Positions 1 through 32,831 of a DNA stretch of 32,831 nucleotides are shown one piece after another. A program made the translations under genes and the position numbers. The DNA lies in IMG/VR virus record IMGVR_UViG_3300005515_000033, positions 1 to 32,831 of that record. One strand, given 5' to 3'. The notes under the pieces are model-generated. The model saw nothing but the letters and a program-made list of their open reading frames with translations, was not told where the DNA came from and made no database searches. Origin of the DNA: a virus. Position 1 is the stretch's first letter, and each line of letters begins with the position of its first letter.

Positions 1-43
1 CCGACTTGGCGATATCCAGCCCGATGATGGTAACCTCGCCCAT
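1..43 (-). CDS. IS110-family transposase, N-terminal fragment (cut by window edge)
   Basis: Only the first 14 codons are inside the window, reading MGEVTIIGLDIAKS from an ATG at 43. The G-L-D-I-A-K motif is the first strand of the RuvC-like DEDD domain at the start of IS110-family transposases, and its Asp is the first catalytic acid. IS110 enzymes move circular DNA intermediates, and in studied members target choice is guided by an element-encoded bridge RNA. The V-T-I-I-G-L-D-I-A-K start resembles, from memory, the IS1111 subgroup, where the RNA lies downstream of the gene and so outside this window. Too little is visible to say whether the gene is intact. Confidence 0.72.
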   Translation of the reverse strand, partial: MGEVTIIGLDIAKS

Positions 44-56
44 GGGCGCCTCCCTC

Positions 57-80
57 GAGTGAGCTAAACACACCTCACTC
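57..80. repeat. Inverted repeat in the leader of the IS110 transposase
   Basis: GAGTGAG (57-63) and CTCACTC (74-80) form a perfect 7-bp inverted repeat with a 10-base spacer, starting 13 bases upstream of the transposase start codon. Subterminal inverted repeats and structured leader RNA both occur in IS110/IS1111 elements, so this probably belongs to the insertion-sequence end. Further G- and C-rich complementary runs follow at 99-114. The exact element boundary cannot be fixed from one copy. Confidence 0.4.
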
Positions 81-146
81 TGGCACGTAGATGCCGTCGG
101 GGGGCGTCCACCCCATCACCTTAGCAGCTGGTAGTTACGCCCGCTG

Positions 147-338
147 TTAGCTGGACAGTTTGATCGAGTCTGCGATCAGCTTGTCTAAAAGAAGATCATC
201 GTCTGGTCCGTGTCGCTCTATGGTGAGGCCATCCGGGCCGATCCCCTTAACGCGGTACATGCCCGCCGTGACCTCAGTCACGGTGAACGACCAACCTTCG
301 GGCGGCTTTTGCGACACGGTTCGTTGCGGCAGGGTCAT
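147..338 (-). CDS. Small hypothetical protein, 63 aa
   Basis: This 63-residue acidic protein has no signal peptide or membrane segment. It has a plausible beta-rich core (G-W-S-F-T-V-T-E-V, then M-Y-R-V-K-G-I-G) followed by a D-D-D-L-L-L-D-K-L-I amphipathic helix. Its composition is protein-like, unlike the Arg/Pro/Ser-rich overlapping frames. No clear Shine-Dalgarno sequence precedes the ATG at 338. The gene lies just outside the putative IS110 end and is divergent from the small plus-strand gene at 438. I do not recognise the family and cannot assign a function. Confidence 0.5.
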   Translation of the reverse strand: MTLPQRTVSQKPPEGWSFTVTEVTAGMYRVKGIGPDGLTIERHGPDDDLLLDKLIADSIKLSS

Positions 339-437
339 TCAAGAAGGTTGTCAGATCGAAGGTCCTACATCCACCCCTTGCGGAATTTGGCGCCGCCGGC
401 TCTGTGAGCTTCAGGCGCGACGTGCAGAGTACGAGCC

Positions 438-629
438 ATGCCCAAGTACAAGGTTGAATGGCACATCGGTGGCCGGAAGGTCCGACTTGGCACCTTGACC
501 TTTAACGATGACGAGGCAGCCATTTCGGAAGTGGCCGAGATCTGCCGTCGCGAAGGGCTTGGCGCGACGATCACACGACCTGATCGCAAACTCACCGTAG
601 TGACTATCGCCGGGCCGGAGTTCTGCTGA
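438..629 (+). CDS. Small hypothetical protein, 63 aa
   Basis: This 63-residue soluble protein starts M-P-K-Y-K-V-E-W-H-I-G-G-R-K-V and continues with alternating strand-like and helical segments (E-A-A-I-S-E-V-A-E-I-C-R-R-E near the middle, K-L-T-V-V-T-I-A-G near the end). The pattern suggests a compact alpha/beta fold. It has no export signal. There is a short gap to the next plus-strand gene at 797. The overlapping minus-strand frame is low-complexity and was rejected. I do not recognise the family. Confidence 0.5.
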   Translation: MPKYKVEWHIGGRKVRLGTLTFNDDEAAISEVAEICRREGLGATITRPDRKLTVVTIAGPEFC

Positions 630-796
630 CCATCATATGCGGATGAGGCGCGTCAACGCCTACAACGGTTCGGCGTGATACCGTTTGATCGGATCGAGCT
701 TCGGCCCAAAGTCCGGTAACCACCCATGTCTGAGCTTCGCAAGGTCAGCTTCGCTGGCATACTGGTGTCACTGATACAAACGACTGGCGCGAGCGA

Positions 797-1102
797 ATGG
801 CGATAGAGAAGGTCAGCAAGGTCGTCGCTACAGGCTTCTGGCTTTACGACGGCATTGTTAGGCACAACATCTGCATCGTCGCGAGCAACTACGACAGGCC
901 GTATGAAGCGGCGTTGAAGATATGGGAAGACGAGGGGCCAGCCGATTATGCGGACGAGCCTCCTCAGGGGCCGAAGCCATTGGGTCCATCGGGCTGGATG
1001 TTTGAGGTTCAGCCTCATTGGTTCGAAACATTCAACAGCCTGGAAGATGCGCGGGTCTGGGCTGATGCTCAGCCTTGGGGGCCTGTCACCTGGGAGCCTT
1101 AG
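797..1102 (+). CDS. Hypothetical protein, 101 aa
   Basis: This protein is rich in Trp and aromatic residues (W-L-Y-D-G-I-V, W-E-D-E-G, G-W-M-F, P-H-W-F-E-T-F, R-V-W-A-D-A-Q-P-W) and has normal alphaproteobacterial composition. The N-terminal part looks like a small beta sheet, with an acidic Pro-rich centre. There is no signal peptide or membrane segment. The ATG at 797 follows GCGAGCGA, which is only a weak ribosome-binding site. The minus-strand frame opposite is Arg-rich and rejected. The function is unknown, and the gene is judged real on composition alone. Confidence 0.55.
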   Translation: MAIEKVSKVVATGFWLYDGIVRHNICIVASNYDRPYEAALKIWEDEGPADYADEPPQGPKPLGPSGWMFEVQPHWFETFNSLEDARVWADAQPWGPVTWEP

Positions 1103-1162
1103 TTCCGCTATCCCCCTTCTGAGAAGTTCGCGAAGTCCGCTTGCTGGCGCCAGAGACGTCAG

Positions 1163-1387
1163 TTAGCCGGCATCCCTCATGGCTTGGGCGCGCCGGCGCA
1201 ACTCGGCGGCAACGGCCAGCGCCACGGCAGGACCGCCGATGTAGTTTTCAGGTCGCCGCTCAGCCTCTGCGGCCAAGCGCTCGAAGTCCGCGGGCGTAGC
1301 GGGCTCGTACTCTTCCAGGATCTCGGCGACGTCAAACTCGACGGCCTGGCTTAGGTTCGGAGCATCGTCATTGTGTGGACCGGGCAT
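1163..1387 (-). CDS. Small acidic helical hypothetical protein, 74 aa
   Basis: This 74-residue protein has an acidic first half (F-D-V-A-E-I-L-E-E-Y-E-P-A-T) and an Ala/Arg-rich helical second half ending A-A-E-L-R-R-R-A-Q-A-M-R-D-A-G. It has no Cys, export signal or membrane segment. It starts at 1387, back to back with the plus-strand gene at 1433, leaving a 45-base divergent gap that must hold both promoters. I do not recognise the family. Confidence 0.55.
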   Translation of the reverse strand: MPGPHNDDAPNLSQAVEFDVAEILEEYEPATPADFERLAAEAERRPENYIGGPAVALAVAAELRRRAQAMRDAG

Positions 1388-1432
1388 GGCTCCAGACTAG
1401 CCGCGGTCGCGGGCCTCGCCTAGGTTCATGCC

Positions 1433-1774
1433 ATGACCGACCAGCCCGACGCCGCTTTCTTCATCCTCGACCATGATCCGTCGCTCTGGTCGCTGCCCTG
1501 GGTCGCACGCGCCGATGTGGCGCCGGCGGAAGGCGGCCCTGAAGACGAAAAGCTGGTGCGGCTGTGGTTCCGGCGCGAGGTCAACCCGGCGACGGTTTCG
1601 TCAGTCGCGCCGACCGTCCCCGACCGCCCGCACGATCTTGAAGCCTACAACGAGGGGCACGCCCCTCCGACCGTGTTCTGGCACGTTCATCCGCGCCTTG
1701 AAGCGTATGAGGTCGAGTTTGACGACGATGACGGGGCCAATTGGTGGGCTCGGCTCTGGCTGAAGCAGAGCTAA
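1433..1774 (+). CDS. Hypothetical protein, 113 aa, upstream of the SRAP gene
   Basis: This 113-residue acidic, Trp-rich cytoplasmic protein starts M-T-D-Q-P-D-A-A-F-F-I-L-D-H-D-P and ends with an acidic run followed by N-W-W-A-R-L-W-L-K-Q-S. Its TAA at 1772-1774 lies three bases before the GTG start of the SRAP-domain gene at 1778, so the two are almost certainly co-transcribed and perhaps translationally coupled. A role linked to DNA damage is possible from that neighbour, but nothing in the sequence itself shows it. No named family is recognised. Confidence 0.6.
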   Translation: MTDQPDAAFFILDHDPSLWSLPWVARADVAPAEGGPEDEKLVRLWFRREVNPATVSSVAPTVPDRPHDLEAYNEGHAPPTVFWHVHPRLEAYEVEFDDDDGANWWARLWLKQS

Positions 1775-1777
1775 GCC

Positions 1778-2362
1778 GTGTGCAACCTCTATAGCCTGGA
1801 GACTGGCGACCTTTTCAGGACGTGGGAAAGGGTGTTGCGGTTGCCTGTCGTCTGGGACGGTAAGGCCTCGAACTTCGAGCCACGGCCTGAGATCCGGATG
1901 ACCGAGGAGGCTCCGATCGTGCGTCACGTCGGAGAACAGGCCGTTGTCTCCATGACCAAGTGGGCCTGGGCGGGCCCGCGCGGCGCCCCGGTGTTCAATT
2001 TCCGGTCCGATGGCCGCGACTTCAGCGACAGCGACCGCGTCCTAATCCCAGCCGACGCCTTCTATGAGTTCACGGACGCCCTGCCCGGCCAGAAGCGCAA
2101 GACCCGCTGGAAATTCACGATGCCCCAAAGCCCGCTGTTCTGGGTGGCTGGGATCGTGAAGAATGGGGCGTGGACTATGCTGACGACCGAGCCGGGGCCG
2201 GACGTGGCCCCCTACCACGACCGCCAGATTGTTCTCCTTGCTGCCGAGCACGGCCGAGACTGGCTGGACCTGACCCGGCCGCAGGAGGAGATGTTGCGGG
2301 CGCTGCCGGCAGGCACGCTCGCAGTCGAACGCGATTTCCCGCCGCCGGATCTGTTCGGCTAG
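1778..2362 (+). CDS. SRAP-domain protein (YedK/HMCES type), abasic-site DNA crosslinker
   Basis: This 194-residue protein fits the SRAP (SOS response-associated peptidase) fold. Family members react with abasic sites in single-stranded DNA through Cys2, forming a stable thiazolidine crosslink that shields the lesion. The expected active-site set is present. Cys2 follows the initiator Met, which also fixes the GTG start at 1778. A conserved-position Asn lies near residue 74 (F-N-F-R-S-D). Glu97 sits in F-Y-E-F and His147 in Y-H-D-R. The length is typical of short bacterial members. The gene follows a small hypothetical gene by three bases and ends convergently with the minus-strand gene at 2359, with a 4-base overlap. 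No LexA box of the alphaproteobacterial GTTC-N7-GTTC type was seen just upstream. Confidence 0.92.
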   Translation: MCNLYSLETGDLFRTWERVLRLPVVWDGKASNFEPRPEIRMTEEAPIVRHVGEQAVVSMTKWAWAGPRGAPVFNFRSDGRDFSDSDRVLIPADAFYEFTDALPGQKRKTRWKFTMPQSPLFWVAGIVKNGAWTMLTTEPGPDVAPYHDRQIVLLAAEHGRDWLDLTRPQEEMLRALPAGTLAVERDFPPPDLFG

Positions 2363-2640
2363 GCCTTCGGCTCCAGGTCGAAGTACGGCGCGCCTGTCTC
2401 ACCAGCATCGGCTCGGTTCAACACCTTGTTCTCCCGCCCACGTGCGACGAGCGTCTGGATTCCCCGATAGCGGATCCCGTGAAGGATGTTCGTGCACGAG
2501 AAGGGCAGCCCGCGCGGCGACAGGCGATAATAGGTGTCGCTGTCGAGGCTGATCACGCCGGGCAGGTAGCTCTCGTCGCTCTTCTCGGCCGCTTCCTTGG
2601 CCATGAAGTCGAGGAGATGATCAATTTCGTCGAGGGTCAT
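2359..2640 (-). CDS. Hypothetical protein, 93 aa
   Basis: This 93-residue soluble protein has an N-terminal acidic helix (T-L-D-E-I-D-H-L-L-D-F-M-A-K-E-A-A-E-K) and a beta-rich middle containing Y-Y-R-L-S-P-R-G-L-P-F and N-I-L-H-G-I-R-Y-R-G-I. There is no export signal. The stop overlaps the SRAP gene stop by four bases on the opposite strand. It lies 58 bases downstream of the SNase-type gene and may share its transcript. The family is not recognised. Confidence 0.6.
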   Translation of the reverse strand: MTLDEIDHLLDFMAKEAAEKSDESYLPGVISLDSDTYYRLSPRGLPFSCTNILHGIRYRGIQTLVARGRENKVLNRADAGETGAPYFDLEPKA

Positions 2641-2698
2641 CCAGATCGCGTAGGACGATTCCGCCGTGGCCTGTCCGCGGATCGGCCGTCATCCACAC

Positions 2699-3109
2699 CT
2701 ACTTTGCAGGATCGGCCCAGGCGCCCCTGCCAGCGGCGCGCGCCTCCCCTTCAGCCATGGCATAGAGCCCCTTGCTGTAGCGCCGATATTCGGTGGCAAA
2801 GCCTGACCGGATGATCGCGGCATTGACATCTGGGCTGACGCTCGACCAGCACTTGCCTACGAAGCGGCCGTAGCGATCGCGCTCGACGAACCTGCAGCCC
2901 ACTCGTCCCCGGGTTAGCCGGATCAGCTCGTCACGGGCGTCATAGGCAAACGGCTCCGCCGGCGTCTGACCGCGGCGGACCTCTGGAGCGTCGACGCCGA
3001 ACAGTCGAACGCGCTCCGCACCGCAGCGGATCGTATCTCCGTCATGCACGCTCGGATCCGTACAGGCGATGATACTGGCGGCAGCGGCGGCGAAGATCAG
3101 CAGCGACAT
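2699..3109 (-). CDS. Exported SNase-type (thermonuclease family) nuclease
   Basis: This 136-residue protein has a short hydrophobic N-terminus (residues 1-15, possibly a lipobox at I-I-A-C) followed by one staphylococcal nuclease OB-fold domain. Motifs in order are H-D-G-D-T-I-R (metal-binding Asp), V-R-L-F-G-V-D-A-P-E (catalytic Arg, Asp and Glu), R-D-R-Y-G-R-F-V-G-K-C (second catalytic Arg), and the usual G-x-A-x-x-Y-R-x-Y ending before G-A-W-A-D-P. Family enzymes hydrolyse DNA and RNA with calcium. The N-terminus implies action outside the cytoplasm. The start is divergent from the small plus-strand gene at 3164. Confidence 0.88.
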   Translation of the reverse strand: MSLLIFAAAAASIIACTDPSVHDGDTIRCGAERVRLFGVDAPEVRRGQTPAEPFAYDARDELIRLTRGRVGCRFVERDRYGRFVGKCWSSVSPDVNAAIIRSGFATEYRRYSKGLYAMAEGEARAAGRGAWADPAK

Positions 3110-3163
3110 GGCCTTGCTCTACGCGAGTCGGATCGCTCTCGTAGCCAAGTCCGTTCCGCCGGC

Positions 3164-3400
3164 ATGCAACTGCTACGCCTCATCGGTGAAGAGAAGGACT
3201 GGAACGGGTCCTACCAGGTCACAGGAGGCGAGGTGTGCGTGCGTAGCGCCTATGGGTGCGATAGCGCGCCGATATCCGAGGGCCAGGACCCCGAACCCGT
3301 CGCCCTGGAACTGCTGGAGAAGCAGGTGAAGCGCTGGGCGCCGTCGACCAGGCGCGAGACGTTCCGGCCCGGTTCACCGTTCTCGACGCGGCGGCGCTGA
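3164..3400 (+). CDS. Possible small hypothetical protein, 78 aa
   Basis: An ATG at 3164 opens a 78-residue frame starting M-Q-L-L-R-L-I-G-E-E-K-D-W-N-G-S-Y with a plausible start and an acidic centre. The last quarter becomes Arg/Ser/Thr-rich, which weakens the case. The frame extends upstream to 3044, but that part is antisense to the SNase gene and looks non-coding, so the internal ATG was chosen. No good ribosome-binding site is visible. If this is not a gene, 3110-3408 is a gene-free gap. Confidence 0.35.
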   Translation: MQLLRLIGEEKDWNGSYQVTGGEVCVRSAYGCDSAPISEGQDPEPVALELLEKQVKRWAPSTRRETFRPGSPFSTRRR

Positions 3401-3408
3401 AACGACAA

Positions 3409-3436
3409 AAGGCCCCGCCGATGATGGCGGGGCCTT
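3409..3436 (-). terminator. Rho-independent terminator ending the minus-strand late operon
   Basis: AAGGCCCCGCC (3409-3419) pairs perfectly with GGCGGGGCCTT (3426-3436) around a 6-base loop. On the minus strand the stem runs into TTTTGTCGTTT, giving a U-rich tail. It lies about 80 bases past the last minus-strand phage gene. It may also stop the plus-strand gene ending at 3400, although the plus side has only a weak T run. Confidence 0.85.
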
Positions 3437-3472
3437 CGTTGTGCGGCTCGACCCGAAGGGAGCCGATCAGGT

Positions 3473-3489
3473 GTCAAGGATTCCTTGAC
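3473..3489. repeat. 17-bp perfect palindrome with central GATTC
   Basis: GTCAAGGA (3473-3480), T, TCCTTGAC (3482-3489) is a perfect palindrome with 8-bp arms. It sits between the terminator at 3409 and the end of the last late gene at 3518. The centre contains GATTC, a GANTC site of the kind methylated by CcrM in Caulobacter relatives. It could be a recombination or protein-binding site, or an RNA hairpin. No function is demonstrated. Confidence 0.6.
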
Positions 3490-3517
3490 TACTGGTATTC
3501 GGCCAGCGCCGGACGGG

Positions 3518-3694
3518 CTATCCGTCGCGGAGGTGGTTCGCGATCTCGTTGGATCGTTTCGTCAGGTCCGCGTACAGCGCCTCCAGGGCTGCCTTGTCGT
3601 CGCTGGCGCCGCGGACCTTCTCCAGTTCCGGCAGCAGCGTGGCGGCGATGTTCAGGCTCGACGCGATCAGTTGGGCGATGGCTTGGGCGTCCAT
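3518..3694 (-). CDS. Small helical phage protein, 58 aa, last gene of the late operon
   Basis: This 58-residue, almost fully helical protein starts M-D-A-Q-A-I-A-Q-L-I-A-S-S-L-N-I-A and ends N-E-I-A-N-H-L-R-D-G. The ATG at 3694 was chosen because AAAGGTGA precedes it at good spacing, and because the longer upstream frame runs antisense-like through the neighbouring lipoprotein gene. It begins two bases after the lipoprotein stop, so the two are coupled. Small helical proteins of this kind are common at the end of phage lysis cassettes. The function is not known. Confidence 0.7.
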   Translation of the reverse strand: MDAQAIAQLIASSLNIAATLLPELEKVRGASDDKAALEALYADLTKRSNEIANHLRDG

Positions 3695-3696
3695 GG

Positions 3697-4020
3697 TCAC
3701 TTCACCTTTCCAGAAGCGGCGACAACGGCTTGAGCAGCCGTGATCAGGACCAGGGCGCGGGTGGCGCCGCTGGTAGCCTGGGCGAGCTGTCCGGCCTGAT
3801 AGGCGGCGTCCGCAACGTTCAGCGCGTCGGCAGCCGTGACGCAGCTGGTCCGGGCGCTGGGCAGATCCAGCCCGGCGTCGCGCAGCCGCAGAACCTCGCC
3901 GCAGGTCGAGACGTAGGCGGCGCGGGCCTGGGCCAAGGTGGTGAGCGGTTTCTGGTCCGTCACGGACGCGCATGCGGACAGGCACGCGACCGCGGCCGCC
4001 GCCAGATAGAGGCGCTTCAT
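3697..4020 (-). CDS. Phage-encoded lipoprotein of the lysis cassette, possibly spanin-like
   Basis: This 107-residue protein has a lipoprotein signal (K-R at the N-terminus, hydrophobic core, lipobox L-S-A-C with Cys at about residue 16). The mature chain is Ala-rich and helical with two further Cys (S-T-C-G-E-V-L-R-L and R-T-S-C-V-T-A-A). GGAGG precedes the ATG at 4020 by a few bases. It sits immediately downstream of the lysozyme gene. An outer-membrane lipoprotein next to an endolysin recalls o-spanins, but it is longer than typical Rz1 and not embedded in another gene, so that role is only an inference. Confidence 0.8.
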   Translation of the reverse strand: MKRLYLAAAAVACLSACASVTDQKPLTTLAQARAAYVSTCGEVLRLRDAGLDLPSARTSCVTAADALNVADAAYQAGQLAQATSGATRALVLITAAQAVVAASGKVK

Positions 4021-4075
4021 GGAAGCCTCCGATTTCAGGATTGCCGGCAGCCGGCCGGCGCGGGTTCAGCTGGGT

Positions 4076-4609
4076 CTACTTGCCCAGGAAGACGGCGCGC
4101 TCGGCCTCGCGGCGGGCGACCAGGCCGGGCAATTCGCGTCCGCCGGCGAAGCGCCACATGCGGAAGGCGTCGGCCGCGCCGGCAAGGTCTCCAGCCAGGA
4201 ACCGGCGTCGAACGCTGGAGTCGGCGAAGTCCGCACCGCCTCCGACCTCGCCGACGCCGATATTGTAGGCGAGCGAGACCATGGCCCCCAGCTGTCCATC
4301 GGTCGGTGTCCTGCCGGGCAGGAGGCGAACGATCTTGTCGCAGACCTCTTGCGCCACGGCCTTGAGCAGGGCGTCGGCCTCAACGCGGGTCATGCCGCCC
4401 GGCCAGCGGGCGCGCCAAATCCGATAGGCCGTCTCGCGGTCCTTAACGGGCTTGCCGTTCTGGAACAGAGCTAGGCCCCACCCCACGGTGTAGATCCCGA
4501 TCGGATCGGCCTGGGGCTCAAGTTGCGGCGTCTTCTTGTCGCCGTCGTGCAGGCCCTCAAACCGGCGCAGCAGGTCGAGCGCGCACGAAGGCACGGTGCG
4601 GGTAGGCAT
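4076..4609 (-). CDS. Phage endolysin, GH24 (T4-type) lysozyme
   Basis: This 177-residue enzyme would cleave the glycan strands of peptidoglycan at the end of phage growth. The GH24 triad is recognisable: Glu18 in R-R-F-E-G, Asp35 and Thr41 (D-P-I-G-I-Y-T-V-G-W-G), with the usual six-residue Asp-to-Thr spacing. There is an eight-residue insertion between Glu and Asp compared with T4 lysozyme. The later helix Q-L-G-A-M-V-S-L-A-Y-N-I-G-V-G is also typical. No signal or anchor segment is present, so export would need the neighbouring holin-like proteins. AAGGA precedes the ATG at 4609. It is flanked by the membrane-protein pair upstream and the lipoprotein downstream, forming a lysis cassette. 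Confidence 0.93.
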   Translation of the reverse strand: MPTRTVPSCALDLLRRFEGLHDGDKKTPQLEPQADPIGIYTVGWGLALFQNGKPVKDRETAYRIWRARWPGGMTRVEADALLKAVAQEVCDKIVRLLPGRTPTDGQLGAMVSLAYNIGVGEVGGGADFADSSVRRRFLAGDLAGAADAFRMWRFAGGRELPGLVARREAERAVFLGK

Positions 4610-4725
4610 GGCGATGTTCCTTGGCTGTTCCCCCTTAATTCTGGGGGATTGCGCGGGCGCGGTGGCTGGCGCGAAGATCTGGGCAGGCCGGGCGACCGGC
4701 TCGCGTCTTGAGAAGCGCTGAACCA

Positions 4726-4751
4726 GGCCGGCGGCTTAGCGGTCGCCGGCC
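4726..4751. repeat. GC-rich stem-loop between holin-like and lysozyme genes
   Basis: GGCCGGCG (4726-4733) and CGCCGGCC (4744-4751) form a perfect 8-bp stem with a 10-base loop in the 153-base gap between the holin-like gene and the lysozyme gene. No T run follows on either strand, so it is more likely a transcript pause or stability element than a terminator. A second small repeat, CCCCC and GGGGG, lies near 4630-4648. Confidence 0.45.
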
Positions 4752-4762
4752 GCCCCTATGGC

Positions 4763-5044
4763 TTAAGCCTTGGGCTCGACCGTCGCGGTCAAGGTCGCGC
4801 CAGGCGGTGCATTCACGGTCGTGGCTGCTTCGGGCTCGCTGGTCGGCTTCTTGTTGCCCCATCGCGCGCCGACGTAGGCGCCGAGGGCCGCCCCGAACGT
4901 TCCCGACGACAGCGCGGCAAGGATCGGCAGGTTCGCTTGCGGGATCGTCAGAAATGCCAGGGCCCACATGACGAAGCCCATGATGGTCAGGCTGGCAACG
5001 ACAACGATGGCGTCGAGGGTGCGATAGTCGCGGGTCATGGTCAC
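4763..5044 (-). CDS. Holin-like membrane protein, 93 aa
   Basis: The 93-residue protein has two predicted membrane segments, at about residues 11-33 (I-V-V-V-A-S-L-T-I-M-G-F-V-M-W) and 38-62 (L-P-I-L-A-A-L-S-S-G-T-F-G-A-A-L-G), followed by a charged, Pro/Ala/Thr-rich soluble tail. Size and topology fit a class II holin, which forms inner-membrane lesions that let the endolysin reach peptidoglycan. It overlaps the preceding 94-residue gene by the four bases ATGA, so translation is coupled. The lysozyme follows. The assignment is by topology and position only. Confidence 0.75.
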   Translation of the reverse strand: MTMTRDYRTLDAIVVVASLTIMGFVMWALAFLTIPQANLPILAALSSGTFGAALGAYVGARWGNKKPTSEPEAATTVNAPPGATLTATVEPKA

Positions 5045-5325
5045 TCCGCTTGATGGAAGATGCCGGCCTTGCCGGTGGCGATGTTGGCCAGCTGTCGGTT
5101 GACGCCCTGGAGAGTTCGATCCATGGCGTCCAGCTTCTCGTTGGCGTGCTCCAGCTGCACCTCAAGGCGGATAACCTTTTCGGATATTCCGGCCTCGCGC
5201 TTGGCTTCACGCTCCAGGGTGGCGGTGCGTTCGGAGAGTCGCCCCAAGAAGAAGGCAAAGCCCGCCCCCTGGAGCACGATGGTGAAGAACAAGCCCGCTA
5301 GGGCGATCCACGCGGCTACGGGCAT
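5041..5325 (-). CDS. Membrane-anchored coiled-coil protein, lysis cassette (holin or inner-spanin-like)
   Basis: The 94-residue protein has one N-terminal membrane segment (about residues 4-27, W-I-A-L-A-G-L-F-F-T-I-V-L) followed by a long charged coiled coil (R-L-S-E-R-T-A-T-L-E-R-E-A-K through L-A-N-I-A-T-G). That layout is shared by inner-membrane spanins and by some single-span holins. The ATG at 5325 has only a weak ribosome-binding site of its own. It lies inside a short, strongly initiated leader reading frame (5316-5366), which suggests translational coupling. Its stop overlaps the start of the two-span holin-like gene. Confidence 0.72.
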   Translation of the reverse strand: MPVAAWIALAGLFFTIVLQGAGFAFFLGRLSERTATLEREAKREAGISEKVIRLEVQLEHANEKLDAMDRTLQGVNRQLANIATGKAGIFHQAE

Positions 5326-5366
5326 AGGCGCGCACCGTCGGCCCAGTGGATGGGGTCGATGTCCAT
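5316..5366 (-). CDS. 16-codon leader reading frame overlapping the start of the lysis operon
   Basis: GGAGGT (5371-5376) lies four bases before an ATG at 5366 that opens a 16-residue frame, MDIDPIHWADGARLCP, ending in TAG. The stop overlaps the ATG of the 94-residue coiled-coil protein, which is in a different frame and lacks a good ribosome-binding site. Ribosomes finishing the leader could therefore restart on the real gene. It could instead be chance, with the strong site serving the downstream ATG from a distance. Confidence 0.4.
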   Translation of the reverse strand: MDIDPIHWADGARLCP

Positions 5367-5400
5367 TTGGACCTCCAGGATGTGAGCGGATTTAAGCAGA

Positions 5401-5421
5401 CTTGCTAAGCAAGACCGTCAA
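5401..5421 (-). promoter_or_regulatory. Palindrome and possible -35 element upstream of the lysis genes
   Basis: CTTGCTAAGCAAG (5401-5413) is a perfect 13-bp palindrome, followed on the plus strand by CGTCAA (5416-5421), which reads TTGACG on the minus strand. TTGACG could be the -35 of a minus-strand promoter for the lysis genes, with the palindrome as operator, but no convincing -10 is seen. The same 70-base gap must also hold the promoter of the divergent plus-strand gene at 5437. Confidence 0.4.
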
Positions 5422-5436
5422 AGCCAAGCTTTGGGC

Positions 5437-6120
5437 ATGAGCAGAAGCAGTCATACTCGGATCGAGAAACGAAAGGCTGACGCGCCAAAGCCGACCGTCG
5501 CCTTTGCCTATATGCCATCACGTTTTTCCAAGGCTGCAGCCAGCGAAGGCATCTTCCGCTTACGGCGAATATCCGCCTTCCACACGATGGAAAACGGGTT
5601 TCTGCGCGACCCGCTGGACGGCATAGCCTTCTCTGAGTCGACGAGCTTCAATCTCGGTGAACTAAACTCCGACCAACGCGCCGCCGTTGCGAAATGGAAT
5701 GTCGGCGACTTCGGCCCTGAAGTCGCGTTTGACCCGCGCAATTTTGATGTTATCGACTGCCAATTTCAACTATCTAGTGTAAATTACTTCACTCTTTGCG
5801 CAAGCAAATCCGGATCAAACGCACACCTATCAGCAATACACGATGGATTGGTTAAAATACTGGATGTCAGCAAGTTCACCGAAGCAATAGCCGAGTCCCA
5901 TGCACTCGATATTGTCGACTGGGTGCATGGTGATGTCGTCTATACGGATGCAGGGATCGATCCGTTGAGCAATGCGCAGATAGATATCGCCTTAAGAAAG
6001 AGGACGATATTCGCTCCTGAGGAGGAGCACAGAATGCTGTGGGGGCCTCGAGAGGGGGCACCGGATGAACTCATGACGAGATCACCAGCCGCCGCAAGAT
6101 TTCTAAGATATATCAGGTAA
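5437..6120 (+). CDS. Plus-strand accessory gene inside the late operon; DUF2971-like in pattern
   Basis: This 227-residue soluble protein lies opposite in direction to every neighbour, between the tail glycosidase and the lysis genes. Its codon use is visibly less GC-rich (runs such as AATTAC, AAATCC, AGATATATC), suggesting later arrival. The ATG at 5437 is preferred over an upstream TTG at 5431. Features seen are L-R-D-P-L-D-G (residues 56-62), L-C-A-S-K-S-G-S (120-127), V-V-Y-T-D (167-171) and F-A-P-E-E-E-H-R-M-L-W (192-202). The last two recall the V-x-Y and E-x-E-x-R blocks of DUF2971 proteins, but this is a pattern match only. It ends 13 bases before the convergent end of the glycosidase gene. 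A role in lysogenic conversion or defence is inference from position. Confidence 0.8.
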   Translation: MSRSSHTRIEKRKADAPKPTVAFAYMPSRFSKAAASEGIFRLRRISAFHTMENGFLRDPLDGIAFSESTSFNLGELNSDQRAAVAKWNVGDFGPEVAFDPRNFDVIDCQFQLSSVNYFTLCASKSGSNAHLSAIHDGLVKILDVSKFTEAIAESHALDIVDWVHGDVVYTDAGIDPLSNAQIDIALRKRTIFAPEEEHRMLWGPREGAPDELMTRSPAAARFLRYIR

Positions 6121-6133
6121 GTCGGGCCAAATG

Positions 6134-7468
6134 TTACGTCGCGAACAGCATCACGTTGTCGAACTTCACAATCTGAGCCGCGTCACCGGCGTTTGGAATG
6201 ACCTGGAAAACGACACTCGTCTGGGTGGCCGTGAACGTGAAGGACCGGTGGACCATGCCGGCGCCGGCGCTGTTGTAGTTGTTCGAGGCGAGCTGACCAT
6301 TGGGGGCCATCTGCTCGACGATCGCTAGGCGCGCGTTCTTCGTGCCGGTATCGAGGTCCAACTCTACCCGGTAGGTCGCGCCAATCGTAAGACCGGTCCA
6401 GGTCTTCTGCGCCTTGTCCGAGAAGTTCGAGACGTTGGTGACCTGGGCGACCGCCGACACGACGCTGAATTGCGCCGTTCCGGTAAACCCAAAGCCCTCG
6501 TTGCTGAAGGCGAAGGTGTGGTTGAAGATCGGGCTTGGACCGCCATCGCGGAAGGTGGCGCGGAAGCGCGCGGTGCAGTCGGGCTTGGAGCCGTCGCTGA
6601 TCCGGAAATTGCCGGCGGCGTGGTCCCAGTACGCGGCGTAGGCGTAGTTCTTCGTCTTGACCCACTGATACACCGCGTCGATCCACTGGGGCTTATCCCA
6701 GTTCAGCCCGAACTCGCACATCGCCACCGGCTTGCCGTGCGCGGCGCCGAAGTTCACCAGCCAAGCGAGGCCGCAGTTGGCGAGGTCGCGAGCATAGTTG
6801 AAGGCGACGGTCGGATCAGCGTCGTCGGTGTTGTTGTAGTAGAGGTCCGAGGCCACCAGATCCACGTAAGAGTCGCCTGGCCAGGCCGGCGAGAGATCGG
6901 TCGTTGCTGGATTTGGTAGTGTGATCCAGTTCGTGCACCAGATGAACCGGAAGCGGCTGGAGACGGCGCGGAACTGCCCGACCGCCTGCCGATAGGCCGC
7001 TGCGTACTGGGTCCACTTGCCGCTGTTGATCGTTTCCCACGGGTAGGTACCCGCCAGATTGAATTCGTGACCGATGCGTACGAGGATTGCTCGCCCATCG
7101 GCCGGCGCGTCAGCCAGCGCCGCGACAGCAACGTCACGGTAGTGGCTGTTGAACGTGCCGGCTGCAGCGTCGTCCAGCGTCGTGCCCGTCACGCACAGGC
7201 CCATCGTCCACACCTTGCGGCGAGCATCGCCGGTATAGTTGGAGACGATGCTGGCGATGCTGATGTCCCACGCCGACCAGTTCGAATGAGAGACGAACAC
7301 GGTTACGAAGTCGGTCACGCCCCCGAACCAAGCATCCCAGGTCGACAAACCAGCTACGCCAGGGGTGTAGGGGTGCACACCCATTTTGCCGCGAAAGTCT
7401 ATGCCACCCCCACCACCCTGGTTAGGTGTGAGCCCAATGACCCGGCGTGGACCGATGTTGAGGGCCAT
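6134..7468 (-). CDS. Tail-associated GH26-like glycoside hydrolase with C-terminal carbohydrate-binding-like domain
   Basis: This 444-residue protein has a TIM-barrel-type domain (about residues 28-285) with the marks of glycoside hydrolase family 26. It has R-I-G-H-E-F-N with proposed acid/base Glu135, P-W at 143-144, R-F-I-W-C-T-N-W, W-P-G-D-S-Y-V-D-L-V-A-S-D-L-Y-Y, and G-K-P-V-A-M-C-E-F-G with proposed nucleophile Glu252. Family members cut beta-mannans or related beta-glycans. The last 130 residues form a Thr/Asn/Ser-rich beta-sandwich-like region that resembles a carbohydrate-binding module. No signal peptide is present, which fits a virion protein. The ATG at 7468 overlaps the previous stop (TAATG). 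The longer upstream frame is out-of-frame Arg-rich sequence and was excluded. It is the last tail gene before lysis, a usual place for receptor-binding or depolymerase proteins. Confidence 0.82.
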   Translation of the reverse strand: MALNIGPRRVIGLTPNQGGGGGIDFRGKMGVHPYTPGVAGLSTWDAWFGGVTDFVTVFVSHSNWSAWDISIASIVSNYTGDARRKVWTMGLCVTGTTLDDAAAGTFNSHYRDVAVAALADAPADGRAILVRIGHEFNLAGTYPWETINSGKWTQYAAAYRQAVGQFRAVSSRFRFIWCTNWITLPNPATTDLSPAWPGDSYVDLVASDLYYNNTDDADPTVAFNYARDLANCGLAWLVNFGAAHGKPVAMCEFGLNWDKPQWIDAVYQWVKTKNYAYAAYWDHAAGNFRISDGSKPDCTARFRATFRDGGPSPIFNHTFAFSNEGFGFTGTAQFSVVSAVAQVTNVSNFSDKAQKTWTGLTIGATYRVELDLDTGTKNARLAIVEQMAPNGQLASNNYNSAGAGMVHRSFTFTATQTSVVFQVIPNAGDAAQIVKFDNVMLFAT

Positions 7469-7992
7469 TAGTCCAACAGCCCTTTGACGGTGACCTTGAT
7501 ATCGCTGGTCGAGGCCAGGGTCGGCGTCGCCCGGGCTACAAGCACTCCCTGCATGTCGACCTGATTGGAAGCGAGCTTGTAGGGCATGGCCAGCTGGGCG
7601 GCCTCGGCGAAGCTGGGCGTTCCAGCGGGATACCAAGTGGAGATCGGCACGACCGCGGCGACCTTGTCGAAGTCGGCGGCGTTCAGCGAGAAGGCTGCGT
7701 TGTCGGTGAACGTCGAGTTCGACGGGTCGGTGTGGAACAGCCACAGCTCGCCGGCGAAGCTCTGCGCCGACTTGCTGAAAATGCTGACCATCTGCACCAG
7801 GCCAGACCCGCCCGCTTCGCGCGCCATGCCGGGGAAGGTCATCTTTCCACCGATGACGTCGCCGCTTGTGTAGGCGGGGCTGGTCGAGACAACCGGCGTC
7901 GCCGTGGCGATCGAGACGCCGGCGGCATTCCAGACCGGAGCGGCGGGCACGGAAGCGCCGGTTTCATTTTGGACGACAGGAGGGCGGGCCAT
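7468..7992 (-). CDS. Phage virion protein, tail tip region, 174 aa
   Basis: This 174-residue beta-rich protein has G-D-V-I-G-G-K-M-T-F, F-T-D-N-A-A-F-S-L-N-A-A-D, V-V-P-I-S-T-W-Y and L-V-A-R-A-T-P-T-L-A-S-T-S-D-I-K-V. From memory this matches a widespread family of uncharacterised tailed-phage structural proteins with the same F-T-D-N-A-A-F block. The ATG at 7992 was chosen over one six codons upstream because GGAG lies eight bases before it. Its stop shares a base with the start of the glycosidase gene, so the two are translationally coupled. A direct structural role at the tail tip is likely but not shown. Confidence 0.78.
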   Translation of the reverse strand: MARPPVVQNETGASVPAAPVWNAAGVSIATATPVVSTSPAYTSGDVIGGKMTFPGMAREAGGSGLVQMVSIFSKSAQSFAGELWLFHTDPSNSTFTDNAAFSLNAADFDKVAAVVPISTWYPAGTPSFAEAAQLAMPYKLASNQVDMQGVLVARATPTLASTSDIKVTVKGLLD

Positions 7993-8129
7993 GCTTTGAT
8001 CTCCAGGCATGAGGGATCGCCGCGCGAGGCGGGTTCTGGGTTTGCGATGTGGGGAAGGCCCGCGCGTCAGGCGCTGGGCGGGTGTCCTACGGCAGCGAGT
8101 CCGCGAAGTTTAGCAGGTGGTCGCGCTGG

Positions 8130-8537
8130 CTATGGGGCCAGGATCACGGCGGCGTCCGCGCCAATGGCGTCCAGCACATCCAGAAGATCTGGATCGGCGA
8201 CCGAGATGCCGAATGCTGAAGGGGTGACCCACGATAGCATGAAGGCCGGACGCGCCTGCAACTCAGCCATGAAGGCTTCCGACAGGCCGGCGGTAGCCAA
8301 ACGGGTGTTGACCAAGCCCTTGGAGATCCGGCGCGGGGGCGGAGGAGGCGCCGGCGGGCTGGACAGCGTCTCGCCATCCCACAGCATGCCGCAGCTGACT
8401 TGACCAAGCTCGAACTCGACAAGGTCATGATCGCCTTGGGGAAGGGTCGGGATAACGGCCTCAATGGTCGTGTTCAGCCAGACCATCTCGACCACGCCGC
8501 CTACGATCAGGGCGATATCCTTGGGGCTGTCCGTCAT
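8130..8537 (-). CDS. Phage tail protein, possibly fibre-assembly-related, 135 aa
   Basis: The 135-residue protein has an N-terminal strand region (I-A-L-I-V-G-G-V-V-E-M-V-W-L-N-T-T), then C-G-M-L-W-D-G-E-T-L, a Pro-rich linker of eight prolines in ten residues, and a helical C-terminus. The W-D-G followed by a Pro-rich linker recalls small phage tail proteins encoded next to fibre genes that help fibre assembly, but no family is securely recognised. It follows the fibre-like gene by three bases and precedes a 137-base gap. It has no export signal. Confidence 0.68.
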   Translation of the reverse strand: MTDSPKDIALIVGGVVEMVWLNTTIEAVIPTLPQGDHDLVEFELGQVSCGMLWDGETLSSPPAPPPPPRRISKGLVNTRLATAGLSEAFMAELQARPAFMLSWVTPSAFGISVADPDLLDVLDAIGADAAVILAP

Positions 8538-8540
8538 GGC

Positions 8541-9506
8541 CTAGTTCCTCTTCCAGATGGCGAGGGCTGCGCCGGCGGGCGTGATGCTGAGCGACGCCCC
8601 GCCGGTCGTAATGCTCATGATGTGGTCGAGCTGAACGACTTTCGTTCCGGCGAGAGTGAAGCACATGTGCGGTATGAAGCCTGCGCCCCAGAACTGAAGA
8701 TCTGTGACTTGCTGAGCGGAGCCGGCGACGCCCGTCAGGATGTCGCTGGAGTCCGTGACGTTGCGCAAAACTGGCCAGTTATTGCCGATGCCGCTCCCGC
8801 CAGCCGTGGCCCACGCCATGTAGTCGCCAGCAGGCAGAGTCAGTTGGTTAGACGAAAACGTCCAACTGTAACGGTTGCGATTGACCGTATTGAGCAGACG
8901 CGCCACGCGGCTGGCCGGCCCAGGATAAGACCCGACCTCGGTCGCAACGAAGTCTGCTCCGATATCCGACGTCGGGCCGGTGTCGCCCTTGTCGCCGGCG
9001 GGGCTGAACGTCACGACCACGGCGTCGCCAGCCGTAAATGGACTGGCCGCCGATCCCGCGACGATCGCGACGGGAAGGGTCCGGTAGCCGGTCGAGTTGA
9101 CGACCGCGCCGTTGACGCGGAACAGCAGCCACTTGCTCGGGTCGCCGACCTTCTGCGCCCGCAGGAAGCCTTTCAGGGCCGAGGTGCTGTCATCCATGGT
9201 ATCGACGATCGACGATGCGCCGATGCCCAGGGCGTCTAGGTCATCGAGCCGAAGGCTGGTCGAGCTATTCTGCGTCGCGTTGTTCCCGCCGACGCAGCCG
9301 CTACCCGGGTCGCCACTGGTCGAGGAAACCCAGGTATAGGCGATGTAGGCGGCGGCCGGCTGGGCCGCGGCGGCCAGCCACACCGCGTAGGCGTTGGCCT
9401 CGGTGACGAACGTCGGCAAGGCGCCCAGGAGCGCGTCGGCGCGCGTGTTGAAGTTGGTCGGATCGCTCGTGGACGGCGGCGTGGGTAGAGGCGTGATGCC
9501 AACCAT
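8541..9506 (-). CDS. Tail fibre-like protein, 321 aa
   Basis: The N-terminus (residues 1-45, T-P-L-P-T-P-P-S-T-S-D-P, N-F-N-T-R-A-D-A-L-L-G, then T-E-A-N-A-Y-A) is a block often seen at the start of phage tail fibres and tip proteins. A short collagen-like G-D-K-G-D-T-G-P stretch follows at about residues 170-180, and the C-terminal 130 residues are beta-rich (W-T-F-S-S-N-Q-L-T-L-P-A-G-D-Y, then I-S-I-like strands), consistent with a trimeric receptor-binding head. It starts three bases downstream of the previous tail gene stop. The host receptor is unknown. Confidence 0.78.
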   Translation of the reverse strand: MVGITPLPTPPSTSDPTNFNTRADALLGALPTFVTEANAYAVWLAAAAQPAAAYIAYTWVSSTSGDPGSGCVGGNNATQNSSTSLRLDDLDALGIGASSIVDTMDDSTSALKGFLRAQKVGDPSKWLLFRVNGAVVNSTGYRTLPVAIVAGSAASPFTAGDAVVVTFSPAGDKGDTGPTSDIGADFVATEVGSYPGPASRVARLLNTVNRNRYSWTFSSNQLTLPAGDYMAWATAGGSGIGNNWPVLRNVTDSSDILTGVAGSAQQVTDLQFWGAGFIPHMCFTLAGTKVVQLDHIMSITTGGASLSITPAGAALAIWKRN

Positions 9507-9509
9507 GGG

Positions 9510-10664
9510 TCAGTTTTCCTCAAGTTCGAGGGTGATGAGGGCTTCTTCCGGCTGGTCCATGTCGATCGAGAAGCGCTTGTAGACGCCCAGGATCAGGAGG
9601 GCGGGGAAGAAGCCGCTCGCCTGGTCGTCGATGCCGAACCACAGGGCGGGGACGGCGTTGAGGGCGTCGATCAACAGCAGCAGCTTCGGGACGTTGGCCT
9701 TGCTGGCGCGGATGCTCTGGGTGGTCCTCGGCACCGAGCGGCGCTGGACTAGGATCGTGTTCCCGAACTCGTCCCGTTCGATCTTGGAGAAGTTCAGGGC
9801 CTCGAACTGCGCCGAGTGCAGGGTTCGGCCAAGATAGGCGTTCTGGCCAATGACGAGGCCGCCGCAGGTCGCCGGGCCTGTCGCCCGGGAGATCGTCACG
9901 GTGATGACGGCGCTGGTCTCGGGCGGCAGGTCGAACAGGACCGCCTCGCCGTCATAGGAGAACTCGGCGGTGAAGTACTCGTACCAGCTCACCACGGGCC
10001 GGTTCAGGAGGTCGACGGTTTCGTCGTAGACCGGCGAGCCCGACACGCTCATCTGGACCCGCACCGTGTCGGCGATCAGGCCGACCAAGCCCACGCTGTC
10101 GATCCGCCGGCCGGGCGTGATCACCACCACGATAGGCGACGTTGCCGTAGTGCCGGTGTTCCGCAGCAGGTCGAACATGGCCCACTTGTTGGAGGGGCCG
10201 GCGTCGACCCACCACGTTCCGTCATCCGTCGTCGGGTCATGACCCTTGTTCGGGTTGGCCGTGGCGGTGTGCGTGCCCGACTGAGAGCCTGAGGTGTTGA
10301 TGGCCGCCCCGCCGATCGTGGCGGAGACTTTGAACGTGTCCACGGTGTCGGCGAGGACGTAGTAGATCGTCCCGGCCGTGATCCCCGTCGGCAGAGCGCC
10401 CGTGGTCGTGAACAGGATCGGCGTCCCGGCCGCGAGGCCATGGCCAGTCCAAGTCACGATGCACGGGCTGGCGATCGTCATGGTGACGACCTTCTGGGCG
10501 CCCTGCTGGCTCTCGTAGGTCCGGTGCGTGGTCGTGTTGATGACCTGGTCGCCGAGTTTGTAGACCGTGCCCGACGCCCACGTCGCCTCGCCGCTGGAGG
10601 GCTCAGAGACGGACGACGAGGTCAGTAAGGCGGCCGTCACGGGGACGGGCGGGATAACCCTCAT
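9510..10664 (-). CDS. Tail tip/baseplate protein with inserted FCCH-like domain, 384 aa
   Basis: The protein starts with S-S-S-V-S-E-P and W-A-S-G-T-V-Y-K-L-G-D-Q-V-I, a motif I recall from carbohydrate-binding-like modules of phage tail tip proteins. At about residues 60-138 comes an extra domain with G-H-G-L-A-A-G-T-P-I-L-F-T-T-T-G and Y-Y-V-L-A-D, the signature of phage proteins annotated with an E1 FCCH-like domain. The rest (N-K-W-A-M-F-D, V-Y-D-E-T-V-D-L-L, W-Y-E-Y-F, I-G-Q-N-A-Y-L-G) fits a family encoded directly downstream of tape measures in siphophages. The start overlaps the tape-measure stop by ATGA, indicating coupled translation. Confidence 0.8.
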   Translation of the reverse strand: MRVIPPVPVTAALLTSSSVSEPSSGEATWASGTVYKLGDQVINTTTHRTYESQQGAQKVVTMTIASPCIVTWTGHGLAAGTPILFTTTGALPTGITAGTIYYVLADTVDTFKVSATIGGAAINTSGSQSGTHTATANPNKGHDPTTDDGTWWVDAGPSNKWAMFDLLRNTGTTATSPIVVVITPGRRIDSVGLVGLIADTVRVQMSVSGSPVYDETVDLLNRPVVSWYEYFTAEFSYDGEAVLFDLPPETSAVITVTISRATGPATCGGLVIGQNAYLGRTLHSAQFEALNFSKIERDEFGNTILVQRRSVPRTTQSIRASKANVPKLLLLIDALNAVPALWFGIDDQASGFFPALLILGVYKRFSIDMDQPEEALITLELEEN

Positions 10665-13600
10665 GCGGCGGGCTCCGTCTGCATGGCGCGACCACCTTCC
10701 GTGACGTTGGTCAGTGTGCTGCGGATGTTGGCGACGTCGGCGGCTACGGCGCGAAGCTGGGACACCTCAATGCGGAGGGCGCGCACCTCGGCGGCCAACT
10801 CGGCGTTGCCGTTGTCGTTCGACGGCCCGCCTCGCCCGATCCACGCCGTCTCGCCATAGCTGACGTTGGCAATGGGCTGGCCGTTGAGGCTGAGGGTGTT
10901 CTGGTCGACGCCCGGGTTACCGCCGATGGTGAACGAGCCGCCGGTTGCGAAGCCAGGCAGGCCCGCCGCTTGCAAGGCGCGGATTTGGGCCAAGCCTGAG
11001 AAGTCGCCCGTGTTGCTGCCCTGGAATAGGGCCCCCATGATCAGGGCGGAAAGGCTGCTCTGGTAGGCGTCCGACTTCGCCGAGGTGACGCTGTTCAGGC
11101 TGGCCTGGCGGATCTGGGCGATGATGCGCAGGTACTCGGATTGGCTCCCGGCGCCGGACTTGGCGGCGTCGGCATAGGCCTTCCCAAGCTCGGGAATGGC
11201 GTCGTAGTTGCCCGTCGCCACCGCGGTCTTGAAGGCGCGCTCCGCCTGGGCCAAGGAGCCGCCCGTCGTGCCAAGGCCAAGCTCAGACTTCAGGCTGTCG
11301 GCGAAGTCGGTGAGCGAACTCATCGCGCCGTCCAGGGCATGCGCCGCCGTATCCGCCGCGTTGGCGAAGGCGGTCATCTGGTTGGTGTAGGCTTCCTGAG
11401 CGGCGGCGGCCTTGGTCGCTTCAGCCTCGGCCGCTTCCATCGACCGAGAGAGGCTGTCGTTGAAGGCCTTGGCCGCGGCATCCTCGGCCGCCTTGGCGGC
11501 TTCAGCTGCAGTTTTGGCCACGGCCTCTGCGGCGTCGGCCACCTTGTCGAACGCCGGCGCCACAGCCAGCAGAGCGGCATAGGTTGCCCGGCCAGCCTCG
11601 GTCGTCAGGTCTTGAGCCAGGACCAGGTCTTTGAACTGATCGCGGCTGCTTTCAGCCGTCAGGCCGTAGGCTTTCAGGTTATCGTTGACCGCCTTGATCA
11701 CCGGAGCCAGCTGCTCGGCGTCGGTCAGGAAGTTGCTGGCGAAGAACGAGGTGGACGAGGTGAACGCGTCCATGCCGCCGAACAGCTGCACCAGCTCGTC
11801 GCGCGCGGCGATGCTCTCCAGACCGACTTGGCCGAAGGTCTTGCCGATACTGGCCAGGGCGACGTCGACCACCTGATACTCGCGGGCCAGGCGCGTCAGG
11901 GTCTCGAACGCGCCCTCGCCGACCGTGGCAAGCTCCTCCAGGCCCGGCACGCCCGCGGCGGCCAGCTGATCACCGACCTTGTCGAAGGTGGCGTTCAGGA
12001 CATCGGCGATCTCGTCGGCCTTCAAGTCCTTGAGCGACAGCTTGCCCAGATCCACCACGGCCGAGCCGAGCGCGCTTTCCGCCGCCTTGGCGGCCTCAAC
12101 ACCAAACACCGCAGCCGCGGACAGGACGCCATCGCCGAGGGCCTGGATAACGCCGCTGATCTGGCCAAGGAGGTCAGGGTCGATAGAGCCCGTGACCGTG
12201 CTGGTCTTGACCTTGGTGCTGTAGCCAACGCCGAGGATCGACTTCTTCGTGGTGGTCAGCAGGTCGGCATAGGACGAGCCGGTGACGCCGTTTTTGGTGA
12301 TCTGGTCGAACGTCGAGGCGGTGAACTGCAGGCCCTGATCCAGGATCTCCGTCGTCGTCTTGGTCTTGGTGAGGGCCCCGACCAGCGCGCCGACGGCGCC
12401 GGCAACGAGGCCGATCGGGCCCAGCGCAAGGGAGCCGGCCAAGCCGCTGAGCAGGAAGCTTCCCGCGCCGGCCAGGGCCGCGCCCGTCAATCCGCCCGCC
12501 ACCAGTCCAGCGCCAAGGTTGCCCTGCGCCGTCGTCGAGCCGAGACCCAGGCCAGACGTGCTCAGCAGCCCGCCTGTGCTGACTTGGCGCGCCAGAAGCG
12601 CAGCCGCCGCGCCGGTCTTGGCGTCGATCGAGCGCAGGGCCGACAGCATGGCGCTGGAATACTCAAGGTCCGAATTCCAGTTCTTGTTCGCCTCGGCCAG
12701 GGCCGCAGCGATGGATCCGCTGGAGGTCTTGTTGTCGGACCGCAGATCCTCGACGGCCTTGGTCAAGGCTTCGATCTTGCGCTGGGCCTTTTCAGCCGAG
12801 CTCGCTCCAATAGCGCCGAGGACGCCGGTCACCGCCGAAACGGCGGCGCCGATCGGGCCGGCGACGGCCGCCGCGCTACCCAGCGCACCGCCCAGCGAAG
12901 TCCCCAGCCCACCGGCCAGGCCGGACAGCTGCTTCAGCACGCCACTGGCCGCCGAGATCGAGCCGCCGATATCCCCGTCGATCACCGCGCGCGCCGCGTT
13001 CGACAGGGCTCCCACCAGATCGGCATAGGCCGTGACGGCGTTGTCGCTCAGCTCCAGTTGGCGCAGTTCGTTGCGGTAGATTTCCTCCAAGACCGGTAGG
13101 CGGGCTTGGGCCGCATCGACCGCGTCCTGCTTGTAGCCGTTCTCGATCGTGGTCTTTTCGAGCACCTGGCGCTCAGCCGCGTATCGCACGCCCGCGATCC
13201 GTCGATCGAACTGCGCGGCTTCATAAGACGACTGCGCCAGCCCCTTGCGGCTTTGCAGCAGGTCGGCCTCGTTCTGGAAGCCTTGCTGAGCTAACGCGAG
13301 GTCGCGCTGGAAGATAGCCAGGCGGTCCTGGCGGGCCTTATCCTCGCCCTCCGCCGCCTGGGCGATGGCCAGATCGACGAGCAGGAGCTTGCCCTGGGTC
13401 AGGGTGATGTCGCCCGAGATGACGCGCTGGGCGACGGCTTCCTCTAGCGCGTCGCGGTCGTAGGCCTGGCGCTCGGCCAAGGCCTTGCTCTGGATGGCGA
13501 ACGACTTCTCCAGCGTCGGCGCGGCGGCGGCCTGGAGCTGCGCGACGCGCTGGGTATAGCCGAGCACTTCTTGGCGCTGCTGAAGGTCGCGCTGCGCGAT

Positions 13601-15640
13601 CTGGTTCGCCGTTTCAAGGTCGAGAGCCTGGCGCTTGTAGCCGGCCGCGACGCGGTAGCTGCCCAGCGCTGCATCGGCATCCGCTTGGCTAATCTGCTTG
13701 GTCCGAACTTGCCCGTCGAGCCGGACGCGCTGCGTATCCAATTCCTGGGTGATCTGGGCGCCCTTGATACGCGCCAGTTGCTCGATGTTCTTGGTCAGCG
13801 CCAGTTGGGCGGCAAGTTCTGCGTTCTGAGCCTGCTCGACGACGTTGTCGCCGCGAGCGTCGGCCCTGGTCGCCGCAGAGACCGCCGGCTGCTTCGTGAG
13901 GTGTTCGTAGCGCTTGCGGATAGCCGCCTCGATCGCCGCCGCCTGCGCAGGGCTGTCGAGTTCCTTACTGTTCGGGTTCGCCGCGCGAATATCAGCCTGC
14001 CCCTTCCGGTAGCGCTCGATTTCCTGCGTCGCGAGGCTGACGTTCCTCGCAATCTTCGACCACGAGTTCGCGTGCTCGTTGGCTGCGGCGACGCCGTCGG
14101 CCTGAACCTGGTTGGCGGTAGCTTCGGCCTGAACGCGCTTCTGCTCAGCGGCCTCAACGGCCTTCAGCGCTGCCAGCTGGGCCTGGAGGCCTTTGTTGCG
14201 GGCCTCCAACTGACGGCGCTCGTCGTCAAGGAAGCTGTTGCCCTTGCCGGTGGCCGGATTTCCTTGCAGGCGCTCATTGTTGAGCTTGATCTGGTCCTGG
14301 ATGTTCTGGATGGCGTTCGCGCGGCCTGCGGCCTCGTTCCCCCACATTTTCAGCCAGGTCCAGGCGTCCTTCACGGCGTCACCGACGCCGCGCCAGGCCT
14401 TCTCTAGATAGCCGAGGTTTTCAGGGCCAGCCTTGCCCAAACGCTGGTGGACCAGGATTGCCGCCTCAAGCTGAGCTTGGGTTGTGTCACCCTGGCGCTC
14501 CAGCAACTGAATGTGCTCGATCTGCGCCAGCCGCATGCCGCCATACGACTCCTGGAACTTCGTAAGGAAGTCTGAGGCGCCGGAACCCATCTGAGCGAAG
14601 TAGCTGACCGCCTCCGTCGAGGATTTCCCGGTCAGGCGGGAGAACATCACGACGTCCTCGCCCAAGACCTTGATGGTCTCGCCTGTGAACTTGCCGGTCT
14701 CCGTCAGGCCGAGCAGCGCCGCGCGAGCGGCGTCGACGCTGGTCTTCGTGTCGCCGGCGACTTGCCTGGAGAACTGCTCGAACTGGACAGCGGTAATGCC
14801 AGCATTGCTACCTGCGAGCGCCAGGGTGTTGGCGAGTTTCGCCGCTTCTTTATCGCCCTCGTTGAACGCCACGGCGGCGGCGGTGATCGCGCCACCGATC
14901 AGGACGATGGGACCGAGCAGAGCGATGACCGGGCCCGCAGCCTCAGCGATCCCTGCGAGGGCCGCCTTGAATGTAACTCCCCGCGTTGCTGCCTCGGCGA
15001 AGACTTCGCCGGCCTGAGCGCCTTGCTGAATTGCTACCATCCAGAGCGCTTGTCCGCTGGCCAACGACACGAACACATCGGCGCCCTGCCGGCCGAGGTT
15101 CAGAAGCTGGTAGGTCTGAAGGCGGGCAGCTTCACCGGACGCCGCGTGGGCCTTCTGCAGGTTCGCCAGCTTGCCCTGCAGGCCGACGACGGCAGCCCCG
15201 TTATCGCCTTGGATCTTGACCGCTTCGGCCATCAGCCGGTTGGTGCGCATGATCTCGGCGCCGACCGGATCGTAGGCGCGTGTGAGCGCTTCGAGTTGCT
15301 TGGCGGCGCGCGTCTGCTCTTTCGTCAGGGCGTCGGTCGCCCTGGCGTTCTGCAAGATCAGCTTCGCCGTCGCCTCCTGAGAGAGGTTGTATTGGCTCTG
15401 GGCGTTGAAGGCGTTGCCGTATACCTGGGCCAGCCCGCGCACGGAGGCCTCGGCCTTCCCGGCTGCGGTGCCGGACAAGCCTTGGGCGACGGCTTGGTCA
15501 CGGACGGCTTGCGCGGTCGCCCTGGCCTGTTCCTCAAGGGCGCGGGCGGAGGCGCGCAGATCGTCGGTCTGCTTCTTGGCCGGCTCGGCCTTGGCGACAT
15601 TGAAATCCATCGCCAGCGAGGCGAGCGTGACTTCGGTCAT
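10661..15640 (-). CDS. Tail tape measure protein, 1659 aa
   Basis: This is the longest gene of the window. The N-terminal 200 residues are helical and Ala/Gln-rich with L-N-L-G-R-Q-G-A-D-V-F-V-S-L-A-S-G-Q, a signature of lambda GpH-type tape measures. A hydrophobic segment lies near 233-259. Long coiled-coil stretches fill the centre, with more Gly/Ala-rich hydrophobic stretches around residues 930-970 and 1090-1140. The C-terminus carries G-F-A-T-G-G-S-F-T-I-G-G-N-P-G, also typical. Tape measures set tail length and are ejected with the DNA. AGGAGGTGTC directly precedes the ATG at 15640, giving a very strong start. At about 0.15 nm per residue the tail would be near 250 nm. It lies downstream of the G/GT chaperone genes, as in lambda. 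Confidence 0.96.
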   Translation of the reverse strand: MTEVTLASLAMDFNVAKAEPAKKQTDDLRASARALEEQARATAQAVRDQAVAQGLSGTAAGKAEASVRGLAQVYGNAFNAQSQYNLSQEATAKLILQNARATDALTKEQTRAAKQLEALTRAYDPVGAEIMRTNRLMAEAVKIQGDNGAAVVGLQGKLANLQKAHAASGEAARLQTYQLLNLGRQGADVFVSLASGQALWMVAIQQGAQAGEVFAEAATRGVTFKAALAGIAEAAGPVIALLGPIVLIGGAITAAAVAFNEGDKEAAKLANTLALAGSNAGITAVQFEQFSRQVAGDTKTSVDAARAALLGLTETGKFTGETIKVLGEDVVMFSRLTGKSSTEAVSYFAQMGSGASDFLTKFQESYGGMRLAQIEHIQLLERQGDTTQAQLEAAILVHQRLGKAGPENLGYLEKAWRGVGDAVKDAWTWLKMWGNEAAGRANAIQNIQDQIKLNNERLQGNPATGKGNSFLDDERRQLEARNKGLQAQLAALKAVEAAEQKRVQAEATANQVQADGVAAANEHANSWSKIARNVSLATQEIERYRKGQADIRAANPNSKELDSPAQAAAIEAAIRKRYEHLTKQPAVSAATRADARGDNVVEQAQNAELAAQLALTKNIEQLARIKGAQITQELDTQRVRLDGQVRTKQISQADADAALGSYRVAAGYKRQALDLETANQIAQRDLQQRQEVLGYTQRVAQLQAAAAPTLEKSFAIQSKALAERQAYDRDALEEAVAQRVISGDITLTQGKLLLVDLAIAQAAEGEDKARQDRLAIFQRDLALAQQGFQNEADLLQSRKGLAQSSYEAAQFDRRIAGVRYAAERQVLEKTTIENGYKQDAVDAAQARLPVLEEIYRNELRQLELSDNAVTAYADLVGALSNAARAVIDGDIGGSISAASGVLKQLSGLAGGLGTSLGGALGSAAAVAGPIGAAVSAVTGVLGAIGASSAEKAQRKIEALTKAVEDLRSDNKTSSGSIAAALAEANKNWNSDLEYSSAMLSALRSIDAKTGAAAALLARQVSTGGLLSTSGLGLGSTTAQGNLGAGLVAGGLTGAALAGAGSFLLSGLAGSLALGPIGLVAGAVGALVGALTKTKTTTEILDQGLQFTASTFDQITKNGVTGSSYADLLTTTKKSILGVGYSTKVKTSTVTGSIDPDLLGQISGVIQALGDGVLSAAAVFGVEAAKAAESALGSAVVDLGKLSLKDLKADEIADVLNATFDKVGDQLAAAGVPGLEELATVGEGAFETLTRLAREYQVVDVALASIGKTFGQVGLESIAARDELVQLFGGMDAFTSSTSFFASNFLTDAEQLAPVIKAVNDNLKAYGLTAESSRDQFKDLVLAQDLTTEAGRATYAALLAVAPAFDKVADAAEAVAKTAAEAAKAAEDAAAKAFNDSLSRSMEAAEAEATKAAAAQEAYTNQMTAFANAADTAAHALDGAMSSLTDFADSLKSELGLGTTGGSLAQAERAFKTAVATGNYDAIPELGKAYADAAKSGAGSQSEYLRIIAQIRQASLNSVTSAKSDAYQSSLSALIMGALFQGSNTGDFSGLAQIRALQAAGLPGFATGGSFTIGGNPGVDQNTLSLNGQPIANVSYGETAWIGRGGPSNDNGNAELAAEVRALRIEVSQLRAVAADVANIRSTLTNVTEGGRAMQTEPAA

Positions 15641-15666
15641 GACACCTCCTGTGGTAGCCTTCGCCC

Positions 15667-15876
15667 ATGAGCGAGATCGCCGACGCCAGGGCCGAAGGCC
15701 TCACCGTCCGCTGCCCCTGCGGGCACGATGAATGGATGCATCCCGAGATGGCCGCGCCGCCCGACCCGTTCTTCTGTGGGGAGTGCGGCCAGACCCTTGG
15801 GACCTGGGCCGAGGTTCACCAGCGGCTGTTCACCGCCGGCGCCATGCTGGACGAGGTCCTGGCCAAGAAGGCCTAG
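15667..15876 (+). CDS. Small zinc-ribbon protein on the opposite strand between GT and tape measure, 69 aa
   Basis: This 69-residue protein carries C-P-C-G-H-D-E (about residues 16-22) and F-F-C-G-E-C-G (36-42), giving four Cys plus His in a treble-clef or zinc-ribbon pattern, then a helical C-terminus ending D-E-V-L-A-K-K-A. It fits almost exactly into the 232-base gap between the tape-measure start and the GT stop, overlapping the latter by four bases, on the strand opposite to the whole late operon. No strong ribosome-binding site is visible. The coding alternative on the minus strand is low-complexity. Function is unknown; a regulator or a small virion-unrelated accessory protein are both possible. 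Confidence 0.62.
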   Translation: MSEIADARAEGLTVRCPCGHDEWMHPEMAAPPDPFFCGECGQTLGTWAEVHQRLFTAGAMLDEVLAKKA

Positions 15877-16639
15877 CTCTTCGCCGGTGCCACCGGCGTC
15901 GATAGGTGCTCAGCATCGAGCGCCATGATGGCCCTGCGCTCCCAGGGCTCTAGCCTGACGCCCTCGTCCCGTTCCCAAGCCTGGATTTCCAAGCGCGAGA
16001 TCCGCGACGGCCCGAACCCGCCGCTCTGTCGCGTTTGGCAGAGATCGGCGTACCAGCCCCAGATGTGAGCGACGAGAGGTGGAAGCGGAGGCGTGTTCGC
16101 CAGCCGCCAGACGGCCTCAGGGTCGCCCTGTCGGGCTAGGCTTTCGAGGTGGGTCCGAAGCGGCTCGCCGTCGTCTTGGCGAGCCGCCAGCTCGAACTGT
16201 TCGCGCCCGTAGGCTATTAGGCCGCGGACGAGTTCCGCAAAAAATCGGCCACCTCGCCCGAGGCTTGGGTGACCTGGGTGGCGATCGAGGCGTTGCGGCT
16301 GACCAGCCGATAGGCGTTCTCGGGCGACCACTCTTCCTTGATCCCGCGCCAACCGACGACGCGGACGGCGGTCAGCCGGTGGCCAAACTCGATGTCTTCC
16401 TCGATCGGCGTGAAGGCGGCGTCGCCCTTGACGCGCACGGCTTCGGCCCGCAGCGCCTTCTTACGGCGCTCGTTCACCAAGCGGTTCACCTCGGCCTGGA
16501 CCTTCGGCGACTCGTTGCCGAGGACCAGTAGGAAGGCGCCAGAGTTCGAGCCGTCGGGCAGGATGATTTCCATTTCGATCGGCTTGTCGGAGGCCGTGGC
16601 GGCGTCGAAAGCGTCGAGCGAGAAGGCGGCTTTGGTCAT
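15873..16639 (-). CDS. Tail assembly chaperone GT, -1 frameshift fusion, about 255 aa
   Basis: This product shares its first 134 residues with the G protein. It then continues in the -1 frame through A-E-L-V-R-G-L-I-A-Y-G-R-E-Q-F to the stop at 15873, adding 121 residues. The T part is helical with W-G-W-Y-A-D-L and W-E-R-R-A-I-M-A-L. The downstream frame has no ribosome-binding site and is Arg/Gly-rich before the shift point but protein-like after it, exactly as expected for a programmed frameshift. GT proteins bind tape measure and tube protein and guide tail assembly. Base 16238 is read twice. Position between tail tube and tape measure matches lambda G-T. Confidence 0.85.
16217..16639 (-). 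CDS. Tail assembly chaperone G, 140 aa
   Basis: This 140-residue soluble protein starts at 16639 after AAGGACATCCCC. It has I-E-M-E-I-I-L-P-D-G-S-N-S-G near residue 22, a basic helical centre (V-N-R-L-V-N-E-R-R-K-K-A-L-R) and a conserved-looking W-R-G-I-K-E-E-W-S-P-E-N-A end. Its place between the tail tube gene and the tape measure, and its frameshift relation to a longer product, identify it as the G-type chaperone. Most ribosomes should end at the TAA at 16217, and a minority make GT. Confidence 0.85.
   Translation of the reverse strand: MTKAAFSLDAFDAATASDKPIEMEIILPDGSNSGAFLLVLGNESPKVQAEVNRLVNERRKKALRAEAVRVKGDAAFTPIEEDIEFGHRLTAVRVVGWRGIKEEWSPENAYRLVSRNASIATQVTQASGEVADFLRNSSAA
16238..16244 (-). 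other. Programmed -1 frameshift slippery site T_TTT_TTG
   Basis: On the minus strand the zero frame reads GAT TTT TTG at codons 132-134 of the G gene. The heptamer T_TTT_TTG matches the X_XXY_YYZ rule for tandem -1 slippage, and the -1 frame then stays open for 121 codons to 15873. It lies 18 bases before the G stop codon. No clear downstream pseudoknot was established by eye. Confidence 0.85.
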
Positions 16640-16659
16640 GGGGATGTCCTTGAAAAGGA

Positions 16660-16680
16660 CGCCAGGGCGCTACCCTGGCG
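16660..16680 (-). terminator. Stem-loop between tail tube and G genes, possible partial terminator
   Basis: CGCCAGGG (16660-16667) and CCCTGGCG (16673-16680) form an 8-bp stem with a 5-base loop. On the minus strand it is followed by TCCTTTTC, a weak U run. A leaky terminator here would lower transcription after the abundant tail tube gene, as is common in phages. It could also be an RNA stability element. Confidence 0.55.
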
Positions 16681-16741
16681 CTGAGTTTGGGGGAGACAGA
16701 GAGGGATGCCGCGGCGAACTGCCCCCGCGGCCGGGCGTCGG

Positions 16742-17959
16742 TTAGGCCGCGCTGTCTTGGATCGCGACAATCGTCTGGTCGGTCGCCAGGGCAGCGCCGC
16801 CGGCGCTGTTGATCTGCGCCGTGAATGGATAGGTGCGGATAACCGCCTTTTCGCCGTCGTCAGGCGTGTCGCCCGTCAGCTTGATCATGGGGATGTTGAT
16901 CACGACGAAGTCGGCGTTGGCGGTCGCGTCCTCGGTGACAGCCAGGACCAGGGAAGTGGTCGAGCGAGCCTCGAAGATGGTCTGGAGCGTGACGCCGTCG
17001 AACTTCGCCGTGAAGCTACCCGACACCGTCACCCGGCCGCGCTGCATGTCGTCGACCACGTTCGAACCCACCACGGCGTCGCTGTGGGTGGTGTTGCCGT
17101 TGATGGTGATCTGGGCGCCGGTCACGTTGGCGACGGGGGTACCGCCGACCAGAACGACGCCGTTCACCGCGGTGAGGATGTCGGTCGTGGTCTCGGCCGT
17201 GGGGGACGTGAGGATTTGCGCGCTGCCCAGGGTGCGGGTGCGACCAACGGTGTCGAGCGAGATGGTCGCGTTGCCCGTCGCCGGCAGGTTCAGGGCGGCC
17301 TGGGCGATCTGCTGGTCGTTGTAGACCTCCGACCGGGTGAGGTCGGCATACCATTCCTCGAACGTGTAGTAGTCGTTCGTATGGCCGGTCAGCGGGACCA
17401 GGCTCTTCTTGCCCGAGACGGCGATGGTGGCAGAGGCGATCGGTCCTTCAGCCACCAGGGCCGAACCATTCAGCACCTTGACCGTCACGACCGTGGCGGA
17501 GGGGATCGCGATGATGAGCAAGTTCTTTTGGCTGTTGGCCACGTTGAACGAGCCGGCGGTCAGGCGCACCACGTCACCGACCTTGAAGCCGTCGGTCAGG
17601 TACGAGCCCGCTCCACGCGTGATGTTCCAGTTTTGGCCGTTGGCCGCGATCGTCAGCGAAGCGGAGGCGGCCGAGACGCCGGCGGTCATGTCCTTCCGCA
17701 GCAGCGAGGCCAGGAGCGTGGCATAGGTGCCCGGCGACAGGAGGCCGTCGATCTTGCCGGCGGGCTTCACGACGCCAATGCCCACGCCCGTGCCCTGCTG
17801 GTGGGAGACGATTTCGTTGCTCTCGAACGTGTCCGGCGGGGCCTGGAAGACGCTCGAGGTGCGGCGGACGATCTGGCCGCCCGAGCCCGTTGCCGGCGTG
17901 CCGAGGCCGGTCTGCTTCTTGTAGACGGTCTTCTTATTGATCCCTTGGGCGACAGCCAT
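16742..17959 (-). CDS. Major tail tube protein, 405 aa
   Basis: The N-terminus (G-I-N-K-K-T-V-Y-K-K-Q-T-G-L-G-T-P-A) and the repeated Thr/Val-rich beta strands fit the long class of phage tail tube proteins whose hexamers stack around the tape measure. The middle holds E-E-W-Y-A-D-L-T-R-S-E-V-Y-N-D-Q-Q-I and later S-G-S-F-T-A-K-F-D-G-V-T-L, both as expected. At 405 residues it is longer than the usual 200-300, suggesting an added surface domain of Ig-like type. AGGAG precedes the ATG at 17959 at good spacing. It lies between the tail terminator and the G/GT chaperones. Confidence 0.88.
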   Translation of the reverse strand: MAVAQGINKKTVYKKQTGLGTPATGSGGQIVRRTSSVFQAPPDTFESNEIVSHQQGTGVGIGVVKPAGKIDGLLSPGTYATLLASLLRKDMTAGVSAASASLTIAANGQNWNITRGAGSYLTDGFKVGDVVRLTAGSFNVANSQKNLLIIAIPSATVVTVKVLNGSALVAEGPIASATIAVSGKKSLVPLTGHTNDYYTFEEWYADLTRSEVYNDQQIAQAALNLPATGNATISLDTVGRTRTLGSAQILTSPTAETTTDILTAVNGVVLVGGTPVANVTGAQITINGNTTHSDAVVGSNVVDDMQRGRVTVSGSFTAKFDGVTLQTIFEARSTTSLVLAVTEDATANADFVVINIPMIKLTGDTPDDGEKAVIRTYPFTAQINSAGGAALATDQTIVAIQDSAA

Positions 17960-18040
17960 GGCGGATCTCCTGATCTAGATGTGAAAAGGGGTCCGCCGGG
18001 CATGGGCCGGGCGGGCGGGTTCTGGCGGCCTGGCGGCCGG

Positions 18041-18442
18041 TCAGGTCTGGTTGGAGGTGCGGTACTCGATCGAGACGGGCTTCACGTACCGGCCGTCGTC
18101 GTCGGTCATCGCCGGCAGGATAGCCGGGGTCTTCATGATGGTGACCTTCAGGCCGCCGCTGGTGAAGGTGGCGCCACGGTAGAAGGTTGAGCGCAGCAGC
18201 ACCGCGCGGCTCTCAGCCGGTTCAGCGCCCAGGCCGGGCGGCCAGTGCAGGCTGACCTGGAAGAACCCCTGATCGGCGAAGTTGCGCCCGTATTCATCGT
18301 TGATCGGCGTTCCAGGGATCAGGCTGGCCCGCTGATACGGGACGCTTGGCGACGGGCTGTAAGGCGCGTTCTCCCAGGCCGTGGCCAGGGCGGGGCTCAT
18401 GCCGTTCAGGGCGGCTTCCAGGGCGGCGCGGAGATCACTCAT
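18041..18442 (-). CDS. Tail terminator protein, DUF4128-like, 133 aa
   Basis: The 133-residue protein starts with a helix (D-L-R-A-A-L-E-A-A-L-N-G-M), then has Y-Q-R-A-S-L-I-P-G-T-P, F-F-Q-V-S-L-H-W-P-P-G and a C-terminal Y-V-K-P-V-S-I-E-Y-R-T. This layout matches DUF4128-type tail terminators, structural relatives of lambda GpU, which cap the finished tail tube before head joining. Its ATG overlaps the stop of the preceding gene by four bases. The gene order (completion, terminator, tube) agrees. Confidence 0.78.
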   Translation of the reverse strand: MSDLRAALEAALNGMSPALATAWENAPYSPSPSVPYQRASLIPGTPINDEYGRNFADQGFFQVSLHWPPGLGAEPAESRAVLLRSTFYRGATFTSGGLKVTIMKTPAILPAMTDDDGRYVKPVSIEYRTSNQT

Positions 18443-18921
18443 CGTCCGTAGCCTCCTCGGTGCATCTCGCGCGGGCCTGACACGGTCTTTGCTTCATCGA
18501 CCGCCAAGCGGAAGATCTGGTCGAACTCCAAGCCCGTGAGGCGGACCATGCCGCCCTCCGGTACCTGCTTTGACCAGCGGTCAATCTCCAGCCGGAAGGC
18601 GTAAGGCAGCGAGTTGCTGATGTAGAAGCGGTGGCCGAAGGGCTCGGCGTCGAGAATGTCGAGGTTGCGCACCTCGCGAACGCTGGTCAGGTCGTCATAG
18701 CCGTGGCCGATCACGTCCTTGGACAGTCGCCAGTTGGAACGGAACTGGCCCGGCCGGTAGTCGGCTGGCGCCTTCCGCTTCCACGTTTCAGGCATACCGA
18801 CCGGCGAGCGCTTGATCAGGCGGCGGCCCGACTCCTCAATGGTGAACCGCACGACCTGGGCGGCGCGCGCCCAATAGTCTTCGACGGCTCTGTCTACGGT
18901 GTCGGCAAAGCCCAGCGTCAT
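18439..18921 (-). CDS. Head-tail/tail completion protein, HK97-gp10-like, 160 aa
   Basis: This 160-residue protein has an N-terminal helix, then R-S-P-V-G-M-P-E and G-Q-F-R-S-N-W-R-L-S, followed by Y-I-S-N-S-L-P-Y-A-F-R-L-E and V-P-E-G-G-M-V-R-L-T. The P-V-G...R-S-N-W and Y-A-x-x-L-E...P-x-G-M pattern is characteristic of HK97 gp10/GpZ-like completion proteins at the head-tail junction. Both ends overlap neighbouring genes by ATGA, so translation is coupled through 19334-18041. Confidence 0.78.
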   Translation of the reverse strand: MTLGFADTVDRAVEDYWARAAQVVRFTIEESGRRLIKRSPVGMPETWKRKAPADYRPGQFRSNWRLSKDVIGHGYDDLTSVREVRNLDILDAEPFGHRFYISNSLPYAFRLEIDRWSKQVPEGGMVRLTGLEFDQIFRLAVDEAKTVSGPREMHRGGYGR

Positions 18922-19334
18922 AGTCGCAGCTGCAAGGTGGCCGAGATCAGCAGGCCCGAAGGCCGTTTGGCGTCGACGCTCACCACGCGCCAGGGCCGTC
19001 CGTCGGACAGGGTCAGGATCGCATCGGCGGGTAGCTGGCCATTGGTGATCGGCGGTAGCTGAAGGTCGGCGCCGGCTATCGTCACCGGGCTCATGACAAA
19101 CTCGATGTCGCCATGGAGGATGTTGGCTCCGTCGATCCGCTCCGCCCTGATCGACTTCTCAACGCCGCTGCAGGTCTGGTTGACCGGGGCGCCGGGAATG
19201 ACGCTGCCACCGGGGATGTAGGTTCCTGGCGGGGTGAAGTCGAAGGTGACCACCTGGCCCGCGGCGTCAGGATTCGTCCCCAAGGGGGCCAGCAGGCGTA
19301 TGGCCGCCGCCCTGCCCTCGTCATAGATGCTCAT
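18918..19334 (-). CDS. Head-closure-type connector protein, 138 aa
   Basis: This 138-residue beta-rich protein has T-F-D-F-T-P-P-G-T-Y-I-P-G-G, E-R-I-D-G-A-N-I-L-H-G-D, and I-L-T-L-S-D-G-R-P-W-R-V-V-S-V-D. This pattern fits the small beta-barrel head-closure (stopper) proteins found between adaptor and completion proteins. It shares one base with the previous gene's stop and overlaps the next gene by four. The exact family is inferred from gene order and beta content rather than a diagnostic motif. Confidence 0.68.
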   Translation of the reverse strand: MSIYDEGRAAAIRLLAPLGTNPDAAGQVVTFDFTPPGTYIPGGSVIPGAPVNQTCSGVEKSIRAERIDGANILHGDIEFVMSPVTIAGADLQLPPITNGQLPADAILTLSDGRPWRVVSVDAKRPSGLLISATLQLRL

Positions 19335-19819
19335 CAGACGATGAAGATCGAAGGGCCAGCGGATGCGCTGGTCAGGAAGGGGGCCAGAAGCCCCTCTACC
19401 ATGGGAATGGTGACGGATTCTCCGGCGGCGCCATCAGAGCCGTTGTCGAAGTATTCGGTCTCGACGTCGACCGCGCCCTCGACGCGGTTGCGCTTCCGCT
19501 TCAGCCGTTGGTCGGCTGAGGAGCGCGTCGTCAGCACACCCGGGTTCATCGCCTCGAAGTAGCCGGCCGCATAGCTGGCGTGTTCGATCGCCACCGGGAT
19601 CACATCAGACGGGATCGCCTGACCGTACGCGGTGGCTCCGGTGCGGGGCCACGCGTTGTCTTGGACAAATGGATCCGTGGGAGCGCCGGGGAAGACATGC
19701 GCGTCAACGTGCATGCTCCCCCGGCTCCGCAGCTGGGCGGACGACGAAGAGCTGTCGGGCACGGTGAAGCCGTTGGCGGCCAGCCATGCCTCGAACTTGG
19801 TGTCATCGCCGTACGCCAT
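19334..19819 (-). CDS. Head-tail adaptor, DnaT-like family, 161 aa
   Basis: The 161-residue protein begins with T-K-F-E-A-W-L-A-A-N-G-F-T-V-P and later has W-P-R-T-G-A, I-P-S-D-V-I-P-V-A-I-E-H-A-S-Y-A-A-G-Y-F. The W-P-R-T-G and I-P-x-x-V-x-x-A blocks are shared by phage proteins annotated as DnaT-like or gp15-type adaptors, which bind under the portal. Its mostly helical start and the place just after the capsid genes support this. The DnaT name reflects a sequence family and not a replication role here. Confidence 0.78.
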   Translation of the reverse strand: MAYGDDTKFEAWLAANGFTVPDSSSSSAQLRSRGSMHVDAHVFPGAPTDPFVQDNAWPRTGATAYGQAIPSDVIPVAIEHASYAAGYFEAMNPGVLTTRSSADQRLKRKRNRVEGAVDVETEYFDNGSDGAAGESVTIPMVEGLLAPFLTSASAGPSIFIV

Positions 19820-19823
19820 GGGC

Positions 19824-20138
19824 TTAGGCCTGCGCCTTGCTTTCGCGGGCCAGTTCGATGGCGGCGATGATGTCCGCCTTCTTGGTGGCGTCGCCCAGCT
19901 CGACGCCTTCGGTCTCGGCGAGGGCCTTCAGGTCTTCGACCTTCATGCCAGCCAGGCCCTTGTCGCCGTCGTCGCTGGCCTCGCCATCGATGGTGAACCA
20001 GCCGGTCGATTTGGCCGACTTCAGTTCGCCTTCGCTGACTTCCAGGTCATCGCTGGTCTTGCCGGCATCGATCAGGACCAGGCCCGCAGTCGTGTGAACG
20101 CCCTTGGGCCCGCTGGTGTTGTTGGTGAACTTGGTCAT
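19824..20138 (-). CDS. Small phage head protein with C-terminal HeH/SAP-like domain, 104 aa
   Basis: The first half has a beta strand pattern (G-V-H-T-T-A-G-L-V-L-I-D-A-G and W-F-T-I-D-G), and the C-terminal 40 residues read M-K-V-E-D-L-K-A-L-A-E-T-E-G-V-E-L-G, then A-T-K-K-A-D-I-I-A-A-I. This is the helix-extended-helix arrangement seen in HeH and SAP-type nucleic-acid-binding motifs, common in small phage proteins between capsid and connector genes. The start is at 20138, three bases downstream of the major capsid stop. The function is not established. Confidence 0.75.
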   Translation of the reverse strand: MTKFTNNTSGPKGVHTTAGLVLIDAGKTSDDLEVSEGELKSAKSTGWFTIDGEASDDGDKGLAGMKVEDLKALAETEGVELGDATKKADIIAAIELARESKAQA

Positions 20139-20141
20139 GGC

Positions 20142-21233
20142 CTAGATCCCGTCACGGTAGGTCATGGCCTTGGGGAGACGCACCTCGGTCCCGCCGACGT
20201 TCATGATGCCGCCGACCTCGTAGGTCATCGACGACTTCTGGAACGCGGGCAGGAACTCGTGATCGCCGGGAAGGTGGAACTGAACGACCTCTTCCGAGGC
20301 GTCATAGGCCACCAGACGGTCGGTGCCCGAAGCGCCGGCGCCGGCCAGCTCGCGGATCGGCTTGAAGACGATGTTCTCGCCGCCGTCCCGGTTGCCGCGG
20401 ATATAGGCCAGGATCGTCGATCCGGTGTCCGTCATGCGGGTCTGCTCGATGTAGCGCAGCTTGGCGGTCGGCAGGGCCACCGTGGTGGCGGTGTGCGTCT
20501 CGCCAGTCTGGCTTTCGACCGCGTTGACAGCCGACCAGATGTCCCGGCTGATCTGGTCCGGCGTCTTGCTGGCCCAGGTCGTGGACGAGCTGGTGCCGTC
20601 GGCGGCGACGTTGGCGGTCGGGACGTTGGCGTCGTTGACGAAGCCGGTCCAGCCCTTCTCCGAGGCCGAAGTCCCAGGCGCGCGGCCGGTCATCGCGACC
20701 GAGCGCTTGAAGAATTGCGCAGCCTTGCGGGCGGCGGCGGCCTTGTCGGCCGACAGGGAGCGGCCGAGTTTGGCGGCGCGCTGCAGTTCCTGCGTCGACC
20801 ACTCGTAGCCGATGCCGGCCAGGTGGTAGCCGCGGCTGTTCTGGTTCATCAGCGTCGAGGCGTAGGGCATATCGAAGCCCTTGCCGCTCAGGAACTCGGC
20901 CTTGCCGACCTCGTCCATGCTGTAGAACACGGTACCGACGTCCCACATGTCCCCGGCTGTGTTGACGGGGATAAGACCCGTCAGATCGGCGTTGGGATAG
21001 CGACGCATGTAGACCTGGGTCTCGATGCGGAACAGCTGCGGCGTCAGGAAGGCGCGGCCGACCTGGGCGTCAACGAAGAACTCCGAGGCCTTGTCGCCGA
21101 ACGTGGCGGCGATGGCCGCGTCATAGGCGGCCCAGCGTTGGAAGGCGAGCTCACGCTGGCTATCGCTGGCGGCCAGGAACGACGCGGCGTCGGTGAACAG
21201 GCCACCGGTCGCGTCAGCGAAGTTGATGATCAT
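20142..21233 (-). CDS. Major capsid protein, DUF2184-type, 363 aa
   Basis: The 363-residue protein fits the DUF2184 group of major capsid proteins. It has A-F-L-T-P-Q-L-F-R-I-E-T-Q-V-Y, N-T-A-G-D-M-W-D-V-G-T, G-Y-H-L-A-G-I-G-Y-E-W-S-T-Q-E-L, a helix with A-A-R-K-A-A-Q-F-F-K-R, and a C-terminal G-G-I-M-N-V-G-G-T-E-V-R-L-P-K-A-M-T-Y. These proteins adopt the HK97 fold and form the icosahedral shell. AAGGA precedes the ATG at 21233. It is flanked by the decoration-type gene upstream and small head genes downstream, which is the expected order. Confidence 0.9.
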   Translation of the reverse strand: MIINFADATGGLFTDAASFLAASDSQRELAFQRWAAYDAAIAATFGDKASEFFVDAQVGRAFLTPQLFRIETQVYMRRYPNADLTGLIPVNTAGDMWDVGTVFYSMDEVGKAEFLSGKGFDMPYASTLMNQNSRGYHLAGIGYEWSTQELQRAAKLGRSLSADKAAAARKAAQFFKRSVAMTGRAPGTSASEKGWTGFVNDANVPTANVAADGTSSSTTWASKTPDQISRDIWSAVNAVESQTGETHTATTVALPTAKLRYIEQTRMTDTGSTILAYIRGNRDGGENIVFKPIRELAGAGASGTDRLVAYDASEEVVQFHLPGDHEFLPAFQKSSMTYEVGGIMNVGGTEVRLPKAMTYRDGI

Positions 21234-21245
21234 GTTCGAGGTTCC

Positions 21246-21719
21246 TTAGCGCTTGGCGACGCGGGCAAGGCCCGTCGCCGCGAGGGTGTCGTCGAAGACC
21301 CAGCCGGTGGCGGCGATGTGGGTCGCATCCGCAGCGGTGGCGCCGATGCCGTCGGCCGCGCCTGCGTTCTTGCCGACAGTGACCGAGGCGCCGTCGGTGA
21401 CAGCACCGCCGGCCGTGACCCAGATGACGCCGCCGGTCATGATCGCGACGTTGTCATATTGCTGGTAGCGGTCGGCGGTCTGGCCCGGCAGCAGGGCGCC
21501 GGTTTCGTCGGCGATGGCGAAGCCCAGGAAGGTCGCGGCGGTGCCCACCGTGGCGGTGCAGCCGTGATCGCCAGAGCCGCGATAAACCGGCGCGCCGAAC
21601 GGGATGCCGCCGGCGTCTTCGCAGGTCCGCGAGATGCGGTTGCTGGTCTCGCCGTTGGCCACCATGCCGGGGTAGGCCGCGGTCATGGTGCTGGTATAGG
21701 TGTCCTGAAGAACAGCCAT
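21246..21719 (-). CDS. Capsid decoration/cement-like protein, 157 aa
   Basis: This 157-residue Thr/Ala/Gly-rich beta protein starts V-L-Q-D-T-Y-T-S-T-M-T-A-A-Y-P-G-M-V-A-N-G-E, with later F-L-G-F-A-I-A-D-E-T-G, Y-D-N-V-A-I-M-T-G-G-V-I-W-V. It fits the phage structural cement or head-decoration proteins encoded just before DUF2184-type capsid genes, which bind and stabilise the expanded shell. GGGAG lies six to eight bases before the ATG at 21719. Position between protease/scaffold and capsid strengthens the call. Confidence 0.8.
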   Translation of the reverse strand: MAVLQDTYTSTMTAAYPGMVANGETSNRISRTCEDAGGIPFGAPVYRGSGDHGCTATVGTAATFLGFAIADETGALLPGQTADRYQQYDNVAIMTGGVIWVTAGGAVTDGASVTVGKNAGAADGIGATAADATHIAATGWVFDDTLAATGLARVAKR

Positions 21720-21731
21720 GTTCGGTCTCCC

Positions 21732-22238
21732 TTAGTTCAGGCTGGCGAGGCGCGCGGCGTCGCGGATCGAGGCGGCATTGACGCCGCCCGTGGAGCGGCT
21801 GTCGGCGATGGCCGATCGCAGCGGGTCGGGGGTCTTCACGTCGGCCGTTTTCAGGTCGAAGGCGGCGTCGACATAGGCGTCGGACTTGTCCTTGGCCGCG
21901 TCGCCCAGGACGGCGCGCTTTATGTCCAGGTTCGACTTACCGGCGGTGTCCAGCGTCGGGACCAGGGCCTTGGCCTTGGACACGACGGCGGCGCGGTCGG
22001 CCACCAGGGCGTCGAGGGCAGCGGTGTCGAGCACCTTGGTCTTCAGGTCGGCGATCTCGGCGTCCTTGGTCGCCAGTTCGGCGTCCTTGGCGGCCAGATC
22101 GGCGGTGTGCTTGGCCTGGGCGTCCGTCAGAGCCTTGCTGGCGGTGTCCAGCAGGCCCTTCAGCTTGTTGACGGCGGCTTCACCGGCGTCCGTGGTTTCG
22201 ACCGGGAGGCCGTCCACGATGATGGTCTTGAGCGCCAT
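21732..22238 (-). CDS. Nested in-frame scaffold protein, 168 aa
   Basis: Inside the protease gene an ATG at 22238 starts a 168-residue product in the same frame, beginning M-A-L-K-T-I-I-V-D-G-L-P-V-E. It is preceded by GGAG (22247-22250) with eight bases of spacing, a good ribosome-binding site inside a coding region. The product contains the coiled coil K-A-L-T-D-A-Q-A-K-H-T-A-D-L-A-A-K-D and a helical tail, as expected for a capsid scaffold. Lambda C/Nu3 shows the same arrangement. This is inferred from sequence; the start has not been shown to be used. Confidence 0.65.
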   Translation of the reverse strand: MALKTIIVDGLPVETTDAGEAAVNKLKGLLDTASKALTDAQAKHTADLAAKDAELATKDAEIADLKTKVLDTAALDALVADRAAVVSKAKALVPTLDTAGKSNLDIKRAVLGDAAKDKSDAYVDAAFDLKTADVKTPDPLRSAIADSRSTGGVNAASIRDAARLASLN

Positions 22239-22856
22239 GTGGCGGTCTCCATGGTTGGGGGGCGTGGAACGATCCGCGAGCGAGGAGCCCCAGGCCCCGT
22301 CGAGGTTGGCGTCGCCGATGCGGGTGTTTCCCGCCCGGGGATTGTTGTCGGGGAGGTAGGCCACGTGGTTGAACCGCAGCTGGCCGGCCTGCTTGAACTG
22401 GTAGGGGGTGCCGTCGGCAGCGGTGCCGACCGCGGGGACCACGTCGACCGTGTAGCCGGCCGACAGGCTGCGGGCGCCGTCGGTGATCTCCTTGACCGAG
22501 GCCGCGTCCATGATGGCCATGGGCGCCACGACGTGCTCGCCATCGCGGCGGATGACGCCGCCGACCTGACCCTTGGCGAGGTCACGCCAGTTGTCGGCCG
22601 TGACCGGGTCGCGCGGGTGGCCGCGAGTGACGGGGCGTCCGGCGAGCGACAGCAGGCTCGCGGAGTCGAACACGACGTCCGGGTCACGGTAGACGCCGAA
22701 CACCTTCTTGGCGTCGTCACCGGTCAGGCCCAGCTCGGAGCCAAGATACTGCTGGACGTTGCCGGCCCGCGACACCTTGGCGTCCCCGATCAGGTAACCA
22801 TCACGCGTGAGGGATAGACCCGACGCATCAAGCGTCAGGGTGTCGGTGATCATCAT
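21732..22856 (-). CDS. Prohead protease with C-terminal scaffold region, DUF2213-type, 374 aa
   Basis: This 374-residue protein starts M-M-I-T-D-T-L-T-L-D-A-S-G with AGGAG nine bases before the ATG at 22856. The much longer upstream open frame is antisense-like Arg/Gly-rich sequence and was excluded. The first 200 residues carry DUF2213 features: Y-L-I-G-D-A-K-V-S-R-A-G, V-F-D-S-A-S-L-L-S-L-A-G-R-P-V-T, H-P and D-P-V-T-A-D-N-W-R, and S-A-G-Y-T. His in R-G-H-P and Ser in S-A-G-Y are candidate protease residues. The second part, from about residue 207, is a charged coiled coil typical of a scaffold. It lies between portal and decoration genes. Confidence 0.85.
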   Translation of the reverse strand: MMITDTLTLDASGLSLTRDGYLIGDAKVSRAGNVQQYLGSELGLTGDDAKKVFGVYRDPDVVFDSASLLSLAGRPVTRGHPRDPVTADNWRDLAKGQVGGVIRRDGEHVVAPMAIMDAASVKEITDGARSLSAGYTVDVVPAVGTAADGTPYQFKQAGQLRFNHVAYLPDNNPRAGNTRIGDANLDGAWGSSLADRSTPPNHGDRHMALKTIIVDGLPVETTDAGEAAVNKLKGLLDTASKALTDAQAKHTADLAAKDAELATKDAEIADLKTKVLDTAALDALVADRAAVVSKAKALVPTLDTAGKSNLDIKRAVLGDAAKDKSDAYVDAAFDLKTADVKTPDPLRSAIADSRSTGGVNAASIRDAARLASLN

Positions 22857-22876
22857 GAAGGGGGTCTCCTGACCGA

Positions 22877-24226
22877 TCAGGCCTGGGGAGGCGTTTCCGG
22901 GTCTTCCACCGGCTCCGGCGGATCCTCGGCGACAAGTCCAGCCGGCTCTTGCTCGCTCAGCTTGCCGTGCTCCTCGATCGCCGTTTCCAGGCCAGGCAAG
23001 GAGCCGTCTTCGGTGAAGGTGTTGACCAGGGCGTCCGACAAGGCGTTCACCGGCAGCAGTGGGCCGCCCTTGGCGCCGGCCAGGGCGCGGGCGCCGTCGG
23101 CCTTCGCCTTGAAAACCTCCGCCTTCTCCTTGTCGGTGCTCTGCCAGAGTGGGGCGAACTCCCAATAGACCTCGCCAGGCCGCGACCCGAGCGCCGACGG
23201 GATCAAGACGTTGTCCAGCCGCTCAAGCTTAGGGCGAAGGTCGATCTCTTGGTCGCCGGCGAGGCGGTCGTAGTAGTTGCGGGTGTCGCTCTCGCCCGTG
23301 CTGTTCATTCCGGCGGGGGATTGGCTCAGAAACCGGGTCGCGGGGATATCGTCGGACGCGGCGGCGATCTGGAGATAGAGCTGCAGGATCTCGGGCAGCT
23401 GGGCGAAGCCGATCTGCTTCTGGATATAGTCTTCCTCAGCATCCATGAGGATGCCGTTGGCGATCGACTTGGCCTGCTGGGACAGACTGACCCGCTCAAT
23501 GACCTTCTGGCGATAGGACTCGTCGCCCACGTTCCGCATGAAGTCGGGGATCTTGTAGACGTCTACCTTGGCTTCATGGAGCAGTTGCGCAATGGCGCTC
23601 TGAGCGATGCCGGCGTTCTCCACGGCCTCGCTGACGGCCATCAGCACCGAGTCGCCCCAGCCGTTCTGAAATGCAGCATCCGGCACGTCAGCGCCGATGA
23701 AACGGATCACTCGCGACGGGTGGATGCGCAACTGGCCGGCGCTCGCCGACGACATGGTGTAGTACAGCGGCTCGCCCCAGCCCTCCGAGCCGGGGTCACG
23801 GTCGATTTCGCCGGGGTTGATCTCGTAGCGGCTGGCGACGTGAAGATAGGACAGGCCACTCTTGGCGATGCGCGACGAGTCGATCGGCTTGGATGGATCG
23901 TCACCGTTGATCCCGATGATCATGGCCGAGCCACCGAAAAGGCGGGCCAGGGTCATAGCCTTGGCCAGCTTGGGCCACACCTGCAGGCGGGCCTCCTCAG
24001 CTTCCAACGGCTCGATCTTGGTCTTGCCGGCCTTCCAGTTGCGCCCTTCGCGGGTCATGTCGAAGGCTGGAATCTTCACCAGCTTGCGGGCGATCCAGTC
24101 GCCTCGGTAGGCGGCCAGCGCCTGCTCGCGGTCCATCTCGCGAACAATCCAGCGGGTAGCGGTCGCCTTGTCCTTGCGGGTGCCGAGCGCCGAGACAAGG
24201 TTCACGAGGCGGTCAGAGAACCGCAT
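22877..24226 (-). CDS. Portal protein, DUF1073 family, 449 aa
   Basis: The 449-residue protein has the blocks of DUF1073-type portals: A-Y-R-G-D-W-I-A-R-K-L-V-K-I-P-A-F-D-M-T-R-E-G-R, L-A-R-L-F-G-G-S-A-M-I-I-G, I-H-P-S-R-V-I-R-F-I-G, G-W-G-D-S-V-L, and I-P-A-T-R-F-L-S-Q-S-P-A-G-M-N-S-T-G-E-S-D. Twelve copies form the ring through which DNA enters and leaves the head. Its start overlaps the TerL stop by one base (TGATG). The end is a Pro/Glu-rich tail. Public databases sometimes label this family by a name tied to anti-CBASS proteins; the portal role is clear here from context. No MuF-type minor head gene follows. Confidence 0.92.
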   Translation of the reverse strand: MRFSDRLVNLVSALGTRKDKATATRWIVREMDREQALAAYRGDWIARKLVKIPAFDMTREGRNWKAGKTKIEPLEAEEARLQVWPKLAKAMTLARLFGGSAMIIGINGDDPSKPIDSSRIAKSGLSYLHVASRYEINPGEIDRDPGSEGWGEPLYYTMSSASAGQLRIHPSRVIRFIGADVPDAAFQNGWGDSVLMAVSEAVENAGIAQSAIAQLLHEAKVDVYKIPDFMRNVGDESYRQKVIERVSLSQQAKSIANGILMDAEEDYIQKQIGFAQLPEILQLYLQIAAASDDIPATRFLSQSPAGMNSTGESDTRNYYDRLAGDQEIDLRPKLERLDNVLIPSALGSRPGEVYWEFAPLWQSTDKEKAEVFKAKADGARALAGAKGGPLLPVNALSDALVNTFTEDGSLPGLETAIEEHGKLSEQEPAGLVAEDPPEPVEDPETPPQA

Positions 24227-25560
24227 CAGACGTTGGCCAAGCTGTAGTTCGAGCCGGTCAGCATCAGCTCGGTCAGGGCCCAGACCAGCGCGTCGGCGCG
24301 GTCAGGAGAGCCCTCGCCGACAAATCCGGCCTGGGTGAAGTTGCACATCTGGTCCTCCAGATCTGGAAGCTGGCCGACGTGCGAGACGAGGCCTTGTTCG
24401 TAGAGGGCGGACACCGGCTCGGCCCGAACGACCTTGCCGCGGCTGGCCTTCACGTCGTGGTAGGCGACCCTGCGATCCGCCGTCTGGACAACGAAGCGGA
24501 CCATGTCGCCGCCGAAGTTGCTCTCGCCGACGACGCGGTCAGCCTTGAACTCGTGATAGGCCGCCGTCGCCATGCGGCCCCATCCATCAGGGGAAAGCTG
24601 GCATGTGCGGTCGGCGAGCACATAGGCCCGGCCATCGACGCCCTTGCCCGCGACTACGATCCCGATGTCATCGCCTGCGTCGTCGCCCTTGGTGCCGGAC
24701 GGGTCGACCGCCACAACGACGCGCTGCAGGTGCGGGAACTGGTCAGCGTTGATCCTGGTGCTGTCAATGCCAGGAATGACCCGGCCGTCGGCAGCAGTAC
24801 GATCCTCCAGCGTCCACAAGGCGCCGGCGACCTCGCTCGCCCATTCACCCTTCTCGAACCGCAGGCGCTTGGCCTCGGACATGTTCGACAGGATGTCGAA
24901 GTACTTGGCAGGCAGGTTGGCCGAGTTGTCCGCCGGGTTGAGCTTCATCTCGGCGTAATCAGACGGATCGGCCAGCTTCTCCTTGGTGCCCGGCTTCAGG
25001 CCGGCGCGGAAAAGCTCATAGCTCCAATGCAGCTTCGAAGGCGGGTTGCAGTCGAAGTAGGCCTTGAGCGGCAGGTGCGTCCGGCCTGTGGCCGCGGCGA
25101 TCGCCGGGTCGAGCGGGACATTCTGCGCAAGGCGCGACATCGCCGTCTCGACCGACGACCAGGGGATCTGACTGCTCTCGTTGAAATAGAGGGTCGCGTA
25201 CTCCTGACCCAGGACCTTCTCGACCCGGGCCTTGTCGTCCAGACCGCCGAGAACGATCTCGCTCCCGTTCGGCAGGAAGGCGATCAGCTCGACCTCACTC
25301 TTGTCGACGACCAGCTTTGGAAAGCAGGTCGCCAGCACCTTGGGCAGCGTGTCGTTCCAGATAGACGCCTTGGCGTGGTTGAACCGGTACCGCCACACCG
25401 CGTGCCGACTGCCCGGCGCGTTCAAGCCGCGCTGGACGATGGCCCGCATGAGCAGGAAGGTCTTCCCGGACCGTGACCCGCCCCGGAGCATGATGTTCGA
25501 GGCAGGCGAGCCGAGCAGCCGATTGGCCTCGACCTGCTTCGGCGTCAGGCTGAACGCCAT
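24226..25560 (-). CDS. terL: Terminase large subunit
   Basis: This 444-residue protein is the motor that packages phage DNA into the prohead. The N-terminal ATPase has Walker A G-G-S-R-S-G-K-T (27-34) and Walker B T-L-Y-F-N-E (123-128, catalytic Glu128), followed by the coupling-type F-D-C-N-P-P. The C-terminal RNase H-like nuclease has V-V-V-A-V-D-P-S-G (Asp286), V-V-G-E-S-N-F-G-G-D, and S-P-D-R-A-D-A-L-V-W-A-L near the end, supplying the acidic metal-binding residues. All key motifs look intact. It begins two bases after the TerS stop and shares a base with the portal start. Confidence 0.96.
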   Translation of the reverse strand: MAFSLTPKQVEANRLLGSPASNIMLRGGSRSGKTFLLMRAIVQRGLNAPGSRHAVWRYRFNHAKASIWNDTLPKVLATCFPKLVVDKSEVELIAFLPNGSEIVLGGLDDKARVEKVLGQEYATLYFNESSQIPWSSVETAMSRLAQNVPLDPAIAAATGRTHLPLKAYFDCNPPSKLHWSYELFRAGLKPGTKEKLADPSDYAEMKLNPADNSANLPAKYFDILSNMSEAKRLRFEKGEWASEVAGALWTLEDRTAADGRVIPGIDSTRINADQFPHLQRVVVAVDPSGTKGDDAGDDIGIVVAGKGVDGRAYVLADRTCQLSPDGWGRMATAAYHEFKADRVVGESNFGGDMVRFVVQTADRRVAYHDVKASRGKVVRAEPVSALYEQGLVSHVGQLPDLEDQMCNFTQAGFVGEGSPDRADALVWALTELMLTGSNYSLANV

Positions 25561-25562
25561 GG

Positions 25563-26009
25563 CTAGAGGTTGGCGTCGTCCGGGGCGACGGTGAGCGTGA
25601 CGCCGGCGCTGACCTCCGACTTCTCAGCCAGGCCCAGGTCGCGGGCGATGATGTTCGGATTCAACAGGCCAGCCGAGGCGCCTTCGAACTTCTGGGTCCG
25701 GATCACGTCGTCGATACGCGTGGTGACCTCGGAAAAACCTTCTCGCTCACGGTATTCGATGAACGTGTCGCGGCTGATGTCCAGGAACAGGCAGAGGCCC
25801 GCGACGGTCATGGCCCGCATCTTCGGCAGGCTCTTGATCGACACCTTCCCCTGGTATGCGAAGGCCTGCGCTTCCTTCAGCGGGTTGGCTTCCACCCATT
25901 CGAAGTACTCGATCGCAGCAGCCCAAAGGGCGTCAGGGTCGGCGAAGATGGGGCGGCGGCCGTGGGAGCTACGCGCTTTCCAGAATTGATTGCCGGCGGG
26001 AGCGGCCAT
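25563..26009 (-). CDS. terS: Terminase small subunit, P22 gp3-like
   Basis: The 148-residue protein matches, from memory, the DNA-packaging gp3-like family almost block for block. It has [49 protein letters not shown], and [20 protein letters not shown]. These proteins recognise the packaging start site and feed DNA to TerL. AAGGAGG precedes the ATG at 26009. It is the first packaging gene, with two tiny membrane-protein genes just upstream. Confidence 0.93.
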
Positions 26010-26119
26010 GGTGGGGCCCTCCTTGGGGCTTTGAGGCCAGGGGCCTCGTCTTCATCCGATCCACGCCAACCTTTGCCGCAGCGCCGAATATGGGTGGATC
26101 GAGTGGAGGAGGTTGGCGG

Positions 26120-26287
26120 TCAGGCCAGGAAGGCGGCGCCGAACAGCGCGCCAGCGATGAAGGCGATCATGAGCCAGGGGCCCATGTGTAGCAGCCTGTC
26201 GAACCACGTCGGCTCGGGAATGACCGGCAAGCCGCGCGGTGGCGGGGGCGGAGGCGGCGGGGCCGGCTTGATGATCGGATAGGTCAT
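26120..26287 (-). CDS. Small membrane protein with proline stretch, 55 aa
   Basis: The 55-residue protein starts M-T-Y-P-I-I-K-P-A-P with a run of about nine prolines, then R-G-L-P-V-I-P-E-P-T-W-F-D, and ends in one membrane segment (about 36-55, W-L-M-I-A-F-I-A-G-A-L-F-G-A-A-F). The ATG at 26287 lies two bases after the stop of the 36-residue gene, so the two are translationally coupled. It has no known function. Small membrane proteins ahead of terminase could be holin-like, antiholin or host-takeover factors. Confidence 0.65.
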   Translation of the reverse strand: MTYPIIKPAPPPPPPPPRGLPVIPEPTWFDRLLHMGPWLMIAFIAGALFGAAFLA

Positions 26288-26289
26288 GT

Positions 26290-26400
26290 CTACCAGCCCC
26301 GAACAGCGCGGCGGGCGGCCCGATACATCAGGACCAGGGCAACGATGATGGCGGTGACGCCACCAGTGATGAAGTCCAGGGCGAGGCCAGATGCGAACAT
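26290..26400 (-). CDS. Very small membrane protein, 36 aa, first gene of the late operon
   Basis: A 36-residue protein starts at 26400, preceded by AGGAGG with six bases of spacing, one of the strongest ribosome-binding sites in the window. It is one membrane helix (G-G-V-T-A-I-I-V-A-L-V-L-M-Y) followed by a basic end, R-A-A-R-R-A-V-R-G-W. The strong site decides the start; the longer open frame upstream is non-coding in character. It is followed directly by the 55-residue membrane protein. Confidence 0.65.
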   Translation of the reverse strand: MFASGLALDFITGGVTAIIVALVLMYRAARRAVRGW

Positions 26401-26484
26401 GGTCGGCCTCCTGTAGGTTTCGCGCCGAGGAATTCCAGTGTGGAGCTCGCTCGAGGCTGGCTGGTGCCATTGGATTCTGCCCCC

Positions 26485-26556
26485 ACGCCCATAGGCGTGA
26501 CGAATATCGTCATGATCCTTTTGACGAATTTGCAACCAGTGCGTCACCCTATGGCG
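26485..26556. promoter_or_regulatory. Divergent control region with palindromes upstream of the late operon
   Basis: Three structures lie in the gap between the minus-strand late genes (from 26400) and the plus-strand gene at 26584. ACGCC-CATA-GGCGT is at 26485-26498, TGACGA-ATA-TCGTCA at 26498-26512, and the TGACGAA half is repeated at 26522-26528. A degenerate inverted copy of the block CC-ATAGG-GTGACG appears on the other strand at about 26539-26556. Such repeats suggest regulator binding between divergent promoters. The -10 and -35 boxes could not be fixed. Confidence 0.5.
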
Positions 26557-26583
26557 CAGCTAAACTTGACTCGGGGGTGAGCC

Positions 26584-26904
26584 TTGGCTGAGCCAGCGCG
26601 CAGCAAGATCGACTGGATCGCCACGGGCGGTCTCGCAATCACACTCATCGGCGCAATAATCGCGTTTGCCCGTTGGACAGCAGCGCTGGAAAACAAGGTT
26701 GATCGCCTGGAAGATTCCGTCGTGACGGTCTCGAAGCAGGTGGAGCAGGCCAAAGCCAATACAAAGGATGAAATCTGCCGAGACCTGACCAGAGAGATCG
26801 CTCAAGCCTACAACAATGGCTATCCGGGCAGCGTGGCGGAGCCGCTAGAAAAGCTACTTGAGCGATACAGGTGCGTCGCACCAATCCCACGGCCGAACAC
26901 CTAG
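26584..26904 (+). CDS. Membrane-anchored coiled-coil protein, 106 aa
   Basis: This 106-residue protein starts at a TTG (26584) after GGGGGTGAG; an in-frame ATG at 26551 is followed by a stop and cannot be used. It has a membrane segment at about residues 12-30 (T-G-G-L-A-I-T-L-I-G-A-I-I-A-F), a coiled coil (A-A-L-E-N-K-V-D-R-L-E-D-S-V-V-T-V-S-K), and a helical end. Its layout resembles the coiled-coil protein at 5041-5325, but the sequences are not obviously alike. It is transcribed away from the late operon. It might be spanin-like or structural. Confidence 0.7.
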   Translation: MAEPARSKIDWIATGGLAITLIGAIIAFARWTAALENKVDRLEDSVVTVSKQVEQAKANTKDEICRDLTREIAQAYNNGYPGSVAEPLEKLLERYRCVAPIPRPNT

Positions 26905-26948
26905 TGTCTCCATCTCGCGTGACACGCGATCGCAGGGAGAGCCGGCAC

Positions 26949-26977
26949 GAAAAAGCCCCGGCCGATGGGTCGGGGCT
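26949..26977 (-). terminator. Minus-strand rho-independent terminator without an obvious gene
   Basis: CGGGGCT (26971-26977) and AGCCCCG (26954-26960) form a stem that on the minus strand runs straight into TTTTT (26949-26953). There is no T run on the plus side. No minus-strand protein gene ends just before it, so it may end a small RNA; a TTGACA box lies upstream at 27036-27041 on the same strand. Confidence 0.65.
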
Positions 26978-27124
26978 GCTGGCGCAACTGCGCTGTTTGA
27001 ACTTTCGGAAGAAAAGTGCGCGTGTTCGGCGCAGCTGTCAACGGCCGGGCGGTGCCCCCTCGCCTCCCCTGTTCTGGGTTTCGGCGCCTTGAACTCGTGT
27101 CCGGGGACATGAGATTTGGCGCCC

Positions 27125-27289
27125 ATGTTCTCCCAGCTTCAGCAACAGGTCCGACGGTGGGCGCCGCTTGTCGGTGCGGCCTTGGCGACCCTGTTCGCCC
27201 TGGCCGTTGAAGCAGACGCGGCCCGGCACGAGTTTCGGGATTCAGGGCCGGCAAAGTACGGCCCCTCCGGCACGGGCTACGTGCTCTAA
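27125..27289 (+). CDS. Small exported or membrane-anchored protein, 54 aa
   Basis: An ATG at 27125 opens a 54-residue frame to TAA at 27287. It begins M-F-S-Q-L-Q-Q-Q-V-R-R-W-A-P, then a hydrophobic segment (L-V-G-A-A-L-A-T-L-F-A-L-A-V, about residues 15-28), then a charged tail ending G-P-S-G-T-G-Y-V-L. The basic start, hydrophobic core and E-A-D-A-A following it resemble a signal peptide with possible cleavage near A-D-A. No strong ribosome-binding site is seen. The function is unknown; it sits just upstream of the first copy of the repeated promoter. Confidence 0.6.
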   Translation: MFSQLQQQVRRWAPLVGAALATLFALAVEADAARHEFRDSGPAKYGPSGTGYVL

Positions 27290-27305
27290 GCGCGCGGAAT
27301 CGTCC

Positions 27306-27368
27306 CCTCCCCGTTCTGCGCTTTCCAGTAGTTGCGCCGCCGATCTACGCCCCGCTATGGTGGAGCTT
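27306..27368 (+). promoter_or_regulatory. Promoter block copy A (upstream of surface protein gene)
   Basis: This 63-base block shares its layout with copy B at 28748-28810 without any gap. CCTCCCC is at 27306-27312, TT-TGCGC next, TAGTTGCGCC at 27329-27338, a 17-base spacer, then TATGGTGG at 27356-27363. Within it TTGCGC and TATGGT are spaced like -35 and -10 boxes (18 bases). The surface protein gene starts about 50 bases downstream. The conserved upstream CCTCCCC could be an activator site. Confidence 0.65.
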
Positions 27369-27411
27369 GTCGCCCGGCAGACGGCGCGAAAGCTAAATGA
27401 GGATTGCGTCG

Positions 27412-28692
27412 ATGGCCGTCGTGACAACTGGCAGCGCCTACTACATCGACTTCAGCCAGCTCGATCTAACGACGCTGCTTCAGGGCACAGTGACGACCCA
27501 GAACTCAACGACCTTAGTCGTCGACTACGGAGGCGGAGACCGGGACGAGTTCTATGGCGTGGGCTTCACTTTCAACGCGTTTGGCGAACCCACCGGTGGC
27601 ACGATCACCGGGTACCGGAGCTATATTGCTGGGGGGCTGGCCGCGACCATAGAAGGTGTCTCGGCCTCCGCCGCGGAGTTCATGTCGTACGTTAAGAACG
27701 CCGACTCGGTCGGCGCCATCTTCTCGTGGCTCTCCGGCGATGATCAAATCTCGGGTGGGGCATTCGCCGACTTCATGGCCGGCGGCGCTGGCAACGATAT
27801 TATACTCGGATTTGGCGGCGACGATAAGTTGATCGGCAACGCCGGGCAGGACGTGCTGAACGGCGGCGGTGGCACCGATACGGCCATTTACGGCGCGGCT
27901 GTAGGCAGCTTTGTGATCACCAAGTCGTCGACCGGTTGGACCGTGACCGACAAAAATGGCGGCTATGGCTCCGACAGCCTGATTGATGTCGAACGGATCG
28001 AATTCACCGACAAAACAGTCAATCTCCAACTGACCAGCGCGACCGCCAGCACTTACGCGAGCAACATCCTTCGTGCGGCAGGGTCCGCCGAGCTATCTGT
28101 GCTGGTTGCAAACGGACTGAAAACCAACGCCGAAGCCCTCAGCCAAACTATCAAGGATGCCGGCGCCACGACCTCCGTCGCCATCCTCGCCTACCAGTTC
28201 TTCACCGGCAAAATTCCTGGCCAGGCCGGCATCGACTACCTGGTCTCTCCGACAGGGCCGAACGCCAACAATCTCAACAGCGCCTACTATCAGAGCTTCA
28301 ACCTGGAAAACCGCTACATCAACTTCGCGGTCAACCTGGGCAAGGTCGGCGAAGGCAAGGAGACCTTTGCAACAAAGTACGGGTCGCTCAGCCTCTTCGA
28401 CGCCACGCGCGAGGCCTACAAGACCATCTTCGGGGTGACACCGACGGACGCAAAGATCCACGCTTTGATCGATACTCGCGCTGACTACTTCGCGAGCTAT
28501 GGCGGTGATGGCGTGAATGGCCAAGGCACGAAGGCAGCGATGGTCGGCTGGCTGCTGGCCGAGGCCGTCAAAGCCGACGTGGGAATGTATGCGAAGGCGA
28601 ATGACGCCTTCCTGACTGACTTGGCAGATGGCGCGACATTCGCAGTCGACCTTGTTGGCGTGTACGGCAAGCCGGAATACGCCAACTTCTGA
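27412..28692 (+). CDS. RTX-repeat surface protein with C-terminal RsaA-like LPS-anchor domain, 426 aa
   Basis: Residues 1-105 are beta-rich. Residues 110-160 hold degenerate calcium-binding RTX repeats: G-G-A-G-N-D, G-F-G-G-D-D, G-N-A-G-Q-D, G-G-G-G-T-D. From about 210 on, the protein resembles the N-terminal domain of Caulobacter RsaA, including A-I-L-A-Y-Q-F-F-T-G-K-I-P-G, D-Y-L-V, N-L-N-S-A-Y-Y-Q-S-F, and E-N-R-Y-I-N-F-A-V-N-L. In RsaA this domain binds LPS O-antigen. RTX proteins usually leave by type I secretion. The ATG at 27412 is preferred over 27397 because GAGGA lies eight bases before it. Here the anchor is at the C-terminus instead of the N-terminus. No secretion system is nearby, and a C-terminal secretion signal could not be confirmed. 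Confidence 0.85.
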   Translation: MAVVTTGSAYYIDFSQLDLTTLLQGTVTTQNSTTLVVDYGGGDRDEFYGVGFTFNAFGEPTGGTITGYRSYIAGGLAATIEGVSASAAEFMSYVKNADSVGAIFSWLSGDDQISGGAFADFMAGGAGNDIILGFGGDDKLIGNAGQDVLNGGGGTDTAIYGAAVGSFVITKSSTGWTVTDKNGGYGSDSLIDVERIEFTDKTVNLQLTSATASTYASNILRAAGSAELSVLVANGLKTNAEALSQTIKDAGATTSVAILAYQFFTGKIPGQAGIDYLVSPTGPNANNLNSAYYQSFNLENRYINFAVNLGKVGEGKETFATKYGSLSLFDATREAYKTIFGVTPTDAKIHALIDTRADYFASYGGDGVNGQGTKAAMVGWLLAEAVKADVGMYAKANDAFLTDLADGATFAVDLVGVYGKPEYANF

Positions 28693-28747
28693 ACTCCCCG
28701 GAACCTTCACCGCTGGAATGCGGTACGGGCATCCTCGTTCGATTTCT

Positions 28748-28810
28748 CCTCCCCATTTTGCGCCACCCGCTAGTTGCGCCGAGAACTCACAGCGCTCTAT
28801 GGTGGTGCTT
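28748..28810 (+). promoter_or_regulatory. Promoter block copy B (upstream of lipoprotein gene)
   Basis: This block has the same parts at the same spacing as copy A: CCTCCCC (28748-28754), TTTTGCGC, TAGTTGCGCC (28771-28780), 17 bases, TATGGTGG (28798-28805), then GCTT. The conserved parts are identical or nearly so, while the spacer and the genes downstream differ, so this is regulatory conservation and not gene duplication. The lipoprotein start lies about 38 bases past the TATGGTGG box. Confidence 0.65.
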
Positions 28811-28842
28811 CGCCATCGGGGGATGGCATAGGGGAGGATACC

Positions 28843-29229
28843 ATGAACAAGACCATCACCGGTGCGGTGCTCGTCGCCGTTTGCGCGCTCTCGGCCTGCG
28901 CGACCAAGCGCTATCCGATCGCCACGCAAATGGGTGCCGCCGAGCGAGCGGCCATGAGCTGTCGAGAGCTGGACCTCGAACTTATCCGCGCTGAAGAGGT
29001 TCGGAAGCAGATCTCCAGCACCGCCAAGATGGACTGGCGATCGGTAGCCGGGTTCCTGGGCGATTACGGCATCGGCAATGCCATGGCCAAGAACGACGCT
29101 GAAAAGGCGATCAACGCTCGCGTTACGGCCATCAACGACGCAAAGGCCGAAAAGAAGTGCGGAACTCAGCAAACGAGCTGGATCGGTGAAGCCCGTCAGT
29201 GGTTCGGCGAAATCTTCCTCGGTGAGTAG
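28843..29229 (+). CDS. Lipoprotein, 128 aa
   Basis: GGAGG (28833-28837) lies five bases before the ATG at 28843, which decides this start over one at 28774. The protein has a lipoprotein signal peptide (M-N-K-T-I-T-G-A-V-L-V-A-V, lipobox L-S-A-C) and a helical, Lys/Glu-rich mature part with Y-P-I-A-T-Q-M-G, R-E-L-D-L-E-L-I-R-A-E, V-R-K-Q-I, Y-G-I-G-N-A-M and W-F-G-E. Two Cys besides the lipidated one are present. A strong stem-loop follows the stop. It resembles small alphaproteobacterial lipoproteins of unknown role. Regulation is probably shared with the surface protein through the repeated promoter block. Confidence 0.85.
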   Translation: MNKTITGAVLVAVCALSACATKRYPIATQMGAAERAAMSCRELDLELIRAEEVRKQISSTAKMDWRSVAGFLGDYGIGNAMAKNDAEKAINARVTAINDAKAEKKCGTQQTSWIGEARQWFGEIFLGE

Positions 29230-29238
29230 GACCACCAG

Positions 29239-29262
29239 GGGCGGCTCGATAGCCGCCCTTAT
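29239..29262 (+). terminator. Terminator after the lipoprotein gene
   Basis: GGGCGGCT (29239-29246) pairs with AGCCGCCC (29251-29258) around CGAT, followed by TTATCCTT, a short T-rich run. It starts about 10 bases after the lipoprotein stop. Confidence 0.7.
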
Positions 29263-29397
29263 CCTTCCTGGAGGGTGAACAGACAGCGTTCGCGCGGTTC
29301 CCCAACGATTTCAGCGGCGGATTATAGGTTCTGTATATTTTCGATTGAATTTGCAGATTTTCAGCTGCACGATGCTATCGTCGCTGGGAGCTGATTC

Positions 29398-30009
29398 ATG
29401 ACCGAGTTCACCAAGGCAGCAGTCCAGAAGGCGCTGACCCCATACCATTCTCTAATCCGGCGCATTGTGGATGAAGCCTGGGCCGAGTATCGGCAGATTG
29501 TAGCCATGCGCAGCGGCGCCACGATGGCCCCACTGCTCTATTCACGCACCGCTGCGAACTACGTTTTCGACGCCATTGCCAGGCGAGCGATCCCCGCGTT
29601 CGGCGACGAGGCTGGAGCCCGGCTCAAGATCGAAGCCCAGACGTTCAAGGTACTACTGGGCGGCGTCGTTCTTCGCTTCAAGAAAGGTGGCGAAGACAAG
29701 CTTGGCAGCAACATCCCCACGTTTGCCGCGCTTGCGTTCACCGATCCGGATAAGGGGCTGCCTGGCTTCTCGGAACATTGCCCCAAGGTGGAGGTGATCT
29801 GGCGCCCGAACGACATCGACACTGCCTTGGACGCGGTGTTGATCGTTGCGCGCGATGGCGACCGGCTGCTCTGGGAATATGAAATCCACGCGCCGCCCTC
29901 GACAGAGATCCTGCCGATGCCTATGACCCCGCGCGACCCGAGCGACGAGAGCGCGGCCGATCTGGTCAAGCCGAAACGCAACCCTGCCGCCGCCAATGAA
30001 AAACAGTAA
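29398..30009 (+). CDS. Partner of XRE-ImmA regulator, 203 aa, family unrecognised
   Basis: GGGAG lies seven bases before the ATG at 29398, after a 135-base AT-rich stretch that must hold the operon promoter. The 203-residue soluble protein has an N-terminal helical part (T-P-Y-H-S-L-I-R-R-I-V-D-E-A-W-A-E-Y), R-T-A-A-N-Y-V-F-D-A-I-A-R-R-A, then a beta region (V-L-L-G-G-V-V-L-R-F-K-K, V-E-V-I-W-R-P-N-D-I-D, L-L-W-E-Y-E-I-H) and a disordered tail. Similar helical/beta proteins ending in a W-x-Y-E-L-like block sit next to XRE-ImmA genes elsewhere, from memory. It lies five bases before the regulator. A toxin, target or substrate role is inference. Confidence 0.82.
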   Translation: MTEFTKAAVQKALTPYHSLIRRIVDEAWAEYRQIVAMRSGATMAPLLYSRTAANYVFDAIARRAIPAFGDEAGARLKIEAQTFKVLLGGVVLRFKKGGEDKLGSNIPTFAALAFTDPDKGLPGFSEHCPKVEVIWRPNDIDTALDAVLIVARDGDRLLWEYEIHAPPSTEILPMPMTPRDPSDESAADLVKPKRNPAAANEKQ

Positions 30010-30014
30010 GTGTC

Positions 30015-31094
30015 ATGGCAACTACAGGGGACATGCTCCGGCTGGCCCGGCAGCGAAAAGGATTCACGCAGAAGGCTGCAGCTGAACGCTTGGGCGTCGT
30101 GCAGCCGGTGCTTTCTCGGCTAGAGAACGGACTTTCCGATGCCGATGAGACGACGCTGGAGCGGGCCGCTCGAGCGTACGATGTGCCGCGAGCGTTCTTC
30201 GATATTCGTGACCCCGTCTATGGACCGCCGGTAAGTGTCCACCCGATGGCGCGGGCCAAGGCGGACGTAAGCGCGCGCGATCTCGACATGGTCACCGCCG
30301 AGCTAAACATTCGCGCAATGCACCTGCGGCGCTTCCTGGATGCTGTCGATTTCGAGCCGAGCGCTTCGATCCCGAGCCTGGATGTCGAGCACTATGGGTC
30401 TGCGGCGCAGATTGCCTCCCTTGTGCGATCGCATTGGGGCCTGGTGCGCGGGCCGGTAAAGAATCTGACGAGCCTGGTCGAGCGAGCGGGCGTAGTGATT
30501 GGTCTTTCCGATTTTGGCGGCGCTTCCATCAGCGGCATGACGTTCCGCATCCCTGGCCAGCCGCCGCTTGTGCTTCTGAACCAGTCGCACCCGGCCGACC
30601 GTTTGCGTTTTACCCTGGCACATGAGCTGGGCCATCTTGTTATGCACCGCTATCCCACCCCAGACATGGAGGCCGAGGCGGATCAGTTCGCGTCCGCGCT
30701 ACTCATGCCAGAAGGCGAGATGCGCGAAGCTTTCCAAGGCCGGAAGATCACGTTGCAGTTGCTCGCGGCGATGAAGCCGGAGTGGAAAGTTTCGATCCAA
30801 TCGCTCCTGATGTGCGCAAAGTCGCTGGGCCTGGTCGACGCTAATCAGAACCGATACCTGTGGCAGCAGATCAGCAGCCGCGGCTGGCGCCTGCGCGAAC
30901 CGCCAGAGCTTGATTTCCCGCATGAACAACCGACCGTGCTGCCATCAATGATCCGCAGCCATATCCGGCATCTGGGGTACACGCTCGCCGACCTGGCGCG
31001 CCTCGTGCCACTCCACGAACACGACTTCACCAAGCTCTATGGACCTCTTGAAGGCGAGGCTCCGCAGCGACCTCGGCTCCGCCTGGTGACGTAA
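30015..31094 (+). CDS. XRE-type HTH regulator fused to ImmA/IrrE zinc metallopeptidase
   Basis: The 359-residue protein has an XRE helix-turn-helix (residues 6-60, with Q-K-A-A-A-E-R-L-G-V and S-R-L-E-N-G) and an ImmA/IrrE-type (DUF955) metallopeptidase. In the latter, H-E-L-G-H (203-207) and a downstream Glu near 221 (E-A-E-A-D-Q-F-A) form the zinc site. ImmA-type enzymes cut repressors to switch on mobile elements or stress genes. Here both parts are in one chain, so self- or partner-regulated repression is likely. It is coupled to the 203-residue gene upstream and followed by a perfect terminator. It could be a toxin-antitoxin or element-control module. Confidence 0.92.
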   Translation: MATTGDMLRLARQRKGFTQKAAAERLGVVQPVLSRLENGLSDADETTLERAARAYDVPRAFFDIRDPVYGPPVSVHPMARAKADVSARDLDMVTAELNIRAMHLRRFLDAVDFEPSASIPSLDVEHYGSAAQIASLVRSHWGLVRGPVKNLTSLVERAGVVIGLSDFGGASISGMTFRIPGQPPLVLLNQSHPADRLRFTLAHELGHLVMHRYPTPDMEAEADQFASALLMPEGEMREAFQGRKITLQLLAAMKPEWKVSIQSLLMCAKSLGLVDANQNRYLWQQISSRGWRLREPPELDFPHEQPTVLPSMIRSHIRHLGYTLADLARLVPLHEHDFTKLYGPLEGEAPQRPRLRLVT

Positions 31095-31099
31095 GCTCC

Positions 31100-31126
31100 A
31101 GCCCCACCCTAACAGGTGGGGCTTTT
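31100..31126 (+). terminator. Rho-independent terminator of the XRE-ImmA operon
   Basis: AGCCCCACC (31100-31108) pairs perfectly with GGTGGGGCT (31115-31123) around a 6-base loop, followed by a run of T. It begins six bases after the regulator stop. The stretch from here to 31345 shows no gene I can support. Confidence 0.92.
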
Positions 31127-31345
31127 CATTTGGGCTTGGCCCGCCTCCCCGCTCGGCACAACAAGGCACCCTGCCAATTGCTGGATTGCATGGTGGGCGC
31201 CGGCGCGACTGCATTGATCAGTCGGGACGATAAAAGCCGGTGCGTATCAATGCCGCTCTACTTTTCGACGTCCAAGATGGCGCAGTCCACGATTATGCCC
31301 ACCCGTTTCCGACATTGTTCGCGCCCGCGTTTGACAGTCATCCGA

Positions 31346-31621
31346 TCAGCCAAGGCGTTGAAGGGCATTCTCCAAGAAGGTCTTCGCATCGGCCGACGAG
31401 AGGCGAATGTCGGGCTTCTCCCGGTTGATGGTTCCCTTCAGTTCGCTCGGCGTTCGCGCCTGCAGTTCGCTGCGCAGGAATTCGCGGAGATCATCTTTGT
31501 GACCCTGCCTGACAAATTCGACGCAATCAGCCGCAAGACGTTCCACGCTTCCCTGAGCAAGGTAGAGAGCGTCCTGGTGGAGACCTGAGCAGAGTTCACG
31601 GAAGCCGAGGGGTATTTTCAT
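31346..31621 (-). CDS. Hypothetical helical protein, 91 aa
   Basis: The ATG at 31621 starts a 91-residue protein, M-K-I-P-L-G-F-R-E-L-C-S-G-L-H-Q-D, with long helices (A-A-D-C-V-E-F-V-R-Q-G-H, L-R-E-F-L-R-S-E-L-Q-A-R-T) and an end A-K-T-F-L-E-N-A-L. The frame is open further upstream to 31696, but that part overlaps the next gene and looks non-coding. The ribosome-binding site is poor. No family is recognised. Transcription is towards the XRE-ImmA operon, convergent with it. Confidence 0.6.
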   Translation of the reverse strand: MKIPLGFRELCSGLHQDALYLAQGSVERLAADCVEFVRQGHKDDLREFLRSELQARTPSELKGTINREKPDIRLSSADAKTFLENALQRLG

Positions 31622-31659
31622 CGCTCCAGCTTGGCGGAGGGACGGTCGCTTTTCCACCC

Positions 31660-31923
31660 TTAGCGGAAGTTTCGACGGCGCGAGGCCTCGAAACACCCAG
31701 AGCAGATCATGGTCACCCGCGCGTTCGCCTCAGAGCGATCGTTCCAGCCGCCCTCTGCTGCCCGAACCTCTTCACACGCCTCACACCAGGCGGTCTGTTC
31801 GTCGCTGTCGGCGCCATCGTTGGGCGTGATGAACCCAATCCCCACGCCATGAACCAGGTGATGGCAGACGAACGTTGGCCTCTGTTCGCCATGTGTGATG
31901 CAAGAGACAACTCTGTCGGTCAT
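31660..31923 (-). CDS. Small Cys-rich (zinc-ribbon-type) protein, 87 aa
   Basis: The protein contains C-I-T-H-G-E-Q, F-V-C-H-H-L, A-W-C-E-A-C-E-E-V and M-I-C-S-G-C-F-E, giving about six Cys and several His in pairs typical of a metal-binding ribbon. E-G-G-W-N-D before the last pair recalls a small uncharacterised alphaproteobacterial and phage family. The start could be the ATG at 31923 or a GTG two codons upstream (31929). Its role is unknown. Confidence 0.72.
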   Translation of the reverse strand: MTDRVVSCITHGEQRPTFVCHHLVHGVGIGFITPNDGADSDEQTAWCEACEEVRAAEGGWNDRSEANARVTMICSGCFEASRRRNFR

Positions 31924-32037
31924 GTTCACAATTTAGGCCGTCGTCTCGGGAGCGCTCAATCCGAACTTCCGCCATCCACCCATGGCGGACGTTCGCGTAG
32001 TGCCTTGCGCGGTGCTCGCAACGGCTCGATTGTCGGG

Positions 32038-32565
32038 ATGCTCAACCCTTTCCTGCGGAGCGTTGCATTGCCGCCCGGCCGATCGCTTCTTTTTGCTAGC
32101 GCAATGTTCGCAACTGCTTGCACACCGGCAGCTCAACAGCCGATGTCGGACGCCGACGTGATATACAGGTTCAACACGCACCGCGAAGAGTTCGTTCGGC
32201 TTGCGAATATCGTAACGGAAACACCACAAGTCACCTCAGTAGATATTGAAAAGGACGGCAGTTACCGCGTTTCACCTGGCGGCTTGGCATCTCATAGGAT
32301 TGATAAAGTCGTCGCAGCCAGCCGCACCCTCGGGGTGCTGCACATCGGAGTCCCGCCGATTTCAGGCGGCGACAGATATGTTGGTTTCATTTTGTCGGCC
32401 AGCGGTCTTTCAGTTGGCGGCACCGCTAAATCCCTCGTGTTTTCAGAACTGGAAATGGACGGTGAGGCTGTCACTGATACGGACGCCAGCAAGACGGTCC
32501 CCGGACTAGCAATAAGGCACCGGCGGATCGCTGAGCACTGGTACATCGAGAAGGTCAGCAATTGA
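32038..32565 (+). CDS. Lipoprotein-like hypothetical protein, 175 aa
   Basis: The ATG at 32038 gives a 175-residue protein with an N-terminal hydrophobic stretch, L-L-F-A-S-A-M-F-A-T-A-C-T-P, which looks like a lipoprotein signal with lipobox A-T-A-C. The mature part is a small alpha/beta domain (D-A-D-V-I-Y-R-F-N-T-H-R-E-E-F, I-D-K-V-V-A-A-S-R-T-L-G-V, H-W-Y-I-E-K-V). The frame is open upstream to 31849, but that part overlaps the Cys-rich gene on the other strand and is not protein-like. GC content is lower than in its neighbours. The family is not recognised. Confidence 0.72.
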   Translation: MLNPFLRSVALPPGRSLLFASAMFATACTPAAQQPMSDADVIYRFNTHREEFVRLANIVTETPQVTSVDIEKDGSYRVSPGGLASHRIDKVVAASRTLGVLHIGVPPISGGDRYVGFILSASGLSVGGTAKSLVFSELEMDGEAVTDTDASKTVPGLAIRHRRIAEHWYIEKVSN

Positions 32566-32630
32566 TCTTGAGCGCCAGATCGACGCTGCAATGACCGCTT
32601 TCCACCCTGCCCAGCCGCCAGGATCGTCCG

Positions 32631-32831
32631 CTATGCGGCACCCAATAGCTCCCTGGCCGATCGCCTGCTAGCCTGAGCGTGGTGGCCGATCGCGTCCAGC
32701 CCATCGATCAGAAGCCGCTGACGTCGCCGGGCCGCCCCCGGCACAACCTCTCCCCTCGCCTGCCAGATCACCCATTGCGGCCACTGCCCCAGGATGGCGA
32801 CCGAGAACAGCTCCCTCGCCTGCTCCGGCTT
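32631..32831 (-). CDS. Partial hypothetical gene cut by the right window edge
   Basis: An open frame of 66 codons enters from the right edge and ends at TAG (32631-32633). The visible part reads K-P-E-Q-A-R-E-L-F-S-V-A-I-L-G-Q-W-P-Q-W, later R-L-L-I-D-G-L-D-A-I-G, ending R-E-L-L-G-A-A. Composition is protein-like and Trp-containing. The start is outside the window, and the family is not recognised. Confidence 0.5.
   Translation of the reverse strand, partial: KPEQARELFSVAILGQWPQWVIWQARGEVVPGAARRRQRLLIDGLDAIGHHAQASRRSARELLGAA

Follow-up and report, generated by a model that had tools for sequence, protein, structure and literature searches.

A GH26-family glycoside hydrolase encoded at the end of a phage's tail genes is probably a host-glycan depolymerase

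Virion-borne enzymes that cut host polysaccharide are known from tail-spike depolymerases such as KP34gp57 of a Klebsiella phage, which are large, trimeric and mostly built on a beta-helix (PMC10653864). The glycoside hydrolase described here resembles them in its proposed role but has only 444 aa and the TIM barrel typical of clan GH-A, and the solved enzyme that it most resembles is the GH26 lichenase CtLic26 of Clostridium thermocellum (2bv9, 2bvd, 2cit), a domain from an endoglucanase with which this cellulolytic bacterium attacks plant glucans. Family GH26 covers several beta-glycans and includes the beta-mannanases CjMan26A (1j9y) and CfMan26A (2bvt), which are secreted plant-mannan enzymes. 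Studies of viromes from mangrove and tundra have classed GH26 genes on viral contigs as auxiliary metabolic genes (PMC6460857, PMC10127799). An endomannanase of permafrost soil viruses, likewise a phage-encoded beta-hexanase of clan GH-A but of family GH5, was assayed and interpreted as a soil-carbon gene (PMC6786970). Our search, which covered mainly the open literature, found no description of a phage depolymerase from family GH26; the open papers found class viral GH26 only as auxiliary metabolic genes of the carbon cycle. Here, we analysed a window of 32,831 nt from IMG/VR virus record IMGVR_UViG_3300005515_000033, and what is new is the reading of a viral GH26 by fold, catalytic conservation and gene context. 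The most likely role of the enzyme is that of a new variant of phage depolymerase. We consider it quite probable that it is a catalytically competent, retaining beta-glycosidase that depolymerises a host glycan at the start of infection, probably while carried on the particle.

The gene occupies positions 6134–7468 on the minus strand, with its ATG at 7468 and a stop codon ending at 6134. Membership of the protein in GH26 is real and well supported, and the assignment made in the earlier note is thereby confirmed. The HMM search proposed there gave a match of Pfam Glyco_hydro_26 (PF02156) to residues 126–258 (E=1.7e-5) that clears the curated cut-off of 20.2 bits with a score of 24.8, and phmmer with the single sequence matched GH26 mannanases in the PDB at an E-value of about 0.002. 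A 31-row profile, built from relatives in viral contigs and bacteria, aligned to nearly the whole barrel of CtLic26 (2bv9) with E=2.9e-35, and GH26 mannanases and xylanases ranked after it in this search of solved structures. In the AlphaFold2 model, residues 26–310 (6539–7393, minus strand) form the (beta/alpha)8 catalytic barrel, mostly with pLDDT above 90 and with its eight strands in the order 28–32, 54–58, 84–89, 128–132, 173–180, 204–211, 248–255 and 277–281. VIA-align superposed 258 residues on CtLic26 (2bvd) with a Z of 26.7 at 2.5 A and 22% identity, a distance at which specificity is not transferable. GH26 structures top both the Foldseek and the VIA-align lists; the mannanases, which have larger loops, score lower than CtLic26 (Z about 21–23), and the first row from outside the family is a GH5 mannosidase (Z 19.8). 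A library of viral models yielded distant TIM barrels only, some of them annotated as GH5.

The catalytic residues are in place. Glu135 (codon at 7064–7066, minus strand) belongs to the motif RIGHEFN at residues 131–137 and lies just past strand 4, and Glu252 (codon at 6713–6715, minus strand) belongs to CEFG at residues 251–254 and lies on strand 7; the profile alignment pairs them with Glu109 and Glu222 of CtLic26, which we take to be the acid/base and the nucleophile, respectively. His134, directly before the acid/base as in CtLic26, and Tyr210 are intact, and the GH26 beta-mannanases use the same catalytic machinery. The block WPGDSYVDLV (residues 196–205; 6854–6883, minus strand) is nearly invariant in the family, a regularity that is partly circular since the WPGD motif served as a search pattern. 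All three motifs had been picked out in the earlier note, and both the TIM barrel and the placement of the two glutamates on which it staked its proposal are found in the model. Judging from sequence and predicted structure, the enzyme is complete and probably active.

Outside the barrel the protein is less well defined. Residues 311–444 (6137–6538, minus strand) form a beta-rich C-terminal domain in a low-confidence part of the AlphaFold2 model (block pLDDT about 26–73), without a match in Pfam or by PDB sequence search, and may be carbohydrate-binding. The beta-sandwich-like binding region described in the earlier note therefore stands as regards its beta strands, which are poorly modelled, and a beta-sandwich with a binding function is plausible. 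Residues 1–25 (7394–7468, minus strand; pLDDT about 30) comprise a disordered peptide, possibly for attachment, and a Gly-rich linker. A home-made Kyte-Doolittle scan (not SignalP) found no signal-like hydrophobic N-terminus, in agreement with the earlier note: the best stretch scored 0.2, against 2.15–2.69 in five bacterial relatives, though this crude scan also picks out 24 of the 98 viral ORFs, many of which have an extended N-terminal part.

Single-sequence searches with the GH26 protein found no close relative in phages, viral contigs or genomes and only three weak matches among plasmids; neither a tblastn match in 50,697 records of cultured phages nor a PHROG family was obtained. Relatives surfaced only through the DNA patterns WPGDxYVD (13 stretches of viral contigs) and YPGDxYVD (107 stretches) and through alignment-based scans. 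A GH26-like domain is encoded at 112 of the 129 viral loci collected, or about 98 after removal of duplicates, and 9 of 10 relatives tested individually passed or nearly reached the Pfam cut-off. A GH26-like barrel is thus unusual, as the earlier note had it, among cultured phages but not among environmental ones, in which about 100 viral contigs carry a relative. The closest (L108/L157) is 39% identical across barrel and C-terminal domain, belongs to a different phage type and has its GH26 gene next to the portal gene; the C-terminal domain by itself is 34% identical to that of L108, which shares the TPxxGGGG linker and has a longer N-terminal part. Glutamate occupies the acid/base position in 96 of 98 viral relatives and the nucleophile position in 84 of the 86 with a residue there, and both are kept in 82 of the 85 sequences in which both columns are present. 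Since these sequences are very divergent, catalysis appears to be under selection, which argues for the viral relatives being active enzymes. The glutamate counts, unlike the invariance of the WPGD motif, are not circular. The His before the acid/base is replaced by Trp in about half of the viral members. A quick tree with weak deep support places the window protein in a group with nine further viral sequences (support 80) and scatters the bacterial ones; it gives no direction of transfer.

The gene context in the window is that of late structural genes. The minus strand encodes, in order, the small and large terminase, portal, major head protein, tail terminator, tail tube and tape measure protein (10661–15640; Pfam TMP_2 and PHROGs), followed by a tail-tip or hub-like protein (9510–10664; phrog_6278, E=3.5e-61), a tail fibre-like protein (8541–9506; phrog_24210), a 135-aa gene, P0002 (7468–7992) and GH26. 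Two small membrane proteins, a lysozyme (4076–4609, minus strand; Pfam Phage_lysozyme, E=3.1e-23) and a lipoprotein lie 3′ of it. The GH26 gene is therefore found among structural and host-recognition genes, as would be expected of a virion-associated depolymerase, and its ATG shares one base with the stop codon of P0002 (TAATG). P0002, a protein of 174 aa, is a jelly-roll in its AlphaFold2 model, with weak fold matches (Z 6.8 at best, short of the level that can be relied on) that mix carbohydrate-binding modules, a fibre tip and phage capsid cement proteins. The earlier note's placement of GH26 at the end of the tail genes is correct as gene order; its description as the terminal tail protein we can only infer, because gene order is no proof of a location in the virion and P0002 weakly resembles capsid cement proteins.

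Placement in other phages varies around the same theme. In siphovirus contig L073 the order is much like that of the window: tape measure, phrog_6278 protein, another protein and GH26. The second gene downstream of GH26 there (4–1092), judged by eye, is acyltransferase-like, as in O-antigen-modifying prophages. Elsewhere, a GH26 domain ends a 1662-aa protein preceded by the tape measure and one small gene (L023), the GH26 gene lies near T7-like tail-tube genes (L016), close to terminase (L050 and L085), or between portal and head genes (L158). The nearest-neighbour proteins of GH26 in 98 contigs match 127 PHROG families, and the 25 of these that were listed include tail-fibre, tail, hyaluronidase, virion-structural, portal, head-decoration and terminase families. 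The GH26 relatives hence appear to associate with late structural genes and not with tail genes alone. This breadth bears on the foremost alternative, which we consider unlikely, namely that P0002 is a trimeric, cement-like jelly-roll and that a head-displayed GH26 binds or trims environmental or host-surface glycans. It would explain why P0002 weakly matches the cement proteins of phages GP4, Pam1 and KHP40 (Z 6.2–6.5), why a P0002 homologue comes after a head-protein-like gene in contig L164 and why several GH26 relatives adjoin portal or terminase genes. These Z-scores lie below the trustworthy level, the same list holds carbohydrate-binding modules and a fibre tip, and GH26 closes the tail block both in the window and in L073.

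Homologues of P0002 occur in Caulobacter phage Seuss (44% identical) and in ten viral contigs, nine of them with downstream sequence, and there a different gene family follows, overlapping by one or four bases. In contigs L160–L168 the follower is a family of 268–282 aa, in most of them with a protein of about 1300 aa next. These contigs are podovirus-like, and the trio of P0002 homologue, 268-aa family and roughly 1300-aa protein is conserved among them. In Seuss the follower is Seuss48, the second half of which aligns weakly with the 268–282-aa family. By eye, Seuss48 and the 268-aa family had been taken as lectin-like and DMCA_024, the protein at the equivalent position in Caulobacter phage DMCA, as SGNH-esterase-like; both labels were dropped for lack of a significant Pfam or PDB match. 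In contig L170 and phage DMCA, which are nearest to the window by tape measure and tail tip, the profile that does find GH26 in five bacterial genomes gave no match. Because P0002 leads into other families elsewhere and the nearest phages by tail tip are without GH26, the slot seems to be exchangeable, as expected of host-range modules, and the GH26 gene is best seen as one putative cargo of a coupled, exchangeable cassette.

Bacterial relatives add a clue to the type of glycan. Such a GH26-like domain was found in only 7 of 385 alphaproteobacterial genomes. The five genomic relatives examined (L132–L136), from three Bradyrhizobium species, another Hyphomicrobiales bacterium and a Frankiaceae bacterium, are about 30–33% identical to the window protein over most of the barrel and keep both glutamates; they differ from it in having signal-like N-termini (5 of 5 by the hydrophobicity scan) and Trp for His before the acid/base. 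In the three loci tested, the neighbours are polysaccharide deacetylase, a flippase-type polysaccharide synthesis protein, Wzz, WecG, O-antigen ligase, glycosyltransferase and acyltransferase. Since gene clusters for exopolysaccharide are where its best bacterial relatives occur, this GH26 group can be tied to bacterial exopolysaccharide, and this setting is the strongest indirect clue to the substrate. The role of the bacterial hydrolase itself in exopolysaccharide synthesis or release looks unstudied.

The same setting bears on the interpretation given to viral GH26 in mangrove and tundra soil viruses (PMC6460857, PMC10127799), that of an auxiliary metabolic gene, in this case a phage mannanase or lichenase that helps the host or its community to degrade plant or soil polysaccharide. 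The activity of the viral GH5 endomannanase on plant mannans (PMC6786970) speaks for it. We regard it as improbable here, slightly more so than display on the head: the secretion signal of a secreted auxiliary hydrolase was not seen in the hydrophobicity scan, the gene stands between the tail block and the lysis genes and is coupled to a late gene, relatives occur as fusions with large proteins of the tail region, and exopolysaccharide clusters are the setting of the best bacterial relatives. There is less chance still, about one that we would call slight, that the enzyme is freed at cell lysis and helps progeny to diffuse by clearing away host polysaccharide. GH26 lies directly upstream of the lysis genes and shows no signal peptide, and in Seuss P0002 and its follower come directly after lysis genes, but the coupling to P0002 and the recurrent place among structural genes fit a part of the virion better. 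Enzyme folds can be reused by phage receptor-binding proteins, and the activity of the window protein is predicted from sequence and model only, yet an inactive scaffold that serves solely as a receptor-binding lectin is very improbable, given that both catalytic glutamates, His134 and Tyr210 are intact and that the Glu pair recurs in 82 of 85 viral relatives.

The host is likely to be a Caulobacter-like bacterium because of the tail matches to Caulobacter phage DMCA (tail tube 67%, hub 59% and fibre N-terminus 77% identical), the P0002 match in Seuss and a gene with an RsaA domain in the record. The RsaA N-terminal domain is the LPS-binding part of the Caulobacter S-layer. The gene concerned (27397–28692, plus strand) encodes a 431-aa protein with RTX repeats and this domain at its C-terminus (Pfam E=1e-79; PDB S-layer protein 6t72, E=2e-22), has no match in the phage collection or the related phages tested, and could be either a provirus host flank or a cargo gene able to bind host O-antigen. 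As to the substrate, the earlier note had suggested a mannan-like glycan. This is not borne out by similarity, in that the closest solved enzyme by both profile and fold is the beta-1,3-1,4-glucanase CtLic26 and not a characterised mannanase; beta-mannanase activity is possible. Mixed-linkage beta-glucan is the type of polymer cut by lichenase. It is made by Sinorhizobium meliloti and Rhizobium etli (PMC10374906, PMC9495663), and the Caulobacter capsule, which shields from phage, contains glucose, galactose, galacturonic acid, mannose and fucose (PMC4241560, PMC5749776). A beta-linked hexose polymer from the coat of the host, in manno or gluco configuration, is the probable substrate.

For a depolymerase acting at the start of infection, the following course can be envisaged. 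The GH26 protein would be carried on the particle via P0002 and/or its short N-terminal peptide, its C-terminal beta domain would bind the host glycan, the barrel would cut internal beta-linkages of an exopolysaccharide, capsule or O-polysaccharide, and cleavage of the coat would let the tail reach its receptor. We favour this role because the protein is GH26 by sequence, profile and fold with the Glu pair kept, overlaps P0002 after the tail genes and has the same placement in L073, because of the fusion after the tape measure in L023 and the exchangeable slot, and because bacterial relatives occur in exopolysaccharide clusters and the Caulobacter capsule has glucose and mannose and protects against phage. 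Counting against it are the absence of a recognisable trimeric tail-fibre anchor domain, the viral relatives that adjoin portal, terminase or head genes instead of tail genes, and the resemblance of P0002 to capsid cement proteins as much as to anything. There is an about even chance that GH26 barrels are widespread, unrecognised host-glycan depolymerases of phages, related to the hydrolases of exopolysaccharide clusters, swapped as cassettes from one phage type to another in a host-recognition slot and misread in viromes as auxiliary genes of the carbon cycle. If so, clan GH-A retaining enzymes, which are mechanistically well understood and for which covalent probes exist, would join phage entry, and the GH26 "auxiliary metabolic genes" of soil viromes would come to signify attack on the exopolysaccharide of bacteria in place of the degradation of plant carbon. 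This reading also points to enzymes that can be tested on the surface glycans of rhizobia and Caulobacter.

Several further features of the record were noted. The structural block is flanked by a SRAP peptidase gene (1778–2362, plus strand), a staphylococcal-nuclease-like gene (2699–3109, minus strand) and a phage repressor-type regulator with HTH and M78 peptidase domains (30015–31094, plus strand). An intergenic stretch at 16637–16735, which contains an inverted repeat, is 87% identical to two sites in DMCA, one of them at 6–102 of the DMCA record, and is perhaps a terminator common to these phages. Moreover, a 4.9-kb viral contig (L169) matches the window with 100% identity across the tail tube and into the first part of the tape measure and, on this sequence match, is a second record of the same phage.
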